A stretch of 64,000 nt of DNA from Synechococcus sp. MIT S9220 (GTDB lineage: Bacteria; Cyanobacteriota; Cyanobacteriia; PCC-6307; Cyanobiaceae), in contig NZ_CP047958.1 of assembly GCF_014304815.1 (NCBI RefSeq), positions 62,001 to 126,000 of the forward strand. Direction: 5' to 3'. This document shows, piece by piece, positions 1 to 64,000 of this stretch. Both the position numbers and the translations under genes were made by a program. Numbering within the stretch: position 1 is the stretch's first letter; the number at the start of each line of letters is the position of its first letter. Below the pieces are notes generated by a model. It made no database searches. It was not told the origin of the DNA and was given only the letters and a program-made list of their open reading frames with translations.

Positions 1-62
1 CGCACTTGCTCCTGGGACTTTCCGCAGAAGGAGCACTTCAGATGGGCGTCGAACTTGGCCAT
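1..62 (-). CDS. clpX: ClpX, ATPase subunit of ClpXP protease (N-terminal fragment)
   Basis: Only the first 21 codons are in the window; the gene continues off the left edge. The minus-strand translation begins MAKFDAHLKCSFCGKSQEQV, the usual ClpX start, with the first Cys pair of the N-terminal zinc-binding domain at residues 10 and 13. ClpX is the AAA+ unfoldase that feeds substrates to ClpP. It lies 88 bases downstream of clpP in the same direction, and the order tig-clpP-clpX is classical. Confidence 0.9.
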   Translation of the reverse strand, partial: MAKFDAHLKCSFCGKSQEQV

Positions 63-150
63 CGGGCGCTTCGCAGGTCAGTCGGAACACAGAGCAGGAT
101 CGGAACGATCTCAACCCAGATACTGAGGATCGCGACAGAACGGGCTGGTG

Positions 151-840
151 TCAGCCCTCCGTAACGATTTCTCCGTCTCCTAAACTGTCAACAACCCGAT
201 CGATCAAGCCGTAATCAACGGCTTCAGCGGGAGACATGAAGTTATCCCGGTCCGTATCTTCGGCAATCTTGTCCAAGGGCTGGCCGGTGTGATCGGCCAT
301 CAGACCGTTGAGAGTTTCCTTGAGGAACAGGATTTCTTTGGCTTGGATTTCGATATCAACAGCCTGGCCTTGAGCGCCACCAAGGGGTTGGTGAATCATG
401 ATCCGTGCGTTGGGAAGCGCTAGTCGCTTGCCTTTGGCACCTCCAGACAGCAGGAACGCTCCCATGGAGGCTGCCAAGCCGTAGCAGATGGTGACGATGT
501 CAGGAGCCACCTGCTGCATGGTGTCGTAGATCGCCAGACCTGCAGTCACAGAGCCGCCTGGGGAGTTGATGTAGATCTGAATGTCTTTCTCGGGATCTTC
601 CGCTTCGAGGAACAGCAGCTGAGCCACAAGGGCGTCCGCCACTTGATCATCAACACCGGTGCCAAGAAAGATAATCCGCTCGCGCAACAGTCTGGAATAA
701 ATGTCGAAGGCGCGGTCACCTCGACCGGACTGTTCAACCACCGTGGGCAGCACCCCAGGAGCTGCCTGAGGATGCTGCGAGACAGGTTGAATCCCCTGCC
801 AGCGGTTCTGAATTGGATGGTGACTGCGGACGTCGATCAC
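151..840 (-). CDS. clpP: ATP-dependent Clp protease proteolytic subunit
   Basis: Serine peptidase of the cytosolic Clp protease, family S14. With the GTG start at 840 the product is 229 residues, and the catalytic triad falls at Ser125 (in GLAASMGAF), His150 (in IMIHQPLGG) and Asp199 (in DTDRDNFMS). The substrate-groove segment [11 protein letters not shown] and the C-terminal [11 protein letters not shown] are also standard. The open frame extends 9 codons further to 867. I prefer the internal GTG because the residues before it (HAKPASRR) do not look like ClpP, but the start is not certain. The gene lies between tig and clpX on the same strand, so co-transcription is likely. Cyanobacteria usually carry several clpP copies, and the paralog number cannot be assigned here. 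Confidence 0.93.
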
Positions 841-881
841 TCGGCGGCTGGCGGGCTTTGCATGCAATCTATGGCTGTAGA

Positions 882-2327
882 TCAGGCTTCGGCGTCATCA
901 CTGTCCTTCTTGGCGCTTTTCGCCTTGGTGGTTTTTTTCTTTTCAGCGGGTTTTCCACTCTTGGCCGCGGCCTTCTTCGCTGTTCCCTTGCTCTCTTTGC
1001 CTAAGTCTTCAGGTGCTTTGTCGGTGACGGTGCTGTTGTCTTCCAGCCAACCCAGGAGTTTCTCCTGAAGCAGATCGTCCAACACGGCCTGACGAAGACG
1101 TTCGGGGTCGATGTCGCGTTCGCCGGCGAGTTGCTGCTTCACATCCTCGAGCTTGGCGTCAATTTCACCGTCTTCGACTGTGAGTTTTTCACTCTCGGCC
1201 AGTGCTGTTAAGGCGAGACTTCGGCGCAGGCGCTCCTCCGCTTCAGGGCGTGATGAGTCCATCAGGTTGCGGACCAGTTCGGGAGTGAACAGAGATTTCA
1301 CATCCATGCCCTGCTGGGCAAATTGTCCAGCGGTCTGTTCCACCAGATTGCGAACCTCCTGCTGGATCAGGCTTTCGGGAAGCTCAACCTCGAGCTGTTC
1401 CACGAGTGCGGCCAGCAAGGCGTCATGTCGGTTGCTGCGTGCGCGGCGCTCGGCGTCATCCTTCAGACGCTTTTCAAGGTCGCTGCGCAGATCAGCCAGA
1501 GACTCCTGTTCGCTGGCCTGCTTGGCGAAGTCATCGTTCAGTTCAGGTAGCTCGCGGGTCTTGAGGTCTTTCAGTTCGATCTCAAAGTTGGCCTTGCGAC
1601 CGCGTGCATCCTCCTTGGGATAGTCGTCGGGGAATGTGCACTCAACGGTTTTGCTGTCGCCGACCGCCATGCCCACCACGCCTTCAATGAAGCCAGGGAT
1701 CATGCGGCCGTGCTCGAGGTCCACATCCATGGAATCGGCGCTGCCGCCCTCGATCTCACTGCCGTCGTCGCTGTAGCTGCCTTTGAATCCCACAACAGCG
1801 ATATCTCCCTTTTCTGCCTTGCGTCCTTCCACGGGAACCACGGTGGCCAGCTGGCGGCGTGAGTCCTCGAGCATTTCGTCCACGCGGGCCGGGTCGTAGC
1901 TGACGCTCTCCGCTTCGGCCTTCAGACCCTTTGTGCTCTTCAGCTTTGGTGTGGGAGCTACATCGGTTTCCAGCGTCACTGTGATGCCTTCACCCGGCTT
2001 GAAACTCTCCAGCAGTTCATCGAAGCCGCCGCTCAGTTCAGGCTGGCCGAGAGCTTCGATGGTTTCCTGTTCGAGGGCATCGCGCCAAACGCTGTCGACC
2101 AACGTTTCCAGCGCTGTGGCACGGATCCGCAAAGCTCCGAGCTGCTGCACCAGCACGGTGCGGGGAATCTTGCCTTTGCGGAACCCTGGCAGATTGACAC
2201 TGCGGCTCAGTCGTTTGATCGCTTCCTCGTAACTGGCTTCACAGCGTTCCGCAGGAACAGCGACCTCCACGGCCAGTCTGCTACCGGGACGGGAGGAGGT
2301 GGAAACCTTCAGGCTGGCGGCACTCAT
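882..2327 (-). CDS. tig: Trigger factor, ribosome-associated chaperone/prolyl isomerase
   Basis: Binds the ribosome exit tunnel and shields nascent chains. The 481-residue product has the ribosome-docking signature GFRKGK at residues 48-53, an FKBP-type isomerase domain at about 168-255 ([12 protein letters not shown], followed by PDDYP) and a helical C-terminal substrate-binding domain. The last 40 or so residues are a low-complexity Lys/Ala/Asp tail. The ATG at 2327 starts a typical trigger factor N-terminus. It is the first gene of tig-clpP-clpX and is divergent from asd, with about 165 bases between the starts for both promoters. Confidence 0.95.
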
Positions 2328-2493
2328 CGGCTGGGTCGCAGGTACAAGCAGCCCAACACATTAATTAAGTGCCTGACCATCACCCCCGCGTAAGCTGCTT
2401 TGTAGGAAAAGCCACACCCTGGCTTCAAGTGTTCAGGGTCGTTGCAGCCGGTGGTTGCACCACCTGCCCGTCAGTCTCTGTGTCCCCGTCCGT

Positions 2494-3525
2494 TTGACCC
2501 CCGTTAACTCGTTACCGAATCGACCTCTAACGGTGGCCGTCCTTGGTGCCAGTGGTGCGGTGGGCCAGGAACTGCTTCAGCTGCTTCAGGAACGCAACTT
2601 TCCGGTTGCTGAGCTGCGTCTGCTGGCCTCTGCCCGTTCCGCTGGGCAGGTTTGTTCTTGGAATGGACAGACGATCACGGTTCAGGAAGTCTGCGAGTCC
2701 TCGTTTCAGGGCGTCGATCTGGTGCTCGCATCCGCTGGCGGTTCGGTGTCGCGCCAATGGCGTGAAGCGATTGTTTCCGCTGGTGCCGTGATGGTGGATA
2801 ACTCCAGTGCCTTCCGCATGGAAGACGGCGTGCCTCTGGTGGTTCCTGAGGTGAATCCGCAGGCTGCTGCTGAGCACAACGGTGTGATCGCCAATCCCAA
2901 CTGCACCACGATCCTGCTCACGCTGGCTCTGGCCCCTCTGGCTGCGAAGCGTGCGATGCACAGGGTGGTCGTCAGCACCTATCAGTCAGCGAGTGGTGCT
3001 GGGGCCCGGGCCATGGAGGAACTGAAGGATCTCTCCCGTGTGGTGCTGGATGGCGGCACGCCCAACAGTGAGGTTCTCCCCCACTCATTGGCTTTCAACC
3101 TTTTTCTGCACAACTCACCATTGCAGTCCAACAGTTATTGCGAAGAAGAAATGAAGATGGTCCATGAAACCCGCAAGATCATGGGTTTGCCGCAGCTTCG
3201 CTTCACGGCGACGTGTGTACGGGTGCCGGTTCTGCGCGCCCATTCAGAAGCAGTCAATGTGGAATTCGCTGAGCCTTTTCCCGTGACGGAAGCCCGCCAG
3301 CTGCTTGCCGCTGCCCCCGGGGTGGAACTGCTCGAGGACCCTGCCAGCAATCGCTTTCCCATGCCGACGGACGTGACTGGCCGTGATCCGGTGGTTGTGG
3401 GGAGGATTCGACAGGACATCAGTGAAGAGAACGCACTTGAGTTCTGGCTGTGTGGAGATCAGATCCGCAAAGGTGCGGCTCTCAATGCCATCCAGATCGC
3501 TGAACTGCTGTTGCCCGCCGCCTGA
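2494..3525 (+). CDS. asd: Aspartate-semialdehyde dehydrogenase
   Basis: NADPH-dependent reduction of aspartyl phosphate to aspartate semialdehyde, the branch point to lysine, threonine and methionine. The nucleotide-binding loop [11 protein letters not shown] lies near the start and the active-site Cys in NPNCTT at residue 137; the substrate segment [11 protein letters not shown] follows. The start is uncertain: the frame has only TTG at 2455, TTG at 2494 and GTG at 2533. TTG 2494 keeps the conserved [12 protein letters not shown] block with a short leader and gives 343 residues. dapA follows after 5 bases, so asd and dapA form an operon for the lysine branch. Confidence 0.93.
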
Positions 3526-3530
3526 ACGCC

Positions 3531-4439
3531 ATGAGCACTGCTGCAGAACTCTCTCCCACCCCTTTTGGCCGTTTGGTGACAGCCATGGTCACCCCTTTCG
3601 ATGCAGAGGGCGGTGTGGATCTGGCGCTCGCCGGTCGTCTGGCACGTCACCTGGTGGATGAGGGATCGGAAGCTCTAGTGGTGTGCGGCACCACAGGAGA
3701 ATCCCCCACGCTCAGCTGGAGCGAGCAACTGAAGATGTTCGAGGCAGTGCGGCAGGCCGTGGGCCCTGGCGTGCATGTGCTTGCGGGAACTGGCAGTAAT
3801 TGCACCCGTGAGGCGGTTGAGGCCACGCGTGAGGCAGCGGCAGCCGGTGCCGATGGTGCATTGGTGGTGGTGCCCTACTACAACAAGCCCCCTCAAGACG
3901 GGATGGAAGCCCATTTCCGTGCCATTGCGGAAGCTGCGTCTGACCTGCCGTTGATGCTCTACAACATTCCCGGTAGGACAGGTTCCAACATGCAGCCGGC
4001 CTCAGTTGCCAGGCTGATGAATTGCGCCAATGTCGTGAGCTTCAAGGCTGCCAGCGGAACCACGGAAGAAGTCTCCCAGCTCCGTCAGGCCTGTGGTCAT
4101 CGCCTGGCGATCTACAGCGGTGACGACGCTCTCACCCTGCCAATGCTCTCGGTTGGCGCCGTGGGCGTTGTCAGTGTGGCCAGCCATGTGGTGGGGCGCC
4201 GACTGCGCAACATGATTGAGGCCTATCTGGCTGGTCAGAACGCGGTTGCCCTTTCGCAGCATGAGCAGTTACTGCCACTGTTCAAGGCCCTGTTCGCCAC
4301 CACCAATCCCATTCCGGTGAAGGCCGCTCTGGAGTTGAGTGGCTGGCCGGTGGGTGCTCCCCGACTTCCCCTCGTTCCGCTGGAGCCCGCCATGCGCGCT
4401 GCCCTCTCCGAAGCCCTCGATGCCCTGCGTCAGACCTGA
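3531..4439 (+). CDS. dapA: 4-hydroxy-tetrahydrodipicolinate synthase
   Basis: Condenses pyruvate with aspartate semialdehyde, the product of the preceding gene, committing carbon to lysine and diaminopimelate. The 302-residue TIM-barrel protein shows the Schiff-base Lys172 (in VVSFKAASG), the catalytic Tyr144 (in LYNIPGRTG) and the substrate loop CGTTGES at 52-58, all at the expected spacing. The ATG at 3531 follows the asd stop by 5 bases. Confidence 0.96.
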
Positions 4440-4506
4440 CGCCAAGGCTGCTGACAGCGCTGATGTGCGCCTCCCTGATTGATTTTTTCCATACGCAAGC
4501 GACCCC

Positions 4507-6564
4507 ATGACCGTCACAACTGCCCAAACCAAGCAACCCACCCTGAGAGTGATTCCTCTTGGAGGACTGCATGAAATCGGCAAGAACACCTGCGTTTTTG
4601 AATATGGCGATGACCTGATGCTGGTTGACGCCGGCCTTGCTTTCCCCAGCGATGGCATGCACGGCGTGAACGTGGTTCTGCCCGATACCAGCTTTTTGCG
4701 AGAAAACCAGAAGCGCATCCGCGGCATGATCGTTACCCATGGTCATGAAGACCACATCGGTGGCATCGCTCACCATCTCAAGCACTTCAACATCCCTGTG
4801 ATCTACGGGCCGCGACTGGCTCTCTCGATGCTCACCGGAAAGATGGATGAGGCGGGCGTCGCCGATCGCACCACCTTGCAGACCGTCGGACCTCGCGACG
4901 TGGTGAAGGTGGGTCAGCACTTCTCAGTGGAGTTCATCCGCAACACCCACTCGATGGCCGACAGCTTTTCGCTGGCCATTTCCACACCGGTGGGAACCAT
5001 CATTTTCACGGGTGACTTCAAGTTCGATCACACCCCTGTCGACGGCGAGCACTTCGATCTGGCTCGGCTGGCTCACCACGGCGACAAGGGAGTTCTCTGC
5101 CTGTTCAGCGATTCCACCAATGCCGAGGTGCCGGGTTTCTGTCCTCCCGAGCGGTCGGTGTTCTCCAACCTTGACCGTCACATCGCCGAGGCCGAGGGGC
5201 GTGTCATCGTCACCACCTTTGCCAGTTCCATTCATCGTGTGTCGATGATCCTTGAGCTTGCTCTCAAGAACGGCCGCAAGGTTGGCTTGCTGGGTCGTTC
5301 CATGCTCAACGTGATCGCCAAGGCCCGTGAGCTGGGCTACATGCGTGCTCCGGATGAGCTGTTTGTGCCGATCAAGCAGATCAACAATGTCTCCGATCGT
5401 GAAACCCTGTTGCTGATGACCGGCAGTCAGGGTGAGCCCCTTGCCGCACTGAGTCGCATCTCCCGCGGCGAACACCCGCAGGTGAGAGTCAAGAGCTCTG
5501 ACACGATCATCTTCTCCGCGAGCCCGATTCCCGGAAACACCATTTCTGTGGTGAACACGATCGACCGACTGATGATGCTGGGCGCCAAGGTCGTGTACGG
5601 CAAGGGAGAGGGCATTCATGTCTCTGGCCATGGCTTCCAGGAGGACCAGAAGCTGATGCTGGCTCTCACGCGTCCGAAGTTTTTTGTGCCCGTGCACGGT
5701 GAGCACCGCATGTTGGTCCGTCATGCCAGGACCGGTCATTCCATGGGCGTTCCTGAGGACAACACGCTGATCATTGATAACGGCGATGTTGTTGAGCTCA
5801 CCGCAGACTCAATCACCAAGTCGGACCCTGTGAAGGCTGGTATCGAGCTGCTCGATCAGTCGCGCAACGGCATTGTTGATGCCCGCGTGCTGAAGGAACG
5901 TCAGCAACTGGCAGAAGATGGCATCGTCACGATCCTTGCTGCGATCAGTACCGATGGCGCCATGGTGGCTCCACCTCGCGTAAATCTTCGCGGTGTCGTC
6001 ACCACTGCCGATGCCCGCAAGATGTCGCTTTGGACGGAACGCGAAATCAAGTGGGTGCTTGAGAATCGCTGGAAGCAGCTCACCCGCAACACAGGTGGCA
6101 AGGCCCCGGATGTCGACTGGATGGGTGTGCAGCGGGAGGTGGAGGTCGGTCTCAGTCGTCGCATGCGCCGTGAACTTCAGGTGGAGCCTTTGATCCTCTG
6201 TTTGGTGCAGCCGGCACCAGCAGGAACACCTGTTTACAAAGGCCGTGCGGACACTGAGCCCGATGACCGTCCAGCGCCCCGTGGACGTGGTGGTCGCCAT
6301 GGCGGTGGTCATGGCGCTGGTCGGCACGGTGGTGGGGGCCGAGATCGCAACCGCGAAGGCACTCCAGCGCGGGTGATCACGACATCTCGCTCAGCTGCTG
6401 TTGAGGCCAAGTCGGCTCCAGTGAAGGAACCTGTGGCCGCAGCTTCGCCAGCCCCCACGCCCTCCAAGGAGCCTGCGCCTGTTGCACCCGCATCTGCAGC
6501 GCCAGCCGTCGATCAAGACATGCCCGCTGGCCGTACCCGCCGTCGCCGCTCAGCTGCGGCGTAA
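4507..6564 (+). CDS. rnj: Ribonuclease J
   Basis: Metallo-beta-lactamase/beta-CASP nuclease for RNA maturation and decay. The 685-residue protein carries the zinc motif HGHEDH at 78-83, a downstream TGDFKFDH metal-ligand block and the beta-CASP domain with MTGSQGEP. After the usual catalytic core and C-terminal domain (to about residue 565) there is an extra low-complexity tail of about 110 residues: a Gly/His/Arg-rich stretch, then a Pro/Ala/Glu stretch ending in TRRRRSAAA. The 3' end overlaps the convergent gene at 6550 by 15 bases. It may be co-transcribed with asd-dapA (67-base gap). Confidence 0.93.
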   Translation: MTVTTAQTKQPTLRVIPLGGLHEIGKNTCVFEYGDDLMLVDAGLAFPSDGMHGVNVVLPDTSFLRENQKRIRGMIVTHGHEDHIGGIAHHLKHFNIPVIYGPRLALSMLTGKMDEAGVADRTTLQTVGPRDVVKVGQHFSVEFIRNTHSMADSFSLAISTPVGTIIFTGDFKFDHTPVDGEHFDLARLAHHGDKGVLCLFSDSTNAEVPGFCPPERSVFSNLDRHIAEAEGRVIVTTFASSIHRVSMILELALKNGRKVGLLGRSMLNVIAKARELGYMRAPDELFVPIKQINNVSDRETLLLMTGSQGEPLAALSRISRGEHPQVRVKSSDTIIFSASPIPGNTISVVNTIDRLMMLGAKVVYGKGEGIHVSGHGFQEDQKLMLALTRPKFFVPVHGEHRMLVRHARTGHSMGVPEDNTLIIDNGDVVELTADSITKSDPVKAGIELLDQSRNGIVDARVLKERQQLAEDGIVTILAAISTDGAMVAPPRVNLRGVVTTADARKMSLWTEREIKWVLENRWKQLTRNTGGKAPDVDWMGVQREVEVGLSRRMRRELQVEPLILCLVQPAPAGTPVYKGRADTEPDDRPAPRGRGGRHGGGHGAGRHGGGGRDRNREGTPARVITTSRSAAVEAKSAPVKEPVAAASPAPTPSKEPAPVAPASAAPAVDQDMPAGRTRRRRSAAA

Positions 6565-7392
6565 GGCTTTTTGTAGCCACGACCATCGGCTAGGAGCCTG
6601 GCTGCTGTCCGAGTTGTCCTCGGATGGCGGTAAGGCTGTTGCTGGCAGTTCCACCACAATCCTGCCTTCCCTTAAACGATTCCGGATTGTGTCGCTGATT
6701 TCCGGGTCGGCTTTGGTCTTGGGTGCTGGGGTTACGGCTTGAGTCGTTGTCTCCTGGCCGAGTTCACCGCCTGGTTCAGGTTCGGATCCAGGCTCAGGTT
6801 CCTGTTCACTGATCGGCTGAGGTTCAGTTTCGGGCTCAGGCTCAGTTACAGCATTGATCTCGATGGAGAGAGTTTGGTCATGACCGTCGTCTGATTGTTC
6901 GTCGTTGTTGAGCCAGGGCATCGCGGTTGTGACGACGCTCGGCTCCACTGAGTCCACCGCCGGGGATGCCGCGTTGATAAAAGGGTCAGCCACTAAGGCA
7001 AGGGAGCCCTTGGTTGCCAGAGACTCCTTGAATCGATCCTCGGCTGGATCAGTCGCCTGCGTGGATCTGGTCACCGACTCACGACCGCTCCTGATCCGTT
7101 CCAGTCCCTGTTCCGCGAGTTCCCGCAGTGTGTCCTGTGGGTGACTGTCCAGCACCAGCTGGTAATGCCTTTCAGCTTGATCAGGGGCTTGAAAGCCGTA
7201 GAGGTCAATGTGGCCCGCGAGTAAAGCCACGAAGGCTCGCCAAGCCAGCACTGCATCCCGTTCAGCACCCTTGTCCGGGATTGGCTCCAGCTGATTGAGC
7301 AGTTCAACAGTGATGGATTGCGCAGTTTCAAAGTCACCAGCGCCGTAGGCCTGTTCAGCGGCGAGATAGTTGCTTTGGAAGTCGCCGTCCAA
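6550..7392 (-). CDS. Hypothetical protein with helical N-terminus and Glu/Pro-rich middle
   Basis: 280 residues, function not recognised. The first 110 residues are helical and look like a degenerate TPR unit (YLAAEQAYGAGDFETAQSI, then DQAERHYQLVLDSHPQDTL). Residues 175-215 are a repetitive Glu/Pro-rich linker. The C-terminus (RLREGRIVVELPATALPP, then WSWLQKALRRS) looks like a short conserved tail. It starts 6 bases after the tilS stop, so it is probably the second gene of a tilS operon, and it overlaps the rnj 3' end by 15 bases. Confidence 0.75.
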   Translation of the reverse strand: MDGDFQSNYLAAEQAYGAGDFETAQSITVELLNQLEPIPDKGAERDAVLAWRAFVALLAGHIDLYGFQAPDQAERHYQLVLDSHPQDTLRELAEQGLERIRSGRESVTRSTQATDPAEDRFKESLATKGSLALVADPFINAASPAVDSVEPSVVTTAMPWLNNDEQSDDGHDQTLSIEINAVTEPEPETEPQPISEQEPEPGSEPEPGGELGQETTTQAVTPAPKTKADPEISDTIRNRLREGRIVVELPATALPPSEDNSDSSQAPSRWSWLQKALRRS

Positions 7393-7398
7393 GTGAGT

Positions 7399-8418
7399 TC
7401 AGTTCCTGTCTTCCAGTTGTACCCAGTCCCGGCACCAGTGGAGTCGCTTTCGACCGGTCAGATGACGCTCACCAGGTGGTTGGCTTGGACCGATGGCAGT
7501 GCTCAGTTCTTCAAGCTGCCTGGCCGAGAGTGCTGGCATGCCTTGGGCCTGCAGCCATCCATGCAAGAGCAGTCGTCGTGCTGAACCGGGCAGTTGTTGC
7601 AGTGGCGATCGTTGTAAGGCGCCGTCCTGTCGTTTCAGGTTGTCCAGACTCAGCGTCACCAGTGCGCTCTGGGTGTCCTGCAGCTGGGACACTCGCTCGC
7701 TCAGTTCAGCCATGCGTCTGCTGCAGCCGGGGTGCAGAGCCTCCAGAACCGGTAAGACCTCCTGACGGATGCGGTTGCGATCGAAACGTGAATCGCTGTT
7801 GCTCGGGTCTGTCCAGATCGGTAGTTGCAGGTCCTGGCAGATGGCGGCGGTTTCGTCACGGCTGAACTGCAGCAGTGGACGCACCAGGCGAATGTCTTCT
7901 GTCGCTGCGGCATTGAGGGGGCGCTGCCAACGCAGGTTGCCCATCCCGGCCAGATCCGTTCCTCGGCTGAGTTGCATCAGCAGTGATTCGGCTCTGTCGC
8001 TGGCGGTGTGTCCGGTCACGACCGTGCGGCAAGGGTTGGCAGGGCTGTTGAGGTTGAGTTGCTCACAGGCCTGATGCAGTTCGGTGTAACGCCATGCACG
8101 GGCTTTAGCTTCGCTGCCGGTGGTGCTGAAGCTGCTGGTGCTGATCAGCAGGGGCAGCTGTTGCGTCTGGCACCAGTTGTCCAAATCGCTGGCAATGCGG
8201 GCGGACTCTGGATGCCAGCCGTGGTCTCCATGCCAGAGCTGGAGAGTCCAGTGATGTCGATCAGACAAATCCCTCAGCAGCCCCAGCAGAGCCATCGAGT
8301 CCTGACCGCCGGAAACCGCCAGCAACAGTGTTGTCCCTTTGGGCAGCAGCTGGGGATTCTGTAGAAGTTGGCGGTGCAGTCTGTCGTGCCAGTTCAGCCA
8401 AGGCTCGCCGGCTCTCAT
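7399..8418 (-). CDS. tilS: tRNA(Ile)-lysidine synthase
   Basis: ATP-dependent modification of C34 in tRNA-Ile(CAU) so that it reads AUA. The PP-loop motif SGGQDS lies at residues 36-41 and HGDHGWHPES follows. The HTASDRAESLLMQLSRG segment is the conserved catalytic region of the family. The open frame runs upstream to 8763, but that part is compositionally odd and crosses the divergent gene at 8492. The ATG at 8418 gives a normal 339-residue protein. The downstream hypothetical gene follows after 6 bases. Confidence 0.92.
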   Translation of the reverse strand: MRAGEPWLNWHDRLHRQLLQNPQLLPKGTTLLLAVSGGQDSMALLGLLRDLSDRHHWTLQLWHGDHGWHPESARIASDLDNWCQTQQLPLLISTSSFSTTGSEAKARAWRYTELHQACEQLNLNSPANPCRTVVTGHTASDRAESLLMQLSRGTDLAGMGNLRWQRPLNAAATEDIRLVRPLLQFSRDETAAICQDLQLPIWTDPSNSDSRFDRNRIRQEVLPVLEALHPGCSRRMAELSERVSQLQDTQSALVTLSLDNLKRQDGALQRSPLQQLPGSARRLLLHGWLQAQGMPALSARQLEELSTAIGPSQPPGERHLTGRKRLHWCRDWVQLEDRN

Positions 8419-8491
8419 CGCACTGGGTGAAGGTCGATTCGATCCTGCCTGTTCGTGCGGTGTGAGAATGCATTCATCTGATGTCAGCTTG

Positions 8492-9265
8492 ATGTCCCGC
8501 CTTTCTCTGCTGCCTGCTGCCCTCCGCCGCAGCCTTGAACAGCGTTCCGCGCTGAAGGTGATCGCCGGTCTGATGAACTTCAATGCGGATTCGGTCGCTC
8601 GCGTGTCCCGCGCGGCTGGATTGGGTGGAGCGGATCTGATTGATGTGGCCTGTGATGCGCAATTGGTGAAGTTGGCGGTTGAGGCGTCCGGTGGCCTGCC
8701 GGTCTGCGTGTCGTCGGTCGATCCCGAGCAGTTTCCGGCTGCGGTGGCTGCAGGTGCGGCCATGGTGGAGATCGGTAATTTCGATGCCTTCTATCCCCAG
8801 GGGCGCATCTTCGGAGCTGAAGAGGTGCTGGAACTCACACGCCGTACCCGCGGTTTGCTGCCTGAGGTGGTGCTGAGCGTCACCGTTCCCCATGTGTTGC
8901 CGATGGATCAGCAGGAACAGCTGGCGGTGGATCTGGTGGCGGCCGGTGCCGATCTGATTCAGACCGAAGGTGGCACCAGTGCCAAACCCTTCAGTGCCGG
9001 CAGCCTTGGCCTGATTGAGAAGGCTGCTCCCACTCTGGCCGCGGCTCACAGCATCAGCGCTGCCCTGCAGCACGCCGGTGAGACGGCACCGGTGCTGTGT
9101 GCATCAGGTCTTTCGGCTGTCACCGTGCCGATGGCGATCGCAGCCGGCGCAGCCGGTGTGGGCGTTGGTTCTGCGGTGAATCGCCTCGATGATGAGTTGG
9201 CCATGGTGGCTGTAGTGCGCGGTCTGCGTGAAGCCATCGGCAGTGAGGTCACCAGCCGGGTCTGA
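8492..9265 (+). CDS. DUF561 / Ycf23-like TIM-barrel protein
   Basis: 257 residues. The sequence ([20 protein letters not shown], then [13 protein letters not shown] and a Gly/Ala-rich end [17 protein letters not shown]) matches the DUF561 family, which includes plastid Ycf23. Its function is unknown. A phosphate-binding TIM barrel is suggested by the C-terminal Gly-rich loop. An in-frame ATG at 8468 would add 8 residues; 8492 is preferred because it places [13 protein letters not shown] directly before the conserved part. Divergent from tilS with about 70 bases between the starts. Confidence 0.85.
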
Positions 9266-9338
9266 TTGCTGCGGACACGCGCGCCCCAATGGGCCCCGTA
9301 ACGTGGGTGCCCCATTCAGGGTTTACAGCGCGAGGACC

Positions 9339-11375
9339 ATGCCTGCCTACGACCTGACTGCGCCCTACACCCCCAAAGGTGATCAGCCGACGGCGATCAC
9401 TCAACTGGTGAAGGGTGTGAATGGTGGTCGTCGTTATCAGACCCTTCTGGGTGCGACCGGCACAGGCAAGACGTTCACGATGGCCAATGTCATCGCTCAG
9501 ACCGGTCGTCCCGCCCTGGTGTTGGCTCATAACAAGACTCTGGCGGCACAGCTTTGCAATGAGCTGAGGGAATTCTTTCCCAACAATGCTGTCGAATATT
9601 TCATCTCCTATTACGACTATTACCAGCCGGAAGCATATGTGCCGGTGAGTGATACCTATATCGCCAAAACAGCATCGATCAATGAAGAGATCGACATGTT
9701 GCGCCACTCAGCGACGCGATCGTTGTTTGAACGCCGCGATGTGATTGTTGTGGCTTCCATCAGTTGCATCTATGGCCTGGGAATACCCAGTGAATACTTG
9801 AAGGCATCGGTGCAGTTTCGGGTTGGTGAGTCTCTTGATCTTCGGGGTTCTTTGCGCGAACTGGTGAATAACCAGTACAGCCGCAATGACATGGACATCA
9901 CCCGCGGACGCTTCCGCGTCAAGGGCGATGTGCTGGAAATCGGGCCTGCTTATGAAGACCGTCTCGTTCGGGTAGAGCTGTTCGGTGATGAGGTGGAGGC
10001 GATCCGCTACGTCGACCCCACCACCGGCGAAATCCTGCAGAGTCTTGAAACCATCAACATCTACCCGGCCAAGCACTTTGTAACGCCGAAGGATCGTCTG
10101 GATTCGGCGGTGAAGGATATCCGCCATGAGCTCAAAGACCGACTGGAGTTCCTGCAAACCGAAGGCAAGTTGCTGGAAGCTCAGCGACTGGAGCAGCGCA
10201 CCACCTACGACCTGGAGATGCTGCAGCAGGTGGGCTATTGCAATGGCGTTGAGAACTATGCCCGTCATCTGGCCGGACGTGAACCGGGTTCCGCGCCGGA
10301 ATGCCTGATTGATTATTTCCCCGACGACTGGCTGCTGATTGTTGATGAGAGCCATGTCACCTGTTCACAGCTTCAGGCCATGTACAACGGCGATCAGGCC
10401 CGCAAGAAGGTGTTGATCGACCACGGTTTTCGTCTGCCCAGTGCAGCCGACAATCGGCCGCTCAAGGGCGAAGAGTTCTGGACGAAGGCACGCCAGACCG
10501 TGTTTGTGAGTGCCACGCCCGGCGACTGGGAAGTGAAGGTGAGTGATGGCCAGGTGGCGGAGCAGGTCATTCGTCCCACTGGAGTGCTGGACCCTGTTGT
10601 GGAGGTGAGGCCGACAACAGGTCAGATCGACGACTTGCTGGGAGAGATCCGCACGCGGGCCGAGAAGCAGCAGCGCGTGCTGGTGACCACGCTCACCAAG
10701 CGCATGGCCGAAGACCTCACGGATTATCTGGCCGAGAACAAGGTGCGGGTGCGCTACCTGCATTCGGAGATCCATTCGATTGAGCGCATCGAGATCATTC
10801 AGGACCTGCGCCTAGGTGAGTACGACGTGCTCGTGGGTGTGAACCTGTTGCGGGAAGGCCTGGATCTGCCGGAGGTGAGCCTGGTGGCAATCCTGGACGC
10901 CGATAAGGAAGGATTCCTGCGAGCGCAGCGATCACTGATTCAGACGATTGGCCGAGCTGCGCGGCATGTGGAGGGGGTTGCGCTGCTCTATGCCGACAAC
11001 ATGACCGATTCGATGGCGAAGGCGATCGAGGAAACCGAACGCCGGCGCAAGATCCAACAGGTCCACAACGAAAAACATGGAATTGTGCCGACGGCGGCCG
11101 GTAAAAAAGCCAGCAATTCGATTCTTTCGTTTCTCGAGCTCTCACGGAAACTCAAGACTGATGGCCCTGATGCCGACCTGGTGCAGGTCGCCAGCAAGGC
11201 GGTTAAAGCCTTGGAGGACGACACTGATGGCATGGCTCTCGATGCCTTGCCCGAACTGATCGATCAGCTTGAAGTCAAGATGAAAGACGCGGCCAAGAAG
11301 CTCGATTTTGAGGAGGCTGCCAATCTTCGCGACAGGATCAAGAAGCTGCGCCAGAAGCTGGTGGGTCAGAGCTGA
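9339..11375 (+). CDS. uvrB: UvrABC system protein B
   Basis: Damage-verifying helicase-like subunit of nucleotide excision repair. Walker A GATGTGKT at residues 38-45, the DNA-gripping beta-hairpin region [12 protein letters not shown], helicase motifs ([15 protein letters not shown]) and a C-terminal UVR domain ([14 protein letters not shown]) that contacts UvrC. The ATG at 9339 follows an AGGA-type ribosome site and gives 678 residues, normal for UvrB. The longer frame from 9228 overlaps the previous gene and lacks homologous sequence. Confidence 0.96.
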
Positions 11376-11393
11376 GTTGCTGAGGCTCCTCCG

Positions 11394-13196
11394 CTAGGCC
11401 ACTAGAGGTGATTCGCTCCCTTTGGCGGCATGGCGGGTGCTGCCGCCCAGCTTGAAACCGGCATGCACGGCCTGAAGTGCTGCCACACCATCGGCCTCAG
11501 CTACCACGCAGCTGGTGCGGATCTCGCTGGTGGCGATCATTTCGATGTTCACGCCTGCTTCTGCCAGAAAACGGAACATGCGTCCTGCAGTACCCGCCGT
11601 GGCAGGCATGCCCGCGCCCACGGCACTGACCCTGGCAATGGCTGGACCGTCTTCGAGCTGGGCTCCAGGCCACTGAGCCAGCAGAGCACTCAGGGCGCGA
11701 TCGGCCGCAGTGCGGTCGTCACGTTTCAGGGTGAAACTGATATCTCGGCTGCCATCGGCGTGCTGGCGTTCCGACTGGACGATGGCATCGAGGCTGATGC
11801 CTGCGTCGGCCAGCGCATTGCAGAGGGCTCCGGCGGTTCCGGGTTTGTCGGGCACGTGGCGCACGCTCACCTGGGCCTGGTCACGGTCGAGGGCTACGCC
11901 ACGCACTTCCGGCTCACCTTCTCCGCTCGCACTGGGATTAAGGCTGATCTGACCGGCCTCCAGTTCGAAGGCCTCCTGGGTGGCCTGCAGAGCTTTGCTG
12001 CCAACGTCGGCATTGATCACACAGCTGACCTTCACTTCACTGGTTGCGATCACACGCAGATTGATGCCCACCCGGGAAAGGGTCTGGAACAAGCCCGCGG
12101 CAATACCAGGGCGGCCCATGATTCCGGCGCCGCTGATGCTCAGCTTGCTCATCCCTGACTGGGCGACCAACTCACCGCCCAGCTTCTGGATCAGGGATTC
12201 ACAAATGCTGCGAGCCCTCTCCAGATCAGTTTCAGCCACGGTAAAGGTGATGTCGTTGCTGTTGCCGTCGTGGGTGGCCTGGATGATCAGGTCCACATTC
12301 ACGCCGCCCTCAGACAGGCTTTCGAACAGCTGGGCAGCAACGCCGGGCTGATCGGACACATGCGAGAGAGCCAGCACGGCTTGGTGTTCCACCAGCTCGG
12401 CGCCGTCCACCGGTCTGCCTAGTTCAAGACCTTCGCGGCCAATGGGCCGCGAGTTGCGGCTGGTGAGTGTGGTGCCGGGTTCATCACTCCAGCTGGAGCG
12501 CACCACCATCGTGACGCCGTAGTTGCGCGCGATCTCCACGGCGCGCGGGTGCAGTACCGCAGCGCCGAGGCTTGCCAGTTCGAGCATTTCGTCGCAGCTC
12601 ACCTGAGGCATCAACTGGGCGTCTTCCACCTTGCGGGGATCGGTGGTGAGCACGCCTGGCACATCGGTGTAGATCTCACAGGCCGAGGCACCGAGGGCTG
12701 CGGCTAGGGCGACTGCTGAGGTGTCGGAGCCTCCACGCCCCAGTGTTGTGATTTCGGCGGTGCCGCCGCTGCTCTGGCTCGTGCCCTGAAATCCTGCCAC
12801 CACAACCACGCGGCCTTCGGCCAGTCGGCTGCGCAGACGATCGGTGCGCACGTCGAGGATGCGTGCCTTGCCATGGGCGGATTCGGTCACGATTCCTACC
12901 TGGGGGCCGGTCATGGAGATGGCTGGGACGCCCAGCTCATGCAACGCCATGGAGAGCAGCGCAATCGACACCTGTTCACCGGTGGCCAGCAGCATGTCCA
13001 TCTCTCGCTGGGGTGGATTGCTGCTGATGGCGTTGGCCTTGGCGGTGAGTTCATCGGTGGTGTGACCCATGGCCGAGACCACGATCACCAGATCGTGCCC
13101 CTCTTCCTTGCAGTTGGCGATACGCCTGGCTACGGCCTGGATGCGCTCCACGCTGCCGACGGAGGTTCCGCCGAACTTCTGCACCAGAAGGGCCAT
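11394..13196 (-). CDS. lysC: Aspartate kinase, four-ACT-domain cyanobacterial type
   Basis: Phosphorylates aspartate, the first step toward lysine, threonine and methionine; with asd and dapA in this window it covers three steps of the pathway. The kinase domain begins with KFGGTSVGSVERI at residue 8. After about residue 265 the protein has two consecutive pairs of ACT domains (first pair LSHVSDQPGVAAQLFESL and SISGAGIMGRPGIAAGLF; second pair VRHVPDKPGTAGALCNAL and VSAVGAGMPATAGTAGRMF). This explains its 600 residues, versus about 400-450 in most bacteria. ACT domains bind the end-product amino acids for feedback control. It is transcribed toward uvrB, with 18 bases between the stops. Confidence 0.96.
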   Translation of the reverse strand: MALLVQKFGGTSVGSVERIQAVARRIANCKEEGHDLVIVVSAMGHTTDELTAKANAISSNPPQREMDMLLATGEQVSIALLSMALHELGVPAISMTGPQVGIVTESAHGKARILDVRTDRLRSRLAEGRVVVVAGFQGTSQSSGGTAEITTLGRGGSDTSAVALAAALGASACEIYTDVPGVLTTDPRKVEDAQLMPQVSCDEMLELASLGAAVLHPRAVEIARNYGVTMVVRSSWSDEPGTTLTSRNSRPIGREGLELGRPVDGAELVEHQAVLALSHVSDQPGVAAQLFESLSEGGVNVDLIIQATHDGNSNDITFTVAETDLERARSICESLIQKLGGELVAQSGMSKLSISGAGIMGRPGIAAGLFQTLSRVGINLRVIATSEVKVSCVINADVGSKALQATQEAFELEAGQISLNPSASGEGEPEVRGVALDRDQAQVSVRHVPDKPGTAGALCNALADAGISLDAIVQSERQHADGSRDISFTLKRDDRTAADRALSALLAQWPGAQLEDGPAIARVSAVGAGMPATAGTAGRMFRFLAEAGVNIEMIATSEIRTSCVVAEADGVAALQAVHAGFKLGGSTRHAAKGSESPLVA

Positions 13197-13226
13197 CCAT
13201 GCCGCCTCATGTCGCAGGCGATTGTC

Positions 13227-14216
13227 TCACTGTGTTGCGCCCAGCAGCCCATCGCGGAACGCATCTCCGGGCTGGGTGCCGCGTTTGAGGGCTGCTTCCA
13301 CATCCAGCAGGCGGCCCAGCAGGTTGAGGCAGCGCTGGGGTGAACGCCCTTGCAACTGTTTGCGCATCACATAGATGCGCTTGGGGTTGCCGATTCCCGC
13401 CGCTTTGGCGATCACCCCAACGTCCCGCTCCCCCTGTTGTTCCAGCAGCATCACCCAAAGCCATCCCCTGATCTGACCGGTGAGCGTGGCAACAATCCGC
13501 AGGGCCGGTTCGCCGGCATCATTGAGGGCATCCAGCAAGGCAATCGCCTGGCCTGGATCGCCTGCTAGTAGCGCGTCCCCCACCTGCAGAGCGTTGGTGC
13601 TGAGCCCCTCGATCAGGCTGTCAACGGAGCTGGCACTGATGCGTGCCTCTCCGCTGCTTTCAGCATGCAGAGCCAGCTTTTGCAGTTCCATGGTCAGCCT
13701 GGCGCTGTCATTGCCGATGGCATCGATCAGGGCATCCACCGCACCAGGCTCCAGCCTCAGGTTCAGTTCCTCAGCGGTTCGCTCCACCAGCTGGCGCTGC
13801 CCAGCCCCATCCCAGACCGCCGGCAACTTGAAACTGCGCTCGCAGGCCTCTCCCGCCTTGATGCGTTTCATCAGCGCTTTGGTGGTGCGCAGACGACCGT
13901 CAGGTTTGGAGGGATGGCAGAGCAGCAGCTGAGTGCTTTCAGGGATGCCATCCAGAGAGGCTTCGAAGCGATCGGCCAGCTCGCTGGGACAGGCGTTGCA
14001 GAAGGGAGATCGCTGCAGCAGGACCACCCTCGAGCCAGCGCCGAAAGGCGGTGTGCGTGCCTCTTCCAGAGCCTGCCTGGCCTGGCCCGCCTCGCTGCCA
14101 TCCAATCGACTCACATTGACGCTCGCCCAGCTCGGATCCACCGCCTTCTCGATCAAGGCCTGAACCGCCCGTTCCAGCGCGGCGGAATCATCGCCCCAGA
14201 ACAACTGGATCGGCAT
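13227..14216 (-). CDS. holA: DNA polymerase III subunit delta
   Basis: Clamp-loader subunit that opens the beta clamp. 329 residues starting MPIQLFWGDDSAALERAVQA. The order of a degenerate AAA+ fold, the LLLCHPSKPDGR segment, and the C-terminal collar region (IYVMRKQLQGRSPQRCLNLL) follows the HolA family. lysC follows on the same strand after 30 bases, and the start is only 70 bases from the divergent cobH start. Confidence 0.9.
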   Translation of the reverse strand: MPIQLFWGDDSAALERAVQALIEKAVDPSWASVNVSRLDGSEAGQARQALEEARTPPFGAGSRVVLLQRSPFCNACPSELADRFEASLDGIPESTQLLLCHPSKPDGRLRTTKALMKRIKAGEACERSFKLPAVWDGAGQRQLVERTAEELNLRLEPGAVDALIDAIGNDSARLTMELQKLALHAESSGEARISASSVDSLIEGLSTNALQVGDALLAGDPGQAIALLDALNDAGEPALRIVATLTGQIRGWLWVMLLEQQGERDVGVIAKAAGIGNPKRIYVMRKQLQGRSPQRCLNLLGRLLDVEAALKRGTQPGDAFRDGLLGATQ

Positions 14217-14285
14217 TGAGGCGTGTCGTCGGACAATGTCGAAGTCTGCCCTGACTGGCAGTCCCCGTCAGAGGAATGTGGAGCA

Positions 14286-14921
14286 ATGGCCGACCATCCG
14301 ATCTTCACGGAAAGCATCCGTCGAATTCGGGCCTTGTTGGGGGAGACGGGACTTGATCCTCTGCAGCAGCAGGTGTTGGAACGTCTGGTGCACAGCAGCG
14401 GGGATCCAGGCCTGCAGCAGCTGTTGCGTTTCAGCGAGGGGGCCTGCGAGCAGGGACTTGCTGCGTTGCAGGCTGGAGCAGCGATCCTCACCGATACGGC
14501 GATGGCTGCGGCTGCCGTGACGCCGATGGCTGCGCGCACACTGGGCACGTCCGTGCGCTGCCTGCTTGATTGGGCGCCTGAGGTTTCACCGCAAGACTCC
14601 ACCCGTTCCGCCGTGGCGATGTTGAGAGCTTGGCCGGAGCTCACGCAGGTGGCCAGCGCGAAGGGCCAGCCCATGCCGGTGCTGCTGGTGGGCAGTGCGC
14701 CGACGGCGTTGGAGCAGTTGCTTGATCAGCTGGATGCTGGGGCCCCTGCCCCTTCGCTGGTGATCGGCATGCCGGTTGGCTTCGTGGGCGTCCCTGAAAG
14801 CAAGCGCCATCTGGCTGCGACGGCTCTGGCTCAGATCCGCCTGGAGGGAACGCGCGGTGGTGCCGGTTTGGTGGCTGCAGCAGCCAATGCCCTGCTGCGA
14901 GCCGCTCAGGCCGCCAGCTGA
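14286..14921 (+). CDS. cobH: Precorrin-8X methylmutase
   Basis: Moves the C-11 methyl group to C-12 during corrin ring synthesis, giving hydrogenobyrinate or its cobalt analogue (CobH/CbiC). [18 protein letters not shown] at the N-terminus and [11 protein letters not shown], with the family's conserved His, are diagnostic; the [14 protein letters not shown] block near the C-terminus is also typical. The ATG at 14286 is preceded by GGAG and gives 211 residues. A GTG at 14223 would add 21 unconserved residues. The 3' end overlaps mutS by 16 bases. Confidence 0.92.
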
Positions 14922-17647
14922 TCGAGCACCTGTCTGGCCCGTTGCACAACGCGGGAGGGCACCCCTGCCAGGCGAGCGGCTTCGATGCCATAGCTGCGGC
15001 TGGCACCGCCGATCTGCACCTGATGCAGGAACACAAGATCCTCGCCGGTTTCCTCCACCATCACCTGGAAGTTGGCCACGTTGGGCCGCTGTTCCGCCAG
15101 ATTGTTGAGCTCGTGATAGTGGGTGGCGAACACCGTGCGTGCCTTGAGATCGCCGGCCAGATGTTCGCTCACGGCCCAGGCGATCGAGAGGCCATCGAAG
15201 GTGGCTGTCCCCCTGCCGATTTCATCAAGGAGCACCAGGGAGCGGTCGCTGGCGTGGTGAAGGATGTTGGCGGTTTCGGCCATTTCCACCATGAAGGTGG
15301 ACTGCCCTGCGGCCAGATCATCCACGGCGCCCACCCGCGTGAAGATGCGATCGGCAAGGCCGACCTGAGCGGATGACGCAGGCACCCAGCTGCCGATCTG
15401 GGCCAACAGTTGGATCAGGCCAATCTGGCGCAAATAACAGCTTTTGCCGCTGGCATTGGGTCCTGTCAGCACGATCAGGTCGGTGTCAGCTCCCAAACCA
15501 AGATCGTTCGGGGTGAAGGAAGTTTCCACCAGCAACTGTTCCACCACGGGGTGGCGGCCAGCGGTGATTTTGAGGGCGCGATCGTCGCTCAGCTGTGGAG
15601 CACACCAGCCTGCTGTGGCAGCCGTGTCTGCCAGGGCGGTGAGTGCGTCTAAACCCGCTACGGCACGGGCGGCCTCGCGGATTGGTGTTGCCATGCAGCC
15701 CACTTGGTCGCGCAGCTTGCAGAACAGCTCATATTCGCGCTGAAAGGCCCGTGCTCGCAGCTGGAAGATGCGGCCTTCGCGCTCCTTCAGCTCGGGCGTG
15801 ATGAAGCGTTCTTCATTGGCCAGTGTCTGGCGGCGGATCCAGTGGTCGGGCACGGAGGATGCCTTCGCTTTGCTCACCGCCAGGAAATACCCAAAGGTGC
15901 GGTGGTATTGCAGACGCAGAGTGCTGATGCCACTGAGCTCTTTCTCCAAGCGCTCCTGCTCGGCCAGCCAGGCGTCCTGGTCATCGAGTTGATTGCGCAG
16001 GCCATCCAGCAGCAGATCCACCCCGTCGTGGATGAGCCCGCCTTCGCTGAGAGAAAGAGGCGGGGCGTCCACCAAGGCATGGCGAACGGCGGCGGCCAGC
16101 TCAGCGAGCGCTGGATTGGGTGGCAGCAGCGCCTCCAGCACCTGTGGCCATGTCTCCAGCGTTCCCTCCAGGCGACTGGCCAGTCGTGGCAGGCGTTCCA
16201 GTCCATCGGCGATGGCCACCAGGTCGCGGGCACTGGCATGACCGGCGCCGGCCCGACCCGCCAGCCGTTCCAGATCACCCATCGGCCGCAACAGTCGACG
16301 CAAGCTCTGGCGCAGGGGCCTTTGGTTCACCAGCAAGCTCACCACGTTTTGCCGTTCGCGGATGGCGTTGAGGTCCATCAGCGGCGCTTCGAGCCAGCGG
16401 CGCAGGCATCGTCCCCCCATGGCGGTGAGGGTCTGGTCGATGGCCCAGAGCAGTGACCCCTGGAGTTGTCCATCGCGTTGGGTGGCCGTCAGTTCCAGAT
16501 TGCGGCGGGTCTGGGCATCGAGCACCAGGGCATCACCGGCCTGCACGATCTTCGGCACATCAAGGGGCACCAGGGTTGCTTCTTCGAGCGGCTGGGTGTC
16601 ATTGACGTACTGCAGCAGCCCACCAAAAGCTCTCAGGGCCAGAGGCAGTTCCTGCAGGCCAAGGCCATCCAGCCCAGCCAGCCGGTAGTGCTTGATCAGG
16701 GCTTGTTCGGCCTGGGGGCGGCTGAAGGGTGTGAGCGCCATCGGGCTGAGCCTCAGCCGTTCAGGACACCAGGCAGGTCGTTGCGTGTTGGCGTCATCGC
16801 TGGCTGCCCAGAGCAGTTCCGAGGCCTCAAGTTGGGCCAGGTGCTGGTGCAGGGCATCGCTGCCACTGCGTTCCATCACCTGAACGTCGCCCGTACTCAC
16901 ATCGGCGCTGGCCAGGCCCCAGCGCAAGGGTTGCTTGCTGCTGGCAGGTTCCACCACCACCGCTGCCAGCCAGTTGTTGCGGCGGGCAGCGAGCATGCCT
17001 TCTTCCAGCACCGTGCCCGGGGTGAGCACCCGGGTGATTCCGCGCTTGAGCAGGGCCCCCTTGGCGGGGGTGGTCTCCAGCTGGTCACATAGTGCCACGG
17101 AGTAACCACGACGGATCAGTTCAGCGCAGTAGCGCTCGGCGGCGTGATGTGGAATTCCCGCCATCGGCACGCGTCCGATCGCCTTGCCACCTTCCTTGCC
17201 GGTGAGAGTGAGTTCCAGCACCCGTGAGAGCTCGACGGCGTCCTCGAAGAAGCACTCGAAGAAATCACCGAGTCGGTAGAGCAGCACGCGCTCAGGGTGC
17301 TCCGCCTTGAGCTCTACGTAATGGCGCAACATCGGCGTCAGCAGGGTCTGATCCACCTGGCTGTGGTGGGCCCAAGGCGGGGCATCGCTGTCGTCGCTGT
17401 CTGAGCCGGTCAGCTCTTCGGCCTGGTTGGAGGCCTTGTCGGGATCACTGTTGTTGCCCTGTCGCTGCCTGGGTCGGGCAGAGGCATCAGCGCTGAGGCT
17501 GGCGTCAGTGAGCTCAGCCAGTGCATCCGCGGCTAAGGCCTCAGAAGCCCTGGCAGAGCTGGTTGTGGGTCGATCAGTCGGTTCCGGAGCGCCGAACAGA
17601 TTCCCCTGCAGCGACTGCTCCTCGGGCTGGGGGCAGGTGCGGGGCAT
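14906..17647 (-). CDS. mutS: DNA mismatch repair protein MutS
   Basis: Mismatch-recognition ATPase. The Phe-x-Glu mismatch wedge is at Phe129 and Glu131 (in [11 protein letters not shown]), followed by connector, core, clamp and the ATPase with Walker [10 protein letters not shown] and signature [14 protein letters not shown]. The ATG at 17647 gives 913 residues. Compared with typical MutS there is an N-terminal extension of about 90 residues, rich in Ser, Ala and Asp, with a possible short motif (QSLQGNLFG) near its start. The 3' end overlaps cobH by 16 bases. Divergent from psbZ. Confidence 0.96.
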
Positions 17648-17781
17648 GAGACATCCGGAAGTCGCTGGATCGTACCGATGGCGTTCACCACAAGCTGTGA
17701 AGCTTGATGCGTAGACGACGGAGACGACTCTCCCCCACATGTGAGAATCCCCGTGAACGACCTGGCGTCGACCGATTCACC

Positions 17782-17970
17782 ATGCAGATCCTTAACACCC
17801 TCACCGTTCTGGCCTTGGTGGTGATGTCCTTTGCGTTGATCGTGGCTGTGCCTGTTCTTTACGCCTCGAATGAGGACAGCGGCCGCTCCAATCGCTTGAT
17901 TCTGCTGGGTGGCATTGCCTGGGTGGCCTTGGTGCTGGTGAACTGGGGCATGAGCTTCTTCGTGGTCTGA
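17782..17970 (+). CDS. psbZ: Photosystem II protein PsbZ (Ycf9)
   Basis: 62-residue thylakoid membrane protein with two transmembrane helices (about 5-25 and 38-60). It begins [20 protein letters not shown] and contains the [10 protein letters not shown] loop, matching PsbZ in length and sequence. PsbZ helps the interaction of photosystem II with its antenna and stabilises supercomplexes. The ATG at 17782 is chosen because the upstream extension is Arg-rich and unrelated. Confidence 0.95.
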
Positions 17971-18000
17971 GGCCAGGCCCAAGGGCATCTTTTTTATCCA

Positions 18001-18023
18001 GTTCACGCCGGCCGGGTGTGAAC
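18001..18023. repeat. Inverted repeat upstream of ribH
   Basis: Arms GTTCAC and GTGAAC flank an 11-base GC-rich centre, ending 24 bases before the ribH ATG. It could be an operator or a hairpin in the ribH leader. No T-run follows, so it is not a normal intrinsic terminator. A T-rich tract (17990-17996) sits just before it. Confidence 0.35.
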
Positions 18024-18047
18024 ATGGAATGAACGGATCAAGGCGTC

Positions 18048-18530
18048 ATGGCCACCTTTGAAGGACGGTTCACCGATGTGCAGGGCCTGCGCATCGCTGT
18101 TGTTGTTGCCCGATTCAACGATCTGGTCACGGCCAAGTTGTTGAGCGGCTGCCTTGACTGTCTTGGACGCCATGGGATTGACACCAGTGCAGACAGCAAT
18201 CAGCTGGATACGGCCTGGGTGCCTGGTTCTTTTGAGTTACCTCTGGTGGCCCAGCAGCTGGCTCGCAGCGGTCGTTATCAAGTGGTGATCACGCTTGGGG
18301 CTGTGATTCGTGGTGACACGCCCCACTTCGATGTTGTGGTCGCCGAAGCCAGCAAGGGAATTGCCAGCGTGTCTCGTGACACCGGTGTGCCCGTGATCTT
18401 CGGGGTGCTCACAACCGACACGATGCAACAGGCGCTCGAGCGGGCAGGGATCAAGAGCAATCTGGGATGGAGTTATGCCCTGCAGGCTCTGGAAATGGGC
18501 TCTCTTGTGAAGGCATTGCCAGCGGCTTGA
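18048..18530 (+). CDS. ribH: 6,7-dimethyl-8-ribityllumazine synthase
   Basis: Penultimate riboflavin step, joining the ribityl-aminouracil to dihydroxybutanone phosphate. The 160-residue protein shows the family blocks [40 protein letters not shown] (with the catalytic His) and [17 protein letters not shown]. Preceded by psbZ with a 77-base gap; co-transcription is possible but not shown. Confidence 0.96.
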
Positions 18531-18603
18531 ACGGTGGATTGACCAACGGCCCCTTGGTGGTGCATGCTTCTCGGGTCGTCAGGTGACATTCACCGGCTGG
18601 CCT

Positions 18604-18675
18604 GCGGATGTAGCTCAGTGGTAGAGCATCTCCTTGCCAAGGAGAGGGTCGAGAGTTCGAATCTCTTCATCCGCT
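18604..18675 (+). tRNA. trnG: tRNA-Gly (anticodon GCC)
   Basis: The acceptor arms GCGGATG and CATCCGC pair perfectly over 7 bases. The D-arm region TAGCTCAGTGGTAGAGCA, the anticodon stem-loop CTCCTTGCCAAGGAG with GCC in the loop, and the T-loop GTTCGAATC are all present. No CCA is encoded; the discriminator is T. It lies between ribH and a convergent GNAT gene whose stop is 7 bases away. Confidence 0.97.
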
Positions 18676-18682
18676 TGTTGAA

Positions 18683-19144
18683 TTATTGCTTTCGGATCAG
18701 CAAGTGCTGAGAGGAAACGCTGCTGAATCCCATTTGTTCATAAAAGCCATTGCTGTTGGTGGTCATCAGATACACCCGCTCCACTTCACGCAATTTGGGG
18801 GAAGCCAGCAACGCTTCAACGACCCGCCGCCCGAGCCCACGACCCTGAAGGTCGCCGGCCACCACCACATCCCAGAGCACGGCTCTGTAGATCCCATCGC
18901 TGCTGGCTCGCCCGAAACCCACCATGCGTTTGCCGCGCCAGAGGCTTACAACCACCTGGCTGCCTTTGAGCATTTCGCGCAGTTGTTGACGGCTGCGGCC
19001 CTGGGCCCAGAAGGCGTGTTTATTCAGCAAACGCCGAAGTTTGAGAAGACCGCGTGTCGGGCGTAGGTTTGGCCCAAGCCCCATCAGGCGCAGGCCTGGG
19101 GCTCCTGGTGCATGTTCAACCAGATGGATGCGGGCCATGGTCAT
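18683..19144 (-). CDS. GNAT-family N-acetyltransferase
   Basis: 153 residues. The acetyl-CoA pyrophosphate-binding motif is GRGLGRRVVEALL at about residues 101-113. Other family blocks are a central beta strand (YRAVLWDVVVAGDLQ) and the C-terminal NSNGFYEQMGF segment. It resembles the cyanobacterial/plastid (Ycf52-like) GNAT group; the substrate cannot be inferred. The ATG at 19144 is used, with an alternative ATG two codons in. Confidence 0.82.
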   Translation of the reverse strand: MTMARIHLVEHAPGAPGLRLMGLGPNLRPTRGLLKLRRLLNKHAFWAQGRSRQQLREMLKGSQVVVSLWRGKRMVGFGRASSDGIYRAVLWDVVVAGDLQGRGLGRRVVEALLASPKLREVERVYLMTTNSNGFYEQMGFSSVSSQHLLIRKQ

Positions 19145-19235
19145 TTGATGCAGGCCTCATCATCCGTCTCCCTGTGTCTTCACTTGTTGTGTGCAACAAA
19201 ATTCACCTGTTTCAAGGCCTTGAAGCGCTGAGGTC

Positions 19236-20447
19236 ATGACGTCAGTGCCTGGTGAACAGCGGTTTCTTGAACAGCGGGCCCAGCCCATCCAACAGTTGTT
19301 GCGCGAGTGGCCACCGGGGTATGGCGGGGTGGAACGGGTGGCTCATGAGTTGGCGATGGTCTGGGGAGGAACGGTCTGGAGCTTGGATGCGCAGGATCGC
19401 TGCCTGAGCGAAAAGGACGCCATCGCAGTCCACTACCCGCGCAGACGGCTTGCAAGGACTTTCCCCTTGGGTCGACTGGTTCTACCGCTGCCATCGGTTG
19501 GCTTGTGGTCGTTGTTGCGCTCGGAGGAGCCTCTGCATGGTCATCTGCCCTCCATCGGGGTGTTGTTGGTTTTGTTGTTCGCCCGCTTGGTTCGCCCTCG
19601 GCGACGTGTGACGGCCCACTGGCACTTCTTTTTCGAACCTGCTTCAGGATTCAAAGGACGCTTTTTCATCGCTTATCAGTGGCTGGCGCTCACCGTTGTG
19701 TCCTGGCTCTCCGGGGTGATCACGACCTCGCCTTTGCTCAAAGACGAATTGGTGCGTTGCGGTTGCCGCTCTGAACGAGTTGCAGTTTTGCCCTGCTGCC
19801 TCAGCCATGACCAGGAAGCTGCGGCCTTGGTGGCGCCGCGGTCATCGCTCCAGAAGCAAGCCACCCCGGTGATGCGGGTGCTGTTTATCGGTCGCCTTGG
19901 CAGCTACAAACGTCTGGATTGGCTGTTGAAAAGCCTGGCGAGTGTTGAGAGCTCCTGGTCGCTGGATGTTGTCGGTGATGGGCCGCGGCGGGCTGACTTT
20001 GAAGCACTCAGCGAGCAACTCATGGCATCTCGCCCTGATGGCGTGGTGCGATTTCATGGCCGCTTGCCTGAGGCCGACAAGTTGAGCCAGCTGCTGGCGG
20101 CAGATCTGCTCGTGTTGCCTTCAGAAAGTTCCAATGAGGCGTTTGGCATCGTTCAGCTCGAGGCGATGGCTGCTGGTCTGCCTGCTCTGGCTTTTCAGCG
20201 TTGGCGTTCTGGCATGGGTTGGGTCTGTCAGCTGGCCGATCTCGACTGGTCGCAGACTCCGGAGGATTTGCCTTTGGTGCTGCAGAAGCTTGCTGATGAT
20301 CCGGTTTTGCTACGCCATCTCGGCCTACAGGCACGCCTGCGTTATCAGCAGCTTTTCTGCCGCAGGATCTGGCTGGATCAGCTCAAAGGCTGGAGCAACC
20401 CCGTGACTTGTTCCCAGACCCCGGTAGGCTTTCGGGCTCGAGGGTAG
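19236..20447 (+). CDS. Glycosyltransferase, GT4-like
   Basis: 403 residues. N-terminal acceptor-domain motif [14 protein letters not shown]-terminal donor domain with [25 protein letters not shown] and the EX7E motif in EAFGIVQLE. These indicate a GT-B retaining glycosyltransferase using a nucleotide sugar. Hydrophobic segments around 75-125 suggest membrane association. The acceptor is unknown; lipid, sucrose-type or envelope glycan synthesis are all possible. The gene ends 11 bases before secA. Confidence 0.85.
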
Positions 20448-20458
20448 TTGTCAACACC

Positions 20459-23323
20459 ATGCTCAAGCTCCTGCTGGGTGACCCCAATGCCCGCAAGCTG
20501 AAGCGGTATCAACCGATTGTTTCCGACATCAATCTGCTGGAGGAGGAGATTGCGCCGCTCAGTGATGACGAGCTACGCGCCAAGACGACTGCGTTTCAGG
20601 AACGTCTGGCTGAGGCTGGAAGCCTTCAGAACCAACGTCCAATTCTTGATGAGATTCTGCCCGAGGCCTTCGCCGTGGTGCGCGAAGCCGCTAAGCGGGT
20701 GCTGGGCATGCGCCATTTCGATGTGCAGTTGATCGGCGGAATGGTCCTGCACGAGGGCCAGATCGGTGAAATGAAAACCGGTGAAGGCAAAACCCTGGTG
20801 GCCACTTTGCCCAGCTATTTGAATGCCTTAACGGGTCGTGGCGTTCACGTGGTGACCGTGAACGATTATCTGGCCCGTCGCGATGCCGAATGGATGGGTC
20901 AGGTGCATCGTTTTCTAGGCCTTTCTGTGGGTTTAATTCAGCAGGATATGGCTCCTGCAGAGCGTCGCATCAATTACGGTTGTGATATCACTTATGCCAC
21001 CAACTCTGAGCTTGGTTTTGATTATCTGCGCGATAATATGGCCGCCGATATTAGTGAAGTGGTTCAACGGGAGTTTCAGTATTGCGTGATCGACGAGGTC
21101 GACTCCATTCTGATTGATGAAGCCCGCACGCCTCTGATTATTTCCGGTCAGGTGGAACGTCCTCAGGAGAAATACCAGAAGGCTGCCGAGGTGGCGAACG
21201 CCTTGGTGCGTGCCGCTGAAATGGGCAAAGATGGCATTGATCCTGAAGGCGATTACGAGGTGGATGAGAAGCAGCGCAGCTGCACTCTCACCGATGAAGG
21301 CTTTGCCAAAGCCGAACAGTTGACGGGCGTGAATGATCTGTATGACCCTCAGGATCCTTGGGCTCACTACATCACCAATGCGCTTAAGGCCAAGGATCTG
21401 TTCACCCGTGATGTGAACTACATCGTTCGCGATGGTGAAGCGGTGATCGTCGATGAGTTCACCGGTCGGGTGATGCCTGGTCGCCGTTGGAGTGACGGTC
21501 AGCATCAGGCGATTGAAGCCAAGGAAGAACTGCAGATCCAGCCAGAAACCCAGACTCTGGCGTCGATTACCTATCAGAACTTCTTTCTGCTCTATCCGCG
21601 CCTGGCAGGCATGACCGGCACGGCCAAGACTGAGGAAACCGAGTTCGAGAAGACTTACAAGCTCGAAACCACGATCGTGCCCACTAACCGGGTGCGGGCA
21701 CGTCAGGACTGGGTGGATCAGGTTTATAAAACAGAAGAAGCCAAGTGGCGTGCGGTGGCCCAAGAGACGGCTGAGGTGCACCAGCAGGGCCGGCCGGTGT
21801 TGGTGGGGACCACAAGCGTGGAAAAGAGCGAGTTGCTCAGCTCTCTGCTGGCTGAACAGAACATTCCCCACAACCTGCTCAACGCCAAGCCGGAAAACGT
21901 GGAGAGGGAAGCCGAGATTGTGGCTCAGGCTGGTCGCTCTGGTGCCGTCACCATCGCCACCAACATGGCCGGTCGCGGCACCGACATCATCCTTGGCGGC
22001 AACAGCGATTACATGGCTCGCCTCAAGTTGCGGGAAGTGTTGTTACCACGACTGGTGCGTCCTGAAGAGGGCCATCGTCCACCCGTGCCGCTGCAGCGCA
22101 GCACGGATGGTGGTGATGGCTTTGCAGCAAAAGCAGCGCCGGCTTCCGGGCCCCATGGCAGTGCTCCTAGTGAAGCCAAAGCCATTGGCAGCCTCTATCC
22201 CTGTCAGCTCACTGACGACACTGATCAGGCTCTTGCTGTGCTCGCCAGGGATCTGGTGAAGGCTTGGGGCGATCGTGCTCTCACGGTGATTGAACTAGAA
22301 GACCGCATTGCAACGGCGGCAGAGAAGGCGCCCACCGACGATGCCCAGATTGCGGCACTGCGTGCTGCCATCGCCATGGTCAAGGGCGAATACGACGAGG
22401 TGGTGAAGCAGGAAGAGGGCCGAGTCAGAGAGACGGGAGGTCTGCACGTGATCGGCACCGAGCGGCACGAATCTCGTCGAGTGGATAACCAGCTACGCGG
22501 CCGCGCTGGTCGTCAGGGTGATCCCGGTTCCACTCGCTTTTTTCTGTCGCTGGGCGACAACCTGTTGCGCATCTTCGGCGGTGAACGTGTTGCTGGTCTG
22601 ATGAATGCCTTCCGCGTTGAGGAAGACATGCCGATTGAATCCGGCATGCTGACCCGCTCTTTGGAGGGGGCCCAGAAAAAAGTTGAGACCTACTACTACG
22701 ACATCCGTAAGCAGGTGTTTGAGTACGACGAGGTGATGAACAACCAGCGCAAAGCGGTCTATTCAGAACGGCGCCGTGTGCTCGATGGCCGCGAGCTCAA
22801 GAAGCAGGTTGTGGGCTATGGCGAGCGCACCATGAACGAGATCGTGGAGGCCTACGTGAATCCGGATCTTCCTCCTGAGGAATGGGATGTGGCTCAGCTG
22901 GTCAGCAAGGTTCAGGAGTTTGTGTATTTGCTGGAAGATCTCAAGGCCGACCAGCTGCAGGGACTCTCGATGGAGGAGCTCAAGGCCTTCCTGCAAGAAC
23001 AGCTGCGCAATGCTTACGACCTCAAGGAAGGTCAGATCGAACAGCAACGGCCTGGTCTGATGCGCGAAGCCGAGCGCTTCTTCATCCTTCAGCAGATTGA
23101 TACGCTCTGGCGTGAACACTTGCAGGCCATGGATGGCCTGCGCGAGTCGGTTGGCCTGCGCGGCTATGGGCAAAAGGATCCCTTGATCGAATACAAGAAC
23201 GAGGGCTACGACATGTTCTTGGACATGATGACCAACATGCGCCGCAACGTGATCTACTCAATGTTCATGTTCCAGCCGGCACCGCCTTCCGGACAATCTG
23301 CAGGGTCAACAACAACAGCCTGA
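20459..23323 (+). CDS. secA: Preprotein translocase ATPase SecA
   Basis: Motor that drives proteins through SecYEG. 954 residues from the ATG at 20459 ([18 protein letters not shown]), with Walker [24 protein letters not shown] and the helicase signature [17 protein letters not shown]. Between [14 protein letters not shown] and [14 protein letters not shown] there is a roughly 130-residue insertion typical of cyanobacterial and plastid SecA. The C-terminus lacks the Cys-rich zinc tail of E. coli SecA and ends [10 protein letters not shown]. Thylakoid and plasma membranes are both expected sites of action. Confidence 0.96.
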
Positions 23324-23324
23324 T

Positions 23325-24086
23325 CTAGCTCCTGCCGGGAGGTCTATCCCCCAGGAATTCAAGGATCTCGCGGTCTTTGAGGTTTTGAGCATCTCCGCTA
23401 CGCATCTCGTGTAGTGGACGACCAGTGGCCGCAGCCATGGTTTTGAGGTTCTCATTGAGACTGCGTACTTGTCCTTCCAGTTGATCAATGCGCTCCATCA
23501 GATTGCGGATGACGCTCGCTTCAGCATCTGGCAGCGCTGAATGAGCCAGTGGATTAATGCGGACACCGCTTTGGTGGATGACGCGCCCAGGTATCCCCAC
23601 AACGGTGCAATCTGCTTCCACATTGCGTACGACAACTGATCCTGCGCCTACGCGTGTGTTGGCTCCCACTTCGATGGCTCCCAACACTTTGGCGCCTGCT
23701 CCAATCACAACATTGGTACCCAGCGTGGGGTGACGTTTGCCATGGTTTTTGCCCGTGCCTCCCAGGGTGACGCCCTGATACAGCAGACAGCGATCTCCTA
23801 TCTCAGTGGTTTCACCAATCACCACACCCATGCCGTGGTCAATGAAGACGCCTTGGCCGATGGTTGCACCAGGGTGAATCTCAACACCAGTGAGGCTTCG
23901 CCCAAGCTGGCTCAGTAATCTTGCAGGCAATTTGAGGGGTAGACGCGAACGCCAGAGGCGATGACTGAGCCGATGTAGGGCTAGCGCCTGGAAACCTGGG
24001 TAGCAGAGCAGGATTTCAAGTGCTCCGCGTGCTGCAGGGTCACGCTCACGAATGATCGCCAAATCGGCGCTGATGTGATGGAACAT
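23325..24086 (-). CDS. cysE: Serine O-acetyltransferase
   Basis: Makes O-acetylserine, the acceptor for sulfide in cysteine synthesis. The N-terminal helical domain ([20 protein letters not shown]) leads into a left-handed beta-helix of hexapeptide repeats with [20 protein letters not shown], which carries the catalytic His, and [18 protein letters not shown]. The ATG at 24086 after an AAGG site gives 253 residues. An in-frame ATG at 24161 would overlap the upstream regulator by 20 bases. One base separates this stop from the secA stop. Confidence 0.93.
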
Positions 24087-24141
24087 GCCTTGGCGCCGCG
24101 CCCTTAGCGCTTGAGGTAGCCATTTTGGCAGCTGATAGGTA

Positions 24142-25149
24142 TCAGCTGCTTTGAAGGCCAATCTCCTTACGCAGCAGTTCGATGGTGTCTCCGCTCAGAT
24201 AACTCTCGGCGCAGTGAACTTGGGGCATGCGCATGAGCTGAGACCGGTTTTGTCTCAGGCTCTGCTCGACCAGAGGAAGACTCGGTCGATCGCAAAGCAC
24301 ATGGCTTGATGCTCTCAGCAGTGCCAGCAGTCTGCTGCCGATATCTGGAGTCGCAGTCATCAGCAGCAGCTCGTTTCCGCGCATGCTGTGAAGGATCACT
24401 TCCGCCGCGCGCAAGATACCTGGGCTAATACTGACCAGACCAACACAGCTGCCTTGACGCAGTTCTTTGAGCATGGCCAGCTCTTCACGGAAATCGTTGA
24501 GGTCGACTGCCACCGCACGCACCCCATGTTGCTTTGCGAGCTTTTCCATGGGTTGCAGGAAGTAGCGGCTGGTCACCACGGTGCCATTACTGCCGCTTTC
24601 AAGAACACTTTCCAGCTCCTCCATCGGCACCACCTCCACTGGTACATCAAGACTTGGTTCGAGTTCCTCTGCGATCAACATCGAGGCCCCGATGTCTTCC
24701 CGAGGCGTACTGACTAAAACTCTGGCGCCGCATCGGAGGCGCCAATCAATTTCTCGAGTGAGCAGATCCCGTGTCTGTTGCAGTGTGCAGCCTGCATTCA
24801 AGAGACCATCCACACATTTGCGTACTTCGCGGTCGAGGTCTGTGACCCCGCGATTGCGCATGTGCGTTGGTGTGCGGACTTCTCGTGGCTTCTGCTGATC
24901 GCGCACATAAATCCCTGATCCAGCCATGGCTTCCACAACCCCGTCGGTCTCCAGCTGGCGGTAGACCTTGCTAATCGTGTTGCGGTGAAGGCCTGTTTGC
25001 ATGGCCAGCTGACGCGTGCTTGGCAGGCGATGGCCAGGTGGGTAATGCCGAGCAGCTATCGCGAAGCAGATTTGGTTGTAGAGCTGGGTCGACGCCGGGA
25101 TATCGCTTTCCTGTTGAATGTGGAATCGCACGCCGTTGGGCCAGATCAA
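24142..25149 (-). CDS. GntR-family transcriptional regulator
   Basis: 335 residues. An N-terminal winged helix at about 15-80 shows the GntR signature ([19 protein letters not shown], then [17 protein letters not shown]). The C-terminal part ([38 protein letters not shown]) looks like a periplasmic-binding-protein-like effector domain rather than an FCD, UTRA or aminotransferase domain. It is immediately upstream of cysE on the same strand, so control of sulfur assimilation or autoregulation is plausible but unproven. The 268 bases between it and infC contain no gene and presumably its promoter. Confidence 0.85.
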
Positions 25150-25417
25150 GATGCGGCCACCTTAAGGACTTAACGGGTCGGTGACAATCGCATTGGTGGT
25201 CAGTGTCCCTGTGCCGATTGCTGAGAGTGCTCCGGTTTCAGTTGTTTGGAGCTTCTCGATGAGTTTTGTGCGCCTCTGGGTTGCTCAGCTCACTGTGATG
25301 CCATCGAAGCAGCGGTTGTGTTGACAATTTTTGTTGAAGCAACGCCATCACAGAACCGCCAGTTCAGTTGTGACGAGCTGCAAATGCTTTATTGACCTAA
25401 TTGTTGATTGGCTTGGT

Positions 25418-26080
25418 TTAGACGTTCCCAGCAGGTTTGCTGATTTGCCTGGCTGCGGCCGCGCGCGGAGGTGCTGTGATCGTGCGTACCGCTTTGTTGG
25501 CAGCTTCTTCCTTTTCGTCTTGCTTTGCCAGCGGCGTTTTGCGCGGTGTGAGGAACATGATCATGTTGCGGCCTTCGCGTTTGGGAGGCTGCTGGATCTC
25601 GGCTGGTTCCTCAAGATCCTTGGCCATGCGCCTGAGCAAAACCTCAGCAAGCGCGGTGTGTTGAATCTCGCGGCCGCGGAAAATCACGGTGCATTTCACT
25701 TTGTCGCCAGCCTTGAGGAAACGCTGGGCTTGGCCGATTCGTACGTCGTAATCGTGCTGATCAATTTTGTATCGCATCTTGACCTCTTTAACTTCGGTCT
25801 GGTGCGATTTTTTCTTGGCTTCCTTGGCCTTTTTCTCTTGTTCGAATTTGTATTTGCCGTAATCCATGATCCGGCAAACCGGTGGATCAGCTTTTTCGCT
25901 CACCAGAACAAGATCCAGTTCCCTTTCTTTGGCCACTGATAACGCTTCTTCCCGATCAATCACTCCAAGTTGAGTGCCGTCTGCATCCACCACACGAAGC
26001 TGTGGGTAGTTGATGCGATCGTTGATGTTGGGGAGCTCCCTGACAGGAGCACGGCGGTCAAAACGGGGACGTGGTGGCAT
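25418..26080 (-). CDS. infC: Translation initiation factor IF-3
   Basis: Binds the 30S subunit and selects initiator tRNA and start codons. Of 220 residues, the N-domain begins at [20 protein letters not shown], the Lys-rich linker is [18 protein letters not shown] and the C-domain contains [20 protein letters not shown]. The C-terminal 35 residues are an extra Ala/Lys-rich tail. It lies 54 bases downstream of miaA on the same strand. Confidence 0.96.
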
Positions 26081-26134
26081 TCAGTGATGAAGAGGCTGCC
26101 GGAGAACAATCTCGGCCCGGCGGGGTTTCATTAC

Positions 26135-27067
26135 TCACCCTAGACCGGCTTCGATCTGCTGACTGGCATCGTTCAAGGGATCGGTATCACTGAGCCAGTG
26201 CGGCTGGTGTTGACGTCTGAACCAGGTGCGTTGGCGCTTGGCGAACTGTTGCGTGCGCTTGGTTGTTTGCGCGATGGCGTTGGTTCGATCGAGATGCCCT
26301 CCCAGCACCTGTAATGCTTCGCCGTAGCCAATGGTTTGCAGGAGTGGCAGGTCAGCTCCGTAGCGCTGCTTGAGTTGCTGGGTTTCTTCCATCAGCCCCT
26401 CGGCATAGAGCTGTTCCGTGCGTTGGCTGATCCGCTCGCGCAGGTTGGCTGGATTGAGGCCGAGTTCGAGCACGCGCCAGGGAGGCGGGCTGGCACTCGA
26501 CTGGGAGCTCATCGGCCTGCCAGTGGCGTAGAGCACTTCCAGTGCGCGTTGGGTGCGGACTGCATCCGCCGCGGCGATCCGTTGCCCTGCTGCAGGGTCT
26601 GCATCCTTCAAGAGTTGATAACAGGCTTTTTGGCCTAGTTGTGCAAGTTGCTGACGCAGTGCCGGTTGAGGTGCGACCGAGGGTGGCTTCAGCCCAGCAG
26701 TGAGTGCCTTGAGATACAGCCCGCTTCCTCCCACTAGGAAAGCAGCACCTCGTTGTTCCAGGCTGTTGTTCACCGCTGCAAGGGCCTCGTCCTGAAATTC
26801 GCGCAGGGTGATCGGTTGATCAGGTCGGCGCAGGTCGAGGAGGTGATGGGTCACTCGTTGTCGCTGGTCGGCGGTGGGTTTGGCGGTGCCCACATTCATC
26901 TCCTTGTAAAGCTGCCGTGAATCGATGTTCAGAATCTCCAGTTCAAAACGTTCAGCGAGGTCGAGGGCTAGAGCCGTTTTGCCGCTGGCAGTGGGTCCCA
27001 GCAGCACCACCACCAGTGGTGTGAGCTGCGCTGATCCTGGCGCTGCTGGTGGGCTGGGGTCGGACAT
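26135..27067 (-). CDS. miaA: tRNA dimethylallyltransferase
   Basis: Adds a prenyl group to A37 of tRNAs reading U-starting codons. 310 residues with P-loop GPTASGKT, the [16 protein letters not shown] block and LDLRRPD, and C-terminal [16 protein letters not shown]. It is divergent from gyrB with 116 bases between starts, and probably heads a miaA-infC transcript. Confidence 0.95.
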
Positions 27068-27102
27068 GGAGAGGAACGGGGGTGGACCCCCTGAAAAAAT
27101 GA

Positions 27103-29150
<2,048 letters not shown>

Positions 29151-29151
<1 letters not shown>

Positions 29152-29489
29152 TGAACCACTCCGCAACTGTGATGCTGCGTTGGAGTTGGTTGCTTGGCGT
29201 GTCGTTGTTTGGTCCTGTGGCTTTGCCGGCTGGCGGGGCTGAGCGTCGCCTACCCCAGGTTCGCCGCCAGCAGGGCCGTGGCCCTCTCCTCAGTGGTAGC
29301 GACTGTGTGCTCCACTCCAGTCCGCTGGTCGCAGCTCCTGCTGTACGGCGACTGGAGATCGGAACACCGTTGCAGTTGTTGCGTCGCTGGCGTAGTGAGG
29401 ACGGCCGTGACTGGATTCAGGTGAAGGTCACCTCTGGCCCTGCACTGACGGATTCCGTCGAGCGGCAACGGGGTTGGATTCATCACTGA
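29151..29489 (+). CDS. Small secreted SH3-like protein
   Basis: 112 residues. A hydrophobic signal peptide (about 8-28) ends near ALPAGGAE. The mature part resembles a bacterial SH3 fold: [29 protein letters not shown], then DWIQVKV and RGWIHH. Such domains often bind peptidoglycan or metal-rich envelope components, but no function is assigned. The ATG overlaps the last base of gyrB, so translation is likely coupled; crcB follows after 22 bases. Confidence 0.72.
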
Positions 29490-29511
29490 GTTCAGTCTCT
29501 ACCAGGCGTTG

Positions 29512-29883
29512 ATGGTTGGCTTGGGTGCCATCCCTGGCGCCTGGTTGCGCTTAAGACTGGTCAACCACTTTGAACCGTTGGTTCCGCGCAAACACTGGGG
29601 AACCTTTGTGGTGAATCTTGTGGCTGCCTTTGCCTTGGGCTTAGTGCTCGGCCTCGAACGTGCCGGTCGTTGCGACCAATCCACACCTGCTTCTGCACTG
29701 ATTTTGCTGATTGGCACAGGCTTTTTTGGCAGCCTGAGCACTTTTTCCACCTTTGCTGTGGAGGTGCTTGTCACGTTGCGTGATCGCCGCTGGGGCGAAG
29801 CCGTGTTGCTCACCGCCGGCTCGGTAATCGCTGGTCTTCTGGTTGCTGCTGCAGGTTTCAGTCTGGGACTCGTCAATGCCTGA
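29512..29883 (+). CDS. crcB: CrcB/Fluc fluoride channel subunit 1
   Basis: 123 residues with four transmembrane helices. The family blocks are [15 protein letters not shown] at the N-terminus, the [15 protein letters not shown] helix with the conserved Asn, and [15 protein letters not shown] with the Phe/Ser/Thr fluoride track. CrcB exports fluoride as a dual-topology dimer or as a pair of oppositely oriented subunits. A second copy overlaps its 3' end by 8 bases, suggesting a heterodimer. The start is uncertain: TTG 29509 or ATG 29512, with no start codon further upstream before the previous gene. Confidence 0.88.
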
Positions 29884-30280
29884 ACAGTTGCCTTCCTTCA
29901 GAACGGAGCTTCAGGAGCTGTTGTTGGTCGCTGTGGGGGCAGTCCCAGGGGCCTTGATGCGCTGGCAGTTCGGTGTGGTGCTGCATGACAGAGACGTGCT
30001 GGTCAACGTGCTCGGTTCTCTGATTTTGGGCTTGCTGCTGGGCTTGCCCTATTGGCCCCGGATTCAGTTGCTGGTGGGAATTGGGTTCTGTGGTTCGTTA
30101 ACCACATTCAGCAGCTGGATGGTCAATAGCGTGGACCTGATTGTTTCAGGCCAACAGCTTGCAGCCATTGGCCTGATTGGCCTGACCCTGGGTCTGGGCC
30201 TTGGTGGCGCAGCCCTGGGTTTATGGATCGGCCGCAGCGTCGATGCGTTGGCGATCAAGCCTTCAGAGCCGCCTCGATAG
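29876..30280 (+). CDS. crcB: CrcB/Fluc fluoride channel subunit 2
   Basis: 134 residues, four transmembrane helices, with [31 protein letters not shown] and [15 protein letters not shown]. It is clearly related to the preceding gene but diverged. The ATG at 29876 overlaps the first subunit by 8 bases, which favours coupled synthesis of two subunits. The 3' end overlaps gpx on the other strand by 26 bases. Confidence 0.88.
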
Positions 30281-30734
30281 CGTTGCTGAGCTCAGCATCT
30301 TCAGGAGCCACTCCGCTCTTGTAGCGATTGAGAACGGTGCCGTCCTTGCCTACGAGGAATTTTTCGAAATTCCAGGCCACATCTCCAGCAGGCTCTGTCT
30401 GATTGAGCGTGGTGTAGGGCTCGGTCGTGCTGCCTGTGGCATGCACCTTGTCGAACAGTTCGAAGCTGGCGCCGTAGGTGGTTGAACAGAAGCTCTTGAT
30501 TTCATCAAGGCTGCCGGGCTCCTGGGCTCCGAAGTCGTTGCAAGGAAACCCCAGAACGCAAAGGCCCTGAGTGCCGTATTTGTCTTGCAGGGCCTGGAGG
30601 CCGGCGTATTGCTTGGTAAAGCCGCAGCGGCTGGCCACGTTCACGATTAACAGCACCTTGCCCGCATAGGCGCCTAGAGATTTTTCGCTGCCGTCGGGGG
30701 TGCGCACGGAAACGCTGCTGATGCTGGTAGCCAT
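30255..30734 (-). CDS. gpx: Glutathione peroxidase-like thiol peroxidase
   Basis: 159 residues. The peroxidatic residue is Cys37 in NVASRCGFT, not selenocysteine. FPCNDFGAQEPGS supplies the conserved Gln, AWNFEKFLV the Trp, and Cys83 (in SFCSTTYG) sits where non-animal enzymes have the resolving Cys. Enzymes of this type usually use thioredoxin to reduce lipid and other peroxides. The ATG at 30734 is preferred over 30821, which would add 29 unrelated residues and run past the divergent mgtE start region. Confidence 0.92.
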   Translation of the reverse strand: MATSISSVSVRTPDGSEKSLGAYAGKVLLIVNVASRCGFTKQYAGLQALQDKYGTQGLCVLGFPCNDFGAQEPGSLDEIKSFCSTTYGASFELFDKVHATGSTTEPYTTLNQTEPAGDVAWNFEKFLVGKDGTVLNRYKSGVAPEDAELSNAIEAALKA

Positions 30735-30808
30735 GGCTTTGGATAGCGGTTGGCGCAGACGATAACTGTCTTGCATCGGCATACACTTGAGTGCGCTGGA
30801 CACGGGGC

Positions 30809-32278
30809 ATGGATCAGGCACCGGGTTCTCGTGAAAGCCTCGCTTTGAGCGATGTCCCTTCCCATCAGATGGTCGTGGAAGTGGTCGCCCGCCAGCTTGA
30901 GTCCATGCTGAGTGTGGGTAATTACGACGGTGTCAAGCTTCTGCTTGCACCGGTGCAGCCCGTGGATGTGGCTGAGGCGATTGGCAGTTTGCCTCGCACG
31001 ATGCAGGCCCTTGCGTTTCGTTTGCTCGGTAAAGACGAGGCGATTGAGGTTTATGAATACCTTGAGCCACCCATTCAGCAGAGCCTTCTGGAGCGCTTGC
31101 GTTCCGGCGAGGTGCTCGAGCTGGTTGAGGAGATGTCTCCGGATGATCGGGTGCGTCTATTTGATGAACTGCCGGCCAAGGTGGTGCGTCGTCTGTTGAC
31201 GGAGCTCAGTCCAGTGGAGCGTCGTGTGACGGCTCAGCTGCTCGGCTACGCCAGTGAAACGGCTGGCCGTCTGATGACGACCGAATACATCGATTTAAAA
31301 GAGTTTCAAAGCGCGGCTCAGGCACTCACGATTGTGCGACGCCGCGCACGTGAGACAGAAACGATCTACAGCCTTTATGTCACCGATGGGCAGCGCCATC
31401 TCACTGGGATCTTGTCGCTGCGGGATCTCGTGACCGCAGACCCTGAGGACCGGGTTGGCGATGTCATGACCAGGGAGGTCGTGAGCGTTAACACCGATAC
31501 GGATCAGGAGGAGGTGGCTCGGGCGATTCAGCGTTACGACTTTCTGGCTGTGCCGGTTGTGGACAGGGAGCGCCGCCTGGTGGGCATCGTCACTGTGGAT
31601 GACGTGATTGACGTGATCGAGCAGGAGGCCACGCGCGATCTTTACGCCGCAGGTGCAGTGGAGGCCGGTGATGAGGACGATTACTTCCAGAGCAATCTGT
31701 TCACGGTCGCTCGACGCCGGGTGGTGTGGCTGTCGGTGTTGGTTGTGGCCAGCTTTGTCACCTCAGAGGTGATTGCCCTTAATGAAGAGGTGCTCAAAGA
31801 GGTGGTGCTTCTGGCTGCGTTCATTCCGCTGTTGGCAGGAACCGGCGGCAACGTGGGTGCCCAAAGTTCCACGGTCGTCATCCGTGGTTTAAGCACGCAA
31901 AGCATCACCTCCCTTGGCCAGTTCAGGGCTGTGGCCCGCGAAGCGACCGCTGGCCTATTGCTGGGCCTGTTGATGATGTTGCTGGTGGTTCCTTTTGCCT
32001 GGTGGCGTGGTCAAAGCCCGCTGGTTGGTCTGTCGGTGGGGACCAGTCTGTTGGCAATCACCACCTTGGCTGCAACGGCCGGCGCGGCGTTCCCCCTGTT
32101 GTTCAACCGGCTGGGCTGGGATCCGGCGCTGATGTCCACACCGTTCATCACCACCTGCACGGATGTGGTGGGCACTCTTATCTATCTAAAAACAGCGCAG
32201 TGGCTGTTGCTGAACATGCCGCAGCTGCTCTCAAACGCAGGTATTTCTACCCAATTACTCGCTGCCGTCCATTTCTGA
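30809..32278 (+). CDS. mgtE: Magnesium transporter MgtE
   Basis: 489 residues. The N-terminal superhelical domain carries repeated acidic motifs (ELVEEMSPDDRVRLFDELP, VVRRLLTELSP), followed by paired CBS domains (VGDVMTREVVSVNTDTDQ, LVGIVTVDDVIDVIEQEA) that sense Mg2+. Five C-terminal transmembrane helices include PLLAGTGGNVGAQSSTVVIR, the ion-pathway signature. Divergent from gpx with 74 bases between starts. No Mg-sensing leader RNA was recognised. Confidence 0.94.
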   Translation: MDQAPGSRESLALSDVPSHQMVVEVVARQLESMLSVGNYDGVKLLLAPVQPVDVAEAIGSLPRTMQALAFRLLGKDEAIEVYEYLEPPIQQSLLERLRSGEVLELVEEMSPDDRVRLFDELPAKVVRRLLTELSPVERRVTAQLLGYASETAGRLMTTEYIDLKEFQSAAQALTIVRRRARETETIYSLYVTDGQRHLTGILSLRDLVTADPEDRVGDVMTREVVSVNTDTDQEEVARAIQRYDFLAVPVVDRERRLVGIVTVDDVIDVIEQEATRDLYAAGAVEAGDEDDYFQSNLFTVARRRVVWLSVLVVASFVTSEVIALNEEVLKEVVLLAAFIPLLAGTGGNVGAQSSTVVIRGLSTQSITSLGQFRAVAREATAGLLLGLLMMLLVVPFAWWRGQSPLVGLSVGTSLLAITTLAATAGAAFPLLFNRLGWDPALMSTPFITTCTDVVGTLIYLKTAQWLLLNMPQLLSNAGISTQLLAAVHF

Positions 32279-32330
32279 GAGGACGTTTACGTTTCTTAGG
32301 AGTACGCTTTACACAACTCAATGAAGCGTC

Positions 32331-33389
32331 ATGGCTCCTGCTATCGCCGCTGCGTCCGTAGCGACTCCTCTCAAGGCCGTTCCCTCAAAAGCCGCACCCA
32401 CCAAGGGTTCTGCCGGTAAGACAGTTGCTGTTCGTTCAGCAGGTGCTGATGTCGATCTGGTGCGTTCCTACCTGCGTGACATCGGCCGTGTGCCGCTGTT
32501 GAGCCATCAGCAGGAGATCACGCTGGGTCGTCAGGTGCAAGAGCTGATGGATCTGGAGGCACAAGAAGCAGAGCTGAGCGATCAGCGTGGTGGTGAGATG
32601 GTGCCCCCTGCAGAGCTGGCCAAAGCAGCAGGACTGAGTGCAGCGCAACTGAAGCGCAAGCTGCAAGCTGGTCGCCGCGCGAAGGAGCGGATGGTGGCAG
32701 CGAATCTGCGCCTGGTGGTGAGTGTTGCCAAGAAGTACACCAAGCGGAATATGGAACTGCTGGATCTGATCCAGGAGGGAACGATCGGTCTGGTGCGTGG
32801 TGTGGAGAAATTCGACCCGACGCGGGGCTACAAGTTCAGCACCTATGCGTATTGGTGGATCCGTCAGGGGATCACGCGTGCGATTGCGGAGAAGAGCCGG
32901 ACGATCCGGCTGCCGATCCACATCACGGAGATGCTGAACAAGCTGAAGAAAGGTCAGCGAGAACTGAGCCAAGAGCTGGGTCGGACGCCATCGGTGACGG
33001 AACTGGCGGGCTTTGTGGAGCTGCCGGAAGAGGAAGTGAAAGAACTGATGTGCCGTGCGCGTCAGCCAGTGAGTTTGGAGATGAAGGTGGGCGACGGAGA
33101 TGACACAGAACTGCTGGATCTGCTGGCAGGAGATGGTGAACTGCCGAGCGAGCAGGTGGAAGGCGAGTGCTTGAAGGGAGATCTGCGTGATCTGTTGGGT
33201 CAGCTGCCTGAACTGCAGGAGCGTGTGCTGCGGATGCGGTATGGGATGGACGGGGAAGATCCGATGAGCCTTACGGGCATCGGTCGAGTGATCGGAATCA
33301 GTCGCGATCGGGTCCGTAATTTGGAGCGTGATGGTTTGGCTGGACTGCGTCGTCTCAGTGATCAGGTTGAGGCTTATGTCGCCTGCTGA
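32331..33389 (+). CDS. Group 2 RNA polymerase sigma factor (sigma-70 family)
   Basis: 352 residues. Region 1.2 (LVRSYLRDIGRVPLLSHQQE) begins near residue 43 after an Ala/Lys-rich leader. Region 2 includes NLRLVVSVAKKYTKRNMELL, GLVRGVEKFDPTRGYKFSTY and AYWWIRQGITRAI; regions 3 and 4 follow, with RMRYGMDGEDPMSLTGIG and RVRNLERDGLAGLRRL. The short length and lack of region 1.1 indicate an alternative (group 2) factor, used for stress, nutrient or light responses in cyanobacteria, rather than the housekeeping factor. The paralog letter cannot be given from sequence alone. Confidence 0.93.
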   Translation: MAPAIAAASVATPLKAVPSKAAPTKGSAGKTVAVRSAGADVDLVRSYLRDIGRVPLLSHQQEITLGRQVQELMDLEAQEAELSDQRGGEMVPPAELAKAAGLSAAQLKRKLQAGRRAKERMVAANLRLVVSVAKKYTKRNMELLDLIQEGTIGLVRGVEKFDPTRGYKFSTYAYWWIRQGITRAIAEKSRTIRLPIHITEMLNKLKKGQRELSQELGRTPSVTELAGFVELPEEEVKELMCRARQPVSLEMKVGDGDDTELLDLLAGDGELPSEQVEGECLKGDLRDLLGQLPELQERVLRMRYGMDGEDPMSLTGIGRVIGISRDRVRNLERDGLAGLRRLSDQVEAYVAC

Positions 33390-33455
33390 ATTCTCTCAGA
33401 AGAAAAAGATCTTCAATCTGTCTGAAAACAATAGTCGATTTATTTAAATAGTAAA

Positions 33456-34427
33456 CTAATATTTTTCGAGTATATTGAGTAATTCGTTGTTAACCTTTTC
33501 TGGACTCTCATCATGGGGACAATGTCCTGCGTTCGTCAATATTTTTAATGACTGAATGCAGCTGAAGCGTTTTGCCCACTCTTGGGCTTCAGCAACAGGT
33601 TCCCAAGGGTCTTTCTGGCCCCAGATCAGATCCACAGGCTGTTGAAGGTGGTCCAGTAAATCTGGCGCGAGGTGATCGTTAAACAGATTGATGAAGCCGC
33701 GAAATGCTTCTGCTGCTCCAGGTCGTTGCGTTGGCTTGTAGAGAAGTTCCACCAGCTGATCATCAATGTTGTTGCCACTGGGGTAGGCCTGTTTCAGGAC
33801 GCTTCTGATCACCCTTGGTCGTGCTGCATTGCGGAACAAGGCCGTACTCAGCCAGCGCTGGCTGACCAATGTCTTCAAGAGCGGGCGTATCCAGGCCATC
33901 CATGCCGGTTGGGTCGCCAGTTGCTTGTCGTCCATCAGCCGTTGAGCGCAGTCGATCAGCACCACTCCTTTGCAGCGGTCTTCAAGCAGCTGCGCTGCGC
34001 GTAACGCGACCACTCCGCCGATGGAGTTGCCGACTAGAAGCACCGGACCTTGCACTATTGCGTTGCAGAAGTCGGAAACCTGCTGGCCCCAGAGATCAAA
34101 GCTGTAGACCAGGGCCTGACTGCAATCTGACTGGTCAAATCCAGGTTGCTCCCCTGGCAGCAAAGCCTGAGGTTGGCTGCTGTCACCGAAGCCGATCAAG
34201 TCGAGGGCATAGGTGCGGGTGTACTTCCCCAGAACAGGCAGATTGTGCCGCCAGTGATTGCCGCTGGCCCCGAAGCCATGCACCAGGACGACAGCGGGAA
34301 CAATGCTCTTTTGCTCATGGCCTGGAGTGTCTGCATGGCATTGCCAGGCGACCTCAAGGCTGCTGCCATCGGCTTGTTTCCAGGTCCAGATTGAGTCAGC
34401 TGGCACCAGCGATTGAGGCATCGTCAT
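33456..34427 (-). CDS. Alpha/beta hydrolase
   Basis: 323 residues. Oxyanion-loop segment LVHGFGASGNHWRHNLP, nucleophile Ser135 in GNSIGG, Asp in LIWGQKDPWEP and His302 in NAGHCPHDESPEKV form a complete catalytic set. The sequence is of the type often found in cyanobacteria and plastids for chlorophyll-phytol or lipid ester hydrolysis, but the substrate is not determined. The ATG at 34427 has an AGGATGG sequence at the right distance; ATGs at 34433 and 34421 are alternatives. It overlaps the 3' end of the RND pump gene by 32 bases, so it is the third gene of the efflux operon. Confidence 0.85.
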   Translation of the reverse strand: MTMPQSLVPADSIWTWKQADGSSLEVAWQCHADTPGHEQKSIVPAVVLVHGFGASGNHWRHNLPVLGKYTRTYALDLIGFGDSSQPQALLPGEQPGFDQSDCSQALVYSFDLWGQQVSDFCNAIVQGPVLLVGNSIGGVVALRAAQLLEDRCKGVVLIDCAQRLMDDKQLATQPAWMAWIRPLLKTLVSQRWLSTALFRNAARPRVIRSVLKQAYPSGNNIDDQLVELLYKPTQRPGAAEAFRGFINLFNDHLAPDLLDHLQQPVDLIWGQKDPWEPVAEAQEWAKRFSCIQSLKILTNAGHCPHDESPEKVNNELLNILEKY

Positions 34428-37400
34428 TGCCATCCTGCTGCTTTTGGTTGAACAACCGTGCCTCAAGGCCCTTGATCACCACATAAAAGGGCGGCACCAC
34501 ACCCAGAGACAGCACCGTGGCCACAACGAGGCCACCGAAAATCACGGTTCCCAGTGACTGCTGACTGTGGGCACCAGCCCCGTTGGCCACCACTAGTGGT
34601 AGAAAACCTGCGAGGGCCGCGATTGCTGTCATCAAGATCGGGCGAAGCCGCGACTCGGCTGATTCGATTACGGCTTGAGTCGCAGACATGCCCTGTTCCA
34701 GTCGTTGCTCAGCCACTTCAACGATCAGGATTCCGTTTTTGGCTGCGAGACCGATCAGGGTCACGAGACCGACCTGTGCGTAGATGTTGAGATCGATCGA
34801 ACGCATTCCCAGAAACGCCAGTGCCCCCAGCATTGCCAGAGGAACCGTGGCAAGGATCACCACAGGTGTTACGTAGCTTTCGTACTGAGCAGAGAGCACC
34901 AGATAAACGATGAGTACGCCAAGACCAAACACCACCACGCTGGCACTGCCTGCGGAGAGCTGAAGGGCGGCAAGGCCTGTAAAGGCGGAGCCAATGTTGG
35001 TGAAATTTTGCTTCTTGAAGATCTCTTGAATGGCTGTGAGCGCCTGACCACTGCTCTTGCCAACGGCCTCGGCACCCTGAATCAGAATCGTGCGATACAG
35101 GTTGTAGTGGCTAATCACGGAAGGAGCACTGCTCAGATCAGCACTGGCGAACTGTGACACCTGCACCAAGCCACCATCTCGACTGCGCACGTAGATATCG
35201 AGGATGTCTTCAACGCTCTTGCGCTGATCAGCTTGCCCTTGCACGTAAATGTTGCGGACCTGACCGCTCTCGTAGGTGAGTCCTGAGTAGTTGCTACCTG
35301 CAATAACAGCGATCGTGTCCATCGCCTCCTGGTAGTCGACGTTCAGAGCACCCATCACGTCACGATCGATGGAAAGACCGATTGCAGGGGAGCTGGGATT
35401 GAACTGGGTGTACACCTTGGAGAAATCGCCGCTGGTGTTGGCTTTTGTGATCAGCTCGCCAGCCATCTCGGAGAGCTCGTTGAAGTTGTAGGCGCCATTG
35501 CTGAGGTCATTGAACTGGAAATAGAAGCCGCCTTGGGGTGAAAAGCCCGGCACAGCGGCTGGACCGATGGCAAACGCCAGCCCTCCACCCAATTCGATCA
35601 GTTGGGAATTCAGGCGATCGATGATGGCATCGGCACTGTGCTCACTTCCCTTGCGTTCCGATAGCGGTTTGAGTCCGAAGAAGAAAAGACCTTGGTCTGG
35701 ACTGGAACCGTTGAAGCCCGAGCCGCTGATGATTGACGCGTTTTCGATGTCATCTTCCTTGCTGAGAACTTGAGCAATTTGCGTGCCGAGCTTTTTGGTC
35801 TCAACCAGGGAGGCACCGTTCTGAAGCTGGAAAACGCCGAGTCCGTAGCCTTGATCTTCTTCAGGAATGAAGGCACTGGGGATTGTGCCGAAGGCCAGCA
35901 CGGTGATCAGGATGCCTGCTCCCAGCCCTCCCATCACGAGCTTTCTTGCTTTGATCAATCGCGCCAGCAAATTGGCGTATCCCTTTTGCAGTCGGTCAAA
36001 TCCGGCGTTGAAGCTGCGGAAGATCCTGATGAGATTGGCTCCGGCAAAGCCGCCAATCAGCACGCCGGCGATGTAGGTCCAGTTGCCAAAAGAGTTGGCG
36101 CTGAACTTCCCGAAGGCGAGTCCAACAATCACTCCGGCGACGATCCATCCCCAGCCTTTGGGTTGCCTTGGTTGCTCCTTTGGAAGGATCAGCCCGGAAA
36201 GCATGGGTGAAAACGTCAGGGCGTTGAAGGCTGAGATGGCAATCGAGAAAGCGATCGTCAGCGCGAATTGTTTGTAGATGATGCCGATGCCGCCTGGATA
36301 AAAGGCCACTGGTACGAACACGGCCATCAGCACCAGAGCGGTTGCGACTAAGGCCCCGAACAGTTCTCCCATGCACTCGAGTGCTGCCTGACGGGGTTTC
36401 ATGCCTTTCTCGATGTTGCTCGAGACGGCTTCAATCACAACAATGGCGTCGTCCACGACCAGGCCTGTTGCCAGCACCAGACCAAGCAGTGTGAGCTGGT
36501 TGATCGAAAAGCCGAAAACGTTCAGAAAGGCGAAGGTGCCCACCAGCGAGATCGGGATCGCCAGGCTTGGCACGATGGTTGCTCTCCAGTTCTGGAGGAA
36601 CAGAAAAAGGATCACCAGCACCAGCACGATTGCCAGACCAAGTGCATCGATGACGCCATCGACTGAGGCTTCGATGAACTGACCGATGTTGTAGATCTGA
36701 TTGACCTGAACGCCCGGCGGAACGTTTGCTGCGAACTGCTCCATCTGCTCCACCACCGCGTTGGAGACGTCCAGTGCATTGCTTGATGGCGTCTGGTAAA
36801 CCGCCACTGTGAGGGCGGGGTTGCTTCTCTTATCGGTGGCCTGAACCGAGTAGGTGTTGGTGCCGTAGCGCACCTCTCCGACATCACGCAGCTTGAGGAG
36901 ATTGCCGGTCTCGCTCCGGTTGATGATCAGATTTTCGAACTGCTCGATCGAGATCAGATTGCCGTTGTTTTCAACAAGAATCGGGTAGGTGAAGACCTGA
37001 TCGCCTGAGGCTGGTGGTCCACCGACTAGGCCCCCAACAGCAATGCTGTTCTGGGATTTCACTGCTGAGATCACATTCTCGGACGTGAGACCATTCGCAG
37101 CCAACTTGTCGGGATCCACGAACAGCCAGAAGGCTGGATTGGCGCCGCCGTAGACGGTCACCGTTGCCACGCCTTCGACCCTCGATAGCGGGTAATACAG
37201 CTGCTCGTAGATCAGGCCATTGAGGTAACCGGCGTCGTATTGACCTTCACTCGAACCCACCTCGTAGGCCAGCAAGATCGAAGGGTTGCTCTGTTTCACC
37301 GAGACGCCCGTCTCTGAAACCTGTGATGGCAACTGGGTCATCGCCAGGGAGACCCTGTTCTGCACATTGACCTGGTCGATGTCGATGTCGGTCGTTTCAT

Positions 37401-37689
37401 CGAAATAGACACTGATCGCGCTGTTCCCCTCCATGTCGCTGTTGGAGGAGATGTAACTGATCCCGGGGACGCCGTTGATTTGCTGTTCCAGTGGATTGGT
37501 CACCGCTTGCTCGGTCACCTCCGCATTGGCACCGCCATACACGGCTGAAACGAGAATCAGTGGATTGGCAATGTTCGGCAGGTTGGCGATCGGCAGATTT
37601 GGAATGCTGATCAGACCCACCAGCACGATTAAGATGCTGCAGACGGTTGTCAGCACCGGCCGTTTGATGAACTTGTCGGAAAAGGACAT
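34396..37689 (-). CDS. RND efflux pump, HAE1/AcrB family
   Basis: 1097-residue inner-membrane proton-driven exporter. It begins MSFSDKFIKRPVLTTVCSI, has two large periplasmic loops, the paired proton-relay Asp in GLVVDDAIVVIEAV and the relay Lys in GLAAKNGILIVEVAEQ. Between the sixth and seventh helices, where AcrB has a cytoplasmic amphipathic helix, there is a longer segment with two extra hydrophobic stretches (WGWIVAGVIVGLAFGKF and WTYIAGVLIGGFAGANLI). It follows the membrane fusion protein by 7 bases. No TolC-like gene is adjacent. The substrate is unknown. Confidence 0.94.
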   Translation of the reverse strand: MSFSDKFIKRPVLTTVCSILIVLVGLISIPNLPIANLPNIANPLILVSAVYGGANAEVTEQAVTNPLEQQINGVPGISYISSNSDMEGNSAISVYFDETTDIDIDQVNVQNRVSLAMTQLPSQVSETGVSVKQSNPSILLAYEVGSSEGQYDAGYLNGLIYEQLYYPLSRVEGVATVTVYGGANPAFWLFVDPDKLAANGLTSENVISAVKSQNSIAVGGLVGGPPASGDQVFTYPILVENNGNLISIEQFENLIINRSETGNLLKLRDVGEVRYGTNTYSVQATDKRSNPALTVAVYQTPSSNALDVSNAVVEQMEQFAANVPPGVQVNQIYNIGQFIEASVDGVIDALGLAIVLVLVILFLFLQNWRATIVPSLAIPISLVGTFAFLNVFGFSINQLTLLGLVLATGLVVDDAIVVIEAVSSNIEKGMKPRQAALECMGELFGALVATALVLMAVFVPVAFYPGGIGIIYKQFALTIAFSIAISAFNALTFSPMLSGLILPKEQPRQPKGWGWIVAGVIVGLAFGKFSANSFGNWTYIAGVLIGGFAGANLIRIFRSFNAGFDRLQKGYANLLARLIKARKLVMGGLGAGILITVLAFGTIPSAFIPEEDQGYGLGVFQLQNGASLVETKKLGTQIAQVLSKEDDIENASIISGSGFNGSSPDQGLFFFGLKPLSERKGSEHSADAIIDRLNSQLIELGGGLAFAIGPAAVPGFSPQGGFYFQFNDLSNGAYNFNELSEMAGELITKANTSGDFSKVYTQFNPSSPAIGLSIDRDVMGALNVDYQEAMDTIAVIAGSNYSGLTYESGQVRNIYVQGQADQRKSVEDILDIYVRSRDGGLVQVSQFASADLSSAPSVISHYNLYRTILIQGAEAVGKSSGQALTAIQEIFKKQNFTNIGSAFTGLAALQLSAGSASVVVFGLGVLIVYLVLSAQYESYVTPVVILATVPLAMLGALAFLGMRSIDLNIYAQVGLVTLIGLAAKNGILIVEVAEQRLEQGMSATQAVIESAESRLRPILMTAIAALAGFLPLVVANGAGAHSQQSLGTVIFGGLVVATVLSLGVVPPFYVVIKGLEARLFNQKQQDGNDDASIAGAS

Positions 37690-37696
37690 CGCTGAT

Positions 37697-38854
37697 TCAG
37701 TCCTTGGATGTTGTGGCAGAGGATGTTGTGGCAGAACTGGCTGGCGCCACTTTCACCGGCATGCCGCTGCGCAGGCGGCTGGTATTGCTGATCGCCACGA
37801 CGTCTGCCTGATTCAGCCCTGATTTGACGGGATAAAAATTGTTTTGCAATGGACCCAGCTGCACGGGTGTCTGGATCACGATTGGTGTGCTGGAAGGAAG
37901 TTTTTCGAGTTTTTTCTTCGTTGCCGCAGGCACAGTTGCGGAGGCCTTGATCTTCGGCAGAGCTCTGCTCAAAGGAATCAATTTGTAGACAAAAGGCTGT
38001 TCCGCTTGCATCATCACCGCCTGAACAGGCACCGCTAGCGACTGTTTGCGTCCGGTGATGATGGCGCTTTTGACGTACTGACCAGTCTTCAGCTTTCCAG
38101 TCAAATTGGGGAACTCTGCCTTCACCATCAAGGTGTTGGGGGCAGTGGAGTTGCCGCTCATTCCGAAATAGGGGGAAATGAACACCACCGACCCCTCTCC
38201 CTGCACCGGAGGATTTCCCTGCGAGACCACCTTCACGGCCTGGCCGATTGCCACATCTCCCGCCTGTGTTGCAGGAATCTGCATCAAGGTCCATAGGTTG
38301 GAGTTGTTCACGATGCCCGTGATCGCTTGACCGGTCTTGACGTAATCCCCCAACTTCACCTTGTCGAGGTCGCCGATGACGCCGTCGATGGGCGAGCGAA
38401 CGAATTTGTACCCGAGGTTGGCTGCTGCGGTGCGCGCCTGATCACGGGAGGCAATGGCCTGGGTGGCATATCGATCACGCTGTTTGGCTGAGGCCGCCCC
38501 GTTCTGATAAAGGAATTCGTATCGCTCAGCGTTGAGCTTGTCGGTGACTGCCTGTGCTTTTGCGGCATCGAGAGCAGCGCTTTCTTGAACGTTGTCCAAG
38601 ACAAGAATTGGCTGACCGGCTTTGACCTTCTGACCGTCTTTGGCCAGCACCTGGACCACACGACCATCGACCTCTGGCATCAAGGCCACATTGGTGGTGG
38701 ACTCCAAAACACTGATGGCCTGGATGTTGGGTTCAAAGGTGTTTTCGGCGATCGTTGCCGTCTGCACGGTCATCATCTGCGCTGCCTGTTTGCTCGTACC
38801 ACAGCCGGCCAGCAGTGCAGCGGCGGCAAGAGAGCACAACACGGTTCGCCGCAC
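37697..38854 (-). CDS. RND periplasmic membrane fusion lipoprotein
   Basis: 385 residues, HlyD/AcrA-like adaptor. A lipoprotein signal peptide ends in LLAGC with Cys18 as the lipidated residue. The barrel-sandwich halves are recognisable (VDGRVVQVLAKDGQKVKAG and FVRSPIDGVIGDLDKVKLG), flanking a helical hairpin, then the beta-barrel (AVKVVSQGNPPVQGEGSVVF) and membrane-proximal domains. A Ser/Ala/Thr-rich repeat tail (ATTSSATTSKD) ends the protein. First gene of the efflux operon. Confidence 0.92.
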   Translation of the reverse strand: MRRTVLCSLAAAALLAGCGTSKQAAQMMTVQTATIAENTFEPNIQAISVLESTTNVALMPEVDGRVVQVLAKDGQKVKAGQPILVLDNVQESAALDAAKAQAVTDKLNAERYEFLYQNGAASAKQRDRYATQAIASRDQARTAAANLGYKFVRSPIDGVIGDLDKVKLGDYVKTGQAITGIVNNSNLWTLMQIPATQAGDVAIGQAVKVVSQGNPPVQGEGSVVFISPYFGMSGNSTAPNTLMVKAEFPNLTGKLKTGQYVKSAIITGRKQSLAVPVQAVMMQAEQPFVYKLIPLSRALPKIKASATVPAATKKKLEKLPSSTPIVIQTPVQLGPLQNNFYPVKSGLNQADVVAISNTSRLRSGMPVKVAPASSATTSSATTSKD

Positions 38855-39298
38855 AGAAACTCAATCAGATAGGGCGGACGTTACCGGTTTTTTTCAGACC
38901 GCACCGCATCAGAGAGCATGCGTGAACATTTCTGTTGGGCGGTGATCGGGGACGCAGAAATTGATGATTCTGCTGTTCCGATTTGGATGGATCAGCAGCC
39001 CTGAACAACGATTGTTTGCGGATTGATCGGAGGGTTTCGCACAGTTTTTCCACAGGGCTATTTGGATAGACCTCAGCTGCGGGAGTGGCTTTTGGTTGCG
39101 GCAGGGGAAAGCCCTTAGCCCTTTAATGGAAGCTGCATCAGTTGTTCTTGCCTGTGAGAGGTTGCTTTTGTAAGCAGGCAAAAGCCTCTTCGCCACTTGT
39201 TTCTTGCGGTCAGTGTTTTTGCTTGCCAAGAATTCGCTCTTTTGACAGCCCGTTGATTGGCATAGCCTGATGGGTGGGTTGACAGTCAACGGCCTGAG
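38855..39298. other. Gene-free region between the efflux operon and the mutY region
   Basis: About 440 bases with no convincing coding frame on either strand. It should hold the promoter for the minus-strand efflux operon. A TTGACA hexamer occurs at 39242-39247 on the plus strand, but no good -10 box lies 16-18 bases downstream. An imperfect hairpin with 7-bp arms GCTTTTG/CAAAAGC lies at about 39156-39189. A small RNA or regulator site could be present, but nothing decisive is visible. Confidence 0.5.
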
Positions 39299-39533
39299 TT
39301 GCACGAGACCCCGGATGCGATCCCCGCCCAAGTCAGTGTGGAAAATCAGTTAGAAGAAGATTTTGTCGCGCCTGGAGATTTTTATTGAAAAGGATCCCCA
39401 GTGGGATCACGATCGTTTGATGCAGGCAGACATTGCAGGATTCGTGTTTCAGCACGGTTTAAAAGACCTCTTGCTGGTGCGTCGTCATCATTTCGGCGGT
39501 TTGTTTTGTTGGGAGGAGTCCTGCACGCTGTGA
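39299..39533 (+). pseudogene. DUF2811-like small gene, apparently frameshifted
   Basis: Two consecutive frames together encode one small-protein pattern. The first, from TTG 39299, reads LHETPDAIPAQVSVENQLEE and DFVA to about 39370. The second, from about 39369 to the TGA at 39531-39533, reads RLEIFIEKDPQWDHDRLMQ, then ADIAGFVFQHG and a tail ending GGLFCWEE. The second part resembles the short cyanobacterial DUF2811 proteins (x-F-I-E-x-x-P-x-W-D-x-D-R). The break lies in a CG run (TCGCGCC at 39366-39372); one more CG dinucleotide would join the halves as VARLEIF. The stop overlaps the mutY GTG start (GTGA). It may be a real frameshift, a sequencing error or recoding. Confidence 0.55.
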
Positions 39534-40741
39534 AGGATCGATCCACAGCACTGTTTGAGCGGTGCAGCGAACCTTTGTTGTCTCCGACAAGTTCTGAATG
39601 TGCTGCGCGGTCTTTGTTGAGCTGGTGGCAGCAGCATGGACGATGCGATCCAAAGCAGAAGCCCTGGATGTTCAGGGCAGATGGTCGCTGGCCTGCGGCT
39701 GAGCAAGGTCTTGATCCTTACCCGATCTGGATTGCTGAGGTGATGCTGCAGCAAACGCAGTTGCAGGTTGTCCTCCCTTATTGGCAGCGATGGATGCAGG
39801 CTTTCCCCAAACTTGAGGTGCTTGCTGCGGCGTCGGAGCAGCAGGTCTTGTTGCTTTGGCAGGGTCTTGGTTACTACTCACGTGCCCGTCGTTTGCACGC
39901 AACATCTCGGTTGCTGCTCACTGAATTGCAGCGACATCAACGGGATGGAAACGATCCGATGCCTTTCAGTGATTGGCCTTTCGACCCGGAGATCTGGCTG
40001 GCATTGCCCGGTATCGGCCGCAGCACAGCGGGTGGCATCTTGTCGTCGGCCTTTAATAGCCCTCGGGCGATCCTCGACGGCAATGTGCGTCGGGTGCTGG
40101 CCAGGTTGCATGCCCATCCAGTGCCTCCAATCCGAGCGCAGGCTCAGTTTTGGGCCTGGAGCGAAGAGTTGATTGATGCCGTTCCAGGCTTCAGCCGTGA
40201 TCTCAATCAGGCCCTAATGGATCTTGGTGCCACGGTCTGTACCCCACGTCGTCCTTCCTGTGAGCTTTGTCCCTGGGATGCGCACTGTGCTGCTTACGCT
40301 GCCGGTTCTCCTCAGCAGTACCCCGTGAAAGAGGCACCACGTGACATCCCCTTTCAAGTGATTGGTGTGGGTGTGGTCCTCAACGACGCAGCTGAGGTTC
40401 TGATCGATCAGCGCCTGAATGAGGGCCTGCTGGGCGGTCTATGGGAATTTCCAGGGGGCAAGCAGGAGCCTGATGAAGTCATCACAGAAACCATCCGACG
40501 TGAGTTGCGGGAAGAGCTGGCCATTGAAGTCAGCGTTGACAACAAGCTGATCACGGTGGATCACGCCTACAGCCACAAAAAGCTTCGCTTTGAGGTTTAT
40601 CTCTGTCGTTGGCTTTCTGGAGATCCCCAACCTCTAGCCAGTCAGCAGGTGCGCTGGGTGAAACCGTCCAACCTCGCTGATTACCCCTTCCCTGCCGCGA
40701 ATGGGCGCATCATCGCGGCCCTGCTTGAGCGGCTTGGTTGA
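39530..40741 (+). CDS. mutY: A/G-specific adenine glycosylase fused to a Nudix domain
   Basis: Removes adenine opposite 8-oxoguanine. In the 403-residue product, catalytic Glu70 lies in WIAEVMLQQTQ, the helix-hairpin-helix in LPGIGRSTAGG, catalytic Asp183 in LDGNVRRVL, and the [4Fe-4S] Cys ligands are 237, 244, 247 and 253 (C-x6-C-x2-C-x5-C). The C-terminal domain from about 275 has a complete Nudix box at 310-329 (G-x5-E-x7-R-E-L-x-E-E), unlike the degenerate MutT-like domain of ordinary MutY. The GTG at 39530 overlaps the upstream TGA and follows GGGAGGAG; the longer frame from 39401 is not coding-like. Confidence 0.9.
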   Translation: MKDRSTALFERCSEPLLSPTSSECAARSLLSWWQQHGRCDPKQKPWMFRADGRWPAAEQGLDPYPIWIAEVMLQQTQLQVVLPYWQRWMQAFPKLEVLAAASEQQVLLLWQGLGYYSRARRLHATSRLLLTELQRHQRDGNDPMPFSDWPFDPEIWLALPGIGRSTAGGILSSAFNSPRAILDGNVRRVLARLHAHPVPPIRAQAQFWAWSEELIDAVPGFSRDLNQALMDLGATVCTPRRPSCELCPWDAHCAAYAAGSPQQYPVKEAPRDIPFQVIGVGVVLNDAAEVLIDQRLNEGLLGGLWEFPGGKQEPDEVITETIRRELREELAIEVSVDNKLITVDHAYSHKKLRFEVYLCRWLSGDPQPLASQQVRWVKPSNLADYPFPAANGRIIAALLERLG

Positions 40742-40866
40742 AGGTTGTTCATTGCACGTCCATCCAGGTGATGGATCACTGAACGTGCCTTGAAGCTGAA
40801 TAGCGATTGCGCTGCCTGACGTCTGCGGAATTTCTGGCCACGCTGCTGATAGCCGCCGCAGCTCTG

Positions 40867-41901
40867 ATGTCTGATTCCGCTCCGCAGGTGCTGTGTCTTG
40901 GTGAAGCCCTCGTTGATCGGCTCGGACCACTGGGGTGTGACCCTGCCTTGGCTGCTCCAGTGGATTGTGATGACCGTCTTGGTGGCGCTCCTGCCAATGT
41001 GGCTTGCGCGTTGGCCCGGCTTGGAACATCGGTCGCCTTCATCGGTCGACTAGGTGCCGATGTCATCGGTAAAAACTTTCAGGAGATGTTGGGCAATCGC
41101 GGTGTTGATTTGCGTGGTCTCCAGATTGATCCGCAACGCCCCAGCCGCGTGGTGCTTGTGCGCCGTGATTCCACTGGAGAGCGTGTCTTTCAGGGATTTG
41201 CGGGCGACCGTGGCGAGGGCTTTGCCGATCAGGCTTTGAATCAGAGCAGTCTTGATCCGATCTGGTGTGCTTTGGCAGCGGAAGCTCGCTGGCTGTTGAT
41301 CGGCACCATTCCTCTGGCGACAGAGGACTCTGCGGCAACCTTGCGCTCTGCGGTCAGTCAGGCAGAGCGGAATGGAGTGCAGATTGCCCTCGATGTGAAC
41401 TGGCGGCCCACATTCTGGGATCCCTCAGCGGACCCGGTGGCAGGTCCTTCCCCGCATGCGCTGGCTCTGATGCAACCCTTTCTTGAGAAAGCTGGATTGA
41501 TCAAACTGGCGAGGGAAGAAGCGGAGTGGCTGTTTTGCAGCAGTGATCCCGCAGAGATCAGCGCTTCGTTGCCTCAGCAGCCGGATGTGCTGGTGACTGA
41601 CGGCGGTCATCCGGTGCGGTGGTTCATGGCCGGCCACAAGGGTTCGATGACGGTTCTGGCACCGGCTCAGATTGTTGATACCACAGGTGCTGGAGACGCT
41701 TTCACGGCAGGACTGCTGCATCAACTGGTGACACTGACCCCGTCAACTGGCCAGCCACTTCAGCTCAGTGCAGCTGTGGTGGAACAGGTTGTGCGCTATG
41801 CGGCAGCCTGCGGAGCGCTGGTTTGTTCCGGTGCCGGGGCGATCGATCCGCAACCTTTGCCCAGCATGGTTGTGGAGTTTCTCGATCAACTCGACTCCTG
41901 A
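40867..41901 (+). CDS. PfkB-family carbohydrate kinase (fructokinase-like)
   Basis: 344 residues. The N-terminal block VLCLGEALVDRLG with RLGGAPANVACALARLG and the C-terminal DTTGAGDAFTAGLL (containing the catalytic Asp) define the ribokinase/PfkB family. The ADFVIxR-like part GRLGADVIGKNF fits fructokinases. The substrate is probably fructose or a related ketose, not proven. The ATG at 40867 is preferred to the frame start at 40807, which adds 20 unrelated residues. Its 3' end overlaps tsaE by 16 bases. Confidence 0.87.
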   Translation: MSDSAPQVLCLGEALVDRLGPLGCDPALAAPVDCDDRLGGAPANVACALARLGTSVAFIGRLGADVIGKNFQEMLGNRGVDLRGLQIDPQRPSRVVLVRRDSTGERVFQGFAGDRGEGFADQALNQSSLDPIWCALAAEARWLLIGTIPLATEDSAATLRSAVSQAERNGVQIALDVNWRPTFWDPSADPVAGPSPHALALMQPFLEKAGLIKLAREEAEWLFCSSDPAEISASLPQQPDVLVTDGGHPVRWFMAGHKGSMTVLAPAQIVDTTGAGDAFTAGLLHQLVTLTPSTGQPLQLSAAVVEQVVRYAAACGALVCSGAGAIDPQPLPSMVVEFLDQLDS

Positions 41902-42407
41902 TGGGTCTGTGTTCTGATCTGATCGCTTTTGTTCAGTGTTGCCAGCCTGCCTCCCTCGCTCCGGTGAGTCAGCTTCACTCGCCAGGCTTCCGGCAGTGCA
42001 AGGCTGAGTCGTTCCGACCATTCCACAACCAGGATGGCTCCCATCCCCATCGCTTCTTCCTCTTCCTGAAGGAATAGGTCATCCGCCGCTGTTGGTAACT
42101 CCAGCCTGTAGAGATCCAAGTGAACCAGTGGTGGTTGCCCCTGGGGGTAGTGCTGAGCAAGGGCAAAGGTTGGGCTGGTGATCGGTTCGTCGATGCCTAT
42201 CGCAGAGGCAATACCTTGCACCAGTGAGGTTTTGCCTGCACCCAGAGTGCCCTCAAGCAGCAGCAGCGATGGACGTTCAGGCTGTTGCACCAGATACCTG
42301 CCCAGGGCTCGTGTGGCCTCCAGGTCCTTCAAGATCCAGCTCCAATCGGTAGATTGCTCGTTCAGCGAGCCCGAAGCCTCGGCGTCTCCGCAGATATTCA
42401 ACTCCAC
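41886..42407 (-). CDS. tsaE: tRNA threonylcarbamoyladenosine synthesis ATPase TsaE
   Basis: 173 residues. P-loop GTLGAGKTS at 53-61, then the [11 protein letters not shown] block and [10 protein letters not shown], and VVEWSER near the C-terminus. TsaE works with TsaB and TsaD to form t6A at A37 of ANN-decoding tRNAs. The N-terminus has about 25 residues beyond the usual start. Divergent from ahcY, with only 24 bases between the starts, so each promoter must lie within or very close to the other gene. Confidence 0.93.
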
Positions 42408-42431
42408 ACTCTTTTAGGGAGCACACAAACC

Positions 42432-43862
42432 ATGGTGGCAGCGCCCACGTCCGCGGCTGAGCTGAAGCTTGGCGTCGATTGCGTCATTGCTGATATCAAC
42501 CAGGCTGATTTCGGCCGCAAGGAACTCGATATCGCCGAGACCGAGATGCCTGGCCTGATGGCATTGCGCAAAAAATATGGCAGCGAAAAGCCCCTGAAGG
42601 GCGCCCGCATCGCCGGGTCTTTGCACATGACGATCCAGACCGCGGTTCTGATTGAAACGCTGGTTGAGCTTGGCGCCGACGTGCGTTGGGCTTCCTGCAA
42701 TATTTTCTCGACGCAGGACCACGCAGCAGCTGCGATTGCAGCCAAGGGAATCCCCGTGTTCGCGGTGAAGGGCGAAACCCTGGAGGAATACTGGGAATAC
42801 ACCCACCGCATCCTCGAGTGGGGTGATGGTGGTTCACCCAACATGATTCTCGATGACGGTGGCGACGCCACCGGTCTGGTGATGTTGGGCAGCAAGGCAG
42901 AGCAGGACATCACTGTTCTCGACAACCCTTCGAATGAGGAAGAGACCTACCTCTTCGCGTCCATCAAGAAGAAGCTTGCTCAGGATTCCAGTTTCTACAG
43001 CCGCACCAAAGCGCAGATTCAGGGTGTCACTGAGGAAACCACCACGGGTGTGGCTCGTCTCTACAAGATGCAGAAGAGTGGCGAGTTGCCATTCCCTGCC
43101 ATCAACGTCAACGACTCGGTCACCAAGAGCAAATTCGACAACCTCTACGGTTGCCGCGAATCACTGGTTGACAGCATTAAGCGTGCCACCGACGTGATGG
43201 TTGCTGGCAAGCAGGCGTTGGTGATCGGCTATGGCGATGTGGGCAAGGGTTCCGCTCAGTCCTTGCGTGGACTGGGAGCAACTGTGTGCATTGCTGAGGT
43301 GGATCCCATCTGTGCCTTGCAGGCAGCCATGGAGGGCTATCGCGTCGTCCGTCTGGAGGATGTTGTCGAAGACATGGACATCTTCGTCACTGCCACCGGC
43401 AACTATCAGGTGATCCGCAATGAGCACTTGGTGAAGATGAAGGATGAGGCGATCGTCTGCAACATCGGTCATTTCGATAATGAAATTGATGTTGCTTCAC
43501 TCAAGAATTATGAGTGGGAAAACATCAAGCCTCAGGTTGATCACATCACCCTGCCCAGTGGTAACAAGATCATCTTGCTGGCTGAGGGGCGTCTGGTGAA
43601 TCTGGGCTGCGCCACAGGTCACCCCAGCTTCGTGATGAGTAACTCTTTCACTAACCAGGTGCTGGCGCAGATTGAGATCTTCACCAAGGGTAAAGAGTAC
43701 GGAAAGGAGGTCTACGTTCTGCCGAAACATCTCGACGAGATGGTGGCTCGCTTGCACCTTGGTCGTATCGGTGCCCAGCTCACCGAGCTCAGCAAGGATC
43801 AGGCCGATTACATCAATGTGCCGGTTCAAGGTCCCTACAAGCCTGATCATTACCGCTACTGA
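42432..43862 (+). CDS. ahcY: Adenosylhomocysteinase
   Basis: Hydrolyses S-adenosylhomocysteine to adenosine and homocysteine, removing the inhibitor of all SAM methyltransferases. 476 residues with [32 protein letters not shown], the NAD loop [15 protein letters not shown] and the C-terminal KPDHYRY that closes the cofactor site. The ATG at 42432 is chosen; the longer frame runs into tsaE. Followed by two terminators. Confidence 0.97.
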
Positions 43863-43872
43863 TTATTAGCCG

Positions 43873-43896
43873 AACAAGCTTTCTCGCTTGTTTTTT
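43873..43896 (+). terminator. Intrinsic terminator 1 after ahcY
   Basis: A perfect 7-bp stem AACAAGC/GCTTGTT with a 6-base loop, followed by a T run, begins 10 bases after the ahcY stop. Confidence 0.88.
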
Positions 43897-43897
43897 C

Positions 43898-43928
43898 AGC
43901 CAGGTCACTGTTGTGATCTGGCTTTTTT
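43898..43928 (+). terminator. Intrinsic terminator 2 after ahcY
   Basis: An 11-bp stem (AGCCAGGTCAC with GTGATCTGGCT, one G-U pair), loop TGTT, ending in six T. It starts immediately after the first terminator, giving a tandem pair. Confidence 0.9.
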
Positions 43929-44021
43929 ATTGGATGAAGACATCAATTGAAGCTCTGATGGTCTCAGTCTGAGCTTTCAGGGTTGCTTCATGGAAGACTT
44001 GCCACGACTTCAGCATGCTCC

Positions 44022-44681
44022 ATGGGGCTCACCGAATTTGTAACCCAACTGCCCGATTGGATTGGCCAAGCCGTAGAAGCCAATCCCTGGGCGGGATATG
44101 CCGCAATCTTTGCGGCCATGTTCCTGGAGAATCTGTTCCCTCCCATTCCCTCTGAGTTGATCATGCCTCTCGGAGGCTTTTATGTGCAGCAGGGCCAGCT
44201 TCAGCTGATTCCCGTGGTGATTGCGGGCCTGTTGGGAACCGTCCTCGGCGCTTTGCCCTGGTATGGGATTGGCCGCTTGATCAATGAAGAACGCATTGAG
44301 CAGTGGCTCAGTCGACATGGTCGCTGGATCGGTATTAGCCCTGAGGAGTTGTCTCGCAGCCGACGTTGGTTCAGCCGTTATGGAACTGCCCTGGTGTTTT
44401 GGGGGCGACTGGTGCCAGGCATTCGCACACTGATTTCAGTGCCTGCTGGCATTGAGTTAATGCCGATCACGCCATTTTTGCTCTGGACCACGGCAGGCAG
44501 TCTGATCTGGACCCTGTTGCTGACTGTCGCCGGCATGGTGCTTGGCGAGGGCTATAGCAACGTGGAGGTCTGGATCGATCCGGTCAGCAAGGTCATCAAG
44601 GTGATGTTGGTGGTCGCCGTTCTCGCTGGGGGGATCTGGTTGGGTCTTCGGATTTGGAGGCGACGTCAGTCCGCCGATTGA
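44022..44681 (+). CDS. DedA-family membrane protein
   Basis: 219 residues with about five hydrophobic segments. Hallmarks are AAMFLENLFPPIPSELIMPL, GALPWYGIGRLI and the Arg-rich FWGRLVPGIRTLISVPAG. DedA proteins are thought to recycle membrane lipid carriers such as undecaprenyl phosphate and to support the proton gradient. The ATG at 44022 is preferred over the upstream extension. Its stop codon lies in the loop of an inverted repeat shared with the convergent ssb 3' region. Confidence 0.9.
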   Translation: MGLTEFVTQLPDWIGQAVEANPWAGYAAIFAAMFLENLFPPIPSELIMPLGGFYVQQGQLQLIPVVIAGLLGTVLGALPWYGIGRLINEERIEQWLSRHGRWIGISPEELSRSRRWFSRYGTALVFWGRLVPGIRTLISVPAGIELMPITPFLLWTTAGSLIWTLLLTVAGMVLGEGYSNVEVWIDPVSKVIKVMLVVAVLAGGIWLGLRIWRRRQSAD

Positions 44682-44692
44682 TGGCGGACTGA
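44666..44692. repeat. Perfect 10-bp inverted repeat at the dedA/ssb 3' junction
   Basis: TCAGTCCGCC and GGCGGACTGA are separated by 7 bases, with the dedA TGA inside the loop. It lies between two convergent genes and has no T run on either side, so it may be a bidirectional 3'-end or mRNA-stabilising hairpin rather than a standard terminator. Confidence 0.7.
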
Positions 44693-44707
44693 GCGATCAG
44701 GCCACCA

Positions 44708-45088
44708 TCAGAAGGGCACTTCTTCGTCGCTGGGGCTTCCGCCTCCGAAATTGCCGCCTGCTTCCTGGTTGTCTCGCTTCGAGCCCAGAAGTTCCAGTCG
44801 ATCAACCCGAACCACGGGTTTGCAGCGCTCTTCGCCACTGTTGCGGTCGTTCCAGCGGTCCAGCTTGAAGCTACCGATGATGCCGAGCAGGGAACCCTTC
44901 TTCACGTAGTCCGCTGCCACCTGAGCCTGTTTTCCCCAGATTTCCAGATTGAACCAGTCGGGCTCGTCGTCGCGGCTGCGGCGGTTCACGGCGATGGTGA
45001 GGTTCGCCACCATGCTTCCTGATTCGAAATACCTGACTTCTGGATCACGGCCGGCACGGCCGACCAAAGTCACGGAGTTGACACCCAT
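44708..45088 (-). CDS. ssb: Single-stranded DNA-binding protein
   Basis: 126 residues. The OB fold begins MGVNSVTLVGRAGRDPEVR and contains WFNLEIWGKQAQVAADYVKK, and the acidic tip DEEVPF at the C-terminus recruits partner proteins. The linker between the fold and the tip is very short, about 20 residues, as in some cyanobacterial SSBs. Divergent from mreB with about 125 bases between starts. Confidence 0.95.
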   Translation of the reverse strand: MGVNSVTLVGRAGRDPEVRYFESGSMVANLTIAVNRRSRDDEPDWFNLEIWGKQAQVAADYVKKGSLLGIIGSFKLDRWNDRNSGEERCKPVVRVDRLELLGSKRDNQEAGGNFGGGSPSDEEVPF

Positions 45089-45213
45089 TGAATCTCTCCT
45101 GTTTGTGGGTCAATGATGCGCCACGGTTGTCAAAACTGACGGTTGTCGTGGCTGCCTTCTAGAAGTTCCACCTTCAAACGAATCTGTAACAGATGGGGCC
45201 TGAGACTGCCCCT

Positions 45214-46293
45214 ATGATTCGCCGAAATGTGTTCTCGCCAGTGCTGTTCCGCCGTTTCCAGCTGTCCCGCGATATCGGCATCGACCTGGGTACCGCTAAC
45301 ACCCTGATTTACGTCTCTGGCAAGGGAATCGTGTTGCAGGAACCCTCCGTGGTGGCCCTGGATCTCGAACGTGGCGTGACCATGGCCGTTGGTGACGAGG
45401 CCAAGCTGATGTTGGGCCGCACGCCTGGAAATATTCGTGCTGTTCGCCCCCTTCGCGATGGTGTGATCGCCGATTTCGACGCGGCTGAGCAGATGCTGAA
45501 AACCTTCATTCAGAAAGGCAATGAAGGCCGCGGCATCGTGGCTCCTCGTCTGGTTGTGGGGATCCCCAGTGGGGTCACCGGCGTGGAGCGACGTGCTGTT
45601 CGTGAGGCCGGTCTTGCCGGAGCACGGGAAGTTCATCTCATTGATGAACCTGTCGCTGCTGCAATCGGCGCTGGTCTGCCGGTCACGGAACCTGTTGGCA
45701 CGATGATTGTCGACATTGGCGGCGGCACCACCGAGGTGGCGGTGCTCAGCCTTGGTGGCACCGTGCTCAGTGAATCGGTGCGCGTTGCTGGAGATGAGAT
45801 CAGTGACTCCATCGGGGTCTACCTGAAGAAAGTGCACAACCTCGTTGTGGGTGAGCGCACTGCAGAAGAGATCAAGATCCGCATCGGTTCGGCGTTCCCT
45901 GATAACGAGTTCGATCAGACGGTGATGGATGTTCGCGGCTTACACCTGTTGTCTGGACTGCCGCGAACCATTCAGTTGCAGGCAGGGGATCTGCGTGAGG
46001 CCATCGCTGAGCCTTTGAACGTGATTGTGGAGGCTGTGAAGCGCACCCTCGAGCGCACTCCGCCCGAGCTTGCCGCCGACATCGTCGATCGTGGAATCAT
46101 GTTGGCCGGTGGCGGAGCGTTGGTCCGCGGCATCAGTGATCTGATCAGCCATGAAACGGGGATTTTCACCCACATCGCCGAGGAGCCACTCCTTTGCGTG
46201 GTTAAGGGTTGTGGTCAGGTCCTTGAGGACTACAAGCGTCTGCAGAGGGTGCTCGACACACCTGAATTTGTTCGCTCTGCTTCCGCTCTCTAA
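45214..46293 (+). CDS. mreB: Rod-shape determining actin MreB
   Basis: 359 residues of actin-like ATPase that organises lateral cell-wall synthesis. Phosphate-1 loop DIGIDLGTANTLIY, phosphate-2 IVDIGGGTTEVAVLSLGG and adenosine motif IMLAGGGALVRGI are intact, and the N-terminal hydrophobic residues before the fold may aid membrane binding. The ATG at 45214 is chosen; 45193 would add 7 residues. First gene of mreB-mreC-mreD. Confidence 0.96.
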   Translation: MIRRNVFSPVLFRRFQLSRDIGIDLGTANTLIYVSGKGIVLQEPSVVALDLERGVTMAVGDEAKLMLGRTPGNIRAVRPLRDGVIADFDAAEQMLKTFIQKGNEGRGIVAPRLVVGIPSGVTGVERRAVREAGLAGAREVHLIDEPVAAAIGAGLPVTEPVGTMIVDIGGGTTEVAVLSLGGTVLSESVRVAGDEISDSIGVYLKKVHNLVVGERTAEEIKIRIGSAFPDNEFDQTVMDVRGLHLLSGLPRTIQLQAGDLREAIAEPLNVIVEAVKRTLERTPPELAADIVDRGIMLAGGGALVRGISDLISHETGIFTHIAEEPLLCVVKGCGQVLEDYKRLQRVLDTPEFVRSASAL

Positions 46294-46298
46294 TCGCC

Positions 46299-47042
46299 AT
46301 GGGTTCCTCCCAGAGGCCCCAGGGCTCAAGGCTGCGCTCCATCCAGCGGCTATGGCCGTGGTTGGTGTTGTTGCTCGCTCTTGGTTTGGTGCGTCTGAGC
46401 AAAGGGGCTGGCTTTGCTGATGGCTTCGCCTTGCTGAGTCGGCCCTTCTGGCCGGGGGCTGCTCAGCGCGAGTGGATTGAGACTGCCAAACAGCAGGAGC
46501 AGCTCTCCCGGCTGGAGCTTCTGGAGCAAGACAACGCACGCCTGAGGGGTTTGTTGGCGCTTGATCAGCAGTCGTCGGGAGACTGGCTTCAGGCTGCGGT
46601 GATCTCGCGCACAGCATCAGGTTGGTGGCAACAGTTGCTGCTGGGCAAAGGTGCGACTGAAGGTGTGGGCAAGGATGATGCAGTGATCGGTCCTGGAGGC
46701 CTGGTCGGCAGGGTTCAGAGCGTGACACCCACCACCAGCAGCGTCCGTTTGCTCACGGCCCCTGGTAGTCGCATCGGCGTTTGGTTGCCGCGCACCCAGC
46801 AGCATGGGCTGCTGGTGGGCCTTGGAACAGCCCGGCCACAGTTGCAATTTCTCGATAAGGACATCCAGGTCCGTCCAGGTGATCTCGTGAGTACTTCACC
46901 GGCGAGCACTCTGCTGCCACCCAATTTGCCCGTGGCAGTGGTGCAGTCGCTTAATGCCAGATCGGTCCCGGCGCCAACCGCTCTCGTGCAGCTGATCGCC
47001 CCGCCTGATGCCATCGATTGGGTCCAGGTCAAGGTGCGCTGA
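46299..47042 (+). CDS. mreC: Rod-shape determining protein MreC
   Basis: 247 residues. One transmembrane helix (about 19-35, WPWLVLLLALGLVRL), a short coiled coil (ETAKQQEQLSRLELLEQDNA), then two beta-barrel domains with the typical GLVGRVQSVTPTTSSVRLL. MreC scaffolds the elongasome in the periplasm. 5 bases after mreB. Confidence 0.93.
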   Translation: MGSSQRPQGSRLRSIQRLWPWLVLLLALGLVRLSKGAGFADGFALLSRPFWPGAAQREWIETAKQQEQLSRLELLEQDNARLRGLLALDQQSSGDWLQAAVISRTASGWWQQLLLGKGATEGVGKDDAVIGPGGLVGRVQSVTPTTSSVRLLTAPGSRIGVWLPRTQQHGLLVGLGTARPQLQFLDKDIQVRPGDLVSTSPASTLLPPNLPVAVVQSLNARSVPAPTALVQLIAPPDAIDWVQVKVR

Positions 47043-47045
47043 CTG

Positions 47046-47549
47046 ATGACGCGCCTGCATCGACAACCCATCTGCGTGGCTTCTGCCCTCTTGGTGCCGA
47101 TCCTGCAGATGGCATCACCTTCCTGGATCAACCTGGATGGTGTTCCGCCCAGCTGGGCGATCCTCTGGTTGCTGCCCTGGTCATTGGTGGATGGTCCGCT
47201 TGCCGGTGCGATTGCAGGAGCAGCGATTGGACTGGTGCTGGATGGTCTGAGCCTCGGGGATGTCAGTCAGGTGCCCGCTCTGGTCTTGATGGGTTGGTGG
47301 TGGGGACGGCTGGGACGCCGCGGCCCGCCGATTCAGCGCAGCCTCAATCTGGGATTGCTGGCCTGGATCGGCGCGCTGGTTCTGGGTTTGTCCCTATGGC
47401 TCCAGTGGCTGGTGCTGGGATCATCCGATGGACTGACCCAGTCGTGGGCGCTGCACACCACGCTCGCCCAGGCTTTGATCACTGGACTGCTGGCACCGTT
47501 AATTGGATCCTGGCAGCTGCTTTTGTGGCGACGGCGAGCACCCGCATGA
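47046..47549 (+). CDS. mreD: Rod-shape determining protein MreD
   Basis: 167 residues with five predicted transmembrane segments. The family is divergent; position after mreC (3-base gap), size and the SLVDGPLAGAIAGAAIGLVL segment support the call. The stop overlaps the ATG of the next gene (ATGA), so translation is probably coupled. Confidence 0.88.
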   Translation: MTRLHRQPICVASALLVPILQMASPSWINLDGVPPSWAILWLLPWSLVDGPLAGAIAGAAIGLVLDGLSLGDVSQVPALVLMGWWWGRLGRRGPPIQRSLNLGLLAWIGALVLGLSLWLQWLVLGSSDGLTQSWALHTTLAQALITGLLAPLIGSWQLLLWRRRAPA

Positions 47550-48853
47550 TTGTGTCTTTGCGACGGCGCCGGTTTCTGTCCGGCCTGGCTCTCTCCGGTT
47601 TGGCGTTGTTCATCTGGGGGTGTCGTCCGGGTTCGGTTCCTGAGGGAACTCTCCAGCTTTGGACCCTGCAGTTGGCCCCAAAGTTCAATCCTTATATGGA
47701 TGACGTGCTTGGGTCTTGGGACAAGCTCCATCCAGAGGCACTGGTGCGATGGACAGACCTCCCCTGGGGGTCGGTAGAGCGCAAGCTGCTAGCCGCTGTG
47801 TTTGCACGCACCGCACCTGATGTGGTGAACCTCAATCCTCCTTTCGCCGCCAATCTGGCCAGCAAGGGTGGCCTCACTGATCTCACAGCTCTTTTGCCGC
47901 CTGGTGCAGAGCAGAACTACTTGCCATCGGTCTGGGAGGCAGCCAGGGATCCTGAGGCAGGTCAGATCGCCATCCCCTGGTATCTGACGGTCCGTCTGAG
48001 CCTGGTGAACGGTGACCTTCTGCGTCAGGCGGGTCTCTCCAGGGCTCCTCGTCGATGGGATGAAGTGCCTGCTTATGCCCGCAGCATCCGCGAGCGCACG
48101 GGTCGTTACGGCCTCTTTGTGACTGTAGTTCCAGACGATTCCGCAGAGCTTTTGGAGTCGTTCGTGCAGATGGGCGTCAGTCTTCTAGATGCACGTCAGA
48201 GAGCCGCATTCAACACGCCGGCAGGTCGCAAGGCCTTTGCGTTCTGGACTGATCTGTATCGCGAAGGTTTGTTGCCTCGGGAAGTGGTGAGTCAGGGGCA
48301 GCGGCGGGCCATTGAGCTGTACCAGAGTGGTGAGCTTGCATTGCTTGCCAGCGGCGCTGAGTTTCTGCGCAGCATTCAGACCAATGCCCCCGGTGTGGCT
48401 GCGGTGACCACGCCTCAGCCACCTCTGACTGGTTCGGACGGCACAGCCAATGTGGCCTTGATGACACTTGCCGTGCCTCGGCAGAGTCAGCAGGCTGGCG
48501 AAGCTGTTGAACTGGCCCTGTTCCTGACCAACGGAACCAACCAAGCTCGTTTCGCGCGAGAGGCGAGAGTGCTGCCGTCTTCTCTTGAAGCGCTGTCTGC
48601 GATTCGTGCCGAGCTTGAGGTTGAGCAGCCATCCAATCCTGCTGAGGCTCAGATCCGTGATGCACGTCTGTTGTCGGCGGAGACCTTGAACACTGCCCGG
48701 GTGCTTGTGCCTGCGACCCCGGGGGTGAAGCGCTTGCAGAGCATCATCTATACCCAGTTGCAGCGGGCCATGTTGGGTCAGATCAGCAGTGATCAGGCCG
48801 TGCTTGAGGCAGAGCAGCAATGGAACCGTTATGCCAGTGCCCGATGGCCCTGA
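47546..48853 (+). CDS. ABC transporter sugar-type solute-binding lipoprotein
   Basis: 435 residues. The N-terminus has a twin-arginine-like motif (RRRRFLSG), a hydrophobic stretch and Cys at residue 26 in LFIWGC, suggesting Tat export and possibly lipid attachment, though Trp at -2 is unusual for a lipobox. The mature protein is a type 1 extracellular solute-binding protein (LQLWTLQLAPKFNPYMDD, APDVVNLNPPFAANLASKGG, AIPWYLTVRLSLVN) of the sugar/compatible-solute group. No permease or ATPase gene is adjacent. It is coupled to mreD by an ATGA overlap. Confidence 0.87.
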   Translation: MIVSLRRRRFLSGLALSGLALFIWGCRPGSVPEGTLQLWTLQLAPKFNPYMDDVLGSWDKLHPEALVRWTDLPWGSVERKLLAAVFARTAPDVVNLNPPFAANLASKGGLTDLTALLPPGAEQNYLPSVWEAARDPEAGQIAIPWYLTVRLSLVNGDLLRQAGLSRAPRRWDEVPAYARSIRERTGRYGLFVTVVPDDSAELLESFVQMGVSLLDARQRAAFNTPAGRKAFAFWTDLYREGLLPREVVSQGQRRAIELYQSGELALLASGAEFLRSIQTNAPGVAAVTTPQPPLTGSDGTANVALMTLAVPRQSQQAGEAVELALFLTNGTNQARFAREARVLPSSLEALSAIRAELEVEQPSNPAEAQIRDARLLSAETLNTARVLVPATPGVKRLQSIIYTQLQRAMLGQISSDQAVLEAEQQWNRYASARWP

Positions 48854-48975
48854 ACCCCCTGTTGAGCGACTGCTTCAATTCTTAAAAGAAGCCAAAACCT
48901 GTTCCCGGTTTGGATCGCGGAGCTCGATCCGTTCACGTCGAACTGTAGGGTTGCAATTCTTACCCGATGGAGTGT

Positions 48976-49785
48976 ATGCCCGAAGGCCCATCCCACCAAC
49001 TTGATGGCGATGGGTCTCTCCAGGGAGCTCCAGAGTCCGTCAAGGCCACATTGCTGGTCGTCGACGACGAGCCTGCAGTCCGTCGTGTCTTGGTGATGCG
49101 ACTTCAGTTAGCTGGTTATCGCGTTGTCTGTGCAGAAGATGGCGAGGAGGCCCTTGAGGTGTTCCATCGCGAATCGCCAGACCTCGTCGTTCTCGACGTC
49201 ATGCTGCCGAAGCTGGATGGTTTCGCAGTTTGTCGGCGTCTGCGGGCCGAATCCTGTGTGCCGATCATTTTCTTGTCGGCCCTTGAAGCCATCTCTGAAC
49301 GAGTGGCAGGCCTTGACCTCGGTGCAGATGACTACCTGCCCAAACCTTTCAGTCCTAAAGAACTGGAAGCCAGAATTGCCACGATCCTCCGTCGCGTAGG
49401 GAGAGGTTCAGCCACCGCTGAGCCTCGTGAATTGCCGACCGGGCAGGGAGTCGTTCGCGTTGGTGACCTTGTGGTGGACACCAACCGTCGCCAAGTCACG
49501 CGAGGCAGTGAGCGCATTTCACTGACTTACACCGAATTCAGCTTGCTTGAGCTCTTGTTCAGGGAACCTGGACGGGTTGTTCCTCGTGCAGAAATTCTTG
49601 AGCAGCTCTGGGGTTATCCACCTCGCCGTGCTGCGGACCTTCGAGTGGTTGATGTTTATGTGGCGCGACTGCGCGGCAAACTTGAACCGGATCCGCGGAA
49701 TCCTGAACTGATTCTCACGGTGCGCGGTATCGGCTATTCCTCCCAGCGCATGGGCGATAACGCTCCTGCAGCAGTGGCCAGTTGA
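48976..49785 (+). CDS. OmpR-family response regulator, RpaB/Ycf27-like
   Basis: 269 residues. The receiver has acidic residues in VVDDEPAVRR, phosphoacceptor Asp74 in LVVLDVMLPKLDGF and Lys in KPFSPKELEARI. The winged-helix output domain follows (LTYTEFSLLELLFREPGRV, VVDVYVARLRGKLE, LTVRGIGYSSQRM). It is close to RpaB, which controls high-light and photosynthesis genes through HLR1 sites, but the recognition region (GYPPRRAADLRVVDVYVAR) differs from RpaB as I know it, so it may be a paralog. No kinase gene is adjacent. ATG 48967 is an alternative start. Confidence 0.9.
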   Translation: MPEGPSHQLDGDGSLQGAPESVKATLLVVDDEPAVRRVLVMRLQLAGYRVVCAEDGEEALEVFHRESPDLVVLDVMLPKLDGFAVCRRLRAESCVPIIFLSALEAISERVAGLDLGADDYLPKPFSPKELEARIATILRRVGRGSATAEPRELPTGQGVVRVGDLVVDTNRRQVTRGSERISLTYTEFSLLELLFREPGRVVPRAEILEQLWGYPPRRAADLRVVDVYVARLRGKLEPDPRNPELILTVRGIGYSSQRMGDNAPAAVAS

Positions 49786-49870
49786 GATCCTCCTGCTGAC
49801 GTTCTGACGCCGATTTCTCACTTGATGGCACCATCGACCGGCAGGATGGCGCCCATGTGAGTTCTTTTCC

Positions 49871-51340
49871 GTGTCAGAACTGCGAGAGACCCGCTTAGAG
49901 AAGGCGAATGCACTCAGGGAGCAGGGTGTAGAGCCCTATGCCCTCCATTTCGATCCCACCGATCGGATGGCTCAGCTGCAGGACGTCCACGCTGATCTGC
50001 CCAATGGGGAAGAGCGGGATCTCAAGGTGGCCGTCGCCGGTCGGGTGATGACGCGACGGGTGATGGGCAAACTTGCTTTCTTCACCCTGTCTGATGAGAC
50101 GGGCACGATCCAGTTGTTTCTGGAGAAGTCGACTCTGGGCGAGTCGTTTGCCCAGATCACTTCGCTTGTGGATGCGGGCGACCTCATCGGTGTGAGCGGC
50201 ATCCTGCGCCGAACGGATCGCGGTGAGCTTTCGGTGAAAGTTGCCAAGTGGACCATGCTCACCAAAGCGCTGCAGCCGTTGCCTGATAAGTGGCATGGTC
50301 TCGCCGATGTGGAAAAGCGCTACCGGCAGCGCTATCTCGACCTGATCGTGACTCCTCAGTCGCGGGAAACCTTCCGGCGGCGTGCGTTAACAGTGAGCTC
50401 AATCCGGCGCTGGTTGGATGATCGCGACTTCCTGGAGATCGAGACACCCGTTCTCCAGAGCCAGCCGGGTGGTGCTGATGCTCGGCCCTTTGAAACGCAT
50501 CACAACGCTCTGGACCTGCCGCTGACGTTGAGAATCGCCACGGAATTGCACCTCAAGAGACTGGTTGTGGGGGGCTTCGAGCGTGTGTATGAGCTCGGCA
50601 GGATCTTCCGCAACGAGGGCATCAGCACTCGACATAACCCTGAATTCACGTCCGTGGAGGTGTACCAGGCCTACGCCGATTACCTGGGGATGATGGAGCT
50701 CACTGAGCAGATGATCAGTTCTGTCTGCCAGGAGGTTTGCGGTAGTCAGACCATCAGCTATCAAGGCACCGAGATTGATCTGACCCCTCCCTGGAGGCGG
50801 GCAACCATGCATGAGCTGGTCCAGGACGCCACCGGCCTGGATTTTCATGCCTTCAGCACTCGAGAGGAAGCCGCAACAGCCATGGCGGCCAAGGGTCTGC
50901 ACGTTCCTGCGTTGGCTGATTCCGTGGGACGGCTTCTGAATGAAGCGTTTGAACAGGCTGTGGAATCCACTCTGATCCAGCCCACGTTCGTGATGGACTA
51001 TCCCTTGGACATTTCGCCCCTGGCTCGTCCGCATCGCAGTAAGCCCGGTTTGGTTGAACGTTTTGAACTGTTCATCGTTGGCAGAGAGCACGCCAATGCC
51101 TTCAGCGAGCTCACTGATCCAGTCGATCAGCGTCAGCGTCTGGAAGCACAACAGGAGCGCAAGGCCGCTGGAGATCTGGAGGCGCAGGGCTTGGATGAGG
51201 ATTTCGTCAATGCTCTGGAGGTGGGCATGCCTCCCACAGGTGGTCTCGGCATCGGCATCGATCGATTGGTGATGCTGCTCACGGACAGCCCTTCCATCCG
51301 CGACGTGATCGCCTTCCCGCTGCTTCGCCCTGAGGTTTGA
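49871..51340 (+). CDS. lysS: Lysyl-tRNA synthetase, class II
   Basis: 489 residues. OB-fold anticodon domain ([19 protein letters not shown]) followed by the class II core: motif 1 around [18 protein letters not shown], motif 2 [15 protein letters not shown] and motif 3 [13 protein letters not shown]. Starts at GTG 49871 with the expected [19 protein letters not shown]. It follows the response regulator by 85 bases. Confidence 0.96.
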
Positions 51341-51407
51341 GTGTGTTGGGAGGTTGCCTTGTGCCCTCAGGGTGGATAATGGAGCACAGTGGCATGGTCC
51401 CTTTCCA

Positions 51408-51671
51408 ATGAGTGGTGAGCGCGTAGGTTTCCGCTTCAAGCACGCCGATGCGGTGGTCAAGCGCAATCCCCAGGGGCGCTCCCGCCGCGGCTGGGTGATG
51501 GAGCCCGTTGAGCAGACCACCAGCCGAGGCACCAAGATGCCCGCTTATCGGATTCGCTGGCGCGACAGCGAGCGTCCTGAGATCGTGCTTCAGCACATGC
51601 TGATTGCCGATCCTGATCCGACCCCACCGCCCGAGAACGTCAGCCTTGAGCCTCCTGCTCCCAAGGCTTGA
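51408..51671 (+). CDS. Conserved small hypothetical protein
   Basis: 87 residues, not recognised. It is basic in the first half (FRFKHADAVVKRNPQGRSRR) with a short beta-rich core (YRIRWRDSERPEIVLQHMLI) and a Pro-rich end. The core could be a small SH3/Tudor-like barrel. A GATAAT hexamer at 51375-51380 with TTGCCT 15 bases upstream may be its promoter. It faces the coiled-coil gene of the ergothioneine cluster, with 12 bases between the stops. Confidence 0.7.
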   Translation: MSGERVGFRFKHADAVVKRNPQGRSRRGWVMEPVEQTTSRGTKMPAYRIRWRDSERPEIVLQHMLIADPDPTPPPENVSLEPPAPKA

Positions 51672-51683
51672 TTGATCCAGGAA

Positions 51684-52172
51684 TCAGCTCAGCCCTTGGC
51701 GTCGTCTGAGGTCCTCTAATTCTTGGTGGGCTTCAAACAAGGCCCAGTCCTCATCCAGGCTGCGATGTCCTCGTTGTTGTGACGCCCTCTGATTGAGACG
51801 GGAAATCTGTTGATCCAGATCTCGGAAATTCCGACCCAGCTCGTCAAGCTCATTCCAGAGATCTCTGCCCTGATCCATCAGGGTTTTGACATGCTGTTCA
51901 GCTCGCAATGCCAGGTCATCGGCTCCGGCATCGCGTGCCTTCTTGGTGCGTTCTCCCCAGGCCTGAACTTGCTCTGCCAGTGACAGCAGCTGCCGTCGCA
52001 GGTCTCTGGCCTGGATCTTCATCAGATCGCGCCGGCTGCTGAGATCGCGCTGTCGGTCCTGCAGATGCTGCTCCTGCAGCAGGCGGTCTTGATCGGGATT
52101 GGAGTGCAGAAAGGCATCCAACCGCTCTTCCAGGTTCTGTTCAAGCTGATCCAGCCAAGTCGGCGACATCAA
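51684..52172 (-). CDS. Coiled-coil protein of the EgtB/EgtD neighbourhood (TIGR04376-like)
   Basis: 162 residues, almost entirely charged alpha-helix with heptad character (LEQNLEERLDAFL, LLQEQHLQDRQRDLSSRRD, LMDQGRDLWNELDELGRNF). It has no signal peptide or catalytic motif. It resembles the cyanobacterial family often found beside egtB and egtD and named for hercynine metabolism; the link is by neighbourhood only. It lies 58 bases downstream of egtD on the same strand, so it is probably the third gene of that operon. Confidence 0.75.
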   Translation of the reverse strand: MMSPTWLDQLEQNLEERLDAFLHSNPDQDRLLQEQHLQDRQRDLSSRRDLMKIQARDLRRQLLSLAEQVQAWGERTKKARDAGADDLALRAEQHVKTLMDQGRDLWNELDELGRNFRDLDQQISRLNQRASQQRGHRSLDEDWALFEAHQELEDLRRRQGLS

Positions 52173-52230
52173 TCAGCCCTGGCAGCGTTGCTCATGCTCA
52201 TGATGAAATCAGGGCTGAACGTGTCTCTGC

Positions 52231-53202
52231 TCAGTCTGCCGCTTCCAGCCAGTGCAGGGAAAGGTCATCAGCAGGATCATGCCAGCGCTGGCACCAGCGC
52301 CAGCCTGCGTCCTCGGCCAGCTCACGGGCCATCTTCACTGAGTATTTGACGCTGTATTCGGTCACAAGCGGTTGTCCTGCGCTGAAGGTCCATGGTTCAC
52401 CAGCCACCGACACCGTTTGGTTGCCTTCGCTGATCAGGGCCATGCGCACTCGGCTCTCTGCTTCCTGCCAGACGGCCTCATAACGGAACATGTCTGGGTT
52501 GAAGTTTGCACCCAGATCCTTGTTCAGTCGTTGCAGCAGGTTATGGGCGAAGGCGGCGGAGATACCTGCGGCATCGTTGTAGGCGGCCTCCAGCCTGGAC
52601 CTTGATTTGGGCTGATCAAGTCCCAGCAACAGCGGTCCTCCATCGAGCAGGTCCCGGAATCTGCACAGCAGTGCAATGGCTTCCTCACGAGTGAAGTTGC
52701 CGAGGGAACTGCCAGGAAAGAACCCCACACGCCTTGTCCCGCGGATCAACGGATGGTCTGGAAGCACATCAAGCTGACTGTGATCACAGCAGATTCCCAG
52801 CATCGGCACCCCGGGATGTTGGGTCTGAAGTGCCGACGTTGACTGGCGCAGGTGCTCGGAGCTGATGTCGAGGGCCACATAGGCGGAAGGCTGCATCGCC
52901 TCCAGCAGCGGACCCACCTTGCGGGCACTGCCTGCGCCGAATTCAACGATCACCCCTGATCCAATGGCACGGGCCATGTCCGCTGCTGCTGATTCCAGTA
53001 AGGCGATTTCCGTTCGGGTGAGGCTGTACTCCGGTTGCTGACAGATTTGATCAAACAGGCGCGAACCCTCGTTGTCGTAGAGAAACCACGCTGGTAGCTG
53101 ACGTGGCTCGCGTTGCAGACCGTCCTGCACCAGTCGGCGCATGTCTGCGCTGGGCGGATGCAGATCGATCAGTTGAAGACGCGCAGGCGTTTGTGTTGTC
53201 AT
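52231..53202 (-). CDS. egtD: L-histidine N-alpha-methyltransferase EgtD
   Basis: Trimethylates histidine to hercynine with SAM. 323 residues with PAWFLYDNEGSRLFDQICQQ, the SAM loop VEFGAGSARKVG, FFPGSSLGNFTREEA and FNHNLL-like AFAHNLLQRLNKDLGANF, all diagnostic of the family. The ATG at 53202 overlaps the egtB stop (ATGA), indicating coupled translation of the two enzymes. SAH produced here would be cleared by ahcY, also in this window. Confidence 0.95.
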   Translation of the reverse strand: MTTQTPARLQLIDLHPPSADMRRLVQDGLQREPRQLPAWFLYDNEGSRLFDQICQQPEYSLTRTEIALLESAAADMARAIGSGVIVEFGAGSARKVGPLLEAMQPSAYVALDISSEHLRQSTSALQTQHPGVPMLGICCDHSQLDVLPDHPLIRGTRRVGFFPGSSLGNFTREEAIALLCRFRDLLDGGPLLLGLDQPKSRSRLEAAYNDAAGISAAFAHNLLQRLNKDLGANFNPDMFRYEAVWQEAESRVRMALISEGNQTVSVAGEPWTFSAGQPLVTEYSVKYSVKMARELAEDAGWRWCQRWHDPADDLSLHWLEAAD

Positions 53203-54419
53203 TGGGCCAGGCGTAGACCTGCCGCCATCCAGCGGCTGGCCGGGGTGAAAAAGTTCCGGTAAGTGTCGCGGGAATGGCCTCTGGGTGTGAGCTGGCTGCT
53301 GCCCCGCAGCACGAACTGGGAGGTCATAAATTTGCCGTTGTATTCGCCCACAGCTCCTGCTGCAGGTTGAAAGCCTGGGTATGGGCGATAGGGGCTTGAG
53401 GTCCATTGCCATAGCTGGCCATGGCTCTGTTGAAGTGATGCGCCGTGTTTATGGCTGGCTAATTCCCATTCCGCTTCGCTGGGCAAGCGGGCGCCGGCCC
53501 AGCGCGCATAGGCATCCGCCTCGAACCAACTGAGGTGTCGAACCGGTAGGTGATCCTCCAGTGGGCAGCGGCCAGCGAGGGTGAACTCCCAACGCCAGGG
53601 ACCTTGGTCATCGGGATCACGTCGCCAGTAGCGGGGGGCTTCCCAGTTGCGCTGACTGCGCTCAGCCCAGCCCTCGCTCATCCAGAGCTCAGGGCGTCGG
53701 TAACCGCCATCGTCGATGAAGCAGCGGTAAGCACCGTTGCTCACCAGCCGAGACGCAATGCTGAAGGGCTCCAGCCAGGTTCGATGCCGCGGGCCTTCGT
53801 TATCGAAGTGGAAGGCATCACCGCTGTGGCCCACTTCCACCAGGCCCCCATGGCAGTCGAGCCAGGGTTCGTGCCGTTGGGATCCTGTCGTTTGGCCGGT
53901 TGTGATCGGCTGATCATCAAACGGTTCAGCCCAGTCGCTGCGATAGGCCGGTTCGAGCGGCTGACGGCTGAATCCATCCAGCAGGTCCATCAACATCAGT
54001 TCCTGATGCTGCTGCTCATGGTTAAGGCCCAGTTCCACCAGATCCAGCCACGGTGCTTCGCTGTGGCGCTTCAAAAGCTCTTCCAAAGCAAGATTCACCC
54101 GCTTCCGCCAGGCTGAGACTTCCTCCATCGGTGGTCGGCTGAGTAACCCTCGCTGAGGTCGCGGTTGGCGCGGGCCAACCGCGTCGTAATAGGAGTTGAA
54201 CAGATAGCTCCAACGCGGGTCCGCGGGGACGTAGTCCGGATGGTTGGGCTTCAGCACAAAGGTTTCGAAGAACCAGGTGGTATGAGCCAGGTGCCACTTG
54301 GGTGGGCTGGCATCGGCCATGCCCTGCAGGTTGAGGTCTTCGGTATTGAGGGGCTCAATCAACGCCTCACTGGTCCGACGCACCTCCATCAGTCGATTCA
54401 GGAGTGAGCCGGAAGCCAT
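53199..54419 (-). CDS. egtB: Hercynine oxygenase / sulfoxide synthase EgtB
   Basis: Non-heme iron enzyme that joins hercynine with cysteine or gamma-glutamylcysteine using O2. 406 residues. The DinB-like helical part gives the iron ligands His46 (in HLAHTTWFFE) and His134/His138 (in NHEQQHQELM); the C-terminal formylglycine-generating-enzyme-like part contains RLPSEAEWELAS, GEYNGKFMTSQFVLRG and YRNFFTPASRWMAAGLRLA. The ATG at 54419 faces a divergent gene; an internal ATG at 54389 is possible. No separate EgtC or EgtE gene lies nearby, so the thiol donor and final C-S lyase are unknown. Confidence 0.94.
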   Translation of the reverse strand: MASGSLLNRLMEVRRTSEALIEPLNTEDLNLQGMADASPPKWHLAHTTWFFETFVLKPNHPDYVPADPRWSYLFNSYYDAVGPRQPRPQRGLLSRPPMEEVSAWRKRVNLALEELLKRHSEAPWLDLVELGLNHEQQHQELMLMDLLDGFSRQPLEPAYRSDWAEPFDDQPITTGQTTGSQRHEPWLDCHGGLVEVGHSGDAFHFDNEGPRHRTWLEPFSIASRLVSNGAYRCFIDDGGYRRPELWMSEGWAERSQRNWEAPRYWRRDPDDQGPWRWEFTLAGRCPLEDHLPVRHLSWFEADAYARWAGARLPSEAEWELASHKHGASLQQSHGQLWQWTSSPYRPYPGFQPAAGAVGEYNGKFMTSQFVLRGSSQLTPRGHSRDTYRNFFTPASRWMAAGLRLAQ

Positions 54420-54513
54420 GGAGGGGAATCATGCTGGCGGTGACGTTAGTGGGATCCCCGTCGGGTGTCAGCGCAAGACTGCCCCTACCATCGGCCCAAA
54501 TCGCAACTCCTTT

Positions 54514-56580
54514 GTGATCGGCACGTTGCTGGCCGACCGGTATCGCCTAGACCGCTGTCTGTCGTCTGATCCAGATCATCCCCAGGGGACTCTCTGGTGT
54601 GCCGCTGATCAGTTGGCGGGTGATGCACCCGTTGCGTTGCGGCAACTCAACACTCAGGCGACTCAGGATCGCTTTCGCAGTTTGTGGCCGTCGATGCAGT
54701 CACTGCTGCATCCCCAGATTCCACGCTTTGGAGGCCTGCTTGAGCAACAGGGCAGTCTCTGGCTGGTGCGTGAGTGGCAGGAGGGTTCAACGCTGAGCCA
54801 GATCCAGACGCAACGCCTTCAGCGCCAGTTGGTGTTCGGCCCTGGAGAGGTGCTGCTGCTGATGAGGCAGCTGTTGCCACCTCTTGCTGTGCTGCACGGT
54901 CAGGAGCTGGTCCATGGCGATCTCAATCCCCGCAATCTGCTGCGGCGCGATCAGGATTGTCTGCCCGTGCTGTTGGATTTCGGCTTGCTGCAGCGCTGCG
55001 GTCAGCAGCCTCTCATCGCAGCCTCGCCGGCTTATGCGCCTCGCTCGCAGGTCCGGCAGGACCCTGCAGCTGCGTGGATGGATCTGCATGGTCTCGGTGT
55101 GTCGGCTCTGACCCTGCTCACCGGCCGTCCCCCTGCTCACTTGTTGCAGGCAGATGCAGAGGCATGGTTGTTCCCCAACGATCTCGATCTGGATCCTTCC
55201 TATCGAGAGGTATTGGAACGATTGCTGTCTGAACAGCCCGGGCACCGTTTTGAGCTGGCTGCTGATGCCCTCCAGGCTTTGCAGGCTGTGTCGATGCCTG
55301 AAACAACAGGGCCTCAGGCGCGGGCTGAGCGCACCCTGGTTCTGGCCCCAGTTGTTTCGGATGACTCGCCGCCCGTGGCAAGTGAGTCTCCGGATTTGCC
55401 GTCGTTCAACCCATCTCGCGCCACAGCTCGTGAGGAAGCACGGCGCCGACCTTCGGCGGAGCAGCGACAGCTTGCGGCGGAAGGCCGTCTCTGGCCTGTT
55501 GTCGGTGCCCTGTTGGTCTCGGCTCTGGTGGGAACAGCCATCGGTTGGTTTCTGCTCACTCGCGGCAATCCCCCCTCTGGGGCCCCCTCCACGGATCGCG
55601 ATGTGATTGGGCGTTCCCCTTCCGCAAGCCTTCCTCCTGCGGAGGTTGATCAACGTCAGCAGCTGCTCAGTCGTCTACGAGCCCTGCAGGTTGATCGCAG
55701 TTGGTTTCTTCAGTTGGTGGATGCAAGCCTGATGGCCCGTTTCCCTGAGCGTGGCGGTCGCCTGCCCAGTGATTCCCTTGAAGACGCTCCTTTGAGGAGT
55801 GTCTGGAACGAACTCGCCGAGGAGTGGTTGGCCAGGGTGGAGCAACTGCCGCCGGCGCTGCGCAGTCGTCTAGGACAGCTCAAGCCTGCCGACTGGCAAA
55901 GGCAACGCCAGGCCCTTGTGTCGCAGGGTGTGAATAACAAGGTGGTGGAGCAGCTGGTCAGCGCTTCAGCTCAGGCGTTGCTTCCAGGAGTTCCGGCAGG
56001 GGTGAAGCCGCCTGATCCTTTCCGTCAGCTGTGGATCGCTGCCGCATTGCGCAGCCTTGAGGATGTGCAGATTGAACAGGTCAAAGCGCGTGCGCAGGCG
56101 CCCACGGTTCTGTCTAGCCGAGTCTCCGCTGGTGGTGCACGCCTGATCTCGATCTCGGTCCCAGCTGGTCGTCGCCTGGTGCTGGGCATCAACGGCACTC
56201 CTTTGATGCAGATGACTGTTTATGCCGCTGATGGGGAGGTCGCTGCCGATCGCGGACCGCTGCGTGTTGTGACCTTGCCTGTGGAAGCAGGTTCGCCTGT
56301 GCAGGTGCTGGTCACCAACGACGGCGTGTCGTCCGGCTTGTTGACGCTCTCCTGTCGCGCCGATGCGCCAGCACCGAAACCGTTGCCGGAGGTTGATCTC
56401 AACCCGATTCCCGATCCGGCCACTGGAGCTGAGGGCCCTGTTGAGGCGCTTCCGGAACCCCCCGGTCCCCGGCCTGCTGGTGCTGAGGATCCTCCCGGTG
56501 AAGAGGCTGATGCAGCCAATCCATTGACCAGTGACTCCCCCCCTGATTCCACTGCAGGACCCAATGAGGGCAGTCAGTAG
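54514..56580 (+). CDS. Degenerate Ser/Thr protein-kinase-like membrane protein
   Basis: 688 residues from GTG 54514; an ATG at 54418 would add 32 residues and overlap the egtB start codon. The kinase-like domain (about 1-260) keeps the catalytic-loop Asp136 and Asn141 in HGDLNPRN and Asp155 of DFG. However, the ATP-anchoring Lys is Arg43 (in VALRQLN), the catalytic-loop Lys is Asn138, and the Gly-rich loop is not evident. After a Pro/Ala/Arg linker there is one transmembrane helix at about 326-349, then a roughly 270-residue C-terminal region with a beta-rich part and an acidic Pro-rich tail. It may be a pseudokinase sensor. Its 3' end overlaps smpB by 7 bases. Confidence 0.8.
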
Positions 56581-57068
56581 CGGGCAATGGCAGCTCGGGT
56601 CTCTTTCTTGATCTGCTTGTCCTTTTCGGCAGCGCGCTTGTCGTGCAACTTGCGGCCTTTGCCGAGACCGATGGTGAGTTTGATCCAGGAGCCCTGCAGG
56701 TGCATGTTGAGCGGGATCAGCGTCAGCCCTTTTTGATCCAGTTGCCCACGCAGCTTGTCGATTTCGCGTCGGTGGGCCAGCAACCTGCGCACGCGCAGCG
56801 GATCATGGTTGTAGTACCCGCTTGCATGGGTGTGGGGTGAGATGTGCACGTTGTGCAGCTGCATTTCACCCTTGCGGATCAGACAGAAACCATCCCGGAG
56901 ATTGGCTTGGCCAGCCCGAATGGATTTCACCTCTGTGCCCACCAGTTCGATGCCGGTTTCCAGCGTTTCCAGGATGTCGTATTGATGCCTGGCCAGCCTG
57001 TTGTCGGCCAGTAAGCGATTGGCCGCTGCGCGAGCTGCCGCGTTTTTCTTACCTCCACCTTTGGCCAT
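56574..57068 (-). CDS. smpB: SsrA-binding protein SmpB
   Basis: Partner of tmRNA in rescuing stalled ribosomes. 164 residues with [36 protein letters not shown] and [20 protein letters not shown]. The ATG at 57068 starts the Lys/Ala-rich leader [18 protein letters not shown]. The longer frame to 57275 runs through ruvB and is rejected. Divergent from ruvB with 64 bases between starts. Confidence 0.95.
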
Positions 57069-57132
57069 TGCCTGTTTGGCCTTTCGGCCGCTTGATGCTC
57101 CGACCCTATCCAGGTCTCGGTACTCTTCCCAC

Positions 57133-58197
57133 ATGGCCATCGTTTCCTCAAGCGCAGGATCCCTACGTCCACGCAAGGAGCGTGAGCCCAATCGGGTGGT
57201 CGATGCGGCCAGGCAGCCAGGAGACGATCTCGATCCAGCGGCGCTGGCCTCTCGCGACGACGGCTTAAGGCCCAAGTGTCTGCAGGACTACATCGGTCAG
57301 CGTGAGCTCAAGCAGGTGCTTGGCATTGCGGTGCAAGCCGCGCTGGGCCGCGGCGATGCTCTTGATCATGTGTTGCTCTACGGCCCGCCTGGTCTTGGCA
57401 AAACGACCATGGCCATGGTGCTGGCCGAGGAGTTGGGAGTGAAATGCCGCATCACCAGCGCCCCGGCGCTTGAGCGCCCCCGCGACATCGTTGGTCTTTT
57501 AGTGAATCTGCAGCCTCGTGAGCTGTTGTTCATCGATGAGATTCATCGACTCAGCCGGGTGGCCGAGGAGCTGCTCTATCCGGCCATGGAGGATCGTCGA
57601 CTCGACCTCACCGTCGGCAAGGGAAGCACTGCGCGAACCCGTGCACTGGACTTACCGCCGTTCACACTGGTCGGCGCCACAACCCGCGCAGGTGCTTTGA
57701 GCTCACCGTTGCGCGATCGCTTTGGCTTGATTCAGCGTCTTGAGTTCTACGGCTTGGACGACTTGCAGTCGATTGTCGAGCGGGCCGCCGGTTTGCTCGA
57801 CCTCGATCTCACGGCCGATGCTTGCGCTGAGATTGCACTCCGCTGCAGGGGCACGCCTCGCATTGCCAACCGACTGTTGCGTCGGGTGCGAGATGTGGCC
57901 TGTGTCCGTGACTGCTCCGGAGCGATCGACCGCGGATTGGTCGATGAAGCCCTCACGTTGCATCGGGTGGATGGCCGCGGTCTGGACGCCAGTGATCGAA
58001 GGCTGCTGGAGCTGCTGCTCCAATCCCATGGAGGCGGTCCCGCCGGACTGGATACCCTTGCGGCGGCTCTTGGAGAAGATCCCACCACCTTGGAGTCAGT
58101 GGTTGAACCGTATTTACTTCAGCTCGGCTTTTTGCAGCGCACTCCACGTGGCCGGGTGGTGACGGCTGCTGGTCGTGACCATCTCGCTGCTGCTTGA
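57133..58197 (+). CDS. ruvB: Holliday junction branch-migration helicase RuvB
   Basis: 354 residues. After a roughly 45-residue leader come [18 protein letters not shown], Walker [10 protein letters not shown], Walker [11 protein letters not shown], the beta-hairpin with sensor 1 ([20 protein letters not shown]) and the C-terminal winged helix ([19 protein letters not shown]). It works with RuvA on Holliday junctions. The ATG at 57133 is chosen because upstream codons overlap smpB. Confidence 0.96.
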
Positions 58198-58320
58198 CAA
58201 CTGTGCTGGGTGTTGTTCAGCTCTCTCGCAGAGGTGTTCACGCTCGATACGCTGACTGAAGACTTCGACGATTCAAGAAACGGTGACGCTGCTCTTTTGG
58301 TCGCAGCTTGATGGTCTTCA

Positions 58321-59157
58321 ATGCACAGCGTGTTGACTGTGATGAAGACGAGGGCGTCATGGTGGTTGAGTTGGATGCAGGGCCTGATCGGTTGGTTCCT
58401 ACCTCTTTGCTTGATCGCCTCTCCTGTCTCGGCATTGGCAGCCGAAGTTGATCACTTGCCGGAGCTGTTCGATCGTGCTCTTGCTCTCAGCCGTGCCGGC
58501 GATCCGCAGCAGGCACTTCCGGTCTGGGATCAGGTGCTCGATCTTGCTCCTAACGATGCGGCGGCTTGGAGCAACCGCGGCAACATACGTCTCATGTTGG
58601 GTGATCCAGAGGGAGCCATCGCCGATCAAACCCGCTCCATGGAGCTGGCCCCCAACGATGCTGACCCCCATCTCAATCGCGGTACCGCTGAAGAGGCCTT
58701 GCAGCGCTGGTCTGAGGCCGCAGCCGATTACGACTGGATTCTGGAACGAGACCCGAGTGATGCCTCAGCCCTCTACAACCTCGGCAATGTCCGTGGATCA
58801 GAGGGAGAATGGCAGGAAGCCCAGCGTCTTTATCGCTTAGCCGCTGATGCAAGGCCAGGATTTGCAATGGCGCGATCCAGTGACGCTCTGGCTCTCTACC
58901 AACTCAATGATCTGAAAGAAGCAGAACGAAATTTGCGCAATCTGATCCGGCGCTACCCCTTGTTCGCCGATGCCAGAGCAGCTTTGAGTGCTTTGCTCTG
59001 GAGTGAAGGTTCGCGCGGTGAAGCGGAAAGCCATTGGGCCGCTGCTTCAGGTCTTGATCCCAGTTATCGCGATGCCGCCTGGCTGGCCGAGGTGCGTCGC
59101 TGGCCGCCACGGCCGATTGCCGATCTCGAGCGCTTTCTCGCTCTGGAGGTGTCATGA
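58321..59157 (+). CDS. Secreted or lumenal TPR-repeat protein
   Basis: 278 residues. A long hydrophobic signal sequence (about 14-40, ending VSALAAE) is followed by about five TPR-like units (AAWSNRGNIRLMLGDPEGAI, PHLNRGTAEEALQRWSEAAA, ALYNLGNVRGSEGEWQEAQR). It probably acts as a protein-binding scaffold in the periplasm or thylakoid lumen. The stop overlaps the next start (ATGA). The alternative start ATG 58342 would also keep the signal. Confidence 0.85.
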   Translation: MHSVLTVMKTRASWWLSWMQGLIGWFLPLCLIASPVSALAAEVDHLPELFDRALALSRAGDPQQALPVWDQVLDLAPNDAAAWSNRGNIRLMLGDPEGAIADQTRSMELAPNDADPHLNRGTAEEALQRWSEAAADYDWILERDPSDASALYNLGNVRGSEGEWQEAQRLYRLAADARPGFAMARSSDALALYQLNDLKEAERNLRNLIRRYPLFADARAALSALLWSEGSRGEAESHWAAASGLDPSYRDAAWLAEVRRWPPRPIADLERFLALEVS

Positions 59158-60326
59158 ATCTCACTGCTACCTGGTCCGAGCGTTTGGACGCGCTGTTGCC
59201 GGAGTTGATTGAGTTGCGTCGTCACCTGCATGCCCATCCTGAGCTCAGTGGAGAAGAGCATCAAACCGCTGCACTGATTGCAGGTGATCTGCGCCAGGCC
59301 GGTTGGCGTGTTCGCGAAGGCGTTGGACGCACGGGTGTGGTGGCTGATCTTGGCCCCGAGCAGGGTCCGAAACTCGGCTTGCGCGTTGATATGGATGCAC
59401 TGCCGATTGAGGAGAAAACGGACTTGCCCTATGCCTCCCTGAGGCAGGGCGTGATGCATGCCTGCGGCCATGACCTTCACAGCACGGTTGGTTTGGGCGT
59501 GGCCAAGTTGTTGGCAGCTGAGTCGCACTTACCTGTTGGGATGCGCTTGTTGTTTCAGCCAGCAGAGGAAATCGCTCAGGGGGCTCGCTGGATGCGTGAG
59601 GCAGGAGCCACTGATGGTCTTCAAGCGTTGTTCGGTTTGCATGTGTTCCCCTCTTTGCCTGTGGGCAGCGTGGGTTTGCGTAGCGGCAGCCTCACAGCGG
59701 CGGCTGGCGAGCTGGAAATTGAGATCAACGGCCAGGCTGGCCACGGCGCCAGGCCTCATCAGTCGGTGGATGCGATCTGGATCGCCTCGAGGGTGGTCAC
59801 CGGACTCCAGGAAGCGATCAGTCGCAGGCTTGATGCCCTGCATCCGGTGGTGGTGAGCTTTGGGCGTATCGAAGGAGGCAAGGCGTTCAATGTGATTGCC
59901 GACCGGGTCACTCTTCTGGGAACAGTGCGCTGTCTGTCCAACGATCTGCACGATCATCTCCCCCGTTGGATCGAGGAGACCGTGCGAGCTCTTTGTGAGG
60001 GTTTCGGTGCAACAGCAACGGTTCGCTATCGCTGTATTGCTCCACCGGTGGATAACGACACCAGACTCACGGCCCTGCTTGAGCGCTGTGCCATCGAGCA
60101 GCTTGGCCCAGATCAGGTCTTGCGCTTGGAACAGCCCTCTTTGGGTGCCGAGGATTTCGCAGAGTTGATCCGGGATGTGCCTGGCATGATGTTTCGACTC
60201 GGTGTGGCGGGCCCTGAGGGATGTGCCCCACTCCACAACGGTCACTTTCTGCCTGATGAACGCTGCCTAGGGGTCGGAATCCGGGTGCTCACAGCAGCGA
60301 TGCTGGCTTGGGAACCGACGACATGA
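59154..60326 (+). CDS. M20-family amidohydrolase
   Basis: 390 residues. Metal-binding segments are RRHLHAHPELSGEEHQTA, GLRVDMDALPIEEKTD, MHACGHDLHST and QPAEEIAQGARWM, with the lid/dimerisation domain in the middle (GQAGHGARPHQSVDAIW). The group includes IAA-amino acid hydrolases, hippurate hydrolases and N-acyl-diaminopimelate deacetylases, so the substrate is open. Both ends overlap neighbours by 4 bases, placing it inside a tight operon. Confidence 0.9.
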   Translation: MNLTATWSERLDALLPELIELRRHLHAHPELSGEEHQTAALIAGDLRQAGWRVREGVGRTGVVADLGPEQGPKLGLRVDMDALPIEEKTDLPYASLRQGVMHACGHDLHSTVGLGVAKLLAAESHLPVGMRLLFQPAEEIAQGARWMREAGATDGLQALFGLHVFPSLPVGSVGLRSGSLTAAAGELEIEINGQAGHGARPHQSVDAIWIASRVVTGLQEAISRRLDALHPVVVSFGRIEGGKAFNVIADRVTLLGTVRCLSNDLHDHLPRWIEETVRALCEGFGATATVRYRCIAPPVDNDTRLTALLERCAIEQLGPDQVLRLEQPSLGAEDFAELIRDVPGMMFRLGVAGPEGCAPLHNGHFLPDERCLGVGIRVLTAAMLAWEPTT

Positions 60327-60553
60327 ATCGTCCGCCTCGTACCCGTTTGCATGTGTTGTTGTCCTTGGCAGCGCCTCTGCTGGTGTGCCTTGGGGTTCTG
60401 GCGCTTGTCCAGCGAGAGGGTACCGAGCGTTGGCAGTCTGTTCCTGCCATCCTGGTTGGCTCTGGCTTGGTGATCCACGCAGTGGTGGGTCGTCGTCGAC
60501 GGCGGCACAAGCTGCTGGTGGCCTTGCGAAGCAGTCGTTTTCTGGAGGATTGA
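60323..60553 (+). CDS. Small two-helix membrane protein
   Basis: 76 residues, not recognised. Two hydrophobic segments (about 8-26 and 38-54) are separated by a short polar turn, and an Arg/His-rich patch (GRRRRRHKLLVALR) follows the second helix, which predicts both ends in the cytoplasm. The ATG overlaps the amidohydrolase stop (ATGA) and the next gene begins 4 bases after its stop. Confidence 0.75.
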   Translation: MNRPPRTRLHVLLSLAAPLLVCLGVLALVQREGTERWQSVPAILVGSGLVIHAVVGRRRRRHKLLVALRSSRFLED

Positions 60554-60557
60554 ATTG

Positions 60558-61184
60558 ATGGCGTTCACACCGCAAAAGCCTCAGGGCGGTGAACCTGATC
60601 TCAAGGCCCTTAGAGAGGCGATCAGTTCTGGTGATCCTTTGCGAGCCATGCCGGCCCTCACCCAGTTGCGCTTCTGCAGTGATGAGGACGCTGTTCCTCT
60701 CTTGGTGCTGGGCAGTGAGCAGGAGGCTTTTCTCGTGCGTTCCTTGAGCTGCAGCGGTTTGGGCTACAAGCGCACCGAGCAGGGTTGGACCGTGTTGGAG
60801 CGGCGGCTGCGCAGTGATGGTGATGCGAATGTGCGTGCCGAAGCTGCCAATGCCCTTGTCAGCTATGGCGTTGCCCGAGCCTGGCCCTTACTCAAGGCAG
60901 CATTCGACGCCGACAGTGCATGGCTGGTGCGCTGCAGCATTCTTTCTGCTCTGGCGGAACAGCCTGAGATCGATTTCGGTTGGCTGCTCGACCTGGCCAG
61001 TGCCGCGATCATCGATGACGACGGAACGGTTCGTGTCAGCGGAGCCGAAATTCTGGGCCGGATTGTTCGTGAAAGGGCTGATCAGCAAATTGGTGAGCAA
61101 GCCAGAGCTCTGTTGTTGCCACTGCAGCAAGACGTAGACCATCGAGTCATTGCAGCTGCTCTGAACGGATTGCAGCTGCGTTGA
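60558..61184 (+). CDS. HEAT-repeat protein
   Basis: 208 residues of helical repeats (LREAISSGDPLRAMPALTQL, VRAEAANALVSYGVARAWPL, VRVSGAEILGRIVRERADQQ, VDHRVIAAALNGLQL). The repeats resemble the HEAT/PBS-lyase group that includes phycobilin lyases in cyanobacteria, but no bilin-lyase signature was recognised, so only a protein-interaction role can be suggested. Fourth gene of the operon starting at 58321. Confidence 0.83.
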   Translation: MAFTPQKPQGGEPDLKALREAISSGDPLRAMPALTQLRFCSDEDAVPLLVLGSEQEAFLVRSLSCSGLGYKRTEQGWTVLERRLRSDGDANVRAEAANALVSYGVARAWPLLKAAFDADSAWLVRCSILSALAEQPEIDFGWLLDLASAAIIDDDGTVRVSGAEILGRIVRERADQQIGEQARALLLPLQQDVDHRVIAAALNGLQLR

Positions 61185-61217
61185 CGGTGTGTTCTCAATG
61201 GCGTTGCTAGTAATTGG

Positions 61218-61313
61218 GCACCACTAGGGGTGCCTTGGATCGTTCGCGATCCTTCTGGCTGAGATCACACCCTCTGAACCTGATCCGGGTCATTCCGGCG
61301 ATAGGGAAGTGAC
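61218..61313 (+). promoter_or_regulatory. TPP riboswitch (THI element)
   Basis: The conserved THI parts occur in order: GGGGTGCC at 61227-61234, GGCTGAGA at 61257-61264, GAACCTGATCCGG at 61276-61288 and CGGCGATAGGGAAGTG at 61296-61311. Outer arms CACT (61222) and AGTG (61308) close the P1 helix. The thiC start is 57 bases downstream. Binding of thiamine pyrophosphate would switch thiC off, probably by masking translation or by termination. No strong terminator hairpin is visible before thiC, which favours translational control. Confidence 0.95.
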
Positions 61314-61321
61314 CAATGTGA

Positions 61322-62773
<1,452 letters not shown>

Positions 62774-62992
62774 TGCAGAGGCGGATTATTCCCTGCCAGA
62801 ATTTGTGTGCTTTGCTTTATGTTTTTTAAATCTAAAAGCCGCGTGCAATTAAATCACCTAATCTGTTCCTCGCCATGATTGTAGATTTTTATTTTTTTCA
62901 GGAAAAATTATCTGGAAATTTAACAATCTTTGATTTGCCGTTGTTCATGCTCATTGCGAGGGATTTTTCTATTACTTCTTGTGGTCAATACA

Positions 62993-63388
62993 ATGGTTTT
63001 TTCAATGTTTAAAATAATGCCTTTCCTGTACCTTTTGTCTTATGGAATAGTTCTCGCCTTTGGGCAAGTTCTTTTTAAAATTTCATCCAATCAAGTAGAT
63101 AATATTGATCTATTCTCGTTGGCTTCTATTAGTAAGATGGTTACTCAACCTTACTTTATTTTAGCATGTTTTGTTTATGGATTAAGTACACTGGCGTGGG
63201 TGGGAATTCTTGCACGTGTAAATCTTGCAATTGCATACCCATTTGTAATATCTACATCCATATTGGCAACATCTTTAATTGGAGTGTTCGCGTTTGGCGA
63301 AGAGGTAAACAGTTATACATTTGTATCCTATGGCTTGATTATCTGTGCTTTAGCAACTCTTTCGAAAGGCATTATTGGGAATGTCTAA
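62993..63388 (+). CDS. Small four-helix membrane protein, EamA/SMR-like
   Basis: 131 residues from ATG 62993; ATG 63005 is also possible, and the open frame reaches 62930. Four hydrophobic helices are clear, with FLYLLSYGIVLAFGQVLFKI, ACFVYGLSTLAWVGILARV, NLAIAYPFVISTSILATSLI and LIICALATLSKG. The third helix's AYP motif and the following VFAFGEE resemble the SMR/ArnE-ArnF/EamA superfamily, which includes flippase subunits for lipid-linked sugars. Base composition is strongly AT-rich, unlike every gene to its left. It overlaps the following methyltransferase by 8 bases. Confidence 0.75.
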   Translation: MVFSMFKIMPFLYLLSYGIVLAFGQVLFKISSNQVDNIDLFSLASISKMVTQPYFILACFVYGLSTLAWVGILARVNLAIAYPFVISTSILATSLIGVFAFGEEVNSYTFVSYGLIICALATLSKGIIGNV

Positions 63389-64000
63389 TTATATAGCCCC
63401 GAGACTAAATGGTATTGCAGAAAATCTTGCTCTTTATATAAGAAAAATTATTTATAAAAAAACCATAGGAGCTTTGTCGATCGATAAAACCTTAAAAGTT
63501 GGAGACCTAGGAGTGACAAGTGACAAAAGCAAGGATTCTAATTTCTTTGAGATGTTGTATCCTTACCCAGAGAATATTACTGCAATTGGTTTAGAAGATG
63601 CAAAGCATTTAGAGAAAATGTACCCTGGCCTGAAATTTGTTCATGCAGACGTGTGTAATTTACCTTTCCCCGATAAACTCTTTGATATTAGTTTTTGTTC
63701 GGCAGTAATAGAGCATGTTGGCTCTAGAGATAATCAATGCAAGCTTATTACTGAAGCCATGCGGACATCTCATATAGTTGTATTAACTACTCCTAACAGA
63801 TACTTTCCAATTGAATTTCATACGTTAACACCTTTTTTGCATTGGTTGCCAAAAAGAATATTTCGCACATATTTACGCATAATAGGCAAAAAATTTTGGT
63901 CACTGGAGGAAAACCTGAATATTCTTTCTGATTTTGAAATAGTAAAAATGCTAGAATCCAATTCCATAAATTATACAAAATATCATGTTCGATTGCTTGG
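63381..64000 (+). CDS. SAM-dependent methyltransferase (incomplete at window end)
   Basis: 206 codons are visible and the frame is still open at base 64000. The class I methyltransferase pattern is present but motif I is weak (LKVGDLGVTSDKS). Later motifs are better: ITAIGLEDAKHL, VHADVCNLPFPDKLFDISF, AVIEHVGS and VVLTTPNRYFPIEFHTLTPF. Proteins with this last block are common in polysaccharide and lipid-linked glycan clusters. The ATG at 63381 overlaps the stop of the membrane protein (ATGTCTAA), so the two are co-translated. The composition is AT-rich, consistent with horizontal acquisition. Confidence 0.8.
   Translation, partial: MSNYIAPRLNGIAENLALYIRKIIYKKTIGALSIDKTLKVGDLGVTSDKSKDSNFFEMLYPYPENITAIGLEDAKHLEKMYPGLKFVHADVCNLPFPDKLFDISFCSAVIEHVGSRDNQCKLITEAMRTSHIVVLTTPNRYFPIEFHTLTPFLHWLPKRIFRTYLRIIGKKFWSLEENLNILSDFEIVKMLESNSINYTKYHVRLL

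Follow-up and report, generated by a model that had tools for sequence, protein, structure and literature searches.

Gene content and composition of the region downstream of thiC

The window analyzed here is a stretch of 64,000 nucleotides, bases 62001-126000 of the one-contig genome (2.42 Mb) of Synechococcus sp. MIT S9220, and the sequence to its right was covered with 60 kb taken from base 124000 onward. Positions beyond 64000 are given in extended window coordinates. The left core flank of the region is the ORF of thiC (61370-62773, + strand). A TPP riboswitch (RF00059, 61216-61324, + strand), with 61.6 bits against a gathering threshold of 54.3, lies directly 5' of thiC and represents ordinary thiamine control. 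Directly past thiC the GC content falls from 0.55-0.60 to about 0.34. The AT-rich stretch occupies 62774-64000 of the window, extends about 3.1 kb beyond the window end to ~67100 and stops before UXS and tkt. Its total length is about 4.3 kb, after which the GC content returns to normal, as the sequence-only reading had anticipated.

The gene order is thiC(+), SMR(+), methyltransferase(+), GT2(-), 603-aa(-), UXS(-) and tkt(-), and the four cassette genes between thiC and UXS form two convergent pairs. The first encodes an SMR-family (ArnE/ArnF-like) small membrane protein, predicted from family profiles to be a polyprenyl-phosphate-sugar flippase. Its longest ORF (62930-63388) begins with TTG, and comparison with homologues makes the ATG at 63008 the likelier start (63008-63388, + strand). 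On the same strand this ORF has an 8-base overlap, noticed earlier, with that of a class I SAM methyltransferase (63381-64034, window part to 64000; PF08241, 7.1e-08). On the minus strand follow a GT2 glycosyltransferase (64048-65181; PF00535, 1e-26), in line with the expectation of such a gene further right, and the ORF of a GT-C-like protein of 603 amino acids, so classed from a modelled homologue (65262-67073). UXS (67301-68290, - strand, GC 0.48) encodes a homologue of UDP-glucuronate decarboxylase (UDP-xylose synthase), identified by its close match to solved UXS (4.8e-127 to human UXS1 chain 4gll). The next gene, tkt (68370-70379, - strand; Pfam and NCBIfam), is the transketolase that had been predicted after thiC.

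The earlier 60-base counts were exact, with 30 G+C of 60 at 62521-62580 in thiC and 14 of 60 at 63421-63480, but such counts are not distinctive: 43 windows before 62774 have 14 or fewer, with a minimum of 11 at 33425. The drop that they were taken to mark is also found in 1-kb windows (0.341 at 63001-64000 versus a lowest value of 0.483 before 62774) and in tetranucleotide usage. In tetranucleotide distance the 1227-bp segment reaches 3.34, versus a mean of 0.14 and a maximum of 0.48 in 308 windows of the same size, and after removing base composition it reaches 0.477 versus a maximum of 0.349. GC content at third codon positions (GC3) is 0.64 for thiC and 0.68 for tkt, and falls to 0.27-0.31 for the four island genes. 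A tblastn search of the 122-kb stretch detected no further copy of any of these four, which agrees with the claim that the first two have no counterpart in the rest of the window. Promoter-like sites (16 in the interval versus 18.4 in shuffles) and terminator-like sites (6 versus 5.5) are not in excess.

No tRNA was found at the site in 30 loci, none of the four island genes matched a recombinase family in Pfam or NCBIfam, and none of the 8 chance-like repeat families reported pairs the two borders as a direct repeat. A tRNA- or integrase-borne island was therefore rejected.

A second, larger low-GC stretch (1-kb GC ~0.37-0.49) is present outside the window at ~162000-184000 of the genome, starting roughly 33 kb past the cassette on the same chromosome. 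The 10 ORFs scanned there include two GT2s, an O-antigen-ligase-like protein, an initiating sugar transferase, a carbamoyltransferase, GDSL proteins and a GT1. It is probably a main surface-polysaccharide locus.

Predicted functions of the encoded proteins

The SMR protein of the window, taken alone, scores 20.6 bits with the ArnE equivalog model, below its 92-bit cut-off. All 7 members of its family, in contrast, match ArnF (best 7.1e-11) as well as ArnE (1.8e-09). The drug-pump model EbrB matches 6 of the 7 relatives (7.9e-09) and the family profile also matches EmrE, but ArnF outscores every drug-pump model. A single-sequence structure model reached a pLDDT of 55, too low for a fold search. 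The matches thus point to a small SMR-type flippase as in three-component glycosylation systems, for the family as a whole and weakly for the window protein alone. They agree, as PF08241 does for the neighbouring gene, with the flippase-like and methyltransferase functions first assigned to the two genes. The Pfam scan found no match to the GtrA family (PF04138) in the cassette, which is thus no GtrABC system proper. The best solved relatives of the GT2 are dolichol-phosphate-mannose synthase (DPMS) and ArnC, and the DAD motif is present, suggesting a polyprenyl-phosphate-sugar synthase of the GT-A/GT2 type. UDP-xylose is a candidate for the cassette sugar since UXS adjoins, but UXS is found also without other cargo at 7 of 29 sites.

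The 603-aa protein belongs to no Pfam or NCBIfam family and has no sequence match in the PDB. A search of the genome contigs with the single protein returned no match. A profile search of the genome contigs detected homologues at 14 Prochlorococcus loci, 4 of whose records overlap with records already in the genome set, and relatives occur in 6 other genomes among the 400 of the family searched. A limited scan of viral contigs revealed no relative of this family, leaving a phage source of the gene unsupported.

A structure model was made of a homologue from the AG-412-I05 record, which is 34% identical to the query protein (pLDDT 81.5, pTM 0.87). Foldseek against the PDB gave 4 matches with E of at most 0.001, to ALG9 and OST, with query TM-scores of 0.37-0.42, and ArnT was matched with 0.46; these scores are modest, with an rmsd of ~5 A. 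With VIA-align the first 41 rows were all GT-C enzymes or complexes containing one, with Z from 17.6 to 9.4, and the next row had a Z of 4.2, values to be read knowing that unrelated helical proteins can reach Z ~13-14. These rows comprise ALG12/ALG9, ArnT (Z 15.9 over 434 residues, with 7% identity in the aligned part), OST/STT3/PglB/AglB (some as translocon complexes), PMT, GPI mannosyltransferase, the Emb/Aft arabinosyltransferases and DPY19, all of them enzymes of the GT-C superfamily.

Both alignments of the family show an invariant residue, D126, in an early loop. On a gap-free reading of the alignment ranges this residue presumably lies close to ArnT's catalytic aspartate. It is likely the catalytic residue. 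Four cysteines close to the C terminus are also invariant in both alignments, fitting an extracytoplasmic C-terminal part. The family thus appears, on the model of its homologue, to combine a GT-C-like fold with an acidic loop residue, as expected of the last enzyme of a three-component system. With such a fold in the modelled homologue, the cassette reads as a three-component set for extracytoplasmic glycosylation.

Variation of the thiC-tkt interval

Matches to both thiC and tkt were obtained in 29 of 31 congeners (query G000 included). Seven of these intervals are bare, 7 contain UXS only and 15 carry other genes. Seventeen of the 29 intervals, that of the query included, contain UXS. In G021 a shortened, stop-containing UXS remnant is found in the interval (L027, ~2063-2485) and a longer UXS match elsewhere in the genome; the remnant is a trace of earlier turnover at the site. 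A search of the 30 other congeners gave no 603-aa protein, leaving the query as the 1 carrier among 31. The presence/absence variation foreseen among relatives is therefore evident, and the finding that was to count against an island, the same genes after thiC in most relatives, did not appear: other intervals hold other genes, UXS only or nothing.

A multi-TM protein of more than 400 aa is encoded in 14 of the 15 occupied intervals (simple hydropathy count), a GT2 or UbiA gene together with a large multi-TM protein in 13, and a GT2 of the GtrB/DPMS cluster in 10. With near-duplicates in G008 and G025 and a single 90-aa ORF set aside, 54 of the 69 non-UXS cargo ORFs were scanned with Pfam, which gave 10 GT2 and 6 GtrA. 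The cargo has a lower GC content than thiC/tkt in all 15 intervals (median difference -0.14). Within the genus, different gene sets of similar function thus occupy one location, as in replacement islands; outside the genus this holds in part.

Some cargo is of other types. Between UXS and tkt, three genomes (G008, G016 and G025; loci L007, L008 and L009) carry UbiA, HAD, FAD/ALO and SDR genes plus GtrA, a set assigned by Pfam in G016 and by homology in the other two. This set resembles, in a cyanobacterium, a pathway for lipid-linked pentofuranose (arabinofuranose-like), and a related UbiA-type set occupies the same site in another genus (L116). The cargo of G021 consists of multi-TM proteins alone. 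That of G020 (L018) is different, with pyruvyltransferase-like, FrhB/FdhB-like and two sulfotransferase-like genes.

The site is also variable in the family. Of 131 family genomes searched, 10 of them of the query genus, 127 had thiC and 128 tkt; 109 were scorable on one contig and 18 were unscorable, and 4 had no thiC match. The two genes are a convergent pair with a gap below 40 kb in 106 of 109, and far apart in three. The gap is under 400 bp in 50 genomes, 400-1300 bp in 15 and 1.3-35 kb in 41, four of these last belonging to the query genus. From 20 of the 37 larger intervals outside the genus, 98 ORFs of at least 120 aa were scanned. They include 8 GT2, 6 epimerases, 4 DegT aminotransferases and 3 GtrA, along with peroxidases, solute-binding proteins, sulphur transporters and many others, and PADLOC matches are few. 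This mixed cargo indicates a general hotspot, partly devoted to glycans, and counts against a glycan-only site.

A thiC+tkt tree was built from 28 genomes, leaving out G020 (partial tkt) and the two without matches. The tree rests on two flanking genes that may themselves recombine, and gain is not separable from loss. The sister of the query genome, G013 (support 100/99), has UXS alone at the site. The label 'occupied' requires 9 changes versus a shuffled mean of 9.7, with equal or lower numbers in 205 of 500 shuffles; for 'UXS only' the figures are 6 versus 6.3 (243 of 500). The label 'empty' is clustered, its 3 changes being matched or undercut by 2 of 500 shuffles, and all three labels taken jointly require 9 changes (8 of 200). 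Occupancy is thus scattered, and the bare state runs in lineages.

The borders of the island were compared by eye. The thiC tail is near-identical in the six nearest congeners, and the last 13 codons before the stop deviate in G000. Five of the six (G013, G017, G025, G016 and G008) have a short spacer with an inverted repeat between the convergent ends of thiC and UXS, and G028 has cargo at this position. In G000 the spacer is lost and the last 29 codons of UXS deviate from the nearest congeners. The UXS tail deviates also in G028, the other genome of the clade with cargo between thiC and UXS. The ends of the G000 exchange therefore seem to lie inside both 3' ends, with the left breakpoint zone at ~62732-62773 (+ strand) within thiC. 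As regards substitution peaks left in the border genes by homologous recombination, what was observed among these congeners is the altered 3' ends of thiC and UXS. By eye, the new thiC tail of G000 is closer to that of G014 than to those of its sisters, as might be left by a donor with its own thiC-linked island.

The sequence-only reading had placed the edge of a transferred cell-surface island here. The foreign composition, the continuation of the island to the right and the altered border ends support the island and its transfer. The reading is corrected on two points: the island is small, with four genes in ~4.3 kb, and it sits in a recurrent hotspot that carries other gene sets in relatives.

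Relatives of the cassette parts at other loci

Neighbours of the 603-aa homologues were counted in the fetched flanks of the 14 Prochlorococcus loci, some of which end at contig ends. A GtrA-like gene was found by BLAST near 11, a GtrB-type GT2 near 10 and UXS near 9. These GT2s are 64-71% identical to cargo GT2s of the genus, and the UXS proteins 66-74%. At locus L055, the sole one scanned with Pfam, a UDP-glucose dehydrogenase adjoins, and the GtrA-like protein belongs to no Pfam family at 0.001. This link between UGD and UXS hints at UDP-xylose as the sugar source. In Prochlorococcus sp. AG-412-I05 a pair of 603-aa homologue and GT2 (L047, 7974-10496) has a GC content of 0.35 in surroundings of ~0.5-0.57 and is flanked by a fumarase-type lyase gene and a DSHCT-helicase gene; modules of this kind may have a further docking site there.

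The other part of the cassette recurs in genus g6. The SMR and methyltransferase genes adjoin in G173, G259, G331, G351 and G354, and G173 and G354 have a complete convergent GT2 gene next to them. In G331 a piece of the GT2 gene stands at the contig start, G351 has a shortened GT2 ORF, and the contig of G259 stops after the SMR and methyltransferase genes; G315 has SMR and GT2 genes without the methyltransferase. Identity to the query is 31-39% for SMR, 51-57% for the methyltransferase and 52-55% for GT2 (G173, G354 and G315). The G173 trio lies ~24 kb from thiC on the same contig, outside the thiC-tkt interval.

The next gene in G173 and G354 encodes a multi-TM protein (560 and 573 aa) that is 30-31% identical to the thiC-tkt protein of G028, whose family has a DD motif near the N terminus. 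Profile comparison detected no relation of the G173 and G354 proteins to the 603-aa family. A single GT-C family at all these sites was considered and dropped, since neither the G028-type nor the G014 protein could be linked to the 603-aa family by comparing profiles. The recurrence of the trio beside an unrelated large membrane protein makes the last-step enzyme look swappable, and one kept donor part looks, from these comparisons, to be joined to different last-step candidates.

A putative extracytoplasmic glycosylation cassette

Our preferred explanation, which we consider likely, is that the four genes form a cassette that adds a sugar outside the cytoplasmic membrane and that was recombined into the thiC-tkt hotspot in place of the thiC-UXS spacer. 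The cassette most likely follows the three-component scheme of a lipid-linked donor, its flipping and a GT-C transfer. The GT2 would transfer a sugar from a nucleotide sugar to polyprenyl phosphate, and the SMR (ArnE/F-like) protein would flip the polyprenyl-phosphate sugar. The 603-aa GT-C-type protein, with D126 as its likely catalytic residue, would then pass the sugar to a surface glycan or glycoprotein, and the methyltransferase probably methylates the sugar. This strain-specific cassette would have entered by recombination with ends within the 3' ends of thiC and UXS. The use of other flippase types (GtrA) by most cargo of the genus counts against this explanation. We conjecture that the polymer decorated by the cassette is the one made at the second low-GC locus ~33 kb away.

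More tentatively, thiC-tkt may be a family-wide docking site that holds, in the genus, usually one sugar-decorating module, its donor part (flippase, methyltransferase and GT2) and GT-C enzyme being exchanged independently between genera. Such a module would change the outer glycan in the manner of a serotype switch, independently of the main polysaccharide locus.

In marine picocyanobacteria, phage attachment and grazer feeding are thought to depend on surface glycans, and the many genes of the islands are mostly unassigned. Site-specific differences between strains in a sugar cassette may alter the recognition of the cell by viruses and grazers. The locus is small and well bounded, its four genes have a specific predicted chemistry, and its empty and occupied states are easily told apart, so that a clean genetic test is possible. 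An unnamed family, seen in this analysis in Prochlorococcus records and related picocyanobacterial genomes only, gains a predicted role as a GT-C transferase, and the thiC-tkt spacing is a marker for tracking the turnover of glycan genes in natural populations.

The best-surviving alternative, which we regard as rather unlikely, keeps the glycosylation cassette but gives it a periplasmic or envelope protein or a lipid as target, in ordinary physiology to which phages and grazers are irrelevant. GT-C enzymes do modify proteins, lipids and glycans, and the fold of the modelled homologue matches OST, PMT and ArnT alike; the high strain turnover of the site, typical of exposed structures in the available text of PMC4033161, is circumstantial evidence against it. 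It is improbable that the cassette is ancestral in this part of the genus and lost in relatives, its AT-richness being a property of such genes. Parsimony cannot tell gain from loss, bare sites are clustered on the tree and the lower GC content of the cargo is general in the genus, all of which would suit such losses. However, many of them are needed to explain the absence of the 603-aa protein from 30 of 30 other congeners, GC3 is strongly reduced, and the parts have relatives in other genera. In addition, the nearest congeners lack the altered border ends, save for UXS at another occupied site. A chance collection at a general insertion hotspot, made up of a multidrug SMR pump, a methyltransferase and two glycan genes without functional connection, would agree with the EbrB matches and the mixed cargo of other genera, but is highly improbable given the adjoining SMR and methyltransferase genes in five g6 genomes, the whole convergent GT2 in two of them and the better scores of ArnF.

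Comparison with known systems

Glycosyltransferase-rich islands of marine Synechococcus have been linked to the avoidance of grazers and phages (PMC2441476; see also PMC7522525). The present locus differs from them, as far as the available text of these reports goes, in its thiC/transketolase border and in its specific predicted chemistry. The thiC-tkt interval was not named in the titles and abstract openings of the literature searched, which covers few subscription journals. Surface loci of aquatic bacteria are swapped by homologous recombination, and in replacement flexible genomic islands one location carries different genes of similar, surface-type function between strains (PMC4033161, available text). 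The cassette, which has no recombinase, resembles these islands. In contrast to them it is very small, the cargo of the site outside the genus is mixed, and part of the cassette seems to exchange alone. Glycosyltransferase-rich islands, recombining surface loci and three-component systems are thus already known kinds; the family-wide thiC-tkt hotspot, the GT-C assignment of the picocyanobacterial family and the mix-and-match last step appear new as far as this literature reaches.

For the pentofuranose systems, Kelly et al. give a parts list of UbiA-dependent, lipid-linked pathways (PMC11127046, available text), to which the UbiA, HAD, FAD/ALO and SDR genes plus GtrA of G008, G016 and G025 correspond. 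The query genome differs in having a GT2 as the donor enzyme. Three-component transmembrane glycosylation, in which a lipid-linked donor is made, flipped and used by a GT-C transferase, is exemplified by GtrA-GtrB-Gtr(type) (PMC8035078, available text). As in these systems, a polyprenyl-phosphate-sugar GT2, a small putative flippase and a large GT-C-type protein are encoded together, and the last is of low sequence similarity to known ones, as Gtr(type) proteins are. Unlike Gtr systems, the cassette has an SMR/ArnE-F-like flippase candidate in place of GtrA, an additional methyltransferase, a GT-C family without a Pfam or NCBIfam name and an arrangement in two convergent pairs.

Flippases of SMR type for polyprenyl-phosphate sugars have precedents in ArnE/F (PMC7389260) and Rv3789 (PMC11127046), in the available text of both reports. 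The cassette departs from the Arn system (ArnC, ArnE/F and ArnT; aminoarabinose of lipid A) in missing the ArnE cut-off, in having no arn-type sugar-modifying genes and in the 7% identity of its GT-C family to ArnT. Like Arn, it combines an ArnC-related GT2, an ArnE/F-related SMR protein and a large membrane protein with a predicted fold near that of ArnT.
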